DNA of 64,000 nucleotides from Arthrobacter castelli DSM 16402. Its GTDB lineage: Bacteria > Actinomycetota > Actinomycetes > Actinomycetales > Micrococcaceae. A program made the position numbers and the translations under genes. The notes under the pieces were generated by a model. The model was not told the DNA's origin. It ran no database searches and saw only the letters and a program-made list of their open reading frames with translations. Positions 1-64,000 of this stretch are shown piece by piece (the stretch's first letter is position 1; every line of letters starts with the position of its first letter). The stretch is taken from contig NZ_AUMN01000016.1 in the NCBI RefSeq assembly GCF_000430705.1, positions 1-64,000 on the forward strand, written 5' to 3'.

Positions 1-1062
1 GCTGATGTGGCTGCGGACCTGCTCCATACCGGCACCGGCACCGGACTACCACCAGCGGCCCTAACCGGCAGCCCCAACGATGCCTTCTACGGCACAAACC
101 CGCCACCGGGGGCCCCGGACGGCCCCGCAGCACCCGGAATAGCCGGAAAACCCGGAGTAGCCGGGGCGGCGGGAGTCGCTGGAGATCCTCCCGTAGCCGG
201 AGCCACCGCAGATACTCCTGCCGCCGCCGGTTCGGCCGGTGGCGCCGGGCCCGGGGCAGCCGGAAGCACCGGATCGGCCGGGAGCACCGGTGGTGGTGTT
301 GATCCGCCTGCCGGTGGTGATCCGCCGGGTTCGGGTCGGATCCCGAATTATGCCGGGATTAAGGCTGAGGTGCTGGTGGTGGTGCCGGTGTTGACCCTGA
401 TGGGGTTATCGGATGAGCCGGCCGATCTGGAAGGGTACGGTCCCATCGATGAGGAGACGGCCCGACAGTTGGCGGCGAATGCTCCGTCGTTCAAGCGGTT
501 ACTGACTCATCCGGAGACGGGGGCGCCGATGTCGTACGGGCGGGACAGCTATGCGGTGCCGAAAGACTTGCAAAGAATGGTCCGGCTGCGCGACCGGACG
601 TGTCGCGGGTACGGGTGCAACAAAGCCGCCCGTCACTGCGACCTCGACCACACTGTCCCCTACCCGACAGGGCAGACCGAACTGACGAATCTGAAACCAC
701 TATGCAAACCCGGCCATGCCCTCAAAACCGCGAAACTCTGGCGGGACATCCAGCACCGCGACGGCAGAGTGGACTGGACCTCACCGGCAGGCAGGAAATA
801 TTCCAACACCCCCGAAGGCCCACTACCCGAGATGCGACCCGCCCCCGACATCGCCACCCTGCTCAACAAAGCCAAAAACCAGGGCAAGCCGGACTGCGGA
901 AATAGTGCGGGCGCCGAAACTGGGGCGGACCGGCATGAAGATGGTGACTTCGCCGATGGCAAGAACCAAAGCAGTGCCAGATATGCCGCCGGTGCCGGCG
1001 ACGCCACGAAGGGGAACGGACGCCCACCAACAAACGACCCCAACGAGCCGCCACCCTTCTGA
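1..1062 (+). CDS. HNH endonuclease domain protein (13E12/DUF222-like), 5' end missing
   Basis: The reading frame is open from base 1, so the start lies outside the window; 353 codons of the C-terminal part are visible. The last 170 residues hold an HNH domain with the pattern CRGYGCNKAARHCDLDH, followed by NLKPLC and a PGHALKT segment, which is the layout of the large actinobacterial 13E12/DUF222 HNH family. Before it lies a Gly/Pro/Ala low-complexity stretch of about 75 residues (roughly residues 35-110 of the visible part) with six consecutive Gly-X-Y triplets. The family is usually assigned nuclease activity by motif, but its role in the cell is not known. The DUF222 part itself would lie upstream and is not seen. 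Confidence 0.8.
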   Translation, partial: ADVAADLLHTGTGTGLPPAALTGSPNDAFYGTNPPPGAPDGPAAPGIAGKPGVAGAAGVAGDPPVAGATADTPAAAGSAGGAGPGAAGSTGSAGSTGGGVDPPAGGDPPGSGRIPNYAGIKAEVLVVVPVLTLMGLSDEPADLEGYGPIDEETARQLAANAPSFKRLLTHPETGAPMSYGRDSYAVPKDLQRMVRLRDRTCRGYGCNKAARHCDLDHTVPYPTGQTELTNLKPLCKPGHALKTAKLWRDIQHRDGRVDWTSPAGRKYSNTPEGPLPEMRPAPDIATLLNKAKNQGKPDCGNSAGAETGADRHEDGDFADGKNQSSARYAAGAGDATKGNGRPPTNDPNEPPPF

Positions 1063-1467
1063 ATCCCGAGACCGCATGGCGACTTCGGCCGGATATACTC
1101 AGATTGTCGACACGCCTTTGCGCGACTTGAGCCCCTGATAGAGCACTGCGCCCTTCCGGCCCGAGGTCGCCCCCACCGCTCCTTGATGAGGACGTCAGCT
1201 TCGATGGCGCCACTGGCCACTACGCCCGGCACCGGCTTTCAGGAACGGACGGGTTGCGATGCTCGCGAACACAGGCCCTACCTTGACATCCTGCCCACCG
1301 TCTCGAAGACGGGCACGGCCTATCCCGCTTACCGCTGGAGCGGTGCGCCCTACTGCCGGCCGCAACGAGGGCGCCGCAGTGCTGCTGCGCACCGGATAGG
1401 GGACGGAGTAGGACGGCGACGTTTCACCTCCCTGCCACCTGTGCATCTTCAGCCGCTGCTGCTGCAG
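1063..1467. other. Intergenic stretch without a recognised gene
   Basis: 405 bases between the converging HNH gene and dnaB. Short open frames exist on both strands, but none has a ribosome binding site or a recognisable protein. No strong hairpin followed by a T-run was seen, so the dnaB terminator is not located. Confidence 0.5.
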
Positions 1468-4400
1468 TCACTGCTCCACAGCCATGTTTGAGAATCGTGA
1501 ATAGTGGCCCTGGAAGCCGACCACGATGGTTTTAGTCGGGCCGTTACGGTGCTTGGCCACGATCACGTCTGCCTCGCCGGCTCGGGCGGACTCCTTGTCG
1601 TAGATATCCTCGCGATGCAGCAGGACCACCATATCCGCATCCTGTTCGATCGAGTTGTGGACGGTAATCCCGTTTGCAATGAAGTTATGAGTGCCGAGGA
1701 CTGTGGCGTCGAAGACTTCTTCCTCACCATCTGGTTCGATGGAGACAATTTCGTCCCACAAGATGTCATTGACCGCCAACACATCCATAGAAGCATCGCC
1801 CAGAACATCGGCAATCCGCGCCATGCGTTGCCTGGACGGTGCTGTCTTATACATCGTCGAGCCGCAGTATTGGGAGCCAAGAGAGGCTTGGAAATCCCGA
1901 TGCGTAATTCCTTGGCCGCCCATAATGTCACGTACGTCTTTCCACACCTCCCCTGGGACTGTGTCGACGTTTGTGTTTGACGACGTTTGCTCGACTATCG
2001 CGAGCAATCTACGGCAGTTCTCGGAGCGCTCCCCGTGGACGCCGATCTCTTTCAAGAACCGGCGCTGCTCGTCGGTGCCGGAGATATCCAAGATGTACCC
2101 GGGGCGGTACTCCGCTTTGGGAGTCGTCGTTTTGATTCTTGCGGAGATTCCAAAGCGAAGCAGCAACCTGGAAACACCGTCGAGAAGCTGACGGGAGGTG
2201 GAAGCATAGTATATGCGGCCGCCTGAATTGTCCCTCCGGACTGTCACCGATCCGTCGGTAGCCCACAAATGCCGGAGGAAGAGCGCTATCTGTACCTTGG
2301 GCAGCGCGTGGACTCCTGTGGGCACGAACTTTTCGTGACTACGCAGGCCAAAAAGCCCCATGCCATCAAGCCAGGCAGCAATTGGATTCCGCTTACCGTG
2401 AGTCACTCGATATGGAGCCGGAAGACGAAGGGAAGTGCATCGTGCTGCGGCATGTTCATCGCGAACAGCCGCAATACCAAAATGTTCAGCGGCCTTCGTT
2501 ACTGCCTTAAGATTGTGTTGGTCAACCGATGCGTACCGAAGAGGTTGCCTGCGGACGAAAGAGCCATCGCCTATGAGGTGCGCCAACATGATGACCTTGG
2601 AATCGTCCCAGTTCGACCTTTCAGATGGCCCGTTGACGTGGCGGGGAACGGCGAGACGGTTACCAGCAGTTAGTTCTCCAAGGGGCTTCCAGCCATCATA
2701 GGTGTAGAATCGATGGTTTGCCGTGGCCCGAACTGTCTTTCCAGACGACAAGCGTAGACGGTACACGGCCTTGCGCCCTGTAGAAAATACATGGGTCAGA
2801 TGCCGTTCCACATACCGCAGTCCGTCATCCATCGACCAGACTGGCACGTCCCGGGCCCCACTGTCGTAGAGCTCTTTCATCGTCGTCTCGGCGCCGGTAT
2901 CGGATCTCAGGATGCGGGTATCTCCGGTGAGACACCCCGACTCGCGAAGGTCGGAAACCATTGGCTTCTTATCGTTTCGCTGCTCGGAACCTCGGTTGAG
3001 CTGGGACAATGCGATAACCGGCACACCCAGCTCCTTGGCAAGCAGCTTCAGCGCCCTGGAGAATTCAGAAACTTCCTGCTGCCGGGACTCGACCTTTTTC
3101 CCGGACGACATCAATTGCAGATAGTCGATGACCACGAGCTTCAAGTCGTGGCGCTGCTTGAGCCGTCGGCATTTCGCCCGGATTTCCATCAGGGACATAT
3201 TCGGGCTGTCGTCAATAAACAGCGGGGCGTCGTTCATCTTGCCCATGGTGGTGGCAATCTTGCTCCACTGCTCGTCCCGGATCGTCCCCTTGCGCAGGTC
3301 CTGAAGGTTGATCGTCGCCTCGGCGGACAGCAGCTTTGTCGCGATCTCGTTTCGGCTCATCTCCAAAGAGAAGACAACCGACGTCAGATTGTTCTTAATG
3401 GAGGCCGAGCGCGCGATATCGAGTGCCAGAGTGGAATTGTGCGTAGGCACAAACGACTCGCCTGCCAAATACATGTGGCTTCGATGTGCGACTTGGATGC
3501 ACCGGACCGGAACCGACTCGATCCGCCGTGCTTCCTTGATGAAACGGGTTCCCCGCTTGGGCGTGGAGCGTGCATCGCGTTCCTTGTGAAGCACCTTCTT
3601 CCGGTGAAGGCCAAAGACTTCTTCGTCGGTCGAAAAGGTAATGGTAAAAGCAATTGACGATGCAGAACTGCGGCCCTGGACCTGCTTCTCCCACCAGCCG
3701 GTCCGATACCCGAGACTATGAATCAGTTCTCTAGTGTCTTCGGCCAAACGGCGGTGTGTAACGGAGAACTGAATGCACCCGCTGGCACTTACGGTGCCAT
3801 CCGTATCCAGCAACCCAGCCAACAAGGCCCGCCGCTGCGCCACGCTGCCACGCAGATAAGCCGCTGGGATGTGTTTGTTTCCCAAAAGGGATTCACGCTG
3901 AAGAATGGATTCGAAAGATCCGTCGCGGCTTTCCTGATTCAGCTCGATGCACCAGAGGGAATCCCCGACTGGATTCAGCCTGTAGCCATCCCCCGAAATA
4001 CGCAACAGGACTTCATCGTCCTCATTGGTCACCCGTGCGGCGTCGGAGTGCCCGTCGCCCAACCAGGCGCCCAATGTGTAGGGGCCGATTGCGAGATCCG
4101 CCGCGGGCAGCGCCAGTGCCTCGGTGTTCCGGACGGAATGGTTCAGCCGCGTATCTTTTGTCGGGCAGCGCAGTGTCGAGGCGATCTCGCCTGTGGTCTT
4201 GACTGAGGCAAAAGTCTGCTGATTCTTCGTTCTGTTGTGTCCAACGGCGGCTGCTTGGGCAGATTTGCGGGATGCCCGGGTGTCGGTGAGCCACTGGTGC
4301 TCTTCGTCGGCGATCAGTGTCGTCCCGTCGTCGAACAGCACTTCGTAGCACGGCCGCCCGGTCATCACTTCGGTTGCGGCAACGACTTCGGTGGGTGTTC

Positions 4401-5175
4401 CATCAGCTGCCAGGACTTTGTCTCCGGACCGGACATCACCCATGGTGGTCCAGCCGCCCGGTGTGGGAATGGGGGTATCCAGCGCCAAGGCCTTGCCCAT
4501 GGCCGGTCTCGCGGCAATGACGATCATCTGCCCCGGGTGCAGACCGTGGGTTAGATCGTCCAGTTCGTAGAAGCCGGTGGGAACGCCGACCATCTCGTTG
4601 CCGCGGTGTCCCGAGGCTTCGATTTCGTCGACAGTTCCCTCAATGACGTCGCGGAGGGGGACGTAGTCCTCGGTGGTGCGTCGTTCGGAGACCGCGTAGA
4701 TCTCAGCCTGCGCGGCATTGACGATGTCGTCGACTTCGCCGTCGTTTCCGTAGCCGAGCTGGACGATCCTGGTGCCTGCGTCCACCAATCGCCGAAGCAC
4801 CGACCGTTCCCGGACGATGTCCGCGTAGAAAGAGGCGTTAGCGGCCGTGGGCACCGACGAGATGAGGGTGTGCAGGTAAGCGGGGCCGCCGACGCGGGAA
4901 ATTTCCTTGCGCTTGGTGAGTTCGTCCGCGACGGTTACTGCGTCCGCCGGTTCCCCGCGGCTGTAGATATCGCAGATCGCGTCATAGATGCTTTCGTGGG
5001 CCGGACGGTAGAAGTCGTTGCCACGAAGTACCTCCACACAGTCGGCGATGGCGTCTTTGGACAGCATCATGCCGCCCAGGACGCTTTGCTCGGCCACCAG
5101 GTCCTGAGGCGGAGTGCGTGCGAATTCCGGTTCACGGGACGACGCGTTCGCCTCGTCCATGTGTGCCAGTGTCAT
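1468..5175 (-). CDS. dnaB: Replicative DNA helicase DnaB with two inteins
   Basis: This is the hexameric replicative helicase that unwinds DNA at the fork. The precursor is 1235 residues. Removing two inteins (residues 229-580 and 748-1174) leaves 456, a normal DnaB length. The N-extein (1-228) carries the DnaB N-terminal domain and ends in ARPAMGK of Walker A. The middle extein (581-747) has the RecA-like core with VVIDYLQLM and ALSQLNRGS. The last extein (1175-1235) starts SIEQDADMVVLLHRED. The start at 5175 is supported by GAGGAGAGG a few bases upstream. The gene lies downstream of rplI on the same strand but is separated from it by a terminator and about 710 bases of its own upstream DNA rich in DnaA-box sequences. 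Splicing of both inteins must be efficient for viability. Confidence 0.97.
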   Translation of the reverse strand: MTLAHMDEANASSREPEFARTPPQDLVAEQSVLGGMMLSKDAIADCVEVLRGNDFYRPAHESIYDAICDIYSRGEPADAVTVADELTKRKEISRVGGPAYLHTLISSVPTAANASFYADIVRERSVLRRLVDAGTRIVQLGYGNDGEVDDIVNAAQAEIYAVSERRTTEDYVPLRDVIEGTVDEIEASGHRGNEMVGVPTGFYELDDLTHGLHPGQMIVIAARPAMGKALALDTPIPTPGGWTTMGDVRSGDKVLAADGTPTEVVAATEVMTGRPCYEVLFDDGTTLIADEEHQWLTDTRASRKSAQAAAVGHNRTKNQQTFASVKTTGEIASTLRCPTKDTRLNHSVRNTEALALPAADLAIGPYTLGAWLGDGHSDAARVTNEDDEVLLRISGDGYRLNPVGDSLWCIELNQESRDGSFESILQRESLLGNKHIPAAYLRGSVAQRRALLAGLLDTDGTVSASGCIQFSVTHRRLAEDTRELIHSLGYRTGWWEKQVQGRSSASSIAFTITFSTDEEVFGLHRKKVLHKERDARSTPKRGTRFIKEARRIESVPVRCIQVAHRSHMYLAGESFVPTHNSTLALDIARSASIKNNLTSVVFSLEMSRNEIATKLLSAEATINLQDLRKGTIRDEQWSKIATTMGKMNDAPLFIDDSPNMSLMEIRAKCRRLKQRHDLKLVVIDYLQLMSSGKKVESRQQEVSEFSRALKLLAKELGVPVIALSQLNRGSEQRNDKKPMVSDLRESGCLTGDTRILRSDTGAETTMKELYDSGARDVPVWSMDDGLRYVERHLTHVFSTGRKAVYRLRLSSGKTVRATANHRFYTYDGWKPLGELTAGNRLAVPRHVNGPSERSNWDDSKVIMLAHLIGDGSFVRRQPLRYASVDQHNLKAVTKAAEHFGIAAVRDEHAAARCTSLRLPAPYRVTHGKRNPIAAWLDGMGLFGLRSHEKFVPTGVHALPKVQIALFLRHLWATDGSVTVRRDNSGGRIYYASTSRQLLDGVSRLLLRFGISARIKTTTPKAEYRPGYILDISGTDEQRRFLKEIGVHGERSENCRRLLAIVEQTSSNTNVDTVPGEVWKDVRDIMGGQGITHRDFQASLGSQYCGSTMYKTAPSRQRMARIADVLGDASMDVLAVNDILWDEIVSIEPDGEEEVFDATVLGTHNFIANGITVHNSIEQDADMVVLLHREDIYDKESARAGEADVIVAKHRNGPTKTIVVGFQGHYSRFSNMAVEQ
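1654..2934 (-). mobile_element. DnaB intein 2 (class 1, RESG/SIEQDAD site) with LAGLIDADG endonuclease
   Basis: 427 residues between DLRESG and SIEQDAD, the same insertion point as the well-known Synechocystis DnaB intein. It starts CLTGDTRIL (Cys1), has a block B TANH (T818, H821 of the precursor), and ends TVHN before Ser+1, all standard for class 1. LAHLIGDGSF and FLRHLWATDG are the two endonuclease motifs, both with the key Asp. The DNA is less GC-rich than the exteins (a hand count of one 60-base line gave 33 G+C against 38 in an extein line), which fits recent acquisition but is only a spot check. Confidence 0.94.
3436..4491 (-). mobile_element. DnaB intein 1 (class-3-like, in the Walker A loop) with LAGLIDADG endonuclease
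   Basis: 352 residues inserted between Lys and Ser of the GK|S Walker A motif. The intein begins ALALDTP, so residue 1 is Ala rather than Cys or Ser, and it ends FVPTHN before Ser+1. It shows the three class 3 marks: Trp in block B (EEHQWLTD, precursor residue 295), Cys in block F (VRCIQV, residue 559) and Thr in block G (residue 578). Class 3 inteins are known to start splicing from the block F Cys. Two dodecapeptide motifs, TLGAWLGDGH and LLAGLLDTDG, keep the acidic residues of a homing endonuclease. Boundaries follow from restoration of ARPAMGK-STLALDIAR in the extein. Confidence 0.93.
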
Positions 5176-5349
5176 TCGAACCTCTCCTCTTCGTGGCCCC
5201 TTTTACCGTCGCAGCACGGTTGTGCTGGTACCGCTTTTGGTCTATCAGGCGGCACTGACAATATCCGGCAGCTGGATCGCGAGCCGCTTTCCGGAGACCG
5301 CCTTAGAGAGGGCGGTTTGAGAACCACTCACGTAAACGTAGTCGCTGGT

Positions 5350-5602
5350 TTGTCCACCGCCAACTCCTTTGTCCACAGGTCAGGCGGATGAGGTGTGGAT
5401 AATGCGGCGTGTCTTGTGCACAGGATGGGGACGACGGTGTGGATAGCAGAATTCTTTTTTTCAAAACTGCGCTCTGACGTGGGAAAACGTCTCTTCACAG
5501 CTGTGGAGGAGAAGAATTTTTTCCCCAGCCTTCATCCACAGAACCCGCTTTGACAGACCGGAACGGAACGGGTATGCGTCACCAGTCCACAAGTTATCCA
5601 CA
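5350..5602. promoter_or_regulatory. Cluster of DnaA-box-like sequences upstream of dnaB
   Basis: Exact TTATCCACA is present at 5594-5602 (+) and 5394-5402 (-). TTGTCCACA, the Streptomyces-type box, is at 5369-5377, and TTGTGCACA at 5414-5422. Boxes with one mismatch lie at 5350-5358, 5438-5446 (-) and 5532-5540. AT-rich tracts at about 5448-5467 and 5512-5522 lie between them. This lies in the dnaB upstream region, between the rplI terminator and the dnaB start. It could let DnaA control dnaB, titrate DnaA, or serve as an origin-like element. The sequence alone does not decide between these. Confidence 0.7.
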
Positions 5603-5695
5603 AGCCGTATATTCCTTGTTGTGACTCGCTTCACGCCGCGGGCCAGCGCTGTTGACGTGCCTGTATTCCTTCGTCCGCATACCCGGGTCAAGCCC

Positions 5696-5717
5696 CTTAT
5701 TACTGCCCGGTAATAAG
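5696..5717. promoter_or_regulatory. Perfect inverted repeat, operator-like
   Basis: CTTATTAC and GTAATAAG form perfect 8-base arms around a 6-base centre. The AT-rich arms stand out from the surrounding GC-rich DNA. It lies about 520 bases upstream of dnaB and 170 bases downstream of rplI, outside any gene. It may be an operator for an unidentified regulator; a weak RNA hairpin is the alternative. Confidence 0.45.
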
Positions 5718-5888
5718 ACGCAAGGAGCGGTCGGAGCTCCAGCCGGACAGCACGCACCACAGCGGCCCGGGCAGGATGAAAAACCAGCAGCCCCGGTGGA
5801 GGTGCAGGGCTTGCCATGGCCATACACACATTCTCACCACTGACCCCCAAAAGGGCCGCTGACCCCCAGAAGGGCCCCGGCACGCAGA

Positions 5889-5914
5889 AGGGCCCCACCG
5901 ATTGGTAGGGCCCT
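5889..5914 (-). terminator. Hairpin terminator after rplI
   Basis: AGGGCCC (5889-5895) pairs with GGGCCCT (5908-5914). ACC/GGT extends the stem inward past one mismatch, leaving a GATT loop. It lies 28 bases beyond the rplI stop. No clear U-run follows on the minus strand, as is common in actinomycetes. Confidence 0.65.
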
Positions 5915-5941
5915 CCAGCGGTTCAGATGTGGAAACGGTGC

Positions 5942-6391
5942 CTAGTTGGTGACAACTTCCAGATCGATGACGGCCGAAACATCGTCGTGAAGACGGACGT
6001 TGGCCTGGTAGGAACCGGTCGACTTGATGTGCGTCGGCAGTTCAACCTTGCGCTTGTCAATCGAACCGAGTCCGGCAGCTTCGACAGCCGCTGCCACGTC
6101 GGAGGGCTTGACGGTGCCGAACAGGCGCCCGGTCTCCCCTGCCTTGACGGTGAGCTTGACTGGCTTCGCCGACAGTGCGGCAGCCTGCTGCTGGGCGTCT
6201 TCGAGGGAGGCGTGCTCACGCGCGATGCGGGCGGCCTTGATGGTCTCAACCTGCCGCTCGCCGCCCTTGGTCCAGGCCATCGCGAATCCGCGCGGCAACA
6301 GGTAGTTGCGCGCATACCCGTTCTTCACCTCGACGATGTCGCCGGCAGTGCCGAGTCCGGTCACTTCGTGGGTCAAAATAACTTTTGCCAT
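5942..6391 (-). CDS. rplI: 50S ribosomal protein L9
   Basis: 149 residues beginning [18 protein letters not shown], the conserved L9 N-domain, with the RNLLPRG-type segment NYLLPRGFA. This is followed by the long linker helix and a C-domain ending [13 protein letters not shown]9 binds 23S rRNA near the L1 stalk and helps frame maintenance. Its length equals the family norm. It is the last gene of the rpsF-ssb-rpsR-rplI block, 17 bases after rpsR, and is followed by a hairpin terminator that separates it from dnaB. Confidence 0.98.
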
Positions 6392-6408
6392 GTCTGGTTC
6401 CCCTTCTC

Positions 6409-6648
6409 TTAGCCGCGGCCTGCGCCGGAGTAAGGCAGAAGTGCAACCTCACGGGCATTCTTGATTGCCTGTGCGATTTTGCGCTGCTCCTGCACACTGA
6501 CGCCCGTGACGCGGCGCGCACGGATCTTTCCGCGATCGGAGATGAACTTGCGCAGCAATGCGACGTCCTTGTAGTCGATGACGGTGATGTCAGCGGCCTT
6601 CAAGGGGTTTGACTTTGGTTTGGGCTTACGTATTTCAGCCTTAGCCAT
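6409..6648 (-). CDS. rpsR: 30S ribosomal protein S18
   Basis: 79 residues with the S18 core [19 protein letters not shown] and the ending YSGAGRG. There is no cysteine, so this is the zinc-independent form of S18. S18 assembles with S6 on the platform of the small subunit. It lies 17 bases upstream of rplI and 82 bases downstream of ssb, with a perfect hairpin in that spacer. Confidence 0.98.
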
Positions 6649-6673
6649 CGTGGTGCTCCTTCATTGTGTGGAG

Positions 6674-6694
6674 CCCGCAGAACCGTTCTGCGGG
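6674..6694 (-). other. Hairpin between ssb and rpsR
   Basis: CCCGCAGAA and TTCTGCGGG form a perfect 9-bp stem with a 3-base CCG loop in the intercistronic spacer. It may act as a partial terminator, a processing site or a 3'-end stabiliser that sets ssb against rpsR levels. No T-run follows. Confidence 0.5.
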
Positions 6695-6730
6695 ATGGTG
6701 GATCGTTGACCTGCCATTGGCAGATCCGGA

Positions 6731-7282
6731 CTAGAAGGGCGGATCGTTGTTATCGGGGCCATTGCCCCAACCGCCGGACGCGGTCCCGGGAGCTCCCCAG
6801 GGGTCGTCCTGCGGGGCGGACTGGCCGCCCTGGTTTCCGAAGCCGCCGGAGTTTCCTCCGAAGTTGCCACCGCCGCCGGAGTTTCCTCCGCCGCCACCGA
6901 AGTTTCCGCCGCTGTTGCGCTGCTGGCGGGTGACGTTGGCTGTTGCGTACTTGAGCGAGGGGCCGATCTCGTCGGCATCAAGCTCGAAGACGGTGCGCTT
7001 CTCCCCTTCTTTAGTTTCGAATGAACGTGACTTCAGGCGTCCGTTGACGACGACGCGCATCCCCTTGGTCAGGGACTCTGCGACATTCTCGGCCGCCTCG
7101 CGCCACACCGACGCGCGGAGGAACAGCGTTTCGCCGTCCTTCCATTCGCCGGACTGACGGTCGAAGTTCCGCGGCGTCGAGGCAACAGTGAAGTTGGCCA
7201 CGGCCGAACCCGACGGGGTAAAACGCAACTCCGGATCGTTGGTCAGATTTCCAACGACAGTAATTACGGTCTCGCCTGCCAT
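6731..7282 (-). CDS. ssb: Single-stranded DNA-binding protein
   Basis: 183 residues. An N-terminal OB fold (about 1-110) starts [21 protein letters not shown] Gly/Asn-rich linker with repeated GGGN and GGNS units follows, and the protein ends in the acidic tip DNNDPPF that recruits partner proteins. The protein coats single strands during replication, repair and recombination. It sits between rpsF (124 bases upstream, counting from the rpsF stop) and rpsR, the standard order in this phylum. Confidence 0.98.
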
Positions 7283-7406
7283 CTAATGCCTCCTGGTCTG
7301 GCCTGCTGTCTGGTGCAACCGGCACGTTCGGTTGAAGATTCTAAAGGATCTTCCAAGTCAATCATCCGGCGGCACTTGGCAACACCGGCTGACCCACTGC
7401 TGTGGA

Positions 7407-7712
7407 TTACTTGGCGGAGACCTTCTGCTCTTCGGGGCGGATGATCTTGGTCCGCATGATGGTCTCGTTCAGAGACAGCTGGCGGTCAAGCTCCTTGGCG
7501 GCATCCGGATTCGCGGTGAAGTTAACCACTGCGTAGATACCCTCGGACTTCTTCTGGATGTCATAGGCCAGACGGCGACGGCCCCAGATATCAACGTTAT
7601 CGACGGTTCCACCGTCGTTGCGGATGACATTAAGGAACTTGTCGATTGTCGGCTCGACGGTACGCTCTTCGACCTCGGGGTCGATGATTACCATCAATTC
7701 GTAAGGACGCAT
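7407..7712 (-). CDS. rpsF: 30S ribosomal protein S6
   Basis: 101 residues starting [17 protein letters not shown], the usual S6 beginning. The frame could start 12 bases earlier at a GTG, but that GTG overlaps the Shine-Dalgarno AGGAGGTG itself, which lies 10 bases before the ATG at 7712, so the ATG is the better start. S6 pairs with S18 in the 30S platform. It is the first gene of the operon and has a structured leader upstream. Confidence 0.97.
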
Positions 7713-7773
7713 TTGTGAACCCACCTCCTTTGGGCTGTACGGCTACGGTATTTCCGTAACAGGAGGTTCCTGT
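7713..7773 (-). promoter_or_regulatory. Structured rpsF leader (possible S6:S18 binding element)
   Basis: On the minus strand two perfect hairpins abut: ACAGGA/TCCTGT (7759-7773, 3-base loop) and TACGG/CCGTA (7744-7758, 5-base loop). The AGGAGGT ribosome site follows. Many bacteria control rpsF through an S6:S18-binding leader with conserved CCG elements. The position and CCG content fit, but I could not match the full consensus. Confidence 0.35.
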
Positions 7774-7868
7774 GCGCCTCGGAACAAAGGCTGTCCCGAG
7801 CTTCTGTGCTGTGCCTGAACTGTCAGTACTGTCTGAACTGTCTGTACGTTGCAGGCACAGACTTGGCT

Positions 7869-7898
7869 ATATTACCTGACGCGTCCGGCCACGCCCAA
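7869..7898 (-). promoter_or_regulatory. Possible sigma-70-type promoter of the rpsF operon
   Basis: On the minus strand, TTGGGC (7893-7898) is separated by 18 bases from TAATAT (7869-7874), about 150 bases before rpsF. The -10 is one of the few AT-rich hexamers here. Confidence 0.35.
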
Positions 7899-7900
7899 TC

Positions 7901-7936
7901 GTCGCCACCGGCCCTGTGGATAGGGCCGGTGGCGAC
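7901..7936 (-). terminator. Strong hairpin terminator after putA
   Basis: GTCGCCACCGGCCCT (7901-7915) and AGGGCCGGTGGCGAC (7922-7936) form a perfect 15-bp stem with a 6-base loop, 32 bases beyond the putA stop. There is no T-run. Confidence 0.8.
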
Positions 7937-7968
7937 GGTCGCGGCGAAACAGATCCGGTTGGAAACGC

Positions 7969-10900
7969 CTAGATCAGCCCGTCGGAGAGGTGGTCCGGGG
8001 TGCCGAACCGGTGGGCGGTGATCGACACGGCCTGCTCCCTGAGGAACGGCAGCATCTCGATCCGCCCGGCGGGCGTGACGGGCCCGGAATAGACCGCCAG
8101 GTCCGGGCGTCCGCCCGTGCGCTCCGCCAGGGCCAGCGCGTCCCCGCCGATCAACCGGACCCGGCCGCCGTCGAGGTTCTCCGCAAAGCCGAGCCACCCG
8201 CCGTCGTCCTCCACTGTGACGGCGACACCCTGCCCCTCAAGCACGGACCGGATGGCGGCTGGCAACTCGACCGCCGTCGAAACAGCGAACCGGGAGCCGG
8301 CCAGAATTCCGGCCGCAGCGACACGCAGCAGCTTGGCCAGCGGCTCGCCCTCTGACAGCCGAATGGTGACGGGCAGGGGGCGGTAGCGGAACACATTCCG
8401 CTCGGCGATCAAGCCGGTCACGTCCTTGGCGGCCCCGAATTCCTCGGCCCAGACCTTGGCGTCGCTGCCCAGCGCCCGGCGCAACGACGCTTCCTCGTCG
8501 GTGGAGATCTGTCCCTTCGCGGCAGCCAGCAGCTCGCGCACGGCGGAATGGCCGACGTCGGCCACCGGGGCTTCCAGCTCGGCCGGCAGCCAGTGGCCCA
8601 GCCCGACCAGGTAGTTGGGCCCGCCGGCCTTGGTGCCGGCTCCGACGGCGGACTTCTTCCAGCCGCCGAACGGCTGGCGCTGCACGATGGCACCGGTGAT
8701 GCCGCGGTTCACGTAAAGGTTGCCGGCCTCGATGCTGTCCAGCCAGGTGTCGATCTCGTCAGGATCGAGTGACTGCAGGCCGGAGGTGAGACCGTACTCG
8801 ATCTCGTTCTGGATGGCGATGGCCTCGTCCAGGGTCTCGGCGGTCATCACGCCCAGCACCGGGCCGAAGAACTCCGTGAGGTGGAAGTAGGATCCGCGCT
8901 TCACCCCGTTCCGCACGCCCGGGCTCCACAGAGCCCCGGTGTCGTCGAGCTGCTGCGGCTCGACTTCCCAGGTTTCGCCGTCGCCCAAGGTGGTCAACGC
9001 TTCCAGCAGCTTACCGTTGGCCGGCTCGATGATCGGTCCCATCTGGCTGGTCGGGTCCACCGGGTAGCCCACCTTGATGGCCTTCACGGCGTCGATGAGC
9101 TGGTTGCGGAACCGGGCCGTGGTGGCCACGGAACCGACCAGGATCACCAGCGAGGCGGCCGAGCACTTCTGCCCGGCGTGCCCGAACGCGGAGTAGGCAA
9201 CATCCTTGGCCGCGAGGTCGAAGTCGGCACTGGGCGTGACGATGACGGCGTTCTTGCCCGACGTCTCGGCCAGCAACGGCAGGTCCGGGCGGAAGGAACG
9301 GAACAGCTCCGCGGTCTCGTAACCGCCGGTGAGGATCACGCGGTCGACCCGTGGGTCGGAGATCATCTGCTGTCCCAGCGCGCGGTCAGCCAGCTGCACC
9401 ATGGCCAGCACCTCACGCGGCACGCCGGCTTCCCATAGGGCCTCGACCATCACGGCCCCGCAGCGGCGGGCCTGCTTGGCGGGCTTGATGACGACGGCGG
9501 ATCCGGCTGCCAGCGCGGCAAGCGTGGAGCCGGCGGGGATGGCCACCGGGAAGTTCCACGGCGGGGTCACCACAGTCAGCCGTGACGGGATGTAAGTGGC
9601 ACCGTCGACGTCGTCGAGCTCGCGGGCCAGTTCGGCGTAGTAGTGCGCAAAGTCGATGGCTTCGCTGACTTCGGGGTCCGCCTGGTCGAGGGTCTTGCCG
9701 GTTTCGCTGGCCATCACCTCAAGGAGCCGTCCGCGGCGGGCGGCGAGTGCGTCACCGGCGCGGTGCAGGATTTCGGCGCGCTCGGCGCCGGTCATCGAGC
9801 CCCAGGCCGTGCTGCTTTCGACGGCGGTGCTCATCACCTGCTCCAGCGCTGCGGACTCATTGATGGTCACCGCTGCAATGGTGTCTCCGCCCAGCGTCGA
9901 GCCGGGGACGCGCTCCAGGATCTGCCGCCCCCAGGCCCTGTTGGCGGGCAGCGAGGGGTCCGTGTCCGGGGTATTGGTGAACCCTTCCTTGGGTACGGCC
10001 GGCTCCGGCCGGGTCCGGTCCTGCTGCCGGTTCGGTGCGGGGACGGAGTCGTCAACGTTGGCCAGCGAGGCGAGGAAGCGCTGCCGTTCGCGCTCGAAGA
10101 GAACCTCATTGTCCGTCAGTTCGAAGACGGCCGACATGAAGTTGTCGGCGCTGGCGCCTTCTTCCAGGCGCCGGATCAGGTAGGCGATGGCCACATCGAA
10201 CTCTTTGGGCTGCACTACCGGGGTGTAGAGCAGCAGATTGCCGACGTCGGCCTTGACCGCCTCGGCCTGTCCGGTGGCCATGCCGAGCAGCATTTCGAAG
10301 TCGATACCGTCCCGGACTCCGCGTTCGCCGGCCAGCAGCCATGCGTAGGCGATGTCGAAAAGATTGTGCCCGGCGACGCCGATCCGCACCGCGTCCACCC
10401 GTTCGGGCTGCAGCGAGTAATTGATGATGCGCTTGTAATTGGTGTCCGAGTCCTGCTTGGTGCCCCAGGTGGCCAGCGGCCAGTTGTGCAGCGACGCTTC
10501 CACCTGCTCCATCGGCAGGTTCGCCCCCTTCACCACGCGGACCTTGATGTCGGCTCCGCCGGCTGCGCGGCGCTGTTGCGCCCATTCGGTGAGCTTGACC
10601 ATCGCAGCCATGGAGTCCGGCAGGTAGGCCTGCAGCACAATGCCGGCCTTAAGGTTCTGGAACTGCGGCTTCTCGAGGATCCTGGTGAATACCGCGATGG
10701 TCATATCCAGGTCCTTGTACTCCTCCATATCCAGGTTGATGAACTTGGGGTGCGGGGAATCGGCGGCCTGCTGGTACAGCGGTGCCAAGGTCTCCACCAC
10801 GTGCTCGACGGTCTCCTCGAAACCCCACGCCGCATGCGGGGCCACGGTGGAGGAGACCTTGATGGAGGCGTAGTCGACGTCGTCGCGGGCCAGCAGCTTG

Positions 10901-11454
10901 TGTGTGCCTTCCAGCCTCCTGGCAGCCTCGTACTCGCCGAGCACGACCTCGCCCAGCAGGTTGATGTTCAGCCGCACATCGTCCCTGCGGATCTTGTCGA
11001 TGGCGGGGCCAAGCTTCGCGTCAGAAGCGTCCACGATCAAGTGTCCGACCATCTGCCGCAGCACCCGCTGCGCCACCGGGATCACCACATGTGGCAGCAT
11101 GGGCCCGACGACGCCGCCGACCCGGACAGCCGCCCGCATGTACCAGGGCAGGAAGGCCGGGACCTTGGGGGCGACCCGGGCGAGGTTGCGTGCCGCCACG
11201 TTCCGGTCTTCGGGGCGGATCACGCCATCGACGAAGCCGACGGTGAAGTCGAGTCCGCCTGCGTCCTTGAGCACCCCGGCGAGCTGCTGGGCGGAGGCGT
11301 CGGCCGGGTACTTGGAGCTTTCGGCAAGCCAATGACGAACCAGGGCGACGACGTCATCCGCGAACGCCGGAGTCGATTCGCTTCTCAGTTCATTGTTCTG
11401 CTGTTCAGTCGGATCGACCGGGGTCGCGTTGGCCCCCTCAAGTGTGTTCGTCAT
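7969..11454 (-). CDS. putA: Bifunctional proline dehydrogenase / pyrroline-5-carboxylate dehydrogenase (PutA)
   Basis: 1161 residues; it oxidises proline to glutamate through P5C. The FAD-binding PRODH barrel (about 100-480) shows NINLLGEVVLGE, FINLDMEEYKD, LQAYLPDS, VRVVKGAN and YLIRRLEEG. The aldehyde dehydrogenase half (about 530-1000) has PPWNFPVAIPAG, the Glu in LLAETSGKNA and catalytic Cys764 in GHAGQKCSAAS. A C-terminal segment of about 150 residues follows. No N-terminal ribbon-helix-helix is visible, so it should not repress its own gene as the E. coli protein does. A LysR gene is transcribed divergently 126 bases away and is the likely regulator. The start at 11454 follows a purine-rich AAGGAAGAG. 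Confidence 0.95.
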   Translation of the reverse strand: MTNTLEGANATPVDPTEQQNNELRSESTPAFADDVVALVRHWLAESSKYPADASAQQLAGVLKDAGGLDFTVGFVDGVIRPEDRNVAARNLARVAPKVPAFLPWYMRAAVRVGGVVGPMLPHVVIPVAQRVLRQMVGHLIVDASDAKLGPAIDKIRRDDVRLNINLLGEVVLGEYEAARRLEGTHKLLARDDVDYASIKVSSTVAPHAAWGFEETVEHVVETLAPLYQQAADSPHPKFINLDMEEYKDLDMTIAVFTRILEKPQFQNLKAGIVLQAYLPDSMAAMVKLTEWAQQRRAAGGADIKVRVVKGANLPMEQVEASLHNWPLATWGTKQDSDTNYKRIINYSLQPERVDAVRIGVAGHNLFDIAYAWLLAGERGVRDGIDFEMLLGMATGQAEAVKADVGNLLLYTPVVQPKEFDVAIAYLIRRLEEGASADNFMSAVFELTDNEVLFERERQRFLASLANVDDSVPAPNRQQDRTRPEPAVPKEGFTNTPDTDPSLPANRAWGRQILERVPGSTLGGDTIAAVTINESAALEQVMSTAVESSTAWGSMTGAERAEILHRAGDALAARRGRLLEVMASETGKTLDQADPEVSEAIDFAHYYAELARELDDVDGATYIPSRLTVVTPPWNFPVAIPAGSTLAALAAGSAVVIKPAKQARRCGAVMVEALWEAGVPREVLAMVQLADRALGQQMISDPRVDRVILTGGYETAELFRSFRPDLPLLAETSGKNAVIVTPSADFDLAAKDVAYSAFGHAGQKCSAASLVILVGSVATTARFRNQLIDAVKAIKVGYPVDPTSQMGPIIEPANGKLLEALTTLGDGETWEVEPQQLDDTGALWSPGVRNGVKRGSYFHLTEFFGPVLGVMTAETLDEAIAIQNEIEYGLTSGLQSLDPDEIDTWLDSIEAGNLYVNRGITGAIVQRQPFGGWKKSAVGAGTKAGGPNYLVGLGHWLPAELEAPVADVGHSAVRELLAAAKGQISTDEEASLRRALGSDAKVWAEEFGAAKDVTGLIAERNVFRYRPLPVTIRLSEGEPLAKLLRVAAAGILAGSRFAVSTAVELPAAIRSVLEGQGVAVTVEDDGGWLGFAENLDGGRVRLIGGDALALAERTGGRPDLAVYSGPVTPAGRIEMLPFLREQAVSITAHRFGTPDHLSDGLI

Positions 11455-11580
11455 TTTGTTGATTCTCTTCCTTATACCGTGTATGGAACTGTCTCACATC
11501 AGTATGGGGATAGACTCCAATTAGATAAAGCGATCTTTTTTGACGTGTATTGGTTGGATTTGCTAACGAATCGAGGCGCC
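11455..11580. promoter_or_regulatory. putA-lysR divergent promoter region
   Basis: 126 bases, distinctly AT-rich around 11515-11575, between the divergent starts. It should hold both promoters and the LysR binding site. A short AAAG-CGAT-CTTT dyad is visible near 11527, but I cannot assign the operator. Confidence 0.5.
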
Positions 11581-12477
11581 ATGCTCAACGTCCGCCGGCT
11601 CGAACTGCTCTGGGAGCTGAAAATCCGTGGAACGCTGGCCGAGGTGGCCGCCGCCCTGCGATACAGCCCGTCGTCAGTGTCGCAGCAACTGGCCCTGCTG
11701 GAGAAGGAAGCCGGCGTTGAATTGCTGCGCAAAACCGGCCGCGGCGTCCAGCTCACCCCGCAAGCCGAGATCCTCGTCGACCACACCGCGGGACTGCTGG
11801 AGAGACTGGAGCAGGCGGAGTCCGATCTCGCAGCCTCACTGACGACCGTGACCGGGAGCGTGCGGCTGGCCGTCTTTCAGTCCGCGGCCCTGGCACTGAT
11901 GCCCGGAGCGCTGACCGCGATGCGGCATGCATACCCGGACGTGCGGATCGAAATGGTCCAGCGTGAACCGGAGACCGCACTGTATGAAACATGGGCACGG
12001 GATTACGACATGGTCATCGCCGAACAGTATCCCGGGCATGCGGCGGCCCACTACCCCGAACTGGACCGGGCGAAGCTGACCACCGATGCCATCCGGCTGG
12101 CCGCGCCGCCGGCCTCGATCGACGGAATCACCTCGGTCGACGACGCCAAGAACATGCCCTGGGTGATGGAGCCGCGCGGCGCCGCCTCCCGCCACTGGGC
12201 CGAACAAGCCTGCCGCCGGGCGGGGTTTGAACCCGATGTCCGGTTCGAGACCGCCGACCTGCAGGCCCAGATCCGGTTGGTGGAATCCGGCAACGCGGTG
12301 GCGTTCATGCCGGATCTCGTATGGACGGGACGGGACACCGACTGCCAACTGCTGGAGTTGTCCGACCGGCCGATGCGCACCATCTTCAGCTCGGTGCGCC
12401 TGGCCTCCGCCCACCGCCCGGCCATCCTGGCCTTCCGGGAGGTGCTGGAGGAAACGGCCAACGTGCTGTCGGAATAA
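11581..12477 (+). CDS. LysR-family transcriptional regulator
   Basis: 298 residues. The N-terminal winged helix (MLNVRRLELLWELKIRGTLA, then ALRYSPSSVSQQLALLEKEAGVELL) is typical of LysR, and an effector-binding domain follows from about residue 85. The frame stays open far upstream, but that part is only the antisense shadow of putA. The ATG at 11581 is preceded by GAGG and begins exactly where LysR proteins begin. The divergent position points to control of putA, with proline or a related amino acid as possible ligand. Confidence 0.92.
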   Translation: MLNVRRLELLWELKIRGTLAEVAAALRYSPSSVSQQLALLEKEAGVELLRKTGRGVQLTPQAEILVDHTAGLLERLEQAESDLAASLTTVTGSVRLAVFQSAALALMPGALTAMRHAYPDVRIEMVQREPETALYETWARDYDMVIAEQYPGHAAAHYPELDRAKLTTDAIRLAAPPASIDGITSVDDAKNMPWVMEPRGAASRHWAEQACRRAGFEPDVRFETADLQAQIRLVESGNAVAFMPDLVWTGRDTDCQLLELSDRPMRTIFSSVRLASAHRPAILAFREVLEETANVLSE

Positions 12478-12490
12478 CCGGAGGGCTCTC

Positions 12491-12569
12491 GAGCCGGGCG
12501 GGGTGGCCGGAAGACTGGCGGGCTGTCAGGGTCACGAGAGGGCTGGCGAGCCGGGCGGGGTGGCCGGAA
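12491..12569. repeat. 22-bp direct repeat
   Basis: GAGCCGGGCGGGGTGGCCGGAA, apart from its first two bases GCCGGGCGGGGTGGCCGGAA, occurs exactly at 12491-12512 and 12548-12569, with similar flanks (GGGCT before each copy). It fills the gap between the converging lysR and aminopeptidase genes. Confidence 0.8.
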
Positions 12570-12571
12570 AC

Positions 12572-13855
12572 CTACAGCTTCCGGCTGAAGAACTGTTCCA
12601 CGACAGCGGCCAGCCGGTAGGGGTCCTCAATACCGCACATTTCCCGGGCGGAGTGCATCGACAGCAGCGGCGTGCCGACGTCGACCGTCCTGATCCCCAG
12701 CCGGGTCGCAGTCAGCGGTCCAATGGTGGAGCCGCACGGCATCACGTTGTTGGAGACGAATTCCTGGTAGGGCACGTCTGCGTCCCGGCACAGTCGTGCC
12801 CACGCGGCGGCGCCGGCGGCGTCCGTGGAGTAGCGCTGGTTGGCGTTGATTTTCAGCAGCGGCCCCGAGCCCAACAGCGGGTGGTTCGCGGGGTCGTGCC
12901 GTTCGGGATAGTTCGGATGGACGGCATGGCCGGCGTCCGCGGAGACACAGAAGGAGTTGGCCAGCGCCCGGGCATGGTCGCTGCCGGAGGCGCTCAGTCC
13001 GTCCGAGATCCGCCCCAGCATGTCGTCCAGGAGGGGACCGGCGGCTCCCGACCGGGATTCGCTGCCAATCTCCTCGTGATCAAACGCCGCCAGGACAGGA
13101 ATCGGGCCTTCCGCCGCATCCGTCCCGGCCGCGGCAATCAACGCCGTCAGCCCGGCGTGCACTGACGACAGATTGTCCAGCCGTCCGGCGGCGAAGAACT
13201 CTTCGGCGCCGCCGAAAACTGCCGGCTGTTGCGTATCGGCGACGACGACGTCGTACCCGCCAATGTCTTCGGGAGCCAGTCCGGCCTGCCCGGCCAGCAC
13301 CCCGAGCAAGTCCGACGACGCCGGATCGCCGGTGCCCCACACCGGATTCATGTGCTGCTGCTTGTCCAGCGTCAGCCCCTCGTTGACGTTCCGGTCCAGA
13401 TGGATGGCCAATTGCGGGAACCGCAGCATCGGCCCGGTGGCGACCAGCCGCTGACCGCCGTCGAGGGTCACCAGCCGCCCGGCCAGAGCGAGTTCCCGGT
13501 CGAGCCAGGAATTGAGCAACGGCCCGCCGTAGACTTCGACGCCGGCCTGCAGCCAGCCGTGCCGGCCAATGGTGGATTTGGGCTTGAGCTTGAATGACGG
13601 CGAATCGGTGTGCGCGCCGAGGATGTGGAATCCGGTGTCCGGTCCGGCGTTGGCGGGCACGATCCAGGCGATCAGCGCACCATCGCGGATGACGTAGTAC
13701 TGACCGGGGCCGGCCTCCCACGCCTCCGACTCATTGAGCCGGGTGAAACCGGCCGCATCCAGCCGCCGGGCGCCCTCGGCGGCGGCGTGGAAACTTGATG
13801 GCGAAGCGGCGATGTACTCGCCCAGGTCCTGGATGTGTTCGACGGCGGCAGACAT
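12572..13855 (-). CDS. M18-family metalloaminopeptidase
   Basis: 427 residues, about the family's normal length. M18 enzymes are cytoplasmic zinc aminopeptidases of TET shape that remove N-terminal residues from peptides. Metal-site motifs GAHTDSPSFKLKP and AAFDHEEIGSESRSGA are visible, as is the late block EFVSNNVMPCGSTIGP followed by DVGTPLLSMHSAREM. A GTG 21 bases earlier is possible, but the ATG at 13855 matches the family N-terminus. It lies 46 bases downstream of the tetR stop on the same strand and might share its transcript. Confidence 0.93.
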   Translation of the reverse strand: MSAAVEHIQDLGEYIAASPSSFHAAAEGARRLDAAGFTRLNESEAWEAGPGQYYVIRDGALIAWIVPANAGPDTGFHILGAHTDSPSFKLKPKSTIGRHGWLQAGVEVYGGPLLNSWLDRELALAGRLVTLDGGQRLVATGPMLRFPQLAIHLDRNVNEGLTLDKQQHMNPVWGTGDPASSDLLGVLAGQAGLAPEDIGGYDVVVADTQQPAVFGGAEEFFAAGRLDNLSSVHAGLTALIAAAGTDAAEGPIPVLAAFDHEEIGSESRSGAAGPLLDDMLGRISDGLSASGSDHARALANSFCVSADAGHAVHPNYPERHDPANHPLLGSGPLLKINANQRYSTDAAGAAAWARLCRDADVPYQEFVSNNVMPCGSTIGPLTATRLGIRTVDVGTPLLSMHSAREMCGIEDPYRLAAVVEQFFSRKL

Positions 13856-13901
13856 GCTGTTGAGCCTACCAACCACCGGCTGTGCTGCTACTGCGGACCA
13901 A

Positions 13902-14600
13902 TCAGCTCTGCAAACCGATCAGCCCGGCCAGCGCGGCCAGGTGGTGTTCGAACAGCTCCTCCGGGTCACTGAACGTATCGTGGCCATACTGGCCGAACAC
14001 CTCGAAATTCACCGCGCCGAACAGCGCAGCCCACACCAGGACGCCACGGACCACCAGATGGTCGGGTATCTCGAGCGTCATTTCCTGGCGCACGGCGCGC
14101 ACGTCGGCGGAGAACCTCCCGCTCATCCGAGGTGCCGGCAGGTCATCTTCACGCAGCGCTCCCGCCCCATACGCCTGGGTGAAGAGACGGGTGAGGGTGG
14201 CAATCACGCGGGTTCCGGGCGTCGTCGTTTCCTCCGACGGCGCGTGGTAACCGGGCACCGGACTGCCGAACAGCAGCGCGTAGCGGGCCGGTTCACGCAA
14301 CGCCCACGACCTGACCGTCCGGCCTAGCGCGCGGAACCGGGCGGCGTAATCGTCGGCGTCGATGCTGTCCACCGCCTGATCGACCTCGTCACCGAGCTCG
14401 GTGTAAGCATCCACCAGCAGAAGCGTGAGCAATTCGTCCCGGTTGGCCACGTACCTGTAGACGGCGGAGGACACCACCCCGAGGTCCCGGGCGACGGCCC
14501 GCAGGGACAGTGCTGCGGCACCTTCGGTGGCCAGATGCTTCCTGCCGATTGCGACGATCTCGGTCATGGTCTGTTCACGGGCGCGCTCCCGGGGCGTCAT
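13902..14600 (-). CDS. TetR-family transcriptional regulator
   Basis: 232 residues. The N-terminal HTH reads AALSLRAVARDLGVVSSAVYRYVANRDELL, and the C-terminal domain resembles TetR_C_13/WHG types. The frame extends to 14681, but GGAGG lies 7 bases before the ATG at 14600, which fits better than the ATG two codons upstream, where spacing would be 1. It is divergent from an epimerase-like gene, and inverted repeats in the shared promoter region are probable operators, so it most likely represses that gene and itself. Confidence 0.92.
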   Translation of the reverse strand: MTPRERAREQTMTEIVAIGRKHLATEGAAALSLRAVARDLGVVSSAVYRYVANRDELLTLLLVDAYTELGDEVDQAVDSIDADDYAARFRALGRTVRSWALREPARYALLFGSPVPGYHAPSEETTTPGTRVIATLTRLFTQAYGAGALREDDLPAPRMSGRFSADVRAVRQEMTLEIPDHLVVRGVLVWAALFGAVNFEVFGQYGHDTFSDPEELFEHHLAALAGLIGLQS

Positions 14601-14648
14601 GCTCATGCCTCCAACTTGGCATAGATCGAGAGCCCGGGCAACTAATGT

Positions 14649-14709
14649 GAGCGCTGCTCTTGACAAGAAGTCGCGACCCATTCATGCTCGAAGTGAGAGC
14701 AGCGCTCTC
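14649..14709. promoter_or_regulatory. Paired TetR-type operator repeats
   Basis: GAGAGC-AGC-GCTCTC (14695-14709) is a near-perfect 15-bp dyad. A related dyad, GAGC-GCT-GCTC, lies at 14649-14659. Between the two copies AGCGCTGCTCT (14650-14660) and AGAGCAGCGCT (14696-14706) are exact reverse complements. A TTGACA (14660-14665) lies beside the first copy. Confidence 0.65.
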
Positions 14710-14739
14710 TGTTATCAAAATTCGAGGAAAGTGGAACCC

Positions 14740-15678
14740 ATGTCCAGCACGTACGTAGTCACAGGCGCCGGCCCCGTCGGATGGACCGTCGCAGAAAAAT
14801 TGGCCGGCCAGGGGCACCGTGTCCGGATCCTGACCCGCAGCGGCGGCGGCCCCGCCCACCGGCGGGTGGAGAAGATCACGGCAGATGTATCCGATCCGGA
14901 CCACCTGGAAACCGCCATGGAGGGAGTAACGGCTGTTTTCCATTGCATCCACGGGGCGGCGTACAACGCGCAGGCATGGCGCCGCGACCTTCCCCAAGCC
15001 GAACAGACCATCCTCGAGGCCGCCCGCCGGGCCGGCGCCGTCGTCGTCTTCCCCGAAAGCTTGTACTCCTACAGCGAGCCGGGCCGCATCATGACCGAAG
15101 ACAGCCCGCGGGCAGCAAGCGGCGGCAAACGCGGGGTGCGCAGTGAACTGCTCGCCGCACGCGCCGCGTCCAGTGCCCCGACGGTCAGTGTGGTGGCCTC
15201 GGACTTCTTTGGGCCGCGGGTGCGGATGGCCCACGCCGGCGAGCGCATGGTTCCCCGACTCCTGGAAGGCAAGACGCTGCGCGTTCTCGGCAGCGCCGAT
15301 GTGCCGCACTCCTTCACCTATGTTCCCGACCTGGCTGCGGCCATGGTCGCGGCGGCAGGCAATCCTGACGTATGGAATACAGTCCTCCATGCACCGACCG
15401 GTCCGGCAGTGACGCAACGACAGATGGCCGAAGCGTTCACCCGGGCGGCCGAAGCACCGGAGCCAAAGGTGGGCACCTTGCCCGGATGGTTGCTCCGCGG
15501 TGCCGGGGTCGTTTCGTCCGACGCCCGCGAACTGGCCGAGATGGTGTATCAGTTCGAAGCCCCGTTTGTGATGGATTCCAGTCGCACGGAGTCGTTGCTC
15601 GGTTTGAAGCCGACGCCACTGGAGGAGGCGGCTGCTGCGACAGTGCAGTGGTGGGACGCGGCCGACAAGGCCGCCTGA
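14740..15678 (+). CDS. NAD(P)-binding epimerase/reductase (atypical SDR)
   Basis: 312 residues. The N-terminal Rossmann motif VVTGAGPVGWTVAEKLAGQG binds a dinucleotide. ADVSDPDHLETAMEGVTAVF, FPESLYSYSE and the C-terminal substrate region are typical of the NAD-dependent epimerase/dehydratase or NmrA-like group. The canonical YxxxK is not evident; SLYSYSE occupies that area. GAGGAAA precedes the ATG. It is probably repressed by the divergent TetR and may handle a toxic or xenobiotic carbonyl. The substrate is unknown. Confidence 0.85.
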   Translation: MSSTYVVTGAGPVGWTVAEKLAGQGHRVRILTRSGGGPAHRRVEKITADVSDPDHLETAMEGVTAVFHCIHGAAYNAQAWRRDLPQAEQTILEAARRAGAVVVFPESLYSYSEPGRIMTEDSPRAASGGKRGVRSELLAARAASSAPTVSVVASDFFGPRVRMAHAGERMVPRLLEGKTLRVLGSADVPHSFTYVPDLAAAMVAAAGNPDVWNTVLHAPTGPAVTQRQMAEAFTRAAEAPEPKVGTLPGWLLRGAGVVSSDARELAEMVYQFEAPFVMDSSRTESLLGLKPTPLEEAAAATVQWWDAADKAA

Positions 15679-16005
15679 GCCAGCGCGAACCGGTGCATCA
15701 CTTTACATCCCAGTGGAACACTCGGACGCATGCCCGCCGCCCGGCCTCGACACCAAATTACGGAGACGCCTGCCGTCGCCCATGCCATTGACCGCGCGGC
15801 ACAGAGATGGCCAGGCGAACGCCGGTCCAGACTTCTGCTCCGCTTGCTGACATCTTCGTCCCGGGGGATTAGTACGAGACCGGAGCCGGAGGAAACCCTC
15901 GGGACCCGATGATTAAATCGTGATTCCTGATAGTGTTCGAAGCTGGGGAAGATTCATTTTGTTTCCCGTCTCGCCTAGCGTGCAACAGCAATAGAAAGTC
16001 TCTCT
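15679..16005. other. Intergenic region upstream of the flotillin gene
   Basis: 327 bases with no supported gene. The last 110 bases are more AT-rich (TGATTAAATCGTGATTCC and TAGTGT near 15933) and probably hold the flotillin promoter. AGAAAG precedes the ATG at 16006. Confidence 0.4.
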
Positions 16006-17538
16006 ATGGATCTCATTATTATCGGCGTGGCCGTAGTCGTCGTCCTGATCATCATCGGCTTCGTCGCGTTGCGTTCACTTCAAATTGCCAAGCCGTCGGA
16101 GGCGCTGGTTATTGCCGGGAAAAGCGGCAGGGACCAGCTTTCCGAGAATCCCGAAAACGAAGAAGCAAAGCAGCGGGTGGTGTTTGGACGCGCCTTTATC
16201 AACCCGTTCACCGAACGGGCCTTCCCCTTGTCCCTGGCATCCCGCCAGGTCAGCCTTCGGATCGAAGGCATTTCCGAAAACGGCATCAAACTGCACCTGA
16301 CCGGCGTCGCCCAGGTCAAGGTCGGCGGCAACGAAGTGTATGTCCGGCGGGCTGCACAGCGTTTCCTCGACCAGCAGAATGAAATCGACCCCTACACGCA
16401 GGAAACCCTTTCCGGTTCACTGCGTTCCATCGTCGGAACGTTGACCGTCGAATCCATCATCAAGGATCGCGCTTCATTTGCCGGCAAGGTAAAAGAAGAA
16501 GCCGAACATTCGATGAACAACCAGGGTTTGATGATTGATACCTTCCAGATCCAATCGGTTGACGACGACACGGAGTACCTGAGCAATCTTGGTCGCCCGG
16601 AGGCGGCAAAAGTTGCCAGGAACGCCGACATCGCCGAGGCAAATACCAAGCAGGAATCGTCCGAAGCGGCCGCAATTGCCGATGAGAAAGTCGCCGAAGC
16701 TGAACAGAGGCTGGATATCCGCCGCGCTGAGCTGAAGCGGGAGACTGACGCACGCCAGGCCGAAGCCAATGCGGCAGGACCGCTGGCCAAGGCTGAACAG
16801 GACCAGGCGGTCATCCTCAAGGATCAGGACGTTGCAGAACGCCGGGCTGAACTGCGTGAACGCGAATTGAACACCGAAGTGCGCAAGCCAGCCGACGCCC
16901 AACGGTACAAGGCGGAGCAGGAAGCGGCCGCCGGACTGGCTGCGGCACAGGCCGATGCTGACGCCGACAAGGCGCGCGGTGAAGCAGACGCTGACGTGAT
17001 CAGGCGGAAGGGCGAAGCCGAGGCCGCCGGTATCCGGGCCCAGGCTGACGCGTACAGCCACTTCAACGAAGCTGCTGTCATCAGCCGGGTGCTGGAGACG
17101 CTGCCGGACGTTGCCAAGGAGATCGCATCTCCAATGAGTGCGGTGGACAACATGACGGTCATCTCACGGGACGGCGCCGGCCAGGTGAACCGGAACGTGG
17201 CGACCGGCATCCAGGAGACACTCCAGCTGCTGAAGGACACGACCGGATTGGACGTCGTCTCGACACTCAACAACTTCAGCGGCAGCGGTACTACCGGACC
17301 CCAGTCCGGCAACGCTGGCGCAGAACCCGCACATGTCTCCCCCGGCGACGTCGCCGGCGCCGCAGCCGACGCAGCCGCCGATGCCGTGCACAACGCCGCG
17401 CACCACGCCGCCGAGGCGGCCACCGATGACCACACCACCGTCGATGGCACCGACGACGTCGCCACGGACATGGCCACCACCGACCCGGCGACAGCGGATC
17501 CGGACAGGGCGGATCCGGACGCGGCATCAGAACAATAG
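16006..17538 (+). CDS. Flotillin-like SPFH/band 7 membrane protein
   Basis: 510 residues. One N-terminal membrane segment (about 2-25), then an SPFH domain (about 30-200), then a long Glu/Ala-rich coiled coil (about 200-370) with AEANTKQESSEAAAIADEKV and READADVIRRKGEAEA-like repeats, as in flotillins that organise membrane microdomains. The tail (about 430-510) is Ala/Asp/Thr-rich and low in complexity, ending TTDPATADPDRADPDAASEQ, and is unlike the short tails of Bacillus FloT. No NfeD-type partner is next to it. It is followed, past a hairpin, by an ABC pair. Confidence 0.9.
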   Translation: MDLIIIGVAVVVVLIIIGFVALRSLQIAKPSEALVIAGKSGRDQLSENPENEEAKQRVVFGRAFINPFTERAFPLSLASRQVSLRIEGISENGIKLHLTGVAQVKVGGNEVYVRRAAQRFLDQQNEIDPYTQETLSGSLRSIVGTLTVESIIKDRASFAGKVKEEAEHSMNNQGLMIDTFQIQSVDDDTEYLSNLGRPEAAKVARNADIAEANTKQESSEAAAIADEKVAEAEQRLDIRRAELKRETDARQAEANAAGPLAKAEQDQAVILKDQDVAERRAELRERELNTEVRKPADAQRYKAEQEAAAGLAAAQADADADKARGEADADVIRRKGEAEAAGIRAQADAYSHFNEAAVISRVLETLPDVAKEIASPMSAVDNMTVISRDGAGQVNRNVATGIQETLQLLKDTTGLDVVSTLNNFSGSGTTGPQSGNAGAEPAHVSPGDVAGAAADAAADAVHNAAHHAAEAATDDHTTVDGTDDVATDMATTDPATADPDRADPDAASEQ

Positions 17539-17557
17539 CAGCATCCCGTTTGGTCAA

Positions 17558-17591
17558 CGCCAGGCCAGTCCCCCGCCGGACCCGCCTGGCG
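17558..17591 (+). terminator. Hairpin between the flotillin gene and the ABC gene
   Basis: CGCCAGGC (17558-17565) pairs with GCCTGGCG (17584-17591) across an 18-base loop, followed by CTTTG. It could be a terminator or attenuator that partly separates the two units. Confidence 0.4.
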
Positions 17592-17599
17592 CTTTGAAC

Positions 17600-18283
17600 A
17601 TGGAAGACGCCGGTGTGCTGGAAGTAGACGACCTCGTCGTCGGATACTCCGGCACACCGGTATGCGGGCCCATCACCGCACAGCTCGATCCCGGCGGGAT
17701 ACTCGGCGTCGTGGGTTTCAACGGGGCGGGAAAGTCCACCGCGGCCCGCACCATCGCGGGCCGCCAGCCGCGAATCGACGGGACGCTTCGCGTCCATGGC
17801 CTGCCCGCCGACGAGGACAGCATCCCGTTCCGGCGCCAGGTTGCGGCCGTGTTCGACGAGGACGCGTTCTTTCCGTCGTTGACGGTCAGGGAGCACTTGT
17901 TGCTGGTGGCCAGCGGACACGGGATTGACCAGCCGGAGACCGCGGTCGGTGAGGAACTCGAATACTTCGCCCTGGATTCCCGTGCCGATGTGGTTCCGGG
18001 GGCCCTATCGTCAGGCCAGCGGCGGCGACTCACCCTTGCGGCGGGATTAATCCGGCCGTCGTCGTTATTGATCCTGGACGAGCCCGAACAGCGGCTGGAT
18101 CCGGTGATGCGGGGGCTCATCGCACAGCGGTTGCGCGGTTATGCCGACGACGGCGGCGCGGTGCTGCTGGTGACTCACGACCCTGCCATGCTGACCAGCA
18201 CGGCGGACAGTTGCCTGCTCATCGATGAACAAGTCCGGCATTTGCCCCCGCACGAGGCGGCGAAGGACATTGCCGGACAGTGA
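17600..18283 (+). CDS. ABC transporter ATP-binding protein
   Basis: 227 residues. Walker A GFNGAGKST, signature LSSGQRRRLTLAAGL, Walker B SLLILDEPEQRLD and H-loop LLVTHD are all present. The open frame upstream of 17600 is a shadow of the flotillin tail. The stop overlaps the next start (GTGA), so it is coupled to the large membrane protein that follows and probably energises it. Confidence 0.9.
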   Translation: MEDAGVLEVDDLVVGYSGTPVCGPITAQLDPGGILGVVGFNGAGKSTAARTIAGRQPRIDGTLRVHGLPADEDSIPFRRQVAAVFDEDAFFPSLTVREHLLLVASGHGIDQPETAVGEELEYFALDSRADVVPGALSSGQRRRLTLAAGLIRPSSLLILDEPEQRLDPVMRGLIAQRLRGYADDGGAVLLVTHDPAMLTSTADSCLLIDEQVRHLPPHEAAKDIAGQ

Positions 18284-19815
18284 GTACCGAAGCCGAGTCT
18301 CCGGTCGCCTTCGACGTCCGCGGCTTCACTGCATCGGCCGCACGCGCGTATAACCGGCGCAACACCAAATTCAGCGTCCTCTTCATCGACCTCTATAACG
18401 CCGCCCTGGCCGCCGCGATCGTCCTGGCCCTGTCCGGCTCGACGGTCTACGCGGTGCGGGAGCAACTGGTCGAGGCGGCCGCCGCGAGGCAGCAGTCCCC
18501 GGTTGATGAGCAATGGGCCGTAATACCACCGCCGGTCCTACTGGCCGCGTGCAGCGCGGCCGGGCTGCTGGCCGTGCTGACCTTCGCCCGCCGGCTCGGC
18601 CCGGTCTCCGTTGGACGAGTGGAGAGCCAATGGTGGCTGCCGCTTCCCGTGGCCCGCAGGCCGCTGGTGGCGGCGCCGTTCACCAAGGCGCTGGTGCTGC
18701 TGGCCATCGCAGCCTCTGTGGCGTATCTGCCGCTGAGCGTGCTGACCCTGTTGGAGACAACAGTGACCGGCCACGTGGCGGGCGCCGCGGTGTTCGGCAT
18801 CCTGGCCGCCGCTGCCGGGCTGCTGGCCGCAGCTGTCCAGGTGGACACGGGACGACGACGGCGCACGGCCCTTGCCGTCGTGGTGCTGTTGCCTGCTGTG
18901 CTCCTTCCGCTCGCCGCTGCCTCCGGGCATCTGTGGCCACTGGTGCCGGCGATGACCATTGCCGCGGGAGCATGGTGGCATGTATCGCCGAGGCTTTCCG
19001 GGATCCCGGCAGCTGAACTCACCCGCGGCGGAGCGGTGACTGGCCACGCCCGGTCGGCGGCATTCCTGATGAACACCAACGAACTCGTCCAGGCCCTCGG
19101 CGCCGACTCCGGGGCGGAGCCACCGTCGGCCAGCCGCTACACCACCCGCTTGTTCGCTGCCCGTCCACGCAGCACGGCTGGCGCACTGCTGCAGGCCGAC
19201 GTCGTCGCGTTCCTGCGCGTGCCTCGTTGGTGGCTTCCGCCGCTGCTGTGGTTGCTTCCGCCGATCGCCATGCTGCTGGCGGAGCTAACAATTCCAACCA
19301 TCCTGCAGCTGGGCGTGCTGCTGCTGGCTGCCGGCGGAGCCGCCTCCTCGGCGGGCACGGTGGCGCGACAAACCGCCGCCGTGCCCGGCCTCGACAAACT
19401 CCTGCCCATGGGCAAGGCCTCCGTGGCGTGTGTGCGCATGGCCATGCCTGCCGTGACCCTCATGGTGTGGATGGTCCTCCTGACCGCAATCCTGGCACTG
19501 TTCGGCATCGCGGACTGGCGGCTGGTGCTGCTCGGGGCGATCGCCGGGGCCGGGCTGGCCGGATCAACGCTGCGCTCGGCTTACAAGCCGGTCCCTGACT
19601 GGTCGCAGCCGCCGGTGGACACACCGTTTGGGCCGGTGCCGCGGACGCAGCTGTCCGCCCTGACGTCCGGGACTGATGTGCTGGTGGTTTCCATGGTGCC
19701 GTTGGCGCTTGCAGTGTATTTGGGGCAAGTCACGACCGTGTTGCTGGCGATCCAGGTCGCAGCAAGCGCCGCGGCCTGGATCGCCGCAATGGTGTCATTG
19801 AGCCGCCGACGATGA
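18280..19815 (+). CDS. Multi-pass membrane protein, probable ABC permease (DUF6297-like)
   Basis: 511 residues with about ten hydrophobic segments, in a first block (residues 40-65, 85-105, 135-240) and a second block (320-350, 385-430, 465-510). The GTG start overlaps the ATPase stop, which marks the pair as one transporter. I recall DUF6297 proteins being paired with such ATPases in actinobacteria. The cargo is unknown. Its 3' end overlaps the converging FtsX-like gene by 21 bases. Confidence 0.75.
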   Translation: MSTEAESPVAFDVRGFTASAARAYNRRNTKFSVLFIDLYNAALAAAIVLALSGSTVYAVREQLVEAAAARQQSPVDEQWAVIPPPVLLAACSAAGLLAVLTFARRLGPVSVGRVESQWWLPLPVARRPLVAAPFTKALVLLAIAASVAYLPLSVLTLLETTVTGHVAGAAVFGILAAAAGLLAAAVQVDTGRRRRTALAVVVLLPAVLLPLAAASGHLWPLVPAMTIAAGAWWHVSPRLSGIPAAELTRGGAVTGHARSAAFLMNTNELVQALGADSGAEPPSASRYTTRLFAARPRSTAGALLQADVVAFLRVPRWWLPPLLWLLPPIAMLLAELTIPTILQLGVLLLAAGGAASSAGTVARQTAAVPGLDKLLPMGKASVACVRMAMPAVTLMVWMVLLTAILALFGIADWRLVLLGAIAGAGLAGSTLRSAYKPVPDWSQPPVDTPFGPVPRTQLSALTSGTDVLVVSMVPLALAVYLGQVTTVLLAIQVAASAAAWIAAMVSLSRRR

Positions 19816-21195
19816 CGGCGCGGAGGCGCCGGCCAGCACCCGCCGCAGCACCGGCGTCGTCACCATCAGTGCCAGCCAGACCAGCACGATCCCGGCGGCG
19901 AGGCTGGCACCGATCACCAGCACCGACAGCGGAGCCACCAGAATTGCGATGCCGGTGAGCGGGAAGACGACGACGGCGGCGCACAGGGCCGAGCCGATGC
20001 CCACCAGCAGCAGCGGCGACATCACCGAACGGATCCGCGCGGCGTTCATCACTGATTCGGGCATCCCCAGCCGGTCCAGATTCACGTACAGGTCCGTCCG
20101 GTCCAGCACAGCGGCAGCCTGGTTAATACCGGCGGACGCGGCAACCATCAGGAACGATGCCAGCACCGTAATCAACACGCCGGTCCGGATATCGCCCATC
20201 AAAAAATACTCGCTGCTGCCCCGGCTGGCGCCCGAGCCGGCGGCGTCGGCGATGGCGACCCCGGTTCCGCCAAAGACGGCCACGAAACTGGTCATCGCCA
20301 CTCCGCTGACCTGCCGCCACGCGGCTTTCGGCGATTCCAGCACCGAACGGGCCGCCATCAACCGTTGAGGGGTCGATGCCTTCCGTACCTGCCGGCGCGC
20401 GGTGACCGAAATAACGAACGGCCCCACCACGTTGAGCACCGCCAGGGCAGCGGCCGAACCGCCCAGCAGGATGCCTGTCACCACGGCCATTCCCGGCGCG
20501 GCACTGAGCATGCCCATCGACAGTGACACCGCCCCAATCACCGCCAGCCCGACAACGATCCGCACCCAGTGCGTCTTCGGCGCTGCCTGCCGCGTCCTCA
20601 CGCCCAGCGGAGAAACGACCACCTTGCGCAAGCCGAGCGCGGCGCTGACCGCAGCAAGGACGACGACGGCGACCACCACGGCCGCGATCGCAGGAACGCC
20701 GAGCCACAACGACCCGATCCCCAGGGGTTCACCCCGGAACTGGATCAGCCCGAGCGCCGGCATCATGGCCAGATACCCGATGACTCCCAGCAGCGCGCCG
20801 GCCAGGGCCAAAAGCGTTGACTCAACCACCGTCATCGTCGACACCACCGCAGGTGTTGCTCCCAGCAACCGCAGCGTGGAGAGCCGGTCGTCCCGGCGTC
20901 GGGCCGAAAGCCGTGCGGCGGAACCGCCCACCGACAGCAGCGGCACCACCAGCAGCGCCACCGCGATCCCCGACAGGACGCGGTATATGCCACTTAGCTC
21001 ATCGTCCCAGCTCCAGAACGACCGGGCACCACCGAGCACGCCGAGCATCAAGGCAGTGACCACCCCGAAGGCCACTACGGGCAGAACGGATACCGCCCGG
21101 CTGGAAGTGCCCGGACGGGACAACAGCCACAGCAGCCGGAAGGGAACGGTCGCCGTGCTGCGCTGCCGGGTTTCCGGTACGACGACGCTGCTCAC
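19795..21195 (-). CDS. FtsX-like ABC transporter permease
   Basis: 466 residues with about eight membrane segments in two FtsX-type halves. The first half carries GGSAARLSARRRDDRLSTLR followed by the family's LLGA motif. The second half ends in segments at about 375-450. The GTG start overlaps the ATPase stop by four bases. Such MacB-like permeases do not form a channel; they couple ATP use to mechanical work on envelope or peptide substrates. It is downstream of an HK-RR pair on the same strand. Confidence 0.87.
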   Translation of the reverse strand: MSSVVVPETRQRSTATVPFRLLWLLSRPGTSSRAVSVLPVVAFGVVTALMLGVLGGARSFWSWDDELSGIYRVLSGIAVALLVVPLLSVGGSAARLSARRRDDRLSTLRLLGATPAVVSTMTVVESTLLALAGALLGVIGYLAMMPALGLIQFRGEPLGIGSLWLGVPAIAAVVVAVVVLAAVSAALGLRKVVVSPLGVRTRQAAPKTHWVRIVVGLAVIGAVSLSMGMLSAAPGMAVVTGILLGGSAAALAVLNVVGPFVISVTARRQVRKASTPQRLMAARSVLESPKAAWRQVSGVAMTSFVAVFGGTGVAIADAAGSGASRGSSEYFLMGDIRTGVLITVLASFLMVAASAGINQAAAVLDRTDLYVNLDRLGMPESVMNAARIRSVMSPLLLVGIGSALCAAVVVFPLTGIAILVAPLSVLVIGASLAAGIVLVWLALMVTTPVLRRVLAGASAPSSSAAQ

Positions 21196-21935
21196 TGGGT
21201 CCTCCCTGTCAATGACGCCTGATCGGGACGGTTTGCGTCCGCAGTTGCTGTATCGGAGTCGCTGACGATCCTGCCGTCACGTAGTTGGATGATCCGCCGG
21301 CACTGATCCGCCACCGATTGGTCATGAGTCACCAGCACCAGGGTCTTCGACGAACGCACTGTGGAATCCAGCAGCACGTCCATCACCTCGTTCGACGTTG
21401 CCGAATCCAGGGCCCCGGTCGGTTCATCGGCAAAGATCACCGACGCGCCGGTCACCTGTGCCCGGGCGATCGCCACCCGTTGTGCCTGTCCGCCGGACAG
21501 CTCTCCAATGCGCCGCGCCTCGAGTCCCTGCAGGCCCATTGCTGCAAGCCATGCTGCGGCGCTTTGCTCGGCCGCCGGTCGCGGCGCACCGGTCAGCATC
21601 AGGGCAATCGCAACATTCTCGATGGCGGTCAGCTCGGGAATCAGCAGCCCCTGTTGGAAGACGAAGCCGAACGATTCCCGGCGCAGCTGCGAGCGCCTCG
21701 ACTCACTCAGGCTGCTGACCCGCAGTGGTCCTTGGGCCGTGGCGAAGTCGACGTGGCCGCCGTCGGGCCGGATGATCCCGGCCAGGCAATGCAGCAGGGT
21801 GGTTTTGCCGGAACCGGATGCGCCCATAATGGCGACGGCGTCGCCGGCTTCAATGCCGAGGCTCACGCCGTCGAGGGCCACAGATGGACCATAGTTTTTA
21901 TAGAGCAGGTGGGTATCAAGAATATTCGGCTTCAT
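21192..21935 (-). CDS. MacB/LolD-type ABC transporter ATP-binding protein
   Basis: 247 residues. Walker A MGASGSGKTTLLH, signature LSGGQAQRVAIARA, Walker B VIFADEPTGALDS and H-loop VLVTHDQS are present, typical of the MacB/BceA group. It is coupled to the FtsX-like permease. No good Shine-Dalgarno sequence precedes the ATG. Confidence 0.92.
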   Translation of the reverse strand: MKPNILDTHLLYKNYGPSVALDGVSLGIEAGDAVAIMGASGSGKTTLLHCLAGIIRPDGGHVDFATAQGPLRVSSLSESRRSQLRRESFGFVFQQGLLIPELTAIENVAIALMLTGAPRPAAEQSAAAWLAAMGLQGLEARRIGELSGGQAQRVAIARAQVTGASVIFADEPTGALDSATSNEVMDVLLDSTVRSSKTLVLVTHDQSVADQCRRIIQLRDGRIVSDSDTATADANRPDQASLTGRTQ

Positions 21936-22361
21936 ACTTCAATCGTGCCGCGGCGGCCGCGGCCAGGCATCGGGCCCTGGGCTGAACCTGCGCCGATGGA
22001 CCTCATCCCCTGGTCTGACCCTGCCGGCGATCGGGTTATTCGCTATATGCCCGGGCCATCCCCGTCCTGCGCCGGTACTGCGCCGGTACTGTGCCGACCC
22101 ACGCCACGGCACCGCCCCGTGTGAGCACAGAATCGGAGGTTCCCTCAGGATTCGCCGCTCCGCTAACCAGAATCCACCCTTGCCTGAGAATCCGCCGCTA
22201 GCAACCGGCGACTCCTTAGGAAACGGCATAGCCGACGCGGAACCGGGTATACGACTGCCACGGTCACGGAGCCAACAATTTTCAGCGAGGGCCGCCACGC
22301 CTTGCGGCACCGCGTTCAGGCTGCAGCCCTGGTCGTGCGACACCCAGGCGGACATCCGCCC
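21936..22361. other. Intergenic region between the ABC pair and its response regulator gene
   Basis: 426 bases without a convincing gene. An open minus-strand frame of 138 codons lacks coding character and a ribosome site. A short tandem repeat, CTGCGCCGGTA twice then CTGTGCCG, lies at about 22067-22096. The ABC promoter should be here, but I cannot place it. Confidence 0.45.
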
Positions 22362-23024
22362 CTACCGGTGCTGTCCCTCCTGGCTATAGATGGCGGCCTG
22401 CACCCGCGATGACAGGCCGAGTTTGGCCAATACCCGGGACACATGCGTCTTCACTGTCGTCTCGGCGATAAACAACTGGCGTGCAATCTGCTGGTTGCTC
22501 ATCCCGGCGCCTAATGCCTCCAGCACGTCCTCCTCCCGCGCGGTGAGCGGCTCCAACGGTTCAACCCGTTCAGGTGGTTCCGCCGGGGCCGGCCCGGATC
22601 CGTGCTCAGAGCTGAAATGGCCAATCACCTTGGCGGTGATCTCCGGGGTCAGCACCCCATCGCCGTCGGCCACCCGCTGCACTGCCTCCACCAACTGTGC
22701 CGATTCGATCGACTTGAGCACGAATCCCGCCGCACCGGCCCGCAGCGCTTCAAAGACGTACTCATCAATGTCGAAGGTGGTCAGGATCAGCACCTTGGCG
22801 GCGTTGCCGGAGACGATGCTCCGAGTGGCAGCGATCCCGTCCACTCCGGGCATCCGGATGTCCATCAGTACGACGTCGGGACTCAGCTGTCGCGTCATGG
22901 TCACCGCCGTTTCGCCGTCGGAGGCTTCTCCGGCCACCTCAATGCCGTCGGCGGACTCGAGGATCATCCGCAGCCCCATCCGCACCGCTGCATGATCATC
23001 CGCCAACAGTACTGAAATCGTCAT
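22362..23024 (-). CDS. NarL/LuxR-family response regulator
   Basis: 220 residues. The receiver domain starts MTISVLLADDHAAV, with phospho-acceptor Asp55 in VVLMDIRMPG. The C-terminal LuxR HTH runs LTAREEDVLEALGAGMSNQQ to TTVKTHVSRVLAKLG. CAGGAG seven bases before the ATG at 23024 fixes the start over the longer frame. The start overlaps the kinase stop (ATGA). It probably drives the downstream MacB-like ABC pair. Confidence 0.95.
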   Translation of the reverse strand: MTISVLLADDHAAVRMGLRMILESADGIEVAGEASDGETAVTMTRQLSPDVVLMDIRMPGVDGIAATRSIVSGNAAKVLILTTFDIDEYVFEALRAGAAGFVLKSIESAQLVEAVQRVADGDGVLTPEITAKVIGHFSSEHGSGPAPAEPPERVEPLEPLTAREEDVLEALGAGMSNQQIARQLFIAETTVKTHVSRVLAKLGLSSRVQAAIYSQEGQHR

Positions 23025-24277
23025 GAGGGAACTCCTGTTCGTGCACTCAGGGGCAACGATGCCGATACCTGCCATCGACCGTTCTCTTGCCCGGCCGCGA
23101 ATTCGCCGCCCAGCTGTTCGGTCCTCAGCTGCATGTTCCGCAGCCCATGCCCCTGACGCAGCGGCGCCGCCGCCGGTGCAGCCGGTGCAGCCGGGGAGGC
23201 AGGCGAGGGTTGGCCGACAGCAGGGCCGACACGGTTCACGATCCCGACTTCGGCCAGACTGTCACCGATGCTGACCAGCACCTCGACCGGCTGCCCCGGG
23301 GCGTGGCGGGTGGAGTTGGTCAGCGCCTCCTGCACGATCCGGTAGATGGTCGAATCCACCAGTAACGGCAGGCCGCTGGAGTCGCCGGCCGTGATGGTGA
23401 CCTCCGAGCCGGACAGCCGTGCCGACTCGGCCAGGGCCTCCAGCTGCGCGGTTCCTCCAGCCATGCGGTCCAGGCCCGGATCCGGGACCATCTCCTGGTG
23501 CAGCAGGTCGATCATGGAGCGCATTTGTTCCAGGGCGGTCACGCTGTCGGTCCTGACTTGTTCCAGCACCTTCCGGTTCAGCGCCTCGTCTGCCCGCGAC
23601 ATGGCCGCTTCGGATTGCAGCGCGATGGCCGACAGGTGACCCGCGATGACGTCGTGCAGATCCCGGGCCATCCGCGAACGCTCTTCGCTGACGGCCATCC
23701 TCAGGTCCAGCTCTGCGATTTCCGTTGCGTGGCGGGCATTCGCCCGTGCGGCGTCCGCCCGTTCGCCTTCGCTGATGGCAAGTTCCTTCTCCTTGCGGAT
23801 ATTGCCCGCCCAGGACAACGGCACCAGGAACACCAGCACGGCCTGCAGGCCGAATACCAAGGCAACACGCCATTGCGTGCTGATGACCCAGCTGACGACG
23901 ACGGTGGCAACGGTCAGCAGCACCGCCACCAGCAGCGCGGTCCGGACCAGGCGCCGCGGGCCAAACAGCGCGGCGCAGAAAATCAATTCAAAGGTGAAGA
24001 ACAAGCTGAAAACACTGCCGCCGAGCAGCACAGTCGCCAGCAGCGCCGCCCCGGTGAGCGCCAGCATGAAGTACAACCGGGTGCTGCGGTAAACAACTCC
24101 CACACATCCCAGCGAGACGACCACCGCCCATACGACAGCCGGAACATCCGCGCGCAACGCATTCAACCCGGCACCGCCCATGCCCGCCAGGTGGAGGACC
24201 GTCCCGAGCAGCAGATACCCGGCGGCGAAACCAACGTCGGCCCGTGCCGGAACCCAGTGTGCCGCCGTCGTCGTCAT
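23021..24277 (-). CDS. Sensor histidine kinase (HisKA_3/HATPase_c)
   Basis: 418 residues. About five to six membrane segments lie in the first 165 residues. A dimerisation helix with His208 in SRMARDLHDVIAGHLSAI and a C-terminal HATPase with NSTRHAPG (N box) and GHGLRNMQLR (G box) follow. There is no extracellular sensing domain of note, so sensing is probably within the membrane. Operon partner of the next response regulator. Confidence 0.94.
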   Translation of the reverse strand: MTTTAAHWVPARADVGFAAGYLLLGTVLHLAGMGGAGLNALRADVPAVVWAVVVSLGCVGVVYRSTRLYFMLALTGAALLATVLLGGSVFSLFFTFELIFCAALFGPRRLVRTALLVAVLLTVATVVVSWVISTQWRVALVFGLQAVLVFLVPLSWAGNIRKEKELAISEGERADAARANARHATEIAELDLRMAVSEERSRMARDLHDVIAGHLSAIALQSEAAMSRADEALNRKVLEQVRTDSVTALEQMRSMIDLLHQEMVPDPGLDRMAGGTAQLEALAESARLSGSEVTITAGDSSGLPLLVDSTIYRIVQEALTNSTRHAPGQPVEVLVSIGDSLAEVGIVNRVGPAVGQPSPASPAAPAAPAAAPLRQGHGLRNMQLRTEQLGGEFAAGQENGRWQVSASLPLSARTGVPS

Positions 24278-24403
24278 ACCCTCATCTTCGCCGCCCGCCG
24301 GCGCCGCTACAAGCCGATCCGCGCGATCTCCTACGAAATGATGACGGGCGAATCATCCCTCCGCTGCATCCGGATCGGGACCTCAACAAGGGAAAGTGGA
24401 ATT

Positions 24404-25003
24404 ATGGATTTCTGGTCGGACATGGTGCGGCAGAGCAATATCGCTATCTTCATCGTTGCGTCCGAAGTCGGATTCTGGGTGATGCTCGCAGCCGGACTGG
24501 CGGCCCGGTATGTGGTGCGCTGGAAGCGGACCAGCATGGTTCTGCTGGCTGCAGTGCCGCTGCTCGATGTCGTACTGCTGGGTGCCGTCATCTTCGACCT
24601 GCTGCATGGCGCCGACGCGGGGACCATCCACGGAGTCGCCGCGTTCTACCTGGGCGTGAGCCTGGCGTTCGGACCCGCGCTGGTGCGATGGGGCGACGTC
24701 CGTTTCGCTCACCGTTTCGCCGGCGGCCCGCCGCCGCGCAAGCTGCCCAGGCATGGCCCGGAGAAGCTTCGGGCCATGTGGTCGGAGTGGTTGAAGGTGG
24801 TGCTGGCGGCGGCCATTAGCTGCGCGGTGCTGCTGTTCCTGATCCTGGTGATTGCCACGCCCCAACAAGCCGGTGAACTATGGAAGTGGATACCGCGGGC
24901 CGGGCTGGTGACGGGCATTTGGCTGGTGGCCGGGCCGATGTATGAGCTCTTTGCGGGGATGGGGCAACGCCACGACGAAGCGGCGGACAGCCGGTCCATG
25001 TAG
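24404..25003 (+). CDS. Small multi-pass membrane protein of unknown function
   Basis: 199 residues with about five hydrophobic segments (about 12-35, 42-65, 72-95, 130-152, 165-188). AAGGGAAAG precedes the ATG at 24404. The frame runs further upstream but only as a shadow of the kinase gene. It is divergent from the kinase, with 126 bases between the starts, so it may belong to the same regulon. I do not recognise a characterised family. Confidence 0.75.
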   Translation: MDFWSDMVRQSNIAIFIVASEVGFWVMLAAGLAARYVVRWKRTSMVLLAAVPLLDVVLLGAVIFDLLHGADAGTIHGVAAFYLGVSLAFGPALVRWGDVRFAHRFAGGPPPRKLPRHGPEKLRAMWSEWLKVVLAAAISCAVLLFLILVIATPQQAGELWKWIPRAGLVTGIWLVAGPMYELFAGMGQRHDEAADSRSM

Positions 25004-25098
25004 CCAATGCGGAGGACAATTCGGAAAGGGGCGGCTATCAGCGGCTGTCCAGCGAACGTTGACGAGCCCCGCAAACTCCATCCGTAGGGTGACCGGGC

Positions 25099-25917
25099 GT
25101 GACTACAATCAACGCCACTGCCGGTGCCGTGCGCACGCGCCTCGTACACCGACTCCTGCAAACATGTGCCCGCTTCCGCATGGCTGAGCCCGAACTGCTG
25201 GGCCTGTCCGCCGTCCTGCGGCCCGGCGACCACGTCTTCGACGTCGGAGCGGCCTACGGCATGTATTCTTTCCCGCTGGCGGACATGGTTGGCACCACCG
25301 GCACGGTGCATTCCTTCGAACCGCAGGGCAAACAGCACCGGATCCTCACCGCGATCCGACGGCTGAGCCGGGCAGGCCATATCAACATCAACAGGTGTCT
25401 GCTGGGCTCCCGCTCCGGCGAACATACCTTGGTGCTGCCGGTGCGCTTCGGCGTCCCCGTGCACGGCCACGCCCACGTGTCCGCCGGGTCCACCGAATCA
25501 GCCCCGTGGTTTGGCTCGTCCCGCAGCCACAAGGCGCCCATGACCACCATCGACGCGTGGTGCCAGGCGCATGATATCGACACGGTTTCCTTCATTAAGG
25601 TCGACGTCGAAGGGTTCGAGCCGAAGGTGCTCGACGGGGCCGCCGGCACCATTGCCGCGTCGCACCCCAGCCTGCTGCTGGAAATCGAAGACCGGCACAC
25701 CGCCCGCTACGGCACGAACGGGAACCAGTTCGCCGACACCATCCGCCGCAGGTGGCCCGAATACGACATGTATACGTGGTCCGACGGAGCATGGAGGCCG
25801 GCGCTGCAGGTGGAATGTGGCACGCGGAATTATCTGTTTGCCACGAAGGACGCCTTCGACCGTGACGGCAGCCTGCCGGTTCCGGAGCCAGCCGCCCCCA
25901 TCGCCACGGCGGCCTGA
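25099..25917 (+). CDS. FkbM-family methyltransferase
   Basis: 272 residues. The SAM-binding motif VFDVGAAYGMYSFPLADMVG, acidic SFEPQGKQHRIL and the family's late FIKVDVEGFEPKVLDGA are clear. FkbM enzymes O-methylate sugars, polyketides or lipids. No biosynthetic cluster surrounds it. The start is GTG at 25099 after a weak GTAGGG. The C-terminal 20 residues are Pro/Ala-rich. Confidence 0.9.
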   Translation: MTTINATAGAVRTRLVHRLLQTCARFRMAEPELLGLSAVLRPGDHVFDVGAAYGMYSFPLADMVGTTGTVHSFEPQGKQHRILTAIRRLSRAGHININRCLLGSRSGEHTLVLPVRFGVPVHGHAHVSAGSTESAPWFGSSRSHKAPMTTIDAWCQAHDIDTVSFIKVDVEGFEPKVLDGAAGTIAASHPSLLLEIEDRHTARYGTNGNQFADTIRRRWPEYDMYTWSDGAWRPALQVECGTRNYLFATKDAFDRDGSLPVPEPAAPIATAA

Positions 25918-25941
25918 CCGCGCGCTTCCTGTCACTCCCGG

Positions 25942-25974
25942 TTGACACCCTCCTCGTCGTCAATATAAGTTGAC
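25942..25974 (+). promoter_or_regulatory. Promoter with overlapping operator, apparently leaderless
   Basis: TTGACA (25942-25947), 16-base spacer, TATAAG (25964-25969). The -10 ends 8 bases before the ATG at 25978, leaving no room for a ribosome site, so the transcript is probably leaderless. GTCAA/TTGAC arms (25959-25963 and 25970-25974) enclose the -10, a good place for autorepression. Confidence 0.6.
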
Positions 25975-25977
25975 TTC

Positions 25978-26217
25978 ATGGACGAGGAGGAGATGGTCGC
26001 GTTGTTAAGGACGTCGGTCGGTTCAGACGACGACCCGGGCTCGGGGCTGACGGCTGTGGCGAAATTGCGCCAACAGCTGGACCGGCTGGAAGTGATCCAG
26101 GTCCGCCGTGCCCGGAACCGGGGCCTGACCTGGCAGCAGATCGCAACGGTCCTGGGTGTCAGCCGCCAGGCGGTGCACAAAAAATACGGCGGCGGCATCA
26201 TGGGACGGCGGAAATGA
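25978..26217 (+). CDS. Small helix-turn-helix DNA-binding protein
   Basis: 79 residues. The C-terminal half RRARNRGLTWQQIATVLGVSRQAVHKKYGG is a clear HTH; the N-terminus is acidic and likely a helix. The start has no Shine-Dalgarno sequence and lies 8 bases after a -10. The stop overlaps the start of the ABC exporter (ATGA). It probably regulates its own operon through the dyad over the -10. Similar one-domain HTH proteins precede transporter or protease genes in actinobacteria. Confidence 0.85.
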   Translation: MDEEEMVALLRTSVGSDDDPGSGLTAVAKLRQQLDRLEVIQVRRARNRGLTWQQIATVLGVSRQAVHKKYGGGIMGRRK

Positions 26218-28001
26218 CCCCGGAAGACGGCTCCGGTGCGCAGCTCACAGACCGAACGCATCGTCGGGCGTCGTTACGGGAGTTCCTCCCCTATCTGCGT
26301 GGACACGGTCGCGTGCTGACCGCCGTCGCTGTCGTGTCCCTGATTGCCACCGCCCTGGCCGTGGCGCAACCGCTGATGGTCCAGCAGCTGGTCAACGCGG
26401 TCGGCGCCAACGAGCCGGCGACGCTGTTCCTCTGGCTGCTGGTTGGAATCACCGTGGCCGACGCCGGCTTCAGCGCCGGACAGTCATACCTGTTGCAACG
26501 CACCGCTGAATCCGTGGTGCTCGGATTGCGGCGTTCACTGATCGGCCGAATGCTCAGCCTGCCCGTCGGCGAATTCGACCGGCGGCGGGTCGGCGACCTG
26601 ATGTCGCGGGTGGGCACGGACACCACCCTGGTCAGGACCGTTATCACCTCCGGTCTGTTCGAGATACTTTCCTCGGTGCTGATGTTCGGCGCCGCAGTGG
26701 TCCTGATGGTGCTGCTGGATCCGGTGCTCTTCGCCATCACGTTGGGTGCCGTCTTGCTTGGAGCCGGCGGGGTGCTGCTGCTCGGCTCGCTGATCCGGAG
26801 CACCAGCAAGGAAGCCCAGGATGCGGTTGGTTCGATGTCCGCCGCGGTGGAGCGTGGGCTGACCGGTATCCGCACGATCAAGGCCGCCGTGGCCGAAGAC
26901 CGGGAGTCCGCCCTCATCGACCGGGAGTCGGTGTCTGCCTTCCGGGCTGGCATCAAGATGGCCAAGCTGCAGGCCGTCGTCGGACCGTTGATGTCCATCT
27001 GCATCCAGGGCGCGTTTATCGTGGTGCTGACGGTGGGCGGTGTCCGGGTGGCCAATGGCACCTTGGCGCTCGGCGACCTGATGGCCTTCATCCTCTACCT
27101 CTTTCTGCTGGTGATGCCGATCGCTTCGGCCATGAACGCCTTCGTGCAGATTCAGGCCGGGCTCGCCGCATTGGACCGCATTCAGGAGATCGCAAGGCTC
27201 GCCCCGGAACGGGAAGGTGAACCGGCGGAGATGCCCGGGTTGGACGGGCACCACCGCTCAGTGTTCGAGTTCCGCGACATTCAGTTCCGCTACGACACTG
27301 AAGATCACGACGCCGGCACGTGGGTGCTGAACCAACTCAGCTTCGACGTGCCGGCTGGCAAGCGAACTGCAATCGTCGGCCCTTCAGGCGCCGGAAAATC
27401 GACGCTGCTGGCCCTGCTGGAACGCTTCTACGAGCCAGACGGCGGGACAATTCACTATCGGGGCAAGACGTTGTCCAGCCTGCCACGGAACGAACTGCGG
27501 TCAGAGTTTGGACTGGTGGAGCAGGAAGCGCCAATCCTCAGCGGGACGTTGGCCGACAATCTGCGGATCGCGGCGCCGGATGCCACGGCGGAGCAAATGC
27601 TGGACGTGCTCGCCGCCGTCGGACTTGGCGATCTCACCGGCCGGTCCGCGAGTGGACTGGAGCTGAATCTGGGCGAAGACGGTGTCCGGCTCTCGGGAGG
27701 ACAGCGGCAGCGGCTGGCCTGGGCCAGGGTTCTTTTGGCCGACCGGCCCGTGCTGCTGATGGACGAACCCACCGCCTCGGTTGACTCCCGCACCGAGCAT
27801 CACCTGCAGCAGACCTTGGCGGCGGCCTCGGAGGACAAGACCGTTGTGGTCGTCGCTCACCGGCTGGCGACGATTGCCGATTTCGACCAGATCGTCGTGC
27901 TGGACGATGGTCGGGTGGTGGCCTCCGGACGCCATACGGACCTGATGCACGAAAGCGGGCTCTACCGGGACATGGCCCAACGGCAGCGTTTGGTGCGGTG
28001 A
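26214..28001 (+). CDS. ABC transporter, fused permease/ATPase (multidrug exporter type)
   Basis: 595 residues. A six-helix exporter membrane domain (about 25-320) is followed by the ATPase with GPSGAGKSTLLALLERFYEP (Walker A), LVEQEAPILSGTLADNL (Q loop), LSGGQRQRLAWARVLL (signature), VLLMDEPTASVDS (Walker B) and VVVVAHRL (H loop). All catalytic residues are intact, so it can act as a homodimer. It is translationally coupled to the HTH gene, which suggests inducible efflux. Substrate unknown. Confidence 0.95.
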   Translation: MTPEDGSGAQLTDRTHRRASLREFLPYLRGHGRVLTAVAVVSLIATALAVAQPLMVQQLVNAVGANEPATLFLWLLVGITVADAGFSAGQSYLLQRTAESVVLGLRRSLIGRMLSLPVGEFDRRRVGDLMSRVGTDTTLVRTVITSGLFEILSSVLMFGAAVVLMVLLDPVLFAITLGAVLLGAGGVLLLGSLIRSTSKEAQDAVGSMSAAVERGLTGIRTIKAAVAEDRESALIDRESVSAFRAGIKMAKLQAVVGPLMSICIQGAFIVVLTVGGVRVANGTLALGDLMAFILYLFLLVMPIASAMNAFVQIQAGLAALDRIQEIARLAPEREGEPAEMPGLDGHHRSVFEFRDIQFRYDTEDHDAGTWVLNQLSFDVPAGKRTAIVGPSGAGKSTLLALLERFYEPDGGTIHYRGKTLSSLPRNELRSEFGLVEQEAPILSGTLADNLRIAAPDATAEQMLDVLAAVGLGDLTGRSASGLELNLGEDGVRLSGGQRQRLAWARVLLADRPVLLMDEPTASVDSRTEHHLQQTLAAASEDKTVVVVAHRLATIADFDQIVVLDDGRVVASGRHTDLMHESGLYRDMAQRQRLVR

Positions 28002-28141
28002 TCCTATTGCGTTGCTGTCACGGTTCGATTGTGTCGCAGCCGCAGGACGATCGGCGCTGCCATGACGGCAACGATCAATGCGACTGGAATTCCATGCTCT
28101 ATTCATTCCTCTCTTTTTGAACGCCCACCGGTGTCCAAGTG

Positions 28142-30901
28142 TCAGAAGCGGCTGAATTGGAGCTTGAGATCGCCGTCGTCGATGGTGATGTCACCGGTGA
28201 AGCTGATCGTGGTGCTGTCGGTTTCACTCTGCCAGTCCTTCTTATCCGGGTCGAACGATTGGTTGGCCTCGTAGCTGACCTTGGCTTCACCGGGCTCCAC
28301 CGTTTGCAGCGACCATCCTCCGGTCCAGTCGCGGGCAACCTCAAACTCGGGTTTTTCCGTCAGCGTCCAGTCGACGTTCCGGGGTCCGGTGTCGCCATAG
28401 CTGAAGGCAAAGGCCTCGTTGGGACAATTCTTCGGCTCCAGGCTGGTTGCCTCGATGCACTTGCCGAGGTGGGTCTTGGCGGCATCCTTTGCCTCCCGTA
28501 TCAGTGCCTCGGAGGGCTGCAGTTCCAGCTCCACCACCGCCGCGGACCCCGCGTCGATGGCCACGGTGGCCTGCTGCTGACCAAGGGTCACATACTTGCG
28601 CTTGCCATCGAGTTCCACCACATACTCGCCGGGGAAAGCGGGTAACCGCCACATATTTCCCGACCGGGGTTCAGGCAAGTCCACAGAAACGCCGTTAATC
28701 TTCAGGCTCTGCATCGGCTGTCCCGCCGTCAGGTTGAGGGTGTCCAGTGGCGCCGCCTGCAAGGTCCATTCATCGAAGAAGAGACCGGTGGTTCCCGTCT
28801 TTTGCGCCTGGAACTGCATCTCGGCCCGGCGGCCATCCTGACTGACGTCGACGGTGACCACCGCTGCGTCACCGTTGATGTCGGTACCGGTGACGGTGTA
28901 GCCGTCGATCCGATGCTTCGCGGCCCCGAAGACCTTGTCTGTCAGCAGCACCCGCTTGGCGTTCGCGACACCAGGATCCGCCACCGCGAGCGCCTTACTT
29001 GCATCACCGGCTTCCAGGGCGTCGAGATAAGCCGAAACCTCCTCGTCCGGACCGTACGCCGTCGAGTTGACCACGTTAATCGTGACCAGGGCGCCCACCA
29101 GAAGTACCACTGCGGCGCCGACGGAACCGATGATCACCCAGATGCGCCGCTTCTTCCGAGGGTCCATTGGAGGCGGAGGATCCGGCCGGGTCTCGGCCGG
29201 CATACCGTCGTGGCCGCGGTGGTCGTCGTGGTCGCCGTGGTCGCCGCCGTCGCCGTGGCCCATCGGAGGGGTGTTTGCAGGCGCGGCCTGATTCGTGGGG
29301 GCCGCGGCCGACTGCCCGTCATCGGCCATGGGCGCGCCTGCCGCCTGCTCGGCAGCCGGGTAGGTGCCGCTCTGCTGCCGGGGCTTCATTCGACTAACCA
29401 GGCCGGCCGGGAGCAACTGCACCAGTACGGGTGCGAGGAAGTGCGCCGATACTTCAACGGCCAGTCCCCACACGGCCAGCACCAGGAATGTCCACGGGGC
29501 AAGGAAGACGCTGCCGCCCAGACCACCGACCATTGACATGCCGGCCCCAAATGAGGCGTAGCTGAGCGCCATCAACAGCAACCCGCCGACGCCGTAGGTC
29601 AGCGGCAGCACGAGCCGCAATGCCGGGTTGGTCAAATCCACCCCTGCGGTCTCACGCCGGAACTTCCACAGTATCGACACGACCACGGTCACCAGCAGTG
29701 CACACAGCACGGTCAACACCGATCCCCAGGCGGGCAATATGCCGAAGACGTAATTCAGCGTTGACTCGTTCTGCAGTCCGGCCTGGCCTTGCGCGAAGAG
29801 CCCCTCGCCCGACAGCTGTGTGTTCAACCCGGACAGGTGCCCGACGCCAAAGGCACCGATCGCCGCGTTGACCGCCCACAACGGGCTGGAGAACACTGCT
29901 GCCCATCCAGCCTGGACGCCCGAGACGATAACCAGAGCGGGGACTGCAAAACAGCTGAACAACACGAGGTGCAGGCAGAACAATCCACCCGACCGGGTCA
30001 GCAACCGGGGCAGCCTGAGCCCGATTCCGGCGCCAAAATACCTGCCATCGGCCCGGCGTGCGCGGCCGGCCATCGTGGCAATAGTGCCCAGCACAAGCGC
30101 GCCGAAAAAGAGGGAAACGGACGCAGCATCAATCGTCAGCGCCATCCCTCCGGAGGTGCTGAAGCGGACGGCGGTGATCACCGTAAACAGAACGGACACC
30201 AGGGCCAGCACCAACCCGGAAATTCCCGACTGCAACCAACGCACGGCCGGGCGGCCAGCCGGCCAACGCCGCTCAACGTACCAACCACTGAAGACCAGGG
30301 ACGCGACGAGCAGGGCGGTCAACGTCAGCGGTACTGCATAGACAGTGAAGCCGCCGGTGAAATTGCCAAGCATTGTCTGGCCGGTGCTGAAGTTTCCCGA
30401 CAGCACACCGAAGGTGGCCATCGCCAAAATCTGCAGCGGAAGGGTCAGCACGGCACCGAACCCGGCGGCGCCATCGAGATCTTCGAGTGGTGCCCCCTGC
30501 GTGACGGGCGTCTGCGGCACCGAAACGTCCGTGCCGGAGACCAGCACGCCGACGACGGCCAGCAACAGCAGCACCACGGTGGCCACGACACCGCCGACAT
30601 AGGACGCCACCGCCTGCACGGCCGGAACCAACAGGATGTTCCGCAGATCGGGGCGCCGCCGCCCGTCCGGCGGCGGGCCTTGCGGCGGGTAACCATAGGG
30701 AGGCGGACCCGGCGGCGGACCTTGCGGGGGCGGACCCGGCGGTTGACCCGGCGGCGGGCCTTGCGGGGGCGGACCCGGCGGCGGACCTTGCGACTGGCCC
30801 GGCGGCCTGGCGGGCGGCGGAGGCACCGCGGAGGCACCTTGTCCGGGGTCGTGGGCCGACGGGTCGTGCTGTCCGGGTTCGGACGGCGTATTGGCACTCA
30901 C
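28142..30901 (-). CDS. Large Pro-rich multi-pass membrane protein with C-terminal extracellular part
   Basis: 919 residues. Residues about 20-85 form a Pro/Gly-rich cytoplasmic tail with repeated PPPGQPPG-like units. About ten membrane segments follow (about 95-505), then a charged linker with MGHGDGGDHGDHDDHRGHDG (His/Asp/Gly), then one more membrane segment after RKKRRIWVIIG (about 593-617). The final 300 residues look like extracytoplasmic beta domains, reminiscent of TcaA/YvbJ-type proteins. The two Cys in KCIEATSLEPKNC could form a disulfide. No family assignment is secure. The gene stands alone, convergent with the ABC exporter. Confidence 0.8.
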   Translation of the reverse strand: MSANTPSEPGQHDPSAHDPGQGASAVPPPPARPPGQSQGPPPGPPPQGPPPGQPPGPPPQGPPPGPPPYGYPPQGPPPDGRRRPDLRNILLVPAVQAVASYVGGVVATVVLLLLAVVGVLVSGTDVSVPQTPVTQGAPLEDLDGAAGFGAVLTLPLQILAMATFGVLSGNFSTGQTMLGNFTGGFTVYAVPLTLTALLVASLVFSGWYVERRWPAGRPAVRWLQSGISGLVLALVSVLFTVITAVRFSTSGGMALTIDAASVSLFFGALVLGTIATMAGRARRADGRYFGAGIGLRLPRLLTRSGGLFCLHLVLFSCFAVPALVIVSGVQAGWAAVFSSPLWAVNAAIGAFGVGHLSGLNTQLSGEGLFAQGQAGLQNESTLNYVFGILPAWGSVLTVLCALLVTVVVSILWKFRRETAGVDLTNPALRLVLPLTYGVGGLLLMALSYASFGAGMSMVGGLGGSVFLAPWTFLVLAVWGLAVEVSAHFLAPVLVQLLPAGLVSRMKPRQQSGTYPAAEQAAGAPMADDGQSAAAPTNQAAPANTPPMGHGDGGDHGDHDDHRGHDGMPAETRPDPPPPMDPRKKRRIWVIIGSVGAAVVLLVGALVTINVVNSTAYGPDEEVSAYLDALEAGDASKALAVADPGVANAKRVLLTDKVFGAAKHRIDGYTVTGTDINGDAAVVTVDVSQDGRRAEMQFQAQKTGTTGLFFDEWTLQAAPLDTLNLTAGQPMQSLKINGVSVDLPEPRSGNMWRLPAFPGEYVVELDGKRKYVTLGQQQATVAIDAGSAAVVELELQPSEALIREAKDAAKTHLGKCIEATSLEPKNCPNEAFAFSYGDTGPRNVDWTLTEKPEFEVARDWTGGWSLQTVEPGEAKVSYEANQSFDPDKKDWQSETDSTTISFTGDITIDDGDLKLQFSRF
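30701..30800. repeat. Imperfect repeats encoding the Pro-rich N-terminus
   Basis: Two near-identical copies of a roughly 30-base unit (CCTTGCGGGGGCGGACCCGG core) about 39 bases apart, plus partial copies, within the start of the 919-residue gene. They encode Gly-Pro-Pro runs. Confidence 0.7.
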
Positions 30902-31033
30902 GATTAACTCCCCATCAGGTCAGTCGTCTACAGAGGCCCGCTGCACCGGCGGTCCATTCAGGGCACAGCCGTGACTCTAGCAGGATCCCCGGTCGGATGC
31001 CGGTGTGCAGTTCCATCCTGTGGACTAAGTCCG

Positions 31034-31690
31034 TTAAACGGCGGGCTTCCGGACGGCTCCTTCGACAATGGGCATCAATCGGCCGAACGCCCCGCCCAAT
31101 TCCCACCGTTTCACGCCACCGGTTTCCAACCCGGCCCGGCGCAGTTCCATGACGGTGTCCCGGTTCAGGTGACACCCTCCGGCCACCCGGCGCTGGATCG
31201 GGGTCAGCCGATCCTGCCATCGCCGAACCGAGGCGCTTTCCGAGCCGACGTGTTCGAGCACGAGCAACTGTCCGCCCGGTTTCAGCACCCGGACCGCTTC
31301 GGCAGCCGAAACGGCAGCGTCACCAACGCTGCACAGCACCAAGGTGGAGACGACGACGTCGGCGCTGGCGTCGGGAAGGTCGATATGTTCGGCACTTCCA
31401 TCCACCACCTCGGCCGCTTCGCGCAGCCGCGGAACGGCGTCACCGATCTTCCGTTCCAGCCGCTGACGCATATACGGGTCGGGTTCGGTGAGCAGCAAAT
31501 GCTGAACCTGTGCGGCGTCGTAATGTGGAAGATTCGCGCCGGTGCCCGTGCCGATCTCCACCACCACCGAGTGGGCGGCGGTGAGAAGTTCCGCGCGACG
31601 TTGCCCCATGACGGTCCGCTCGGCCGCGGCGTTCAACCTGTCGTACGTTGCCGCGAAGGCCCGAGCACGGAGCCGGGCGCATGCGTTCAT
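31034..31690 (-). CDS. Class I SAM-dependent methyltransferase
   Basis: 218 residues. Motif I VVEIGTGTGANLPHY, acidic LLTEPDPYMRQRL and motif IV ADVVVSTLVLCSVGD followed by LKPGGQLLVLEHV resemble UbiE-like enzymes. The ATG at 31690 starts one base after the TGA of the response regulator, so it is coupled to it; the longer frame inside that gene is not needed. It is the last gene of an ABC-kinase-regulator operon. Substrate unknown; modification of a membrane lipid or of a toxic compound exported by the transporter is possible. Confidence 0.88.
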   Translation of the reverse strand: MNACARLRARAFAATYDRLNAAAERTVMGQRRAELLTAAHSVVVEIGTGTGANLPHYDAAQVQHLLLTEPDPYMRQRLERKIGDAVPRLREAAEVVDGSAEHIDLPDASADVVVSTLVLCSVGDAAVSAAEAVRVLKPGGQLLVLEHVGSESASVRRWQDRLTPIQRRVAGGCHLNRDTVMELRRAGLETGGVKRWELGGAFGRLMPIVEGAVRKPAV

Positions 31691-31691
31691 C

Positions 31692-32396
31692 TCAATAGTC
31701 CAATCCCGCGCTGGGAGTAACAAGTCCCGTCTCGTAGGCATACACCACGGCCTGTACGCGGTCCCGCAGATGCAGCTTGGTCAGAATCCGGCGCACGTGG
31801 GTTTTCACAGTCGCTTCGGCGAGGAAAAAGCGGTGGGAAACCTCAGCGTTGGACAGTCCCTCGGCGACGGCTTTCAGCACCTCGATCTCCCTCGGGGTCA
31901 GGTCGTCGAGCAGCGGATCGCTCTGCGCCGGCGGGTGTCCCGGGGCCGGCCGCGAGCGCACGTAGGTCTCCAGCAGCCGCTGGGTGATCCGGGGGGCGAC
32001 GACGGCGTCCCCGCTTGCCACCCGGCGCACCGCCTGGACGAGTTCGCCCGGCCCCACGTCCTTGACCAGGAAGGCGCTGGCTCCGGCCTGCAGTCCGGAA
32101 AAAGCATACTCGTCCAGGTCAAAGGTCGTCAGGATGATGATCCGGGCGCAGGAGCCGGATTCGATGATCTGCCGGGTCGCTTCGATCCCGTCGAGCGTGG
32201 GCATCCGGATGTCCATCAGCACCACATGCGGACCCAGGTCCTGCACCAGCGAAACCGCCTCCGCACCGTCGGAGGCCTCTCCGGCAATCTCCAGGTCGTC
32301 TTCGCCCTCGAGGATGAGCCGGAAGCCGGTGCGCAGCAGCGGCTGGTCGTCCACCAGCAGCACCCGGGTGGGCGCCTCCGTCGCTGGTTCAGTCAT
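31692..32396 (-). CDS. NarL/LuxR-family response regulator
   Basis: 234 residues. The receiver holds Asp62 in VVLMDIRMPT, and the HTH is LTPREIEVLKAVAEGLSNAE to TVKTHVRRILTKLHLRD. The ATG overlaps the kinase stop. It is the likely activator of its own ABC operon. Confidence 0.95.
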   Translation of the reverse strand: MTEPATEAPTRVLLVDDQPLLRTGFRLILEGEDDLEIAGEASDGAEAVSLVQDLGPHVVLMDIRMPTLDGIEATRQIIESGSCARIIILTTFDLDEYAFSGLQAGASAFLVKDVGPGELVQAVRRVASGDAVVAPRITQRLLETYVRSRPAPGHPPAQSDPLLDDLTPREIEVLKAVAEGLSNAEVSHRFFLAEATVKTHVRRILTKLHLRDRVQAVVYAYETGLVTPSAGLDY

Positions 32397-33646
32397 TCGT
32401 CCTCCCCCTCATCCGGCCACACCAACGTTGCGTCAACCACCCAGCCGTCTCCGGAAACCGAGCCGGCGTGGACGGTCCCGGCGTAGATGCTCGCCCGTTC
32501 GGCCATGCCGACAATGCCAAGCCCGGCGCCCACAGACTCCGCAGGCGTGCCGTCCGAGGTGCCGCGGCCGTCGTCGGACACCCTGATGTTCACCTTATCG
32601 CCTTCCCGGGCGACCAGGACGTCCACAACAGTGATGCTGTTGCCATATCTGAGCACGTTGGTCAGCGATTCCTGCACGATTCGGTAGACCGTCAGTTGGA
32701 AGGCCGGGTCGGATGGCAGAGATGGTCCGGAGCGGGTGTAGCGGACGGGCAGGCCTGCCAGCCGAAAGCTTTCCACCAGTGAAGTCAACGACTTCTCCGC
32801 CGGCAATGGCAGCAACGGGGCCTCATTATCATCGGTGTCGCGCAGCACCCCGAGCACCCGCCGCATGTCGGCAAGCGCGCCGCGGCCTGTCGTGGACAGT
32901 TCCTGGAGGACTTCCGAAGCGCGTTCCTGGTCACGTTTAATCACCACCCCGGCACCGTCCGACAATGCGATCATCACCGACAGTGAATGGGCGACGACGT
33001 CGTGCATCTCCCGTGCGATCCGGGTGCGCTCCGCGACGGACGCCAGTTCGGCGTTTTCCTGGGCGCGGGCCAGCAGTTCCTTGGTGTGCAGCCGGTCCCG
33101 ACGCACCGTAACGCCGATCCCGGTGGCGATAATTTCACTGAGCAGCACTACTGCCGCGGTGACCCACATCAGCGCCGGGACGGCGTCGAATGCGTCCGGC
33201 TGCTGCAGGGCCAGCGCCCCGATCGCCGGCAGGGTGGCCGCGAAGGTGGCCAGGAAGGAAAAGCGGGCAGAATGGGTGACGGCCACTGCATACAGGGCGA
33301 ACCAGAGTCCCGCGCCCACGTTGGTTATGCCGCTGTCGACGACGACGGCGGTTACCTCCAGCACGGCAACCATCGCGAGAATGGGAATCGGGCGCCACCT
33401 GCGCAGTCCCAGCGCCGCGGCGGTCAGGCCGACGACAATCAGCGCCGAGTATCCCTGTCCGTCTGCCCGCAGAATAGTGCCGGGCAGCGCCAGGAAGAGG
33501 TAAACGAGAACGACCACGATGTCCATGGCCACCGGATGTTTGATGAAGAAGCGCCGCACCGGCCCCCGGCGTCGCGCCGCAAAATCGGCAAGGGAAGCGG
33601 CGGCCGTTCGCTCCGTCGCTTCCCTTACCGAAACCTGTTCGCTCAT
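32393..33646 (-). CDS. Sensor histidine kinase (HisKA_3/HATPase_c)
   Basis: 417 residues. About five membrane segments (40-180), phospho-acceptor His215 in RIAREMHDVVAHSLSVMI, N box SLTNVLRYG and G box VGAGLGIVGMAER. It lies 27 bases after the ABC permease gene and overlaps the regulator gene by four bases. Confidence 0.95.
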   Translation of the reverse strand: MSEQVSVREATERTAAASLADFAARRRGPVRRFFIKHPVAMDIVVVLVYLFLALPGTILRADGQGYSALIVVGLTAAALGLRRWRPIPILAMVAVLEVTAVVVDSGITNVGAGLWFALYAVAVTHSARFSFLATFAATLPAIGALALQQPDAFDAVPALMWVTAAVVLLSEIIATGIGVTVRRDRLHTKELLARAQENAELASVAERTRIAREMHDVVAHSLSVMIALSDGAGVVIKRDQERASEVLQELSTTGRGALADMRRVLGVLRDTDDNEAPLLPLPAEKSLTSLVESFRLAGLPVRYTRSGPSLPSDPAFQLTVYRIVQESLTNVLRYGNSITVVDVLVAREGDKVNIRVSDDGRGTSDGTPAESVGAGLGIVGMAERASIYAGTVHAGSVSGDGWVVDATLVWPDEGEDE

Positions 33647-33673
33647 GAAATGAGCATCTGCGCCGACCGGCCC

Positions 33674-34543
33674 TTACACGTCCCGGCGCTTGGCCACGAT
33701 CAGCGAGATCACCAGCAGACCGACGGCCCAGGCAGCCATCACCAGGCCGCCCTGCCACTGGTTCAGCGCGTCATCGGCGATGTTGACTGACACCATCTGC
33801 TGGCCTGCATTGGTGGGCAGGTACTCGGCGGCGTCGTCAATCCAATCCGCGAGGAGGGTCAGGAGCTGAACGACAATCGTGGGCAGGACAAAGAACAGCC
33901 CAACTGCAGTGACGATGCCACCGGCGGTGTTACGCAGCATGGTGCCGATTGCCATCGAGATGACGGCGATCAGCGCCAGATACGTTCCGGTGTTGATAAT
34001 GCTCGCCACCATGCCATCGTGTGTGATCGCGAAGTCCAGGTCCTCCCCGGCCAGGAACGGCTGGGCCACGTAGTACGAAAGCAGGGCGGCAACCACGCCG
34101 ATCACGAACGAGACGACGGCGATCACCAAGTTCTTGGCCAGCAAGGCAGGGATCCGCTTCGGCACTGCCACCATGGTGGAACGGATCATGCCAGTGCCCC
34201 ACTCGGAGGCAATCAGCACTACCGCCAGCGAGGCAATCAGCAACTGGCCAAAGATAATGCCCCCGGAGGGGACGGTGTAGGCGGCCCCCTGGAGGCCACC
34301 GCTCTCGGCCATTTGCGCCTGCTGCTCGGGGGGCATACCCGCCTGGACTCCGGCGGACATTGCCAGACCCCAGCCACTCAGGACAGCAAGCCCCACCATC
34401 ACTACGAGAGTGATGGACAGCAGGACGACTGTCGACGGAACGGTGCGGAGCTTGATCCACTCGGAGCGGATGGCCCGTCCGAAATTCACGCCCTTCCCGG
34501 TTTGGGAGGTGTGGGCTGGAGGCGTTGTGGTGGCGGCGCTCAT
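33674..34543 (-). CDS. ABC-2-type transporter permease
   Basis: 289 residues. A cytoplasmic N-terminus with FGRAIRSEWIKLRTVPST, a typical ABC-2 permease opening, is followed by six membrane segments between 42 and 285. The start overlaps the ATPase stop (ATGA). With that ATPase it forms a half-size exporter of the lantibiotic-immunity/BcrAB style, placed in front of a two-component system. Confidence 0.9.
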   Translation of the reverse strand: MSAATTTPPAHTSQTGKGVNFGRAIRSEWIKLRTVPSTVVLLSITLVVMVGLAVLSGWGLAMSAGVQAGMPPEQQAQMAESGGLQGAAYTVPSGGIIFGQLLIASLAVVLIASEWGTGMIRSTMVAVPKRIPALLAKNLVIAVVSFVIGVVAALLSYYVAQPFLAGEDLDFAITHDGMVASIINTGTYLALIAVISMAIGTMLRNTAGGIVTAVGLFFVLPTIVVQLLTLLADWIDDAAEYLPTNAGQQMVSVNIADDALNQWQGGLVMAAWAVGLLVISLIVAKRRDV

Positions 34544-35487
34544 GATTGGCGTCCTTCCCCTGCCATGGACAGTTGTGAGACCGGATCGGCCGAGTGATAC
34601 TCGACTTCGTCCTGGGTCAGCTTCATATAGACGTCCTCCAGCGATTCCTGCAGAGGGGTCAATTCGTAAACCAGCACGCGGTTCTGCAATGCGGTCTCGG
34701 CAATTCGGCGCGCATCGATGCCTGCCACCTCCAAGAGCTCAGGCTCCAGGCTTTGAATGCTCACGCCCTCGCCCGCTAGTGCATTCGCGAGTACCTGCGG
34801 CTGATCGGTCCTCACGCGGGTCCTCGCTTGCCCCTGTCCGGCGATGACATCGTCCATTGACGCGTCTGCAATGATTCGGCCACGACCGATAATGATCAGG
34901 TGGTCTGCGGTCTGCGACATTTCCGACATCAAGTGCGAGGACAAAAAGACCGTGCGGCCCTCGGCAGCCAGCCCCTTGGCCAAATGCCGGACCCACTGCA
35001 CCCCCTCGGGATCCAGACCATTGACCGGCTCATCGAGGATCAGCGTGTGAGGATCTCCCAGCATCGCCGCGGCTATCCCGAGACGCTGGCCCATGCCCAG
35101 GGAGAACCCGCCGACACGCTTCTTGGCCACCGCTGAAAGGCCGGTCATTTCAGTGACTTCCTTGACCCGGCTGTTCGGGATACCGTGGGTCGCCGCCATT
35201 GCCTTGAGGTGATTGTGCGCACTGCGTTTGGTATGGACGGCCTTGGCATCAAGCAGCGCGCCGACCTCCTGCAGGGGTGCCTTGTGGTCGGCGTAGTGCT
35301 TGCCGTTGACTATGACATCGCCATGACTCGGCCGGTCGAGCCCCACGATCATCCGCATAGTGGTGGACTTGCCCGCACCGTTGGGCCCCAGGAAACCTGT
35401 GACCTTGCCCGGCTGGACGTTGAATGAGACGCCGTCGACGGCGGTCTTGGCACCATAGCGCTTGGCCAGGTTGCGTGCCTCGATCAT
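34540..35487 (-). CDS. ABC transporter ATP-binding protein (BcrA/CcmA type)
   Basis: 315 residues. Walker A GPNGAGKSTTMRM, signature region GGFSLGMGQRLGIAAAML (LGMGQ instead of LSGGQ, usual for this group), Walker B TLILDEPVNGLDPEG. A C-terminal extension from about 220 is typical of CcmA-like ATPases. AAGGA precedes the ATG. It is the first gene of a five-gene operon with permease, kinase, regulator and methyltransferase. Confidence 0.94.
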   Translation of the reverse strand: MIEARNLAKRYGAKTAVDGVSFNVQPGKVTGFLGPNGAGKSTTMRMIVGLDRPSHGDVIVNGKHYADHKAPLQEVGALLDAKAVHTKRSAHNHLKAMAATHGIPNSRVKEVTEMTGLSAVAKKRVGGFSLGMGQRLGIAAAMLGDPHTLILDEPVNGLDPEGVQWVRHLAKGLAAEGRTVFLSSHLMSEMSQTADHLIIIGRGRIIADASMDDVIAGQGQARTRVRTDQPQVLANALAGEGVSIQSLEPELLEVAGIDARRIAETALQNRVLVYELTPLQESLEDVYMKLTQDEVEYHSADPVSQLSMAGEGRQS

Positions 35488-35841
35488 CTGATTGTCCTTA
35501 GGAGGAAAGAATATTGTGCGATTACACCAATAACATTACTTATCACGCGCGTCCCTGACTTCGGTCCGCAGGATGATCTTGGGAGGCATCGGCATCCCCC
35601 TTAAGGCGTACGCGCGTAGTCGATAAGTACCGAAGTATCGACCACTACGCTCATGCACTGTCCTGTAAGCGTGAACCAGTGCGAAGGTCACCCACCCAGT
35701 CAGTGGCATCCAAGTCACGGTCACGATCGTTCCACGATCCGAATGCCTCCCGCATCGTGTCGACGCATTAAGGGGCACACGGCGGTGTGCGGTATGTTCT
35801 GAGCGTGAACCGCATCCGCACAGCCGACACGTCTGCCCGCC
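35488..35841. other. Intergenic region with a long inverted repeat
   Basis: 354 bases between divergent genes. The left 60 bases are AT-rich and should hold the promoter of the ABC operon. GCGTAGTCGATA (35614-35625) is matched by TATCGA-CCA-CTACGC (35636-35650), 12-bp arms with one 3-base bulge and a 10-base loop. A smaller GCACAC/GTGTGC dyad lies at about 35775-35790. No gene is supported. Confidence 0.6.
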
Positions 35842-36225
35842 ATGGTCGATAATCCGATCATTGTGCTGGAACTGGTCACCTCCGCGGTGCTGGTGCTCGG
35901 AGTGGTGCTGCTGGGCACCGCAGGGATCGTGCACTGGGCGAAGGGACCGTGGGTTAAGACCTGGGCTGTTGTCTACACCACCGGCGCCCAGACTGGCCTC
36001 CGCTGGCACGGCGAGCACCGTGAAGTCCGCGAAGCCTACGTGTCCCTCGAAGAACTGGGAGACGCGCCGCCCGGAGCCGAAGTGCGCTTGTACTACGGAG
36101 GCGGCGGATCGCGGCGCTGGACACTGAAGAACCCGCACCGGTTGACCTCCACGTTGGCCGCGACCGGCGGCGGCTTGGTAGTGCTGGGAACCGCCGGATC
36201 ACTGGCGCCGCTGGTCTCGCAGTAG
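35842..36225 (+). CDS. Small membrane protein of unknown function
   Basis: 127 residues. There is a membrane segment at about 8-30, a middle part of about 70 residues with ordered beta-like sequence (GAQTGLRWHGEHREVREAYV), and a second membrane segment at about 105-123. The layout suggests a DUF3592-like small protein, but this is not secure. No strong ribosome site precedes the ATG. Confidence 0.6.
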   Translation: MVDNPIIVLELVTSAVLVLGVVLLGTAGIVHWAKGPWVKTWAVVYTTGAQTGLRWHGEHREVREAYVSLEELGDAPPGAEVRLYYGGGGSRRWTLKNPHRLTSTLAATGGGLVVLGTAGSLAPLVSQ

Positions 36226-36230
36226 TCACT

Positions 36231-37079
36231 TTACCGGCTGGAGACGGACCCGAACTTCTTCACGCACAACGGCACGAAGATCAGCAGCATCAACGCGATC
36301 CCGCCCAGCACCGTGATGTACGGATGCTGCAGGGTCCACGACGTCGGTTCGGGGAACGTCGGATTGGTGTTGCCGAACAGTTCGCGGGCGGACTGCACCA
36401 GCGCCGACACCGGATTCCATTCGGCAATCGCGGCCAGTACGGACGGCATCGTGTGAATCGGCACGAACGCGTTCGAGATGAAGCTCAGCGGGAACAGGAT
36501 CATGAACGAGGCATTGTTGATCACTTCGGGGCTGCGCACCGTCATGCCCAGCAGCGCCATCACCCACGAGAAGGCATAGGCGAACAACAGCAGCAATGCC
36601 ACCGCAGCGAGGAAGCCTCCCAGCCCGGTGGTGACCCGCCAGCCAACGAGGAAACCGGTCGCCATCATGATCAGCATCGAAATCGCATTGATCATCAGGT
36701 CGCCATTAGTCCGGCCCACCAATACTGCCGACGTGCTCATCGGCAGCGTCCGGAACCGATCGATAATCCCGTCCTTGAGGTCCTGTGCCATCGCCGCGCC
36801 GGAGAAGGTGGAACCAAAGATCACGGTCTGGACGAAAATACCCGCCATCAGGAACGAGGTGTAGTCATCCATCGCCATCGCGCCGGCATAGACCTGGCTG
36901 AACAGCAGCACGAACATGATCGGCTGCAGGATGGTGAACACCAGGATGTCCGGCACGCGCTTGATCTTGATCAGGTTGCGCCGGGTGGCGATCCACCCGT
37001 CCGAGAACCACTGCGCCGCAGGAGAACCAACGGCACCGGCTGCAGGCCCCGTTCCACGCTCGTCAATCAGGGTGGTCAT
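36231..37079 (-). CDS. ABC-2 exporter permease (DrrB-like)
   Basis: 282 residues with six membrane segments (about 45-270). It has the DrrB-type pattern WIATRRNLIKIKRVPDIL, FTILQPIMFVLLFSQVYAG and GIIDRFRTLPMS. The start overlaps the stop of the ATPase gene (ATGA). DrrAB systems export drugs or glycolipids. Confidence 0.93.
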   Translation of the reverse strand: MTTLIDERGTGPAAGAVGSPAAQWFSDGWIATRRNLIKIKRVPDILVFTILQPIMFVLLFSQVYAGAMAMDDYTSFLMAGIFVQTVIFGSTFSGAAMAQDLKDGIIDRFRTLPMSTSAVLVGRTNGDLMINAISMLIMMATGFLVGWRVTTGLGGFLAAVALLLLFAYAFSWVMALLGMTVRSPEVINNASFMILFPLSFISNAFVPIHTMPSVLAAIAEWNPVSALVQSARELFGNTNPTFPEPTSWTLQHPYITVLGGIALMLLIFVPLCVKKFGSVSSR

Positions 37080-38080
37080 TGTGCGGTCTCCATTTCGGCT
37101 TCGCTGCTTTCCTGGCTTTCCTGCTCCTCTTCGGCCATGTGGCCGGTCAATTTCAGGAACACGTCGTCCAAAGTCGGGCGGCGGATACCGGCGTCGTGCA
37201 GTTCGATGCCTGCCTCGCCCAGGTCCGCCAAAACGTATTGCAATGCCCTGGTTCCATCGACCACCGGAACTTCAAGCGTCCGGCCGCCGTCGTGGACCCG
37301 TGGCTCCCCTGAACCGTGGCGGGCCAGCACCTCCCGTGCCGTGTCGGCGGCGGAGGCCTCGGTCAGTGTCACCTCGACACGGTGACCGCCAATGCGGGCC
37401 TTCAGCTGGTCGGCGGTGCCTGCGGCTATGACCTTGCCGCCATCGATGACGGCGATGTCGTCCGCGAGCTGGTCGGCCTCCTCCAGGTACTGGGTGGTCA
37501 GCAGCACTGTGGTGCCGTCCGAGACCAGGTTCTTGATCACGTCCCACATGCCCAGCCGGCTGCGCGGATCCAATCCGGTGGTTGGCTCATCCAGGAACAG
37601 CACCTGCGGACGGGTCACCAATGCGCCCGCCAGGTCGATGCGCCGGCGCATCCCTCCGGAGAACCCCTTGACCGGGCGATTCTGGGCCGCGGTGAGTTCA
37701 AACATCTCGATCAGTTCGGTGGCCCGGCGCCGCGATTCCCTCTTGCCCAGATGGTAGAGCCGGCCGACCATCTCCAGGTTTTCGAAGCCGGTGAGGTTCT
37801 CGTCCACCGCCGCATACTGGCCCGACACCCCGATCCGCCGCCTGACGGACTTGGGCTCACCGACCACGTCGACTCCGGCGACTGTCGCATTGCCCGCCGT
37901 CGGCTGAATCAACGTGGTCAGCACCTTGACCGCCGTCGTCTTTCCCGCCCCGTTCGGACCCAGCAGACCTTGAACTGTCCCCTGTGGCACGGTCAGATCC
38001 AGCCCATCCAGCGCATGCACCTTTGCAGTGCCCTTCGGCGAGTAAACCTTGGTGAGGCCGCTTGCCTCGATGATATTCAT
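37076..38080 (-). CDS. ABC exporter ATP-binding protein (DrrA-like)
   Basis: 334 residues. Walker A GPNGAGKTTAVKVL, signature FSGGMRRRIDLAGALV, Walker B VLFLDEPTTGLDPRSR, H loop LLTTQYLEEAD, plus a DrrA-type C-terminal domain with the LDDVFLKLTGHM motif and an acidic Glu/Ser tail. The ATG at 38080 begins exactly at MNIIEASGLTKVYS; the longer frame is unsupported. It forms a pair with the DrrB-like permease. Confidence 0.94.
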   Translation of the reverse strand: MNIIEASGLTKVYSPKGTAKVHALDGLDLTVPQGTVQGLLGPNGAGKTTAVKVLTTLIQPTAGNATVAGVDVVGEPKSVRRRIGVSGQYAAVDENLTGFENLEMVGRLYHLGKRESRRRATELIEMFELTAAQNRPVKGFSGGMRRRIDLAGALVTRPQVLFLDEPTTGLDPRSRLGMWDVIKNLVSDGTTVLLTTQYLEEADQLADDIAVIDGGKVIAAGTADQLKARIGGHRVEVTLTEASAADTAREVLARHGSGEPRVHDGGRTLEVPVVDGTRALQYVLADLGEAGIELHDAGIRRPTLDDVFLKLTGHMAEEEQESQESSEAEMETAQ

Positions 38081-38455
38081 ACGTTTAATCCTAGAGTCGT
38101 ACGGTCTGGCATGTGCGGGCATTGAGGCCATCTTCGGTCCGCATTGAATATGGGTTCTTCGTCCGTGCTGGTATCGGGCGTGTAAGAGAAGCGCAACAGA
38201 CGTGGACATTATTCCACCGCCGCGGCCACCGCACTACGGGTTTTGTGAAATTGTCTTCGGTTTTCCTGCAGTCCACGATGGCCCCCTCGGCTGGCGGTGA
38301 ATCCGCGGCGCGGATGCTGTCGAAAGGTAGACGAAGCAACTCTCCGGAACTCATCGGTTCGCCGGTTTCACATGCAAGCCTCTTTGTCGCCCTTGCGGGC
38401 CCAAGCGTCTCGACCCGTAAGAATTCTGTCAGTGGTGCCCCATACCGTCCTGAAT
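38081..38455. other. Intergenic region, nothing recognised
   Basis: 375 bases between the divergent drrA-like gene and an orphan membrane gene. The drrA promoter should lie in the left part. The right part is open in the frame of the membrane gene, but no start there has a ribosome site. Confidence 0.4.
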
Positions 38456-39973
38456 ATGGATATTTTGTTGTGGACGGCTTGGGGTTGCAGCCTCGTCGTA
38501 AGCGTCTTTTCCATTTGGACGCTCGGTTTCGGGGCGCTCGCGGTCCGCTCTCCTTCGTGGTCGGCCCAGTTTCGGCTCTCGGCTGAGTCCGAGATCCAGC
38601 GGCGAAGCACTGGGGAAGTAAGGAAGGTATCGCAGGCGGACCTATTGGCCGCCAACCGAATGCTTGGTCCAGAAGCCCCAGAACCGAACGACGAGGCTGA
38701 TGCCAAATTTCTGTCAGTCATACAAGCTCTGACAGGGATAGAGGATTCAGTCACCCTTCAAGAGCTTCAGGACAGACGGTCGAGGCTGCTGGAAGTAGCG
38801 CTTACGAAACAGTCGGCTGCAGTGAAGAACATTCCCAGTATTCGAATCGCCAGCGGAGTCTGGCAGGCACGCAAAATCGTCAGTGAATTGATCACGTTCG
38901 CCAGCGGGCTCAGATGGTTCCTGCCACCCTTCTTCAGCCAAATGCGCCGGACCGGCGACAAGTATCTGTCCACCGCGACCCTTATTGGTGTCTGGCTTGG
39001 CCTCCTCTACTGGGGTTTCACCAAGTTTGGCGGCGGTGATGGACGAACTGATGGCGCCAGATGGTTGACTATTATTGGTGTACTCATCACCCTCAGCACA
39101 GTCCTGGGCCTTGTCTTCGCTGTTGGGAAACAGTATCTAAGGGTCGCACAACACCTTTGTGGTCCGACGAAGCAGTGGACCGCAGGGGGAACTTTCAGGG
39201 TTGCTCTCTTCATCGGAGTCGGGGCGACATTCCTGGTCCTGGGCGCTACCGGCACTTGGCAGCAGTGGTCCATTACCGTAACCAGATTTGTAACAGAAGC
39301 GGTGAAAAGATTCGAAGGCACTTCAATCAGTGGAGCACTCCTTTTGCTAGCTGGTCTCTGCTATCTCATCCGCAACGGGATGAATTGGTTACGCCTTCGG
39401 CAAATGAAGACCAGCGAACGTATCGGAATGGGAACAGGCGTTGCCCTCCTCACCAGTACGGGCGCAATGTTCCTCCTGTTTATCTTTGACGCTTCCGCCG
39501 GGATCTCCAGGGTCGTGCTCCAGATATTCGCCGGAATCTTGATTTTGGGTGCTCTGGCTACTGCCATCTCGGCAATCATCGAGTGGGTTGCTATGTACCG
39601 GTCTGTGAGGACGGCAGGACAAGTACTGCCAAAGCGGGGCTTCCGCTGGTGGGCCCTGTGGGCTTGGGGTCTATTAGCGATCGGCATTTCCGCTTTCGGC
39701 CCGCTCGGCACATCCCTCGTCTCCATAACCGAGATATCACAGTTGCACGCCGCTGTTTCCTGGATTGAGCTAGCTGTCTCGACCGCGCTATTTGTCACCT
39801 TCTGGCCAGGCGCGGTGATCACGTGGCTCTTCGTGCGGCGTGTAGTCAAACTCCATAACAGGATGCTCTTCGAGCAAGCGATCCATGAATCTGCCAAAGA
39901 TTCCGACCGTCGGCGTCAGAAGCGAAGGTCAGGAACAACATCTCGGGCCAATGAATCATTCGCGCCTCTCTAA
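38456..39973 (+). CDS. Orphan multi-pass membrane protein, composition unlike neighbours
   Basis: 505 residues with about nine membrane segments: one at 1-30, a soluble loop of about 110 residues (60-170) rich in charged residues, then eight more, and a basic C-terminal tail (DRRRQKRRSG). I do not recognise a family. The DNA is visibly less GC-rich than its neighbours and uses more A/T third positions, suggesting transfer. The start is uncertain: the ATG at 38456 lacks a clear ribosome site, and the frame is open from 38297. Confidence 0.65.
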   Translation: MDILLWTAWGCSLVVSVFSIWTLGFGALAVRSPSWSAQFRLSAESEIQRRSTGEVRKVSQADLLAANRMLGPEAPEPNDEADAKFLSVIQALTGIEDSVTLQELQDRRSRLLEVALTKQSAAVKNIPSIRIASGVWQARKIVSELITFASGLRWFLPPFFSQMRRTGDKYLSTATLIGVWLGLLYWGFTKFGGGDGRTDGARWLTIIGVLITLSTVLGLVFAVGKQYLRVAQHLCGPTKQWTAGGTFRVALFIGVGATFLVLGATGTWQQWSITVTRFVTEAVKRFEGTSISGALLLLAGLCYLIRNGMNWLRLRQMKTSERIGMGTGVALLTSTGAMFLLFIFDASAGISRVVLQIFAGILILGALATAISAIIEWVAMYRSVRTAGQVLPKRGFRWWALWAWGLLAIGISAFGPLGTSLVSITEISQLHAAVSWIELAVSTALFVTFWPGAVITWLFVRRVVKLHNRMLFEQAIHESAKDSDRRRQKRRSGTTSRANESFAPL

Positions 39974-40027
39974 AGATGCGTTCGGCCTTGTCGCGTCAAA
40001 GGAGCGTTACACCCTGCCGCCGACCGT

Positions 40028-40633
40028 TCACAGCCATCCATTGTTCTCGGCGATGCGCGCGGCCGTCACCCGGTTCCTCGCTCCGGTTTTCCTGATCGCG
40101 GTGGACAGGTAGTTGCGCACCGTACTGGACGAAAGATGCAGTTGGGCGGCGACCTCCCGGACGGTCGCCCCGTATCCGCTCGCGGCCAGCACCTCGCGCT
40201 CGCGCGCCGTCAGCGGATTCTGCGGCGTGCTCAGGGCCGAGGCGGCCAGGTCGGGATCGACGACGACGGTTCCGTCCACGGCCGTACGGATTTGCTGCGC
40301 GAGCTGTTCCACCGGTGCATCTTTCAACAGGAACCCCTTGGCTCCGGCTTCCAGTGCGCGCTTGAGGTAACCGGGGCGGCCAAAAGTGGTCAGGACGACG
40401 ACGGTGCACCCCGGCTGCTCGTCGAGCAGCTCGCCGATCACATCAATGCCGCTGCGGCCCGGCATTTCGACGTCAAGCAGTGCGACATCCGGGGCCGCTG
40501 TCCGTGCTGCCTCGATGATCGCGTCCCCGCGGTCCACCTCGGCCGCAATCTCCATGTCCTCCTCCAGTGCGAGCAGGCTGGCCAAGGCGGTGCGGAACAT
40601 CGTCTGGTCCTCGGCAAGCAGCAGCCTCATCAC
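40028..40633 (-). CDS. NarL/LuxR-family response regulator
   Basis: 201 residues. Asp54 is the acceptor in VALLDVEMPGR. The HTH is LTAREREVLAASGYGATVRE to SSSTVRNYLSTAIRKTG. DesR-like in length and layout. The start overlaps the kinase stop (ATGA). Confidence 0.95.
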   Translation of the reverse strand: MMRLLLAEDQTMFRTALASLLALEEDMEIAAEVDRGDAIIEAARTAAPDVALLDVEMPGRSGIDVIGELLDEQPGCTVVVLTTFGRPGYLKRALEAGAKGFLLKDAPVEQLAQQIRTAVDGTVVVDPDLAASALSTPQNPLTAREREVLAASGYGATVREVAAQLHLSSSTVRNYLSTAIRKTGARNRVTAARIAENNGWL

Positions 40634-41880
40634 CGGCCCGCCCCTCCGTCGTCGGTGCCGGTGCTGTCGGTGCCGGTGCTGTCGGCGTTGTTGGCCCGGG
40701 CCTCAACCGGAACATGGACGATGAGCCGGAACCCGCCGTCGTCGGCCGATGCAATGAGCCGGCCGCCCAGGGCAGCCGTTCGTTCCCGCAGTCCCGCCAG
40801 CCCCCAGCCGCTGCTCGAATCGGGCGCCCCGACCGGTGCAGTGGACCCGTTGTCGCTGATCAGCACCGTCGCTGTGTCCCCGTTGTCCCCGTCCTGCCGC
40901 GCGACGATCGTGCACCGGTCCGCCCCGGAGTGGCGTACGACGTTAGTCACCCCTTCACGCACCACCCATCCCAGCAGCCCTTCTGCCTGGCCGGTCAGCG
41001 ACACGATCTCGTTGCGAATCCCGGGCGTGATGCCGGCGTCGGTCAACGTCTCCCGTGCCGCGTCCAGCTCCGATCCCAGCCTGACGGAACGGTAGCCACT
41101 GACCACCTCCCGGACTTCGGTCAGGGCATTGCGGCTGATCGATTCGATATCCGCGGCATGACCGGCCGCGGCATCCGGATCCACGGGCACGAGCCGGCGG
41201 GTGGCCTCGGCCTTCACCACGATCACCGACAAGGTGTGGCCCAGCAAATCATGCAGATCCCGGGCGAAACGGGCGCGCTCGGCGACTATGGCCGCCCGCG
41301 CGAGTTCACTGCGGGTGGCGTCCAGCTCGGCAATCGCCGATGCCAATCGATGGATCACGAAATTGCCCAGCCCGGCCAGGAAGGTCAGCACCGCCGCACC
41401 CGCCGCGCTGGCGAAGGAGCCGACCACAATCCCCACCACGGCGGCGGCGAAGAGGGAAATCACGACAATGACCGGAAGGACATGGCGCAGCTGCAGCACT
41501 ACGCCGCACGCGATGGCGGGCAGGGCGAACGGCGCCACCCAGCCGAAGGAGACCATCGCCGCGCACGCCAGCCCGGCCAGCAGCACCAGCGATGCCTCGA
41601 CTCCGAACCCGCCCCGGCCGCCGGCCGCGGGAATCACTGACCCGGCGAACGTGGCAGCCAGCCCTGTCAGGAAAACAACGGCAAGCGCGATGGACCACCC
41701 TGGCTCGCTGCCGCTTTGGGCCATGTGCACTATGTCCGCCGTAGGAGCGAACAGGAAGACCGGTATCCAGACAAGGCACATCCACAGACCGGTATGGCTT
41801 CTCACCCACGCGAAGAAGAAGCCGGAAAAATCGACCCGTTGCCCGGACGCGCCCGCGTCCGTGCGCTGATTCAGTGCCAT
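40630..41880 (-). CDS. Sensor histidine kinase (DesK-like)
   Basis: 416 residues. About five to six membrane segments (30-180), His210 in ARFARDLHDLLGHTLSVIVV, N box GVTNVVRHSG, G box SSGWGLAGLRERTAALGG. The ATG at 41880 is chosen because the frame upstream is the shadow of the next gene. It lies 8 bases after that gene's stop. DesK-type kinases sense membrane state, but the signal here is unknown. Confidence 0.94.
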   Translation of the reverse strand: MALNQRTDAGASGQRVDFSGFFFAWVRSHTGLWMCLVWIPVFLFAPTADIVHMAQSGSEPGWSIALAVVFLTGLAATFAGSVIPAAGGRGGFGVEASLVLLAGLACAAMVSFGWVAPFALPAIACGVVLQLRHVLPVIVVISLFAAAVVGIVVGSFASAAGAAVLTFLAGLGNFVIHRLASAIAELDATRSELARAAIVAERARFARDLHDLLGHTLSVIVVKAEATRRLVPVDPDAAAGHAADIESISRNALTEVREVVSGYRSVRLGSELDAARETLTDAGITPGIRNEIVSLTGQAEGLLGWVVREGVTNVVRHSGADRCTIVARQDGDNGDTATVLISDNGSTAPVGAPDSSSGWGLAGLRERTAALGGRLIASADDGGFRLIVHVPVEARANNADSTGTDSTGTDDGGAGR

Positions 41881-41888
41881 AGTTCTTC

Positions 41889-42335
41889 CTACTGACTGGA
41901 TTGCCGGGGACCTGCCACGGCGAGCAGTCCCACTGTCAGTATGCCCCCTACCGCGACGTGCAGGCCGAGAAGGACAAGCATTGCGGCCATGGAAGCGCCG
42001 CTGAATAAGGGACCGGCCAGGGAGACCACCCCTGCAGTTGCGGCGGCCGGGAACCAGATCCTGCGCGGCCGGCGACTCACTTTTTCGGCGACGGCGAGGA
42101 CCACCCACGCGGCGGCACCGGCCAGCAGCGCCATGACCAGGATCTGGACCGGACCGATGGTTTGCACAGTTCCGCCAGTGGTGACTCGAAGGTCGACGCC
42201 CGCCAGCGGCACGGCAGCGGCCCAGATAAGCACCGCGATGACGGCGGCTTCAATGACGACGGCGGTGCGCTTCAGCCGGCGGGAACTGTCCTTGGTTGCT
42301 ATTGGTACTTGTGTTGTTTCATCTCGAATACTCAT
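41889..42335 (-). CDS. Four-helix membrane protein (DUF6069-like)
   Basis: 148 residues. A short polar N-terminus is followed by four membrane segments (about 24-45, 62-85, 93-115, 118-140). It resembles DUF6069 proteins. First gene of an operon with the DesK/DesR-like pair, and it may be an accessory sensor. GAGGG abuts the ATG directly, so initiation may be leaderless or weak. Confidence 0.75.
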   Translation of the reverse strand: MSIRDETTQVPIATKDSSRRLKRTAVVIEAAVIAVLIWAAAVPLAGVDLRVTTGGTVQTIGPVQILVMALLAGAAAWVVLAVAEKVSRRPRRIWFPAAATAGVVSLAGPLFSGASMAAMLVLLGLHVAVGGILTVGLLAVAGPRQSSQ

Positions 42336-42444
42336 CCCTCAAAGCTAGCCAGCGGGGCGGGGCGGCCAGTAGGGAGAGATGTCCTGTTTTTGGCAGTATC
42401 GATGGCCCGGTTCGCCGCCGGGGGCGCCAGCCGGCCGGCCGTCG

Positions 42445-42792
42445 TCAGGTCGACCCGCCACGAGCGCGGTTCAAACGCCGAGCAACCTCGGTTCCATGCT
42501 CCGTAAGCTGCCATTCCATGCTGGCGGACGTGCGCGGAATGTTCTCCCTGGTGGGCACGGGAGCCACAAGGCGGAGATCAGCCAGCTTGTGGAGCGCTGA
42601 CGACAGCCCTTGCCGGACGGTCCCGCGAGCGCGTTGAAACTCCCGCAGATCGTCCTGGACAAACATGTCCTCCAACCGTTCAACCGTCTCAGGACACATC
42701 CACAACAGGACAAGAATCTCCCGCTCCGCCGACGACAGCCCGCCCTCGGGCAAGTTTCGCGGATCGTCAGATGCCTCGATAGCGGGGCCCAT
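42445..42792 (-). CDS. Small winged-helix protein, probable regulator
   Basis: 115 residues. LSSAEREILVLLWMCPETVE, GTVRQGLSSALHKLADLRLV and WQLTEHGTEVARRL read as a winged helix of the PadR/BlaI/MarR type. AAGGAAGGA precedes the ATG. Its target is not evident. The nearest genes are the DUF6069/kinase operon downstream and a YceI gene divergent from it, 235 bases away. Confidence 0.7.
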   Translation of the reverse strand: MGPAIEASDDPRNLPEGGLSSAEREILVLLWMCPETVERLEDMFVQDDLREFQRARGTVRQGLSSALHKLADLRLVAPVPTRENIPRTSASMEWQLTEHGTEVARRLNRARGGST

Positions 42793-42950
42793 ACAGAGTC
42801 CTTCCTTAACGTGCGACGATGCGAACCTTTTCAGTCAATAGCAATTACCCGGTTATGTACATCCCGGAAGCAGTTCCACGCGTTCCGGTTTCGACGCCGG
42901 GCACGGTGGCTTGAGCCCGGTGAGGCTGCCGGGAATATATTCCTATCTAG

Positions 42951-42962
42951 ATGCATTTGCAT
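42951..42962. promoter_or_regulatory. Dyad upstream of yceI-like gene, MarR-type operator candidate
   Basis: ATGCA-TT-TGCAT is a perfect inverted repeat in an AT-rich stretch (42933-42967), 65 bases before the YceI start. Its size and AT-rich flanks (CTAG left, GTATAG right) resemble MarR/OhrR operators. Confidence 0.5.
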
Positions 42963-43027
42963 GTATAGCGAACCGTGCCGGGACCACTTGCCGGTTCCGT
43001 AAGACGAAAAATTAGGAGCACCTGAAA

Positions 43028-43573
43028 ATGACCACGATTGAACTCGCCCCCGGCTCCTGGACCCTCGACCAGGCACATACCGAAGTAAGCTTCTCTGTCC
43101 GCCACGCCGGCATCAGCAAGGTCCGGGGCCAGTTCACCGATGCGGACGCCACCCTGACGGTCGGCGAGTCGGTGGACTCCTCTGCGGTGGAGGCGACCGT
43201 GAAGACCGCGTCCTTCGACTCGAACGACGACAACCGCGACGCACACGTCAAGGGCGCGGACTTCTTCGACGTCGAACAGTTCCCGACCATGACCTTCAAG
43301 GCAACCAGGGTCGAGGGGACTCCGGACGACTTCCGCGTCAGCGGGGACCTGACCATCAAGGAAACCACCAAGCCGGTGACGTTCGACGTCGAGTTCGGCG
43401 GCGTGGCCGTTGATCCGTTCGGTGCCACGCGCGCCGGGTTCTCCGCCTCAACGCAGATCTCCCGCAAGGAGTTCGGCATCACCTGGAACGCCGCGCTCGA
43501 AGCCGGCGGTGTGCTCGTCGGCGACAAGGTCACCATCACGGTCGACTCGGCGTTCGTGCTCCCCGCCAACTGA
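43028..43573 (+). CDS. YceI-family lipocalin-like protein
   Basis: 181 residues. GSWTLDQAHTEVSFSVRHAG, the central DNRDAHVKGADFFDVEQFPT and ISRKEFGITWNAALEAGGVL are diagnostic of YceI. The family binds long isoprenoid or lipid-like ligands in a beta barrel and is often stress-induced. There is no signal peptide, so this copy is cytoplasmic. AGGAG lies 9 bases before the ATG. Confidence 0.95.
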   Translation: MTTIELAPGSWTLDQAHTEVSFSVRHAGISKVRGQFTDADATLTVGESVDSSAVEATVKTASFDSNDDNRDAHVKGADFFDVEQFPTMTFKATRVEGTPDDFRVSGDLTIKETTKPVTFDVEFGGVAVDPFGATRAGFSASTQISRKEFGITWNAALEAGGVLVGDKVTITVDSAFVLPAN

Positions 43574-43765
43574 CTCCACCCGCGTAAGGATAGGTGGGCC
43601 ACCGGCGGGACCGCTCACGACTCATCGTCAGGCCGGGTGGACCGAACCCTCCTCGACCCTGCAGATGGACCATCCCGGTCTTCACCGACTGGCAGTCCGT
43701 GTCGACCCCTGCGGCGACGTCTTCAACGGAATCAGGTGGTTCTTTCGACTCTACGAGCCTTGCCG

Positions 43766-44259
43766 TCACCGGGCCCCGGCCGATGCGGAGAACGCTCGGA
43801 TGACTCGAGGATATGGGTGTCTGTCCGAGCAAAGAACCAGGTCAGCGCGCCGTCCGGGTTCGAGACGGCCGCGGTCGTCCAGTCCGACGGCGGCGGCCGG
43901 GTTAGCGGTGACCATCGCGATGGCTCCAGTGAGGGAGGCATGCCCCAGGCGGGGCGATTTCGAAGGCGGCGGCCAGCATACTGGAGGGCAGGTAGTCTGA
44001 GGCCAGGATATTGAGGACCCCTTCGCGGGCCAGTTCCAGGGCGTAAACATTGCCCGAGTGGGAACCACCCAGCAAAACATTCGGCGCTCCCGAGACCGTC
44101 GCGATTCCCCGCGCACTCGCGTGCCGGGCGGCTTCCAGTGTCGTGGGAAATTCAGCAATGGAGGCGTCCCGGCCGGCGAGCTCATCGATGGCCCTGATGT
44201 CGCCGGCTCCCGGCCGGCTGCTCCGCAAATCGGTCAGCGTGGACGCGCCTCCCATATAG
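43766..44259 (-). pseudogene. phnM: Degraded phnM-like amidohydrolase remnant
   Basis: Reading from 44259 leftward, ASIAEFPTTLEAARHASARG, SGAPNVLLGGSHSGNVYALE and LASDYLPSSMLAAAFEIA match the central part of PhnM (triphosphoribosyl phosphonate diphosphatase of the C-P lyase pathway). The match then shifts frame near 43942-43957 and continues as GAIAMVTANPAAAVG and GRLEPGRRADLVL, the PhnM C-terminal part. The N-terminal half is missing, and no other phn gene is nearby. Confidence 0.75.
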
Positions 44260-44275
44260 CTCGGAAGGCACCCGT

Positions 44276-46177
44276 TCAGGGAAGCGCCGTTCCGCCTGCC
44301 TGCCCCGTCCCTGCACCACTGCGCCGTGAGGCCTCAAGCTCGGCGATGAGACTTTGGGCGTCGAAGGGCCCGATATGGCGTTGGGTGCCCACGAAAAAGG
44401 TAGGGGTTCCCCGCGCCCCGCTGGCCTCGGCGTCGGCTACGTCCTCCCTGATGTGTGCGGCGTGCAGGTCTTCGTCGACGTCGCGGAGGAACAGCTCGAC
44501 GTCGAGGCCCAGGTGCCCGGCGTAGCCCGCCAGATCCTCGAGTTCGAGTTGGTCCTGGTGGGCGAACAGCAGATCGTGCATTTCCCAGAACTGCCCCTGC
44601 GCGGCTGCCGCCTCGACCGCGGCAGCAGCAGTCTCGGCACGCGGGTGCACTTCGGGCAGCGTCAGGTGCCGCATCACATAACGCAGATCCTGGCCGAAGT
44701 GCTCCCGTACTTCTTTGGCCACGCCAGTGGCCCGTGCGCAGAAGGGGCATTCGAAGTCCGCATATTCGACGAGGGTCAACGGTGCCGACACAGAGCCGCG
44801 AATATGATCGCGGCCCGGGTCCACAGAGCGGGAAAGGACAGTTGGCAGTCCGGCAGCAGTCTCGCCGTGCAGGACTGCTGCCAGCCGGAACACCACCCAG
44901 CCCAGCGCGGAGGCAATGACCAGGGCGATCAGGACTCCGACGGTGGCCTTGTCCTGCAGTTCCGGCGTCTCGAAGGCGAGGCCGATGATGAGCAGCGAAA
45001 CCGTGAAACCGATACCGGATAAGGCGGCGCCACCCAGTGCCTGGCCCGGGCCGACGCCCTGCGGAAGCCGACCCAATCCAACCTTCGCACCGCCAAAGGC
45101 GAAGCTGCCGATGCCCAGGAACTTCCCGGCCACCAGGCCGGCAACCACAGCCCACGTCACGGGCGAGGCCAAAGCCTCAGTGAGCAGGCCGCCGCGCAGG
45201 TCGACCCCGGCGTTCGCCAGCGCGAAGACCGGCACAATGACGTAGCTGACCCAGGGATGCAGGATCAATTGCATCCGCTCATTCACCGGCACCGCCCGCA
45301 CCAGTGCGTCTTTGGCCGACCGCCCGACCTCCGCCATCGGCGACTGGCGAAAGGCGCGAAAGTGCGTGGCAGCCCCTTCAACTGCGTCCCTGCCCGGCGC
45401 GAAAGACGGGATGAGCAGTCCGGCGACCATACCTGCGATGGAGGCGTGCAGGCCGGAGGAGATCGTGGCCAGCCACACGATGAGCGCGACCAGGACGTAC
45501 GGCCAGGTGCGCCACACGCCAACCCGCCCGAGAACCACCAGCGCTGCGGTGGCGGCAGCGGCAATCAGCACCGCGCCGACGTCGATGGCGTCGGAGTACA
45601 CGACGCCGATGACCGTCACCGCCACGATATCGTCGACCACTGTCAGGGTGAGCAGGAAGACCCGCAACTGAGTGGAAATCGACGGTCCCACCAGCGCCAA
45701 TGTCCCGAGCAGAAACGCCGTATCGGTGCCGATCACGATGCCCCAGCCCTGAGCCGCTTCTCCACCCGGAGCGATCAGCAGGTACAGCATTGCCGGAACC
45801 ACCAGTCCGCCAATCCCCGCGAACACCGGCAGCACCACCCGCCGGCGGTCGGTGAGTTCTCCTACCGACAGGTCTCGGCGCACTTCCAGACCGATGACGA
45901 AGAAAAATACCGCCATCAGGCCGTCGGTGATCCAGTGCCCCAGATCCATCTCAAGCCCGACGCCGCCGATCTGCAGCGAGGCACCGACGTCCCAGAGCGC
46001 CTCGTAGGCGTCCGAGAATGGGGAATTGGCCCAGAGCAGAGCGAGGATCGTCGCGGCCACCAGCAGCATCGCGCTGCCGGATTCGGTAGCCAGAAAACGG
46101 CGCAGCGGCCCGGATAGTTGCCCGGACAACTGTCGGCGACTGGTCTGGTCCTTGCCCCGGGTGCGCTTTGTGCTCAC
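44276..46177 (-). CDS. nhaA: Na+/H+ antiporter NhaA fused to a DsbA-like thioredoxin domain
   Basis: 633 residues. Residues 25-420 are NhaA with eleven to twelve membrane segments, including [15 protein letters not shown] (the acidic pair of the ion site) and the [14 protein letters not shown] loop. From about 445 a DsbA-type domain begins with [16 protein letters not shown] (Cys477 and Cys480), and [11 protein letters not shown] is the cis-Pro loop. NhaA exchanges sodium for protons; the fused domain could be a redox partner. Fusions of this kind are known in actinobacteria. It lies 14 bases after the M20 hydrolase gene on the same strand. Confidence 0.95.
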
Positions 46178-46191
46178 GTCATCAGGTTAGG

Positions 46192-47445
46192 TCACTGGCC
46201 GAGGTACGCGAGCGCCGCCACGGCCTGGGTCCGGGTGGCGACAGACAGCGTGGGATCGATCGCGGGCGCGAAAAACGGCGAGTGGTTGGCGGGGATGTCT
46301 TCGGCCACGGTGCCGTTCTCCACGGCCTTGCGGTAGGTCTCGGCCGGCACGGATCCCACCGTCCAATATGTGTAAGGAACGCCAAAGGCCGCGGGGATCC
46401 TGCTGAAGTCCTCGGATGCGGTAGCCGGGTCCGCCACGTAAACCTGCTCCGGGCCAAAGTGCTCCGCGAGGGCGGCAGTAACCCGCTCCGTGGCATCGGC
46501 GTCATTGCTGGTCAACGGGAACTGGTCGTAGAACTCGAAGTCGGGCTCCCGTGGCGAACCGGCGGCCGCGCATTCGCCCTGCACGATGCGCTTGATGGAG
46601 GCGATCACCCGCCTCCGCACCGCCGGCGAATAGGTGCGCAGATTCAGCAGCAGCTCCGCGCGGTCCGGGATGATGTTGGATTTGGTACCGGCGTTGGATG
46701 CGCCGACGGTGACGACCGCGAACTCGCCGGGCTGGGTTTCGCGCGAGACAACCGTCTGCAACCGCATCACGATCGAGGCGGCCAGCACAACGGAGTCGAC
46801 GGCGGTGTGCGGCATGGAGCCGTGTGCCCCGCGGCCGTAGACGATGATCCGCAGCGAGTCGCCGGCGGAGAGGATCGGGCCGGCCGTGGTGCCAATCATC
46901 CCGGCTTCGGCCGGCATGACGTGCTGGGCCAGGGCGACGTCGGGGTGCGGCACCTTGGCGGCGAGGCCGTCGTCGACCATGGCCTGCGCCCCTTCAGCTG
47001 TCTCCTCTCCCGGCTGGAAGAGCGCCACATAGGTGCCGCTCCACGCGTCGCGGCGGTCGGCCAGCAGCTTCGCCGCCCCCAACAGGGATGCGACGTGCAT
47101 GTCGTGCCCGCAGGCATGCATCACGCCGGTGGTTCCGCTTCCGGGGGCCTCGACCGTAACCCGGGAAGCGTATTCGAGCCCGGTGGCCTCGGAGACCGGC
47201 AGGGCATCGGTGTCGGCCCGCGCCAGGACGGTAGCGCCGGCACCGTTCTCGAGGACTCCGACGACGCCGGTGCCGCCGATGCGCTGGACCTGGTAGCCGA
47301 AGCCGGACAGCTTCTGCTCGATGATGCCCGCGGTCCGGTGTTCGGCCATGCTCAGCTCGGGATTGCGGTGCAGGTCCATGTACAGCTCGCGCTGCCAGGC
47401 CAACTCCTGTTCCAGCGACTCGAAGACGTCGTTCGACGGTGTCAT
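46192..47445 (-). CDS. M20-family amidohydrolase
   Basis: 417 residues. Metal-site motifs MHACGHDMHVASLLGAAKLL, FQPGEETAEGAQAMV and LAQHVMP are intact. The family hydrolyses N-acyl amino acids, hippurate or indole-acetyl conjugates in the cytoplasm. It is upstream of nhaA, 14 bases away, and probably cotranscribed; the functional link is unclear. Confidence 0.94.
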   Translation of the reverse strand: MTPSNDVFESLEQELAWQRELYMDLHRNPELSMAEHRTAGIIEQKLSGFGYQVQRIGGTGVVGVLENGAGATVLARADTDALPVSEATGLEYASRVTVEAPGSGTTGVMHACGHDMHVASLLGAAKLLADRRDAWSGTYVALFQPGEETAEGAQAMVDDGLAAKVPHPDVALAQHVMPAEAGMIGTTAGPILSAGDSLRIIVYGRGAHGSMPHTAVDSVVLAASIVMRLQTVVSRETQPGEFAVVTVGASNAGTKSNIIPDRAELLLNLRTYSPAVRRRVIASIKRIVQGECAAAGSPREPDFEFYDQFPLTSNDADATERVTAALAEHFGPEQVYVADPATASEDFSRIPAAFGVPYTYWTVGSVPAETYRKAVENGTVAEDIPANHSPFFAPAIDPTLSVATRTQAVAALAYLGQ

Positions 47446-47538
47446 GTGCTGCCCTCCTGCGTTTGCCCGGGCGAAGCGCCCCCCGGTGCACTATCACCGT
47501 ATGAACCCGCGATGTGCCGTGCAAGCTCTACGGCGGAT

Positions 47539-48759
47539 CTACGCCTTCCCGGTTTCGACGCCGGTGCTCCGGTGGCTGTGCTGGCGTTCGGCGGCGGAGC
47601 CGACGGTCATCAGCGAGGCAATGACGACGACGCCGACGGCGAGCAGCGCCGTCCGGATTCCGACCTGGTCTCCGAGGAAACCCAGCAGCGGCGGGCCGGC
47701 CAGGAACGCCGTGTAACCCACTGTCGACACGACGGCCACCCGCGCGGCGGCGCGTTCGGGCTCGTCGGCCGCGGCGGACATGCCCATCGGGAAGCCCAGG
47801 GCGGCGCCTGCGCCCCAGAGAATTGCCCCGAAACCTGAGATCCAGACGTTGGGGCCGAAGACGAAGATCAGCAGCCCGGCGAGCGCGGACGCCAGGCTGA
47901 TCCGCAGCACCGGGACGCGGCCGTAGCGGTCGACGAAGCGTCCTCCGAAGAACCTGAAGGTGGTCATCGCCCCGACGAAGACGGCGAACATCACCGACCC
48001 GGCGGCGGCGTCGGTTCCGAGCCCGTCCACCGTGGCCTTGGCGATCCAGTCGTTGGCCGCTCCCTCCGTCAACGCCGCGCCGAGCACCACCAGCCCGAGC
48101 ATCACGGTGCGTGGTTCCTTCCACGCCGAACCGCGCTTGGGTGCGTCGGGCCCCTCGGGCTCCTGCTGTTGTGCCGGCGTCGTAATGGGAAGGAAGAGCC
48201 GGGGCAGCAGCAGGGCAATCACCGCGGCGCACAGTGCGACGGTGAACAGGTGCGCCGGCAGCGCGACGCCGGCGACGGCGAGTCCCGCGCCCACCAGCGC
48301 GCCGACGAAGGCGCCTCCGCTGAACGCAGCGTGGAATTGCGGCATGATCGTCCGGCGTCGGCGGCGCTCCACCTCAGCCCCCTCGATGTTCATCGCGACA
48401 TCCCACAGCGCCACGCCGGTGCCAAAGAGGAAGAGCCCGACGCCGGTCAGCGGCACGGAGGCGGCCAGCAACGCCGTCGAAATCAACACCGCGCCGGCGG
48501 CACACGTGACACCACCGACCCGAACCGCGTTTCCGTTGCCCACCTTGGCTGTGACGACCCCGGCCAGGGGCAGCGACAGCATGGAGCCGACCGCGAGTAG
48601 CAGCAGCAGCGCACCGGTTTGCGAATTGTTCAGCTGCAGAATCTGCGCCACCGACGGGATGCGCGCCACCCAGGTGGCAAAGACGAAGCCGTTGAGGCCG
48701 AACACCAGGAAGGTGGCAACGGTGGCGGCGTTTAACGAGCGGGCGGAACCGGGACTCAT
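47539..48759 (-). CDS. MFS transporter
   Basis: 406 residues with twelve membrane segments. The N-terminal half has a FVFATWVARIPSVAQILQL opening, which is common in fucose-permease-like MFS proteins of actinobacteria. The start overlaps the ABC-F stop (ATGA), so both proteins come from one transcript. Confidence 0.92.
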   Translation of the reverse strand: MSPGSARSLNAATVATFLVFGLNGFVFATWVARIPSVAQILQLNNSQTGALLLLLAVGSMLSLPLAGVVTAKVGNGNAVRVGGVTCAAGAVLISTALLAASVPLTGVGLFLFGTGVALWDVAMNIEGAEVERRRRRTIMPQFHAAFSGGAFVGALVGAGLAVAGVALPAHLFTVALCAAVIALLLPRLFLPITTPAQQQEPEGPDAPKRGSAWKEPRTVMLGLVVLGAALTEGAANDWIAKATVDGLGTDAAAGSVMFAVFVGAMTTFRFFGGRFVDRYGRVPVLRISLASALAGLLIFVFGPNVWISGFGAILWGAGAALGFPMGMSAAADEPERAAARVAVVSTVGYTAFLAGPPLLGFLGDQVGIRTALLAVGVVVIASLMTVGSAAERQHSHRSTGVETGKA

Positions 48760-50438
48760 CGGGCGCGTTCCACCCGCTGCTCGTCCCAGACCGGCTCGTC
48801 CGATTCGTAGACCTTCCCGTCGGCGCCGAAGACCATGAAACGGTCAAACCCCCGGGCGAACCACCTGTCGTGCGTGACAGCAAGGACCGTGCCCTCGAAG
48901 GAATCGATGGCCTTCTCCAGCGCCTCGGCCGAATGCAGATCCAGGTTGTCGGTCGGCTCGTCGAGCAGCAGCAGCGTGGCGCCGGACAGCTCCAGCAGCA
49001 GGATCTGGAACCGTGCCTGCTGGCCGCCGGAGAGCTCGTCATACATCTGCTCCGCCTGCCGCGCCAGCCCGTAACGGTCCAGGGCCCGTCCGGCGGGTTC
49101 CCGGGCCAGGCCGGAACGGTGTTCGTCGCCGCGGTGCAGCACGTCCAACAAAGTGCGGCCGATCAGGTCCGGACGGACATGGGTCTGGGCGAAGAACCCC
49201 GGGCGGATGCGCGCGCCAAGTTTCACCTTGCCCTCGTGCGGCACCGGATCGATGACGACGTCGGACACCGGCTCATGCTCTAGGTCCGGTTCCGAGCCGC
49301 CGGCCGCGAGCAGCCGCAGGAAGTGGGATTTGCCCGAGCCATTGGAGCCAAGCACTCCCACCCGGTCGCCGAACCAGATCTCGGCGTCGAACGGCTTCAT
49401 CAGCCCGGTCAGCTCAAGCTGCTTCGCCACGATGGCGCGCTTGCCGGTGCGGCCGCCCTTCAGCCGCATCCGCACATTCTGCTCCACCGGGATGGCCTCC
49501 GGCGGGCCTGCCTCGACGAACTTCGCCAGCCGGGTCTTGGCGGCCTGGTAACGCGAGGCCATATCGGAGCGGAAGGCGGCCTTGTTCTTGTACATGTCCA
49601 CCAGCGCCTTGAGCTTGGCATGCTCTTCGTCCCAGCGCCGGCGCAGCTCCTCGAACCGGGAATTCCTCTCGTCCCGGGCCTGGTAATAGGTGGCGAAACC
49701 GGCCCCGTGCACCCAGCAGGTCGCCCCGAGCACGCCGGGCTCCAGCGTGGCGATGCGGCTTGCGGCGTTGGCCAGCAACTCCCGGTCATGGCTGACGAAC
49801 AGCACCGACTTGTCCGAGGACTGCAGCTTCGCCTCCAGCCACCGCTTGCCGGGCACGTCCAGGTAGTTGTCCGGCTCGTCCAGCAGCAGGATCTCGTCCG
49901 GCCCCGCGAACAGCGCCTCCAGCACCAGCCGCTTCTGCTCACCGCCGCTCATGGTGGAGATCTGCCGCCACTGGGCGCGCTCGAACGGCAGTCCCATCGC
50001 CGCCATCGTCACTTCATCCCACACCGTCTCGATATCGTAGCCACCCGCGTCGCCCCAGTCCGCGAGCGCCTGGGCGTAGCGCATCTGCACCGCTTCGGCG
50101 TCGGACTCCATCATCTCCAGCTCCGCCGCGTCCACCGCCTTGGCGGCCGCTGACACCGCGGGCGGGGCGACCGAGACCAGCAGGTCGCGCACAGTTGACT
50201 CGTCGCGGATCTGGCCGATGAACTGGCGCATCACCCCGAGGTGTCCCGAGCGGGTGATGGCGCCGTCGTCGGGGGTCAGGTCGCCGGCGATGATATTCAA
50301 CAGCGTGGTTTTTCCGGTGCCGTTCGGGCCGATCAGCGCGGTCTTGGCACCGTCGCCGACCCGGAACGAGACAGCATTGAGCAGCTGTCCGCCGTCGGGC
50401 AGGAAGTAGTCAATATTGGCGACGTCGATATGTCCCAC
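48756..50438 (-). CDS. ABC-F family ATPase
   Basis: 560 residues with two ATPase cassettes and no membrane segment. Cassette 1: GPNGTGKTTLLNIIAG, MSGGEQKRLVLEAL, ILLLDEPDNYLD. A charged linker (about 250-330) follows. Cassette 2: GSNGSGKSHFLRLLAAGG, LSGGQQARFQILLL, LLLLDEPTDNLD. ABC-F proteins act on the ribosome, in translation or in protection from antibiotics. The overlap with an MFS gene raises the resistance option, but housekeeping ABC-F members look alike. Confidence 0.93.
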   Translation of the reverse strand: MGHIDVANIDYFLPDGGQLLNAVSFRVGDGAKTALIGPNGTGKTTLLNIIAGDLTPDDGAITRSGHLGVMRQFIGQIRDESTVRDLLVSVAPPAVSAAAKAVDAAELEMMESDAEAVQMRYAQALADWGDAGGYDIETVWDEVTMAAMGLPFERAQWRQISTMSGGEQKRLVLEALFAGPDEILLLDEPDNYLDVPGKRWLEAKLQSSDKSVLFVSHDRELLANAASRIATLEPGVLGATCWVHGAGFATYYQARDERNSRFEELRRRWDEEHAKLKALVDMYKNKAAFRSDMASRYQAAKTRLAKFVEAGPPEAIPVEQNVRMRLKGGRTGKRAIVAKQLELTGLMKPFDAEIWFGDRVGVLGSNGSGKSHFLRLLAAGGSEPDLEHEPVSDVVIDPVPHEGKVKLGARIRPGFFAQTHVRPDLIGRTLLDVLHRGDEHRSGLAREPAGRALDRYGLARQAEQMYDELSGGQQARFQILLLELSGATLLLLDEPTDNLDLHSAEALEKAIDSFEGTVLAVTHDRWFARGFDRFMVFGADGKVYESDEPVWDEQRVERAR

Positions 50439-50559
50439 CCGTACAGTCTGCCACCTGCGGCGCGACTGCTCCGGCTGCGGTCACAATTACCGCCGGCCGG
50501 AATTTGGATTGCCGAACGCTTGGAGCACACGGGACGTTCCGCGGCATAGCCTCAAAACG

Positions 50560-51201
50560 TCAGTCCCGGATGATCCGCCGCTGGCGCGCCGCCGAAATCG
50601 CCGCCGTCCGGTTGTCCACACCCAGCTTGTCGTAAATATGCACCAGGTGCGTCTTGACCGTCGCCTCGCTGATGAACAGTTCCTTGGCGATCGTCCGGTT
50701 GGACATACCCTTGGCGAGCAGCCCCATCAGCTGGATTTCCCTGTTGCTCAAGTTCGGTTCCGGGTTTTGGATCCGACCCATCAACCGGGCGGCGACCTCG
50801 GGAGCGAGCGCCGTCTGGCCGGCGGCGGCGGAATGAACCGCCTGCTGGATCTTCGCCGGCTCGGCGTCCTTGAGCATGTAACCGCTGGCGCCGGCCTCCA
50901 CCGCGGCGACGATATCGGCGTCTGTGTCATATGTGGTCAGGATCAGCACCGGCGGGCCACCCGCTTCGCGGATCTTCCGGGTCGCGGTGACCCCGTCCAT
51001 GCCCTCGCCCATCTGCAGATCCATCAGCACGACGTCGACCGTCTCGCCGAGAGCCTCCCGGCGGTGCAGGATCTCCAGCGCCTCGGTGCCGTCGGCCGCC
51101 TCCGCCACCACGTCGATGCCCTCGAAACCGGCCAGCATCGCCCGCAATCCGGCCCGGACCACCGGATGATCGTCGGCCAGCAGCACGCGGATGTCACTCA
51201 T
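50560..51201 (-). CDS. NarL/LuxR-family response regulator
   Basis: 213 residues. Asp61 in VDVVLMDLQMGEG is the acceptor. The HTH is LSNREIQLMGLLAKGMSNRT to ATVKTHLVHIYDKLGVDN. The ATG at 51201 begins MSDIRVLLADDHPVV and overlaps the kinase stop by eight bases. It probably controls the divergent ABC pair. Confidence 0.95.
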   Translation of the reverse strand: MSDIRVLLADDHPVVRAGLRAMLAGFEGIDVVAEAADGTEALEILHRREALGETVDVVLMDLQMGEGMDGVTATRKIREAGGPPVLILTTYDTDADIVAAVEAGASGYMLKDAEPAKIQQAVHSAAAGQTALAPEVAARLMGRIQNPEPNLSNREIQLMGLLAKGMSNRTIAKELFISEATVKTHLVHIYDKLGVDNRTAAISAARQRRIIRD

Positions 51202-52657
51202 CGTCTTCTCCCAGCGGCAGGCGGATGGCCACGACCGTCCCCTCTCCGTCACTCGATTCAATCTGCAGGTGTCCGTTCAAGGCGGCGATGCGTTCGGCGA
51301 TGGACAACAACCCGTATCCGGAGCCGTCCGGTCTTGGCGCCGGTGCTGCCAGGGCTGCTTCCGAGTCAAAGCCGATCCCGTCGTCGAACACGTCCAAGGT
51401 GACATCCGGGCCCACGAAACCAAGGGTGACGACGGCGGTGGTCGCCTGCGCATGGCGGGACACGTTGGACAAGCTGGCCTGGGTGGCCCGCAGCAGCGCC
51501 ACTTCGTACGGAGCGGGCAGCTGAACCGGTTCGCCATCGAGTTCGAAACGGCAGCGGAGGCCATCGCCGCGGGCCGCAGCCTCGCGCTCCGTGGTCTCGC
51601 AAGTCCGACGCAACCTCTCCACCAAGGAATTGTCCTGCACCTCGCCGGTGCTCAGTCCCCGGACGAACGCCCGCGCCTCGCTCAGGTTCTCGGCCGCGGT
51701 CGAGTGCACGGTGCGCACCTGCTCCAGCGCCGTATCCGAATCGCCGGTTTCCAGCGCCTGATCCGCCGCCCGGGAGACCAACACGATACTGGACAGACCT
51801 TGGGCGAGAGTGTCGTGGATTTCCCGGGCCAGCCGTTCCCGCTCGGCCAGCACGCCCGCCTCGTGCTGCGTGCTGGCCAGTTCCGCCCGGGTGCGCCGCA
51901 GCTCATCGAGGGCGCGCCGCTGGTTTACCCCCTCGGTATAGAGGGAGCGGTACGCCACCGCCATCACCACGGCGAAACCGGCACCGAACATGGGCCCGAG
52001 CACCATGGCCACGTGCAAGTCTCCCGCGTGATACCACTGGGCAGCTATAACCACTGCGGTGATGACGACGACGGCGACTATCGAGTGCCGCGGCCCGAGC
52101 AGGTGGATGTGCAGGAAGAACAGCGGGAACGCCAGCCAGGAGAAATCGCCGCTGATAACCAGCAGCGCCACCCACAACGCCGTCACCACCGCCAACCAGG
52201 GGATGCCATAACGCTTGAAGCTGGTTGAGCGCCGGGTACGGGGTTGATAGACCGGCCGTGCCTGGCCCTGTCGGCCGGTCTGCCTGGCGCGCGGCCTTCC
52301 AGTTGAGCTCGCTCCGGAGGCCGGCTTTTCTGCCGCGCGCTTCTCCACCACCGTCCCGGCCACGTACACGGCCGCCAACACGACGGCGAGCGCGAGGGCA
52401 GCGTAGCTGGATACGGCATGGGGCGCGGTCAGCAAAGTACGGGCAACGCCGACTGCCAGCAGCACCGCGAAGCCGACGTGCAGGGCGATCCGCAACACCC
52501 GCAGCACCATCTCGCCCGCGGAGGGTGAACCGCTGGACGGGTTACTCGGGGGCCAATCACCGCCAGAAACGTCGCCCGCTGCCCCGCCGTCGTCGTACTC
52601 CACCTGCATCCCCTCAGCGTAACCCGGCGCTCCGCCGTCAATCCTGCCGGGCTCCAC
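51194..52657 (-). CDS. Sensor histidine kinase (HisKA_3/HATPase_c)
   Basis: 487 residues. A polar Gly/Asp/Ser-rich N-terminus of 45 residues, membrane segments (about 50-100 and 150-240) split by a basic cytoplasmic loop (105-148), His281 in RLAREIHDTLAQGLSSIVL, N box SLSNVSRHAQ, G box SGYGLLSIAERIAALNG. The GTG start at 52657 has AGGA 9 bases upstream; an ATG at 52609 is the alternative. Confidence 0.93.
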   Translation of the reverse strand: MEPGRIDGGAPGYAEGMQVEYDDGGAAGDVSGGDWPPSNPSSGSPSAGEMVLRVLRIALHVGFAVLLAVGVARTLLTAPHAVSSYAALALAVVLAAVYVAGTVVEKRAAEKPASGASSTGRPRARQTGRQGQARPVYQPRTRRSTSFKRYGIPWLAVVTALWVALLVISGDFSWLAFPLFFLHIHLLGPRHSIVAVVVITAVVIAAQWYHAGDLHVAMVLGPMFGAGFAVVMAVAYRSLYTEGVNQRRALDELRRTRAELASTQHEAGVLAERERLAREIHDTLAQGLSSIVLVSRAADQALETGDSDTALEQVRTVHSTAAENLSEARAFVRGLSTGEVQDNSLVERLRRTCETTEREAAARGDGLRCRFELDGEPVQLPAPYEVALLRATQASLSNVSRHAQATTAVVTLGFVGPDVTLDVFDDGIGFDSEAALAAPAPRPDGSGYGLLSIAERIAALNGHLQIESSDGEGTVVAIRLPLGEDDE

Positions 52658-52698
52658 CAGCGATCGTCCTGCCCTTCCGCGCCGACGTAGCTACTTAC

Positions 52699-52734
52699 CC
52701 GTCAGGTAGCGGGCTGCAACGGGCTACCTGACGG
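52699..52734. promoter_or_regulatory. Inverted repeat in the kinase/ABC divergent promoter region
   Basis: CCGTCAGGTAGC (52699-52710) and GCTACCTGACGG (52723-52734) are exact inverted repeats around a 12-base centre. Two more partial copies lie close by: GTAGCTACTTACC at 52687 and GGCTACCTCGG at about 52740. It is a good candidate for the binding site of the neighbouring response regulator; an RNA hairpin is possible. Confidence 0.6.
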
Positions 52735-52927
52735 CCGGGGGGCTACCTCGGCGGGGCTTACGGAAGCGGCGAACCGGTCGGAAGATCATCCAAAAGGTTG
52801 ACCGGCGAATCAACCATCCGGCCAGCGACAATCAACCGGGCCCCCGATGTGGCGCGGGCCGTCCTGCCGGAGAGTGGAAGTAGTGGAAAACATCCACTCT
52901 CTGGCGAACGAAAGAAGTGATCTTAGG

Positions 52928-54010
52928 ATGTACCTGGCCCTGCGGGATATCCGCTTCGCAACCGGCCGATTCGCGCTGATGGGATCCGTCGTGGCGCTGA
53001 TCAGCCTGCTCCTCGTGATGCTCTCCGGCCTGACCGCGGGATTGGCCAACCAGTCGACGTCGGGCATTGAGAAGCTCGACGCCACCCACATCGCCTTCGG
53101 CCCTCCCGACGGCGACAAGCCCGAGGCTTCCTACACGGACTCCCGCATCACCACCGGTCAGTTGGCCGAATGGCAGGAGGCCAACGGCGTGACCAACGCC
53201 GAACCGCTCGGCATCACTCAGTCCCGTCTGGAGTCTGGCGGCAGCACCAACGTCGCCGTCTTCGGCGCCCCGGTCTCCGGCGAACTCGCGCCGCCCCGGG
53301 TCGACGACGGCGAGGCGGTCATCAGCCGCCAGATCGCCCAGGACCTGAATCTGCAGGCTGGGGACGAGGCGACGATCGGCGGCATGAAGCTGACCATTGA
53401 CGGGGTGCTCGACACCCAGTGGTACAGCCACACGCCGGTGGTCTGGACCTCGCTATCCGACTGGCAGCAACTTGCCCACCTGTCCGACCCGGCCGTCGTC
53501 GGAACCGTCATTGCGGCGACCTACAACGGCGATGCCGCCAACGCGACGCCACTGACGGACATCAACGCATCCGCGGACACGGTCAGCACCACCAAGTCCG
53601 GAAGCTTCAGCGCCCTGGCCTCCTTCCAGTCCGAAAACGGCTCGCTGATGCTGATGCAGGGCTTTCTCTACGGCATCTCCGCGCTGGTCATCGTCGCCTT
53701 CCTGACCGTGTGGACCGTGCAGCGCACCCGGGATATCGCGGTGCTCAAGGCTCTCGGCGGCTCCAACGGATACGTACTCAAGGACGCCATGGCCCAGGCC
53801 GCGATCGTGCTGCTCGCCGGAGCCGCAGTGGGCGGCGGACTCGGTCTCGCCGGCGGCTATTTCGCCGCGCAGGCAGCGCCATTCATGACGACGGCGGCCA
53901 CCACCGTCGTGCCCATCACCGGCATCGTGCTGCTCGGCCTGGCCGGCTCCGCCCTTGCCGTCCGACGTGTCGCCAAGGTGGATCCGCTGATCGCCCTCGG
54001 CGGCAACTAA
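52928..54010 (+). CDS. DevC/FtsX-like ABC transporter permease
   Basis: 360 residues. Membrane segment at about 18-42, an extracytoplasmic domain (45-235), then three membrane segments (about 243-352) around VLKALGGSNGYVLKDAMAQ and ending RVAKVDPLIALGGN. This is the one-FtsX-unit layout of DevC-like permeases. The ATG at 52928 begins MYLALRDIRFATGRFALMG; the extra upstream frame has no ribosome site. The gene is followed after 82 bases by its ATPase. Confidence 0.92.
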   Translation: MYLALRDIRFATGRFALMGSVVALISLLLVMLSGLTAGLANQSTSGIEKLDATHIAFGPPDGDKPEASYTDSRITTGQLAEWQEANGVTNAEPLGITQSRLESGGSTNVAVFGAPVSGELAPPRVDDGEAVISRQIAQDLNLQAGDEATIGGMKLTIDGVLDTQWYSHTPVVWTSLSDWQQLAHLSDPAVVGTVIAATYNGDAANATPLTDINASADTVSTTKSGSFSALASFQSENGSLMLMQGFLYGISALVIVAFLTVWTVQRTRDIAVLKALGGSNGYVLKDAMAQAAIVLLAGAAVGGGLGLAGGYFAAQAAPFMTTAATTVVPITGIVLLGLAGSALAVRRVAKVDPLIALGGN

Positions 54011-54092
54011 CCGGCTCGGCAGCTCCACCGCCAGGATCGGCACCACCCCAAGACGCGGCCTCACGAAAACGACCCAGACAAGGAACACCCTC

Positions 54093-54842
54093 ATGAACTC
54101 CACCAGCACCATCCCCGCAACCAGGACAGCCGCGCGGAACCACGACAGCGGAGCAACGCTCCAACTCACCGACGTCACCCTGCAATACCCCGACGGGGAG
54201 AACGGCCACCTCACCGCGCTCGACGCGGTCAGCCTGAAGGCCGCGGCCGGAACAGTCACCTCGCTCGTTGGCCCGTCCGGCTCGGGCAAGTCCAGCCTGC
54301 TCGCCGTCGCCGCCACACTGGTGAAGCCGACGCACGGAGAGGTATTGGTCGACGGCGTGGACATCACCGCGTTGCCGGATGCCGAACGAACGGCACTGCG
54401 CCGGGACAAGATCGGCATCATCTTCCAGCAGCCGAACCTGCTGCCGTCGCTGACCGCCGTCGAACAACTATTGATCGCCGAGCACCTGCGCGGCGTCAAG
54501 CCCCGCAAGGCCAAGGCGCGCGCGATGGAGATGCTCGACGTCGTCGGCCTGGCGGAATCCGCCTCCCGCCGGCCGCACCAGCTCTCCGGCGGGCAGCGCC
54601 AGCGGGTCAACATCGCCCGCGCGCTGATGGGAGATCCGTCAGTGCTGCTGGTGGATGAGCCGACCGCTGCCCTGGACCACGAACGTTCCGGGTCGATCGT
54701 GCGGCTGTTGTGCCAAATCACCCGGGATTTCAGCGTCGCCACCATCATGGTCACCCACGACACCGAGTTCGTTCCGCTCACCGATGCAGTGGCGACCATG
54801 CGCGACGGCGCCCTCTCGGACGCCGGGAACGTGGCGGCATAG
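54093..54842 (+). CDS. ABC transporter ATP-binding protein (DevA/MacB type)
   Basis: 249 residues. Walker A GPSGSGKSSLLAVAATL, signature LSGGQRQRVNIARALMG, Walker B VLLVDEPTAALDH, H loop IMVTHDTEFV. Pairs with the DevC-like permease. The set is divergent from a kinase-regulator pair and is likely induced by it. Confidence 0.95.
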   Translation: MNSTSTIPATRTAARNHDSGATLQLTDVTLQYPDGENGHLTALDAVSLKAAAGTVTSLVGPSGSGKSSLLAVAATLVKPTHGEVLVDGVDITALPDAERTALRRDKIGIIFQQPNLLPSLTAVEQLLIAEHLRGVKPRKAKARAMEMLDVVGLAESASRRPHQLSGGQRQRVNIARALMGDPSVLLVDEPTAALDHERSGSIVRLLCQITRDFSVATIMVTHDTEFVPLTDAVATMRDGALSDAGNVAA

Positions 54843-54859
54843 TTGTATCTCGGCCGTTT

Positions 54860-55843
54860 CTATAACGCCGCCCAGGTCTTGCCGCCGTCGTGCGTGACCA
54901 GCACCTCCCCAGGACCGCCGGCGCGGGACGCCGGACTATGAATCACATACCCATCCGATGAGGTGGTGAACACCGGGTCGTTGAAGCCAGGACCGGGGCG
55001 CTCGAACACGGAACTCCAGGACTGACCGCCATCGTTGAGATACATCAGACTGCCGATCGCGGTGCTGGTGATCAACAATGCTCCGGACGGTGCAGCCGCC
55101 AGATGCGATCTGAGCCCACGCCTGGGAGCTGTGCCGGCCGGCTCATAGGTGCGGGCCGTGTCGCCGGACCGGAAGACCGTCTTGGTGGACTTGGACCAGC
55201 CGGCGTCGCTCAGACAAAGCACTCCCACCCGGTCCGGGGAGATCGGGGCGACATCGACCAGCGTGCGGTTAAGCGCCTGAGACTTTTCGCATGGCGACGG
55301 ACGCTGGGACCAGGACCAGCCGTTAGTGGTGGCATAGAGCAAATCCGGCCGGGGATAATGCCTGCGCATCGACAAATAGGCGGTGCGGCCCTTCGCGTCC
55401 AACTGCACGTTATAGTTCGCCGGCAATTGAAGATCCGCCTGCGTCCACAGCGGCTCCAGTCCGAAGACCATTGGCCAAGTCGGGCTCCGCCAGAGCGTGG
55501 TCGGCTGGCCGCACTCATAGTCCGGGGTGGCAATACCGCAGGCGGACACGGCTATCTGGACCTTATGACCGGAAACAGCCAGCGCCAACACCTGCTGCCC
55601 TTCGCCCGGCAACTCCGCCCGGTTCCAGGTGCGCCCGCCGTCGTCGGTGCTGTAGAGGTCCGGCCCGAAGGCGAAGCCCATTCCCAAGGGACTCATCTGC
55701 AGGCTGCTTACCCCGTGCCCTCCTGCCTCGGCGATGGGCGCCGGGACGGTGCCGGCCGAGCCCCAATGCCTGCCGGCGTCGCGGCTGTGAATGACCGTGC
55801 TGCAACTGTGACTCTTGACATATCCGGCGCGAGGCTCAAACAT
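54860..55843 (-). CDS. BNR/Asp-box repeat protein, N-terminus possibly lost
   Basis: 327 residues with several Asp-box motifs: STDDGGRTWN, LNDGGQSWSS, THDGGKTWAAL, and weaker ones such as HSRDAGRHWG near the N-terminus. These form a beta propeller as in sialidase-like or photosynthesis-assembly-like proteins. No signal peptide or membrane segment is seen and it begins inside a repeat, so the gene may have lost its 5' part. Its start lies only 55 bases from the start of the sugar-binding protein gene, transcribed the other way. Confidence 0.75.
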   Translation of the reverse strand: MFEPRAGYVKSHSCSTVIHSRDAGRHWGSAGTVPAPIAEAGGHGVSSLQMSPLGMGFAFGPDLYSTDDGGRTWNRAELPGEGQQVLALAVSGHKVQIAVSACGIATPDYECGQPTTLWRSPTWPMVFGLEPLWTQADLQLPANYNVQLDAKGRTAYLSMRRHYPRPDLLYATTNGWSWSQRPSPCEKSQALNRTLVDVAPISPDRVGVLCLSDAGWSKSTKTVFRSGDTARTYEPAGTAPRRGLRSHLAAAPSGALLITSTAIGSLMYLNDGGQSWSSVFERPGPGFNDPVFTTSSDGYVIHSPASRAGGPGEVLVTHDGGKTWAAL

Positions 55844-55855
55844 AGTCTCTAATCA

Positions 55856-55869
55856 TCGATACGTATCGA
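55856..55869. promoter_or_regulatory. Perfect 14-bp palindrome, LacI-type operator candidate
   Basis: TCGATACGTATCGA is fully palindromic with a central CG, the style of LacI/GalR operators. It ends 29 bases before the ATG of the sugar-binding lipoprotein, and the operon's own LacI gene lies at 61013-62086. TTGACA at 55815-55820 could be part of the promoter. Confidence 0.65.
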
Positions 55870-55898
55870 CTCTCGGACATACTTCTAGAAAGGCGCCT

Positions 55899-57125
55899 AT
55901 GCCTCGGAATCGGAAAGTGGCACGAACGCTGGCCCTGCTCGCCGTTCCGGTCCTTCTGGGGACCGCCGGATGCAGCACGGGACCGCTGGGAAGTGACGAC
56001 CCCAATACGCTCCGGGTCGTCGACTACTACAACAATGAGCCGAGCAACACGTCGATCCAGCATGCCCTCGACAAGTGTGCGAACGAGACCGGCGTCGATC
56101 TGGTCAGGAACACTATCCCCGGCGAGGCGCTGGTGCAGAAGGTTCTGCAGATGGCCTCGTCCGATACGCTTCCCGATCTGCTGATGCTCGACAATCCGGA
56201 TATGGCGCAGTTCGCCTCGATTGGCGGCCTGGTGCCGTTGGACAAGTTCGACGTCGATACACAGGGAATCTCGGAGAACGTCCTCGACGCCGGCAGTTAC
56301 CAGGGCGAAGTCTACGGACTCGCCCCTACGGTCAACACGATCTCGCTGTTTTACAACAAGGACATCCTCCGAAAGCAGGGGATTGAACCGCCGGATACCT
56401 GGGCAGAACTGAAGCGGACCGCCAAGCAGCTCACGACCAAAGACCGCTACGGCTTCGCCTTCTCCGGTGCGGCCAGTTATGAGGGGACCTGGCAGTTCCT
56501 TCCCTTCATGTGGTCCAACGGCGGCGATGAGACCAACATCGACAGCAAGGAAGTCACCGAGGCGCTCCAGCTGCTGACCGATATGGTCAAGGCCGGCTCC
56601 GTGTCGCAGAGCGTTGTCAACTGGGGCCAGGGCGAAGTCATCGACAGGTTTATCGGGCAAAAGGCCGCCATGGTGGTCAATGGACCGTGGAATCTTCCCC
56701 GGCTCAAGGCGGAAGCCACGTTCGATTTCGGCGTGGTGCCCATCCCGGTTCCTGATCCCGGTGACACATCAGTGGCACCGCTGGGTGGCGAAGTGTGGAC
56801 CGTCCCGAAGACGGAGAATCCGGACAAGCAGGCCATGGCCGCCGAAATGATTGAGTGCCTGAACACAGACGAGAACCAGATGGCCATGGCGAAGGATCGC
56901 CTGACTATCCCCTCCAAGCCGGACGTCGCAGCCGAATACGCCAAGCAGAGCGAGGCCGCAGAGACGTTCGTCAACCAGGTCGGCGGGGCGCGTGCCCGGA
57001 CCGCCAAGCTGGGCGAGGACTGGCCCGCGACGGCGCAGGCAATTTACACGGCCGTCCAGACCGCCCTGACCGGGCAGGCCAGCCCCGAAGTCGCCCTCGA
57101 TAGAGCAGCGAGGACCATCAAATGA
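55899..57125 (+). CDS. Sugar ABC transporter substrate-binding lipoprotein
   Basis: 408 residues. The signal peptide ends in the lipobox LLGTAGCS with Cys25. The mature part is a family 1 solute-binding protein with LYGLAPTVNTISLFYNKDIL-like sequence (VYGLAPTVNTISLFYNKDI) and GKAAMVVNGPWN-type QKAAMVVNGPWNLP. The ATG at 55899 follows AGAAAGG; the longer frame is not needed. First gene of the uptake operon; the stop overlaps the next start. Confidence 0.95.
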   Translation: MPRNRKVARTLALLAVPVLLGTAGCSTGPLGSDDPNTLRVVDYYNNEPSNTSIQHALDKCANETGVDLVRNTIPGEALVQKVLQMASSDTLPDLLMLDNPDMAQFASIGGLVPLDKFDVDTQGISENVLDAGSYQGEVYGLAPTVNTISLFYNKDILRKQGIEPPDTWAELKRTAKQLTTKDRYGFAFSGAASYEGTWQFLPFMWSNGGDETNIDSKEVTEALQLLTDMVKAGSVSQSVVNWGQGEVIDRFIGQKAAMVVNGPWNLPRLKAEATFDFGVVPIPVPDPGDTSVAPLGGEVWTVPKTENPDKQAMAAEMIECLNTDENQMAMAKDRLTIPSKPDVAAEYAKQSEAAETFVNQVGGARARTAKLGEDWPATAQAIYTAVQTALTGQASPEVALDRAARTIK

Positions 57126-58063
57126 GTGCCGTAGCCACCCCCGTGGAGACGAAGCCCGTCCACCGGCCTGAATCGCGCCGAGTGAACCACCGCCGGCGCG
57201 ACCAGATCATCAAATGGATGTTCATGGCCCCCGCGATTCTCTACGTCGCGCTGTTCTTCGGCTATCCGATCGTGCAGAACTTCCTGATGAGCTTCCAGAG
57301 CTACACGGCGGAAACGTTCTTCACCGATGAGGCACCGTTTATCGGCTTCGACAATTATGTTCATGCCTTCAACAACCCGATCTTCGGGCAGGCCATGCTG
57401 AACACTGGACTCTTCACGGCGGGATCGATCGCCGGCCAGTTCGTGATCGGTATGGCCATTGCGCTGTTCTTCCGGCGCAGATTCCCTTTGAACGGGCTGC
57501 TGCGGTCCATGCTGCTGCTTCCATGGCTGATCCCGCTGATCGTCTCCAGTGCGGTGTGGCAGGCGATGCTGCAGCAGGAAGGCGGCATCATCAACCAGTT
57601 CCTGGGGATCTTCTCGATACCCGCCGTCCCCTGGCTGAGCAGTCCTGACGTCGCCCTGACCGCCGTCATCCTGGTCAATATCTGGATCGGCATCCCGTTC
57701 AACGTCGCAATTCTCTACAGCGGCCTGCAGGGTATCCCCGATGAACTGTACGAGGCCGGCGAACTCGACGGCGCGACCGGGTGGCGCTCATTCAGGTACA
57801 TCACCTGGCCGCTGCTGCGTCCGGTGGTCAGCGTTGTGCTATTGCTCGGAGTGGTCTACACCCTCAAGCTGCTGGACGTGATTCTCGGGCTGACCAACGG
57901 CGGTCCGGCGAACTCGACGCAGACACTGTCGACGCTGTCCTACCAGGTCTCCTTCGTCGAGTTCGACTTCGGCCAGGGCGCAGCGTTCGCGAACATCCTG
58001 ATCGCCATCTCCCTCGTGTTCGCCGCGATCTACCTGTACACCAACCGGCGTTCCGCCCAGTGA
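57122..58063 (+). CDS. Sugar ABC transporter permease (MalF type)
   Basis: 313 residues, six membrane segments. The EAA loop reads ELYEAGELDGATGWRSFRYI, the contact for the ATPase. Start ATGA overlap with the binding-protein gene. Shares the complex with the next permease. Confidence 0.95.
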   Translation: MSAVATPVETKPVHRPESRRVNHRRRDQIIKWMFMAPAILYVALFFGYPIVQNFLMSFQSYTAETFFTDEAPFIGFDNYVHAFNNPIFGQAMLNTGLFTAGSIAGQFVIGMAIALFFRRRFPLNGLLRSMLLLPWLIPLIVSSAVWQAMLQQEGGIINQFLGIFSIPAVPWLSSPDVALTAVILVNIWIGIPFNVAILYSGLQGIPDELYEAGELDGATGWRSFRYITWPLLRPVVSVVLLLGVVYTLKLLDVILGLTNGGPANSTQTLSTLSYQVSFVEFDFGQGAAFANILIAISLVFAAIYLYTNRRSAQ

Positions 58064-58077
58064 AGAGGAGACGTTCC

Positions 58078-58911
58078 ATGTATGCGCTGACGCTACGCAC
58101 CCGCCGCTCGGTGGGCCGGTGGTCCAATATGACCGGCGGGCTGATCCTGCTGGCCGTCCTGCTGTTCCCGGTGTACTGGATGGTCAACCTCTCGCTCTCG
58201 CCCGGTGGCAGCACATTGACCAGCGAATTGTTCCCGGCGGACCCGAGCCTTCAGGGGTATAAAACGGCCATCGCCGACCAGGGCGGCAACCTGGTCACCA
58301 GCCTGCTGGTGGCGCTCGGATCCGTGGCGCTGTCGCTGGCGGTCGCGACACCGGCGGCCTACGCCATCGCCCAGTTCAGGCTCAAGGGTGCACGCATTCT
58401 GCTGCTGGCCGTCGTCGTCGGACAGATGATTCCCGGAATTGTGCTGGCCAACGCCCTCTATGACGCGTTCAACAAACTGGGTCTGCTGAACTCAATCCTG
58501 GGGCTCATCCTCGCGAACGCAACCGCCGGCGTCCCCTTTGCCGTGCTGATCATCAGCGCGTTCATGCAGGCTGTCCCGCCCGGAATCATCGAAGCTGCCC
58601 GGGTCGATGGCGCCGGACACGTGCGTGCGTTCCTTTCAGTGGTGCTGCCGGTCAGCACTAATGCGCTTGTCACCGCCGGCATTTTCAGCTTCCTGTTCGC
58701 CTGGAGCGACTTCCTGTTTGCCCTGACCCTGACCACCACCGAACGGGTCCGGCCCATCACCTTGGGGATTTACCAGTACATCGGCACCCAGGTGACCAAC
58801 TGGAACTCGGTGATGGCCACGGCCGTGCTGGCCTCCATCCCCGCCGTCATCCTGCTGGTTTCGGCGCAGAAATTCATCGCCGCCGGAGCCACCGGCGGAG
58901 CCATCAAATAG
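58078..58911 (+). CDS. Sugar ABC transporter permease (MalG type)
   Basis: 277 residues, six membrane segments. The EAA loop reads IIEAARVDGAGHVRAFLSVV. AGAGGAG precedes the ATG at 58078. No ATPase gene is present in the operon, so a shared MsmK-like ATPase encoded elsewhere must energise the transporter. Confidence 0.95.
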   Translation: MYALTLRTRRSVGRWSNMTGGLILLAVLLFPVYWMVNLSLSPGGSTLTSELFPADPSLQGYKTAIADQGGNLVTSLLVALGSVALSLAVATPAAYAIAQFRLKGARILLLAVVVGQMIPGIVLANALYDAFNKLGLLNSILGLILANATAGVPFAVLIISAFMQAVPPGIIEAARVDGAGHVRAFLSVVLPVSTNALVTAGIFSFLFAWSDFLFALTLTTTERVRPITLGIYQYIGTQVTNWNSVMATAVLASIPAVILLVSAQKFIAAGATGGAIK

Positions 58912-58976
58912 ACGGGGTCGTCAAAAGGCGAATCCGCATGTCACGCCACGATTACCAACAACAGAAAGGCCCAATC

Positions 58977-59771
58977 ATGACCAGAACCAGCCCGCTGCGG
59001 GTCACGGTGTGGAGCGAGAACCGGCACGAACAACGCGATCAACGGGTGCGGGACAATTATCCGGAGGGCATGCACGCCACCGTCGCCTCTGCGATCAAGG
59101 ACCATCTGGGCGACGACGTCGACATCACCATTGCGCTGCTGGACGACCCGGAGCACGGCCTGACCGAAGACGTGTTAAGCCGGACCGACGTGCTCACCTG
59201 GTGGGGCCACATGGCCCACGACGAGGTGGCCGACGACGTCGTCGCGCGGGTGCAGCAGCATGTGCTCTCCGGCATGGGGCTGGTGGTGCTGCACTCGGGA
59301 CACTGGTCGAAAATCTTCACCACCCTGATGGGAACCACCTGCACGTTGCGCTGGCGGAATGAGGCCGACCGGGAACTCGTGTGGACGGTGGATCCGACCC
59401 ACCCCATCGCCGAGGGCGTGCCGCATCCCATCGTCATCGAAGAGCAGGAGATGTACGGGGAGTTCTTCGACATTCCGACTCCGGACGAGTTGATTTTCAT
59501 CAGTACCTTCTCCGGTGGCGAGGCCTTCCGCAGCGGCTGCACGTTCAAGCGCGGCCGCGGAAGAATCTTCTACTTCAGCCCCGGCGACCAGGACTACCCC
59601 GTCTACCACCACGACGACGTCCGCCGGGTGATTGCCAACGGTGTGGGCTGGGCGGAGAGCCGGCATGACCGCCGGGAACTGCCGTACCTGGACCGCTTCG
59701 AAACGGACTGGTTCCTCACCGGAGCCGCCGGCCAGGGCGTGGGGGACGCGCAGGCGGGAGGGCTGCATTGA
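58977..59771 (+). CDS. ThuA-domain protein
   Basis: 264 residues. The ThuA fold resembles glutamine amidotransferase class I. LTWWGHMAHDEVADDVV, GMGLVVLHSGHWSKIF and GRIFYFSPGDQDYPVYHHDD are typical. ThuA acts in trehalose-type disaccharide use, in pathways with 3-keto sugars. The ATG at 58977 has AGAAAGG 7 bases before it, as in the first gene of the operon; an ATG at 58938 is possible. Its TGA overlaps the TTG start of the oxidoreductase. Confidence 0.9.
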   Translation: MTRTSPLRVTVWSENRHEQRDQRVRDNYPEGMHATVASAIKDHLGDDVDITIALLDDPEHGLTEDVLSRTDVLTWWGHMAHDEVADDVVARVQQHVLSGMGLVVLHSGHWSKIFTTLMGTTCTLRWRNEADRELVWTVDPTHPIAEGVPHPIVIEEQEMYGEFFDIPTPDELIFISTFSGGEAFRSGCTFKRGRGRIFYFSPGDQDYPVYHHDDVRRVIANGVGWAESRHDRRELPYLDRFETDWFLTGAAGQGVGDAQAGGLH

Positions 59772-60991
59772 AGTTCCGCACCATCGCCTGCGGGCGGCCG
59801 CTGAAGCTCGTCGTGATCGGCGCCGGGTCGATGGGACGGGGGTGGATCGACACCGTCCGGCGGAACCCGGACTGCGAACTGGCCGGCATCGCCGACATCA
59901 ACCTGGACGCCGCCCGGGACGCCGCGACCGGGACGGGATCCCCGGATCTGCCTGCGGGGACCGGGGCACCGGAGCTGCCGGTCGGAACCGACGGCGTCGA
60001 GCTGGCACAGCAAGTCGGCGCGGACGCCGTCGTCGACGTCACCATCCCATCGCAGCACTATCCGGTGACGGTCAAGGCGCTGGAGGCCGGACTGCCTGTC
60101 CTCGGCGAGAAACCGGTGGCGGCCACTATCGCCGAATCGCTGTCGCTGGCTGCCACCGCTGAGCGTACCGGGGAGCTGTTCATGGTGTCCCAATCGAGGC
60201 GGTACAACCCCCACGTCTTCGCGCTCAAGGACAAGATCAGCGCCCTCGGCGACACCGGCATCGTCAACACGCAGTTCTACAAGGCGCCCCGCTTCGGCGG
60301 ATTCCGTGAGGAAATGGACCATGTGCTGCTGATCGACATGGCCATCCACCCCTTCGATACGGTCAGGTTCCTGCTCGACGCCGACCCTGTGTCGGTCACC
60401 GCGGAAGAATTTAATCCGGCCTGGAGCTGGTACCGGGGATCCGCAACTGCCAGCGTCAGTTTCACCATGACCGGCGGCATCAAGTACCTCTACCAGGGCA
60501 GTTGGTGCAGTCCCGGATTCGAGACTTCGTGGAACGGCCAGTGGCGCGTCAGCGGGTCCAATGGTTCCGCGCTGTGGGATGGAGACAACGATCCCGCCGC
60601 CGATGTGGCGGGAGTGGACTCCGGGACGGCCGGCAACGGTGCAGTCAGTGGCACGACGGTGGCGGAACCGGCGTCGATGTATGACAGCCCGAATGTGAGC
60701 ATTGCCGGTTCACTGGCGCAGTTCGTTTCGGCCCTGCGCAGCGGCGAAACCCCCTTGGGCGAGGTACATGAAAACATCATGAGCCTCGTCATGGTCGAGG
60801 CAGCAGTGCGGGCCTCCACCACGGACAGCCGCGTCTATATTGACGACGTGCTGGATGAGGCGCATCGGGCCGCCATCGAGCAGGAGTCCCATCCGGAAAC
60901 CCGGGAGATCCTGGCCTCGTGGACGTCGGTGCGTGGCGCCCTGGCCGGGCTGCCGCAGCAGGCACGAGCCCGGGAGGCGCCAGCCGGGTGA
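59768..60991 (+). CDS. Gfo/Idh/MocA-family oxidoreductase
   Basis: 407 residues. N-terminal Rossmann motif VVIGAGSMGRGWIDTVRR, the family's conserved Lys in GLPVLGEKPVAAT, and C-terminal substrate domain with HVLLIDMAIHPFDTVRFLL. It oxidises a sugar or polyol with NAD(P). The start codon is TTG with GGGAGGG upstream and a four-base overlap with thuA. A 9-residue tandem duplication (residues 55-72) sits after the second beta strand and is unusual for the family. Confidence 0.93.
   Translation: MKFRTIACGRPLKLVVIGAGSMGRGWIDTVRRNPDCELAGIADINLDAARDAATGTGSPDLPAGTGAPELPVGTDGVELAQQVGADAVVDVTIPSQHYPVTVKALEAGLPVLGEKPVAATIAESLSLAATAERTGELFMVSQSRRYNPHVFALKDKISALGDTGIVNTQFYKAPRFGGFREEMDHVLLIDMAIHPFDTVRFLLDADPVSVTAEEFNPAWSWYRGSATASVSFTMTGGIKYLYQGSWCSPGFETSWNGQWRVSGSNGSALWDGDNDPAADVAGVDSGTAGNGAVSGTTVAEPASMYDSPNVSIAGSLAQFVSALRSGETPLGEVHENIMSLVMVEAAVRASTTDSRVYIDDVLDEAHRAAIEQESHPETREILASWTSVRGALAGLPQQARAREAPAG
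59930..59983 (+). repeat. 27-bp imperfect tandem repeat inside the oxidoreductase gene
   Basis: Two adjacent 27-base units encode GTGSPDLPA and GTGAPELPV, followed by GTD, which looks like the start of the original segment. The repeat is in frame and lies in the NAD-binding domain. Confidence 0.85.
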
Positions 60992-60997
60992 CGTCCG

Positions 60998-61025
60998 GGC
61001 GACAAGCTGCTGCTATTCTGTCGCC
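60998..61025. terminator. Hairpin between the converging sugar operon and lacI
   Basis: GGCGACA (60998-61004) pairs with TGTCGCC (61019-61025) across a 14-base loop. It lies in the 21-base gap between the operon stop and the lacI stop and runs into the lacI end, so it may serve both directions. Confidence 0.4.
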
Positions 61026-62086
61026 GCGCCTGGCCGGTCGGGGACGCTGTCCCGTTCAATTAGCAGCGGCTCGATGAGCTGGACGGGTGTGGCACCGCTG
61101 TGGCCGGTTTCCACCAATTCAACGGCCCGCGCCACCGCGAGGCGGCTCACTTCCTCGCGGCGCGGGTCGATGTTGGTGATTCGCACCGGCAGGTTCTCGG
61201 CCTCGTCATGATCGCAAACTGCAATCAGACCCGTCGTCGCGCCGACGTCGAGCCCTCCGGCGGTGAGCGCATGATAGGGGGAGAACGGATTCATCATGCA
61301 GATGAAGCCTGTCAACGATGGCTGGTGACTGCGCAGCTCCGCCAGTCCTTTCCGGACCCCTTCATAGGTGCCCTCGGGCCGGATCACCGTGACGACGTCG
61401 TCATTGTTGCTGTTGGCGCCGCCACCGGTGCCTTGCACCGCCGCGGCGTTCCGTGCGCCGGCGATCAACCGGTCGGGGAAATTCTTGTCCTGGGTGCTGC
61501 TCATCCGGGGAATCAGCAACCCGATCCGGGTGTGGCCCGCCCGCGTCAGCCGCCCGACAGCCAATTCACCCGCCGCTGCGAAGTCCAGATCGACGCAGTT
61601 GAAGCCCTCCCGCCCCGGCGGAACGCCGATCAGCACGCCGGGAATGTCGACGGCGGCAATCGCCTCCAGCCTGGGGTCCGCCGTCGCAATTTCCATGATG
61701 ATCAGGGCATCGCACAGTGAGGTTTTGGCGACCCGGCGGATACCGTCCGGCCCTTCGTCCTCGGTGACAATCAGGATGTCGTAACCGTAGGAGCGTGCCG
61801 TCGCGGCGATGTGGAGCACGAACATCATCATGGATGAACGGTCGAACCTGCCCCGTGCCGGCATGATCAGCCCAATGACGTGCGACTTGCGTCCCCGCAG
61901 CGCGCGGGCACCGGAGTTGGGCTGGTAGGACAGTTCGGCAATGGCCCGATTGATCCGATCCTTCACATCCGGCGAAACGGACCTCTTCCCGCTGAGCGCA
62001 TACGAGACGGTGCTTTGGGACACACCGGCCAGCCGCGCCACGTCCTTGCTGGTGGGGGCGCTTTGTCCGGCGCTGCTGTTCGACAC
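61013..62086 (-). CDS. LacI-family transcriptional regulator
   Basis: 357 residues. HTH and hinge: TSKDVARLAGVSQSTVSYAL, then ELSYQPNSGARALRGRKSHV. A periplasmic-binding-like effector domain follows. It converges on the sugar operon and most likely represses it, with the palindrome at 55856-55869 as candidate operator. The ligand is probably the imported sugar or a product of its oxidation. Confidence 0.93.
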   Translation of the reverse strand: MSNSSAGQSAPTSKDVARLAGVSQSTVSYALSGKRSVSPDVKDRINRAIAELSYQPNSGARALRGRKSHVIGLIMPARGRFDRSSMMMFVLHIAATARSYGYDILIVTEDEGPDGIRRVAKTSLCDALIIMEIATADPRLEAIAAVDIPGVLIGVPPGREGFNCVDLDFAAAGELAVGRLTRAGHTRIGLLIPRMSSTQDKNFPDRLIAGARNAAAVQGTGGGANSNNDDVVTVIRPEGTYEGVRKGLAELRSHQPSLTGFICMMNPFSPYHALTAGGLDVGATTGLIAVCDHDEAENLPVRITNIDPRREEVSRLAVARAVELVETGHSGATPVQLIEPLLIERDSVPDRPGAATE

Positions 62087-62168
62087 AACTCTTCCTTTGA
62101 GCTAAAGCCCTTCAGCGGGCGGGGATAGACCTTTCCGTCAATCCTATTCTGCAGGTCTCATTCGGCCC

Positions 62169-63749
62169 TTACTCCACCTGCGCGATACCGGGAGCCCCGG
62201 CCTCCACGTAAACGCTCGCCGCCGTCTGGATCGGGGCACCGGTGCGGGTGACGTAGGGAACCACCCGGTAGTCGGTCCGCCAAGTGGTGGGTGTAACGTG
62301 GCAGCGGACGTATCCGCGCTGTGCGTTGTGGAACTTCATGTGCGGGTTCTCCTGCAACCATATTTTCCCCAGCTCATCCATGGGCGCCCCGTCACCACCG
62401 GAACTCAACGAAGTGCCGAGGAACTCGGTGCCGATGGTCGGCGAGGACAAGTCGTCGAAGTTGATCTTCATATTGGCCGCAACGCTGCGGTGCGCGTCGC
62501 CGGTGAGAATCACGAAGTTGTCCACGTCCCTGTCCCGCACCCCGTTGAAAAGCCGCTGCCGGGCGGCGGCGTAGCCGTCCCAGGTATCGCGGGCCAGCCG
62601 TTCTTCCGGTCCGGCCGTGTGGTCGGCCTGCATGACGAAGACCTGGTTACCCATGATGTTCCACGTCGCCGTCGAGTTTGCCATTCCGTTCAGCAGCCAC
62701 TGTTCCTGGCCGGCCCCAAGCATGCTCCGTTCCGGATTGGCGCGGTCGGCCTCATTGGTGATTTGATCATCCCGGTACTGGCGGGTGTCGACCATGTTGA
62801 TTTCGGCGAGATCGCCCAGGGCCAACCGCCGGTACAGCTGCATGTCCGGCCCGTTCGGCCGCGACACCAGCCTCAGCGGCTGGTTTTCGTAGAAGGCCTG
62901 GAACGCGTCGGCGCGCCGTTGCAGGAAGACTGCCTTTTGCTGGTCCGCCTCGTTGTCCGGCTGCGAAATGCTGCCCGCCCAGTTATTCTCCACTTCGTGG
63001 TCGTCAAGGGTGACCAACCACGGGAAGGCCGCGTGCGCCGCCTGCAAGTCCGGATCCTGCTTGTACTGGCCGTACCGCACCCGGTAGTCAGCGAGGGAAT
63101 AGATCTCCGCGTCCGGCACGTGTGCGCGGCCGATGTGTCCGTTGCCGCCTCCCTCGTAGATGTAGTCGCCGAGGTGTATCACCAGGTCCAGGTCCTCTTG
63201 CGCGAGGTGGCGGTGCGCGGTGAAGAACCCTGCCGGATAGTTCTGGCAGCTTCCGAAGGCAAAGGTGGTTGATGCCAGGGCCTGCCCGGGTGCAGGGGCC
63301 GTCTTGGTGCGGCCCACCGGACTGATCTCCTGGCCCACGCGGAAGCGGTACCAGTACTGCCGTCCCGGTCGCAGTCCGTTCACTTCGGCATGGATGGAGT
63401 GGCCCAGTTCCGGGGTGGCGCGCTCGGCCCCGGCCCGGACCACGCGCTTGAAGGACGGATCTTCGGCAATCTGCCAGTTGACGGGCACATTCTTGTCCGG
63501 CATGCCGCCGCGACCGTCCGGCTCGAGGGGGTTGGGCGCCAGCCTCGTCCAGAGCAGCACGCCGTCCGGCAAGGGTTCTCCGGAGGCGACGCCAAGGCTG
63601 AATGGGTTGTCCGTAAACCGCGGATTGGCCCAAGCCGGGCTGGGTGAGGAGGCGACCGCGGCGACAACGGCGGCAAGCGTCCCTGAGCCCATCATCGCGA
63701 GGACGTTCCGGCGGTCATACGTTGGCCGCTGGGCGGCAGGACGGGACAT
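62169..63749 (-). CDS. phoD: Alkaline phosphatase D (PhoD), Tat-exported
   Basis: 526 residues. A twin-arginine signal (YDRRNVLAMMG) is followed by a hydrophobic stretch and the AWA cleavage site near residue 41. The PhoD core shows TFAFGSCQNY, LDLVIHLGDYIYEGG, TLDDHEVENNWAG and ILTGDAHRSV, the metal-binding set of PhoD (Ca/Fe). It releases phosphate from diesters and monoesters outside the cell. No Pho box could be identified upstream. Confidence 0.95.
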   Translation of the reverse strand: MSRPAAQRPTYDRRNVLAMMGSGTLAAVVAAVASSPSPAWANPRFTDNPFSLGVASGEPLPDGVLLWTRLAPNPLEPDGRGGMPDKNVPVNWQIAEDPSFKRVVRAGAERATPELGHSIHAEVNGLRPGRQYWYRFRVGQEISPVGRTKTAPAPGQALASTTFAFGSCQNYPAGFFTAHRHLAQEDLDLVIHLGDYIYEGGGNGHIGRAHVPDAEIYSLADYRVRYGQYKQDPDLQAAHAAFPWLVTLDDHEVENNWAGSISQPDNEADQQKAVFLQRRADAFQAFYENQPLRLVSRPNGPDMQLYRRLALGDLAEINMVDTRQYRDDQITNEADRANPERSMLGAGQEQWLLNGMANSTATWNIMGNQVFVMQADHTAGPEERLARDTWDGYAAARQRLFNGVRDRDVDNFVILTGDAHRSVAANMKINFDDLSSPTIGTEFLGTSLSSGGDGAPMDELGKIWLQENPHMKFHNAQRGYVRCHVTPTTWRTDYRVVPYVTRTGAPIQTAASVYVEAGAPGIAQVE

Positions 63750-63850
63750 GGATCACTCCTGGACAGATTTCGGGTACCCATCCAGTCACTCGCATGCGGA
63801 CAAATTCGGCCTGCACGCAGCATGAACATGCACTGTCCGCCGGCTGAAAT

Positions 63851-64000
63851 CTATTGCGGCCCCAGGTCGGGCACCGGCAGCCGGAAGACGTCCTTAAGCG
63901 CCCGTTCGGCGGCAAGGTACCCGCACATTCCGTGCACGGCCGGGCCCGGCGGAGTGGACGCCGAGCACAGATACACCCCGTCCAGCGGGGTGCGCCACGG
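63851..64000 (-). CDS. Phytoene-desaturase-like FAD oxidoreductase, C-terminal fragment
   Basis: Only the last 49 residues are in the window; the gene continues beyond base 64000. The sequence [20 protein letters not shown], followed by [12 protein letters not shown], is the FAD-binding C-terminus typical of phytoene dehydrogenase/CrtI-related and carotenoid-isomerase-like proteins. The TAG stop is at 63851-63853. Which member of the group it is cannot be told. Confidence 0.8.

Follow-up and report, generated by a model that had tools for sequence, protein, structure and literature searches.

A conserved DnaA-box array in helical register with the predicted dnaB promoter of Arthrobacter castelli and other Actinomycetia

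Introduction

A cluster of DnaA boxes lies directly upstream of dnaB in Arthrobacter castelli, between rplI and dnaB, and the question is what such a cluster does at the gene of the replicative helicase. The initial annotation of this DNA had considered that it could couple helicase supply to DnaA activity, act as a DnaA reservoir, or be an unrecognised origin element. Here we analysed the cluster within a window of 64 kb (bases 1-64000 of contig C16, which has 115,086 bases; the genome has 4.59 Mb in 49 contigs), and compared it with the corresponding regions of other genomes.

Dense DnaA-box clusters outside oriC have been described as titration or inactivation sites in Streptomyces coelicolor and Bacillus subtilis, and so has datA of E. 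coli. The S. coelicolor clusters were reportedly treated by Smulczyk-Krawczyszyn et al. in 2006. Compared by description, the likeness of all these sites to the A. castelli cluster is that dense boxes lie outside but near oriC.

A DnaA-bound region upstream of dnaB is already known from mycobacteria, and dnaB of Caulobacter is already known as a member of the DnaA regulon. In the work of Hicks et al. 2020 (PMC7738170), DnaA bound five regions, both in vitro with the M. tuberculosis protein and in vivo in M. smegmatis, and one of the five was upstream of dnaB. The same study reports that the I282T mutant of DnaA bound this region more weakly and that dnaB was uniquely under-expressed, which is a correlation from one study. 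The mycobacterial region (the Rv0057 region) has the same place as the A. castelli cluster and belongs to the same bacterial class; DnaA binding and a link to dnaB expression were shown there. The accessible parts of PMC7738170 give binding peaks, and hold no dnaB box array, promoter geometry, phasing or distribution beyond mycobacteria. Caulobacter crescentus dnaB has predicted DnaA boxes upstream and is listed in the DnaA regulon (Hottes 2005, as cited in PMC8203912 and PMC7738170). Its likeness to our case, taken from description, is the predicted upstream boxes, and it comes from a distant phylum.

A dense DnaA-box cluster lies upstream of dnaB

Seven matches to TTRTCCACA with at most one mismatch were found in the 253 bp of 5350-5602 (Table 1). 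The whole window contains 17 such matches, and no other 253-bp stretch of it has more than one. As a null model, 40 first-order Markov sequences with the length and dinucleotide content of the window were simulated, and the densest 253 bp in them held 1 or 2 boxes. The box density of 5350-5602 is beyond chance, as expected of dnaB upstream boxes of the mycobacterial and Caulobacter kind. The box inventory of the initial annotation was reproduced exactly: two copies of TTATCCACA, one TTGTCCACA, one TTGTGCACA and three one-mismatch boxes, distributed on both strands. AT-rich DNA lies between the boxes, as it had described, with 54.8% A+T in the middle (5447-5530); the A+T content of the whole cluster is 47.8%, versus 35.3% for the window.

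Table 1. Features of the dnaB upstream region of A. castelli (positions in the 64-kb window; gaps are counted to the predicted -35 element)
Feature	Position	Strand	Remarks
dnaB, replicative DNA helicase, 1235 aa	1468..5175	-	from the ORF list
Predicted dnaB transcription start	~5328	-	inferred from promoter geometry, 7 nt after -10
Predicted -10 element TACGTT	5335..5340	-	
DnaA box TTGTCCACC (1 mismatch)	5350..5358	+	overlaps the -35 end and the spacer; gap -14
Predicted -35 element TTGGCG	5358..5363	-	17-bp spacer to -10
Promoter-proximal DnaA box TTGTCCACA	5369..5377	+	ends 5 bp upstream of -35; centre about -45
DnaA box TTATCCACA (exact)	5394..5402	-	gap 30 bp
DnaA box TTGTGCACA	5414..5422	+	gap 50 bp; nearly invariant among Arthrobacter relatives
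DnaA box CTATCCACA (1 mismatch)	5438..5446	-	gap 74 bp; TTRTCCACA in many relatives
AT-rich stretch, 54.8% A+T	5447..5530		between the two array halves
Distal DnaA box TCATCCACA (1 mismatch)	5532..5540	+	gap 168 bp; also present in many Arthrobacter relatives
Distal DnaA box TTATCCACA (exact)	5594..5602	+	gap 230 bp
rplI (ribosomal protein bL9), upstream neighbour	5942..6391	-	

The genome was also searched by pattern for exact TTRTCCACA, the only form for which the genome-wide list is complete, and 74 sites were obtained. At least three of them within 300 bp occur at two places only, the dnaB cluster and C16:112618-112784. No Rfam match to a structured RNA was found in 5000-6000.

Two intein-like insertions interrupt the dnaB gene itself, one following ...ARPAMGK and one following ...LRESG. 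Judged from open-frame lengths of about 450-1550 aa, the insertion content seems variable among relatives. The N-terminal 228 aa of dnaB matched strongly in almost all Actinomycetia genomes.

The box cluster is conserved with dnaB across Actinomycetia

The dnaB N-terminus was used as the query, and 1.3 kb of upstream sequence was then taken from 135 genomes; the reversed motif served as the background control for box counts. In 61 Micrococcaceae genomes, the mean was 6.18 sites per 1.3 kb versus 0.48 for the control. Most other Actinomycetia families sampled had about 2 to 5 sites versus 0 to 1.5. The check that had been proposed for this locus, conservation of the boxes in related dnaB upstream regions, thus gave a clear result, and the boxes are kept. 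Close matches to rplI came from Arthrobacter and related genera, and the boxes keep their order and spacing in the rplI-dnaB gaps of the Arthrobacter relatives. The TTGTGCACA box together with its neighbour 24 bp away is almost invariant among them, and the weak box at 5350-5358 is not conserved at its place. One record titled 'Vibrio cholerae strain 35D' (L102, WNZI01000003.1) contains the same dnaB box cluster, and its rplI shares 83% identity with that of A. castelli; the record is probably mislabelled or contaminated.

The cluster essentially disappears outside the class: 40 genomes of other classes in the phylum gave 0.6 sites per 1-kb slice with a control of 0.175, the main exceptions being L314 (3 sites) and L327 (4 sites). 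Within the class, it is absent from five Micrococcaceae (G003, G005, G033, G041 and G058), weak in G060, and absent from most members of families f16, f21, f36 and f38. Since some lineages live without it, the array is not indispensable, and the Micrococcaceae that lack it would be natural tests of its role. An exact two-box pattern, TTRTCCACAN15TGTGCACAA, was also searched in 395 genomes and proved too strict, with only 7 genomes matched; the matches in G475 and G178 are upstream of dnaB, and that in G136 is beside crgA.

The boxes are in helical register with the predicted dnaB promoter

Aligning the relatives revealed a conserved TTG...N17...TAnnnT element immediately downstream of the last box. 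We take this element, which begins 5 bp beyond that box, as a predicted sigma-70-like promoter (TTGnnn-N17-TAnnnT). The pattern TTGnnn-N16-18-TAnnnT occurs once in the dnaB upstream region of A. castelli, and the 5' UTR counted from the predicted start would be about 150 nt. Among the 135 upstream regions, exactly one candidate was found in 82, the others having no single unambiguous candidate, and block-shuffled upstream sequence gave 0.16 candidates per region. The promoter elements were picked blind to the box positions.

On the + strand, 5551-5579 contains TTGACA with a TA 17 bp further on, directed away from dnaB. Of the 61 Micrococcaceae dnaB upstream regions, 21 have TTGAC(A/G/C) on the opposite strand, followed by a TA at a distance of 16-18 bp. 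A divergent promoter at 5551-5579 (+) is not claimed, since its -10 element is without the last T.

The gaps between the boxes and the predicted -35 element were then compared among families. In one box orientation, they fall at 7-8, 18-20, 29-31, 40-42, 50-52, 62-65, 72-75, 83-85, 93-96 and 105-107 bp. In the opposite orientation, the main gaps are 4-6, 39-40, 49-51, 59-62, 80-83 and 91-93 bp. The gap of 4-6 bp for the promoter-proximal box is common to Micrococcaceae, f25, f26 and f27, and the gap of 29-31 bp was found in 7 families. For sites on the + strand, the best period was 10.9 bp with R = 0.86 (69 unique (family, gap) sites from 15 families), and for those on the - strand it was 11.0 bp with R = 0.75 (26 sites from 9 families). 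Counting each (family, gap) pair once, with families labelled f1-f77, lessens the phylogenetic dependence in these values, and some of it remains. When the start codon was used as the anchor instead, as a control, no phasing was observed (R = 0.13 and 0.17). The phase was common across families when compared with random per-family offsets (p = 2e-4 for the + strand and about 2e-3 for the - strand). These results show that the array is in helical register with the predicted core promoter, and that this register is common to families. The boxes are positioned relative to the dnaB promoter, the promoter itself being a prediction.

A probable DnaA-responsive control region of dnaB

We favour, with good confidence, the reading that the cluster serves as a DnaA-responsive control region, with DnaA bound on one face of the helix beside RNA polymerase regulating, and probably activating, dnaB. 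DnaA would bind the box array, whose proximal box ends just short of the -35 element. The other near boxes follow farther upstream, offset by multiples of roughly 10.9 bp, and would put DnaA protomers on the promoter's side of the helix. There, DnaA would most likely aid RNA polymerase at the dnaB promoter, and helicase supply would then follow DnaA activity. The near boxes are at about -45, -70, -90 and -114 from the predicted dnaB start. Sites upstream and in register, beside RNA polymerase, are the geometry expected of class I and class II activators. DnaA-dependent activation of dnaB is the most likely outcome because of the in-register boxes together with the mycobacterial and Caulobacter data. 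We infer that DnaA occupies 5350-5602 in A. castelli, that the sign of regulation is activation, and that the control of dnaB is timed in the cell cycle. The suggestion that helicase supply is coupled to DnaA activity is therefore the one of the initial proposals that fared best, being well supported by conservation, promoter phasing and the mycobacterial binding and expression data.

A broader version of this reading could equally well hold or fail. It says that the class-wide phased DnaA array on the dnaB promoter, whose boxes recur at multiples of roughly 10.9 bp and whose nearest box ends 4-8 bp upstream of -35, is a dedicated activation platform: DnaA would touch RNA polymerase on one face of the helix, and helicase output would rise with DnaA activity before initiation. 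The array would be an ancestral helicase-supply switch of the class, lost in a few lineages.

The class-wide conservation and the phasing appear to be new. A literature search on DnaA at the dnaB upstream region or promoter, covering largely open-access papers, gave just two results, the mycobacterial paper and a cyanobacterial study in which the dnaB promoter serves as an expression tool. In the same scope, which left aside most subscription papers including the 2006 Streptomyces cluster paper, no description of class-wide conservation or of a 10.9-bp register was found. If the proposed control is true, the isolated reports from Caulobacter and mycobacteria would become a general rule of Actinomycetia, and the supply of helicase would be coupled to DnaA activity in streptomycetes and mycobacteria as well as in soil actinobacteria. 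It would also provide a precise geometry for the action of DnaA on RNA polymerase, and half-turn insertions are predicted to abolish the regulation.

Alternative roles of the cluster

The cluster may instead be mainly a DnaA reservoir, a titration site near oriC of the datA and S. coelicolor kind, whose place upstream of dnaB is incidental. Strong boxes are indeed clustered here outside oriC yet near the origin. With 3 exact boxes, the cluster exceeds the oriC region, where 1 exact box and four with one mismatch are present. Its distance from oriC is about 94 kb, and in most of the complete relatives checked some 20-150 kb separate dnaB from dnaA. Box clusters of S. coelicolor (PMC4585315) and B. 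subtilis (PMC10950094) repress untimely initiation, as stated in these papers. However, titration needs no promoter phasing, yet the phasing is strong and common to families. The cluster also tracks dnaB and not rplI: the boxes remain with dnaB when genes lie between rplI and dnaB, when the two are on separate contigs, or when they are about 20 kb apart (G030, G039, G023 and G050). We therefore regard a mainly titrating role as unlikely. A reservoir effect as a by-product of dnaB control is possible, and both roles could coexist.

That DnaA represses dnaB here and so prevents an excess of helicase is more doubtful still. The weak box 5350-5358 overlaps the -35 element and the spacer, as a repressor site might, but this box is the one that is not conserved, and the conserved boxes are upstream of -35, where activators typically bind. 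In M. tuberculosis, moreover, reduced DnaA binding accompanied reduced dnaB expression. There is very little room for the view that the 9-mer repeats serve as sites for another protein or are functionless; the exact DnaA-box sequence and the helical phase are conserved across families, and DnaA binding data exist for the mycobacterial counterpart.

The ordinary origin is in the dnaA-dnaN region

A second replication origin or origin element, unrecognised so far, would account for the box density and for the AT-rich stretch between the boxes, and the cluster does share DnaA boxes and AT-rich DNA with the oriC of A. castelli. The absence of dnaA and dnaN next to the cluster, noticed at the outset, was confirmed, neither gene being in the 64-kb window. 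dnaA is on the same contig C16 at 97930-99345 (+), so that about 94 kb separates the origin region from the dnaB cluster. It is followed on its 3' side by genes that we take, from their translations, to be dnaN, a gnd-like gene, recF, gyrB and gyrA. The dnaA-dnaN gap contains boxes at 99401, 99413, 99446, 99495 and 99582 (span 99401-99590), and an AT-rich stretch comes after the last of them. Along the 115-kb contig, the cumulative GC skew is lowest at 100,895 and not at 5.4 kb. Since the skew minimum, the boxes and the AT-rich stretch are all there, the ordinary origin is the dnaA-dnaN region. This oriC differs from the dnaB cluster in having the origin genes and the skew minimum, and seemingly also in its AT-rich stretch next to a strong box; the cluster is richer in exact boxes. 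The AT-rich stretch at 5447-5530, where a DNA-unwinding element might be looked for, has only 54.8% A+T. A second origin at dnaB is accordingly most improbable, and the origin proposal was not supported; a skew minimum located elsewhere counts against that proposal alone, and leaves the DnaA-responsive control of dnaB untouched.

Other groups of DnaA boxes were observed near the origin. Five DnaA-box-like sites are found around the start of gyrB (~103970) at G000:C16:103724-104238, a candidate DnaA-responsive region. Outside the window, a second dense cluster at C16:112593-112784 (L262) has 7 sites, 4 of them exact within 167 bp; it directly follows the gene pair ppiA-rhomboid and is 13 kb away from oriC. 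Several relatives (e.g. L268, L267, L269, L284 and L276) have similar clusters near crgA. For the DnaA site at Rv0010c-Rv0011c of M. tuberculosis, the authors saw no obvious correspondence in other bacterial species (PMC7738170). The clusters near crgA share their neighbourhood with this site.
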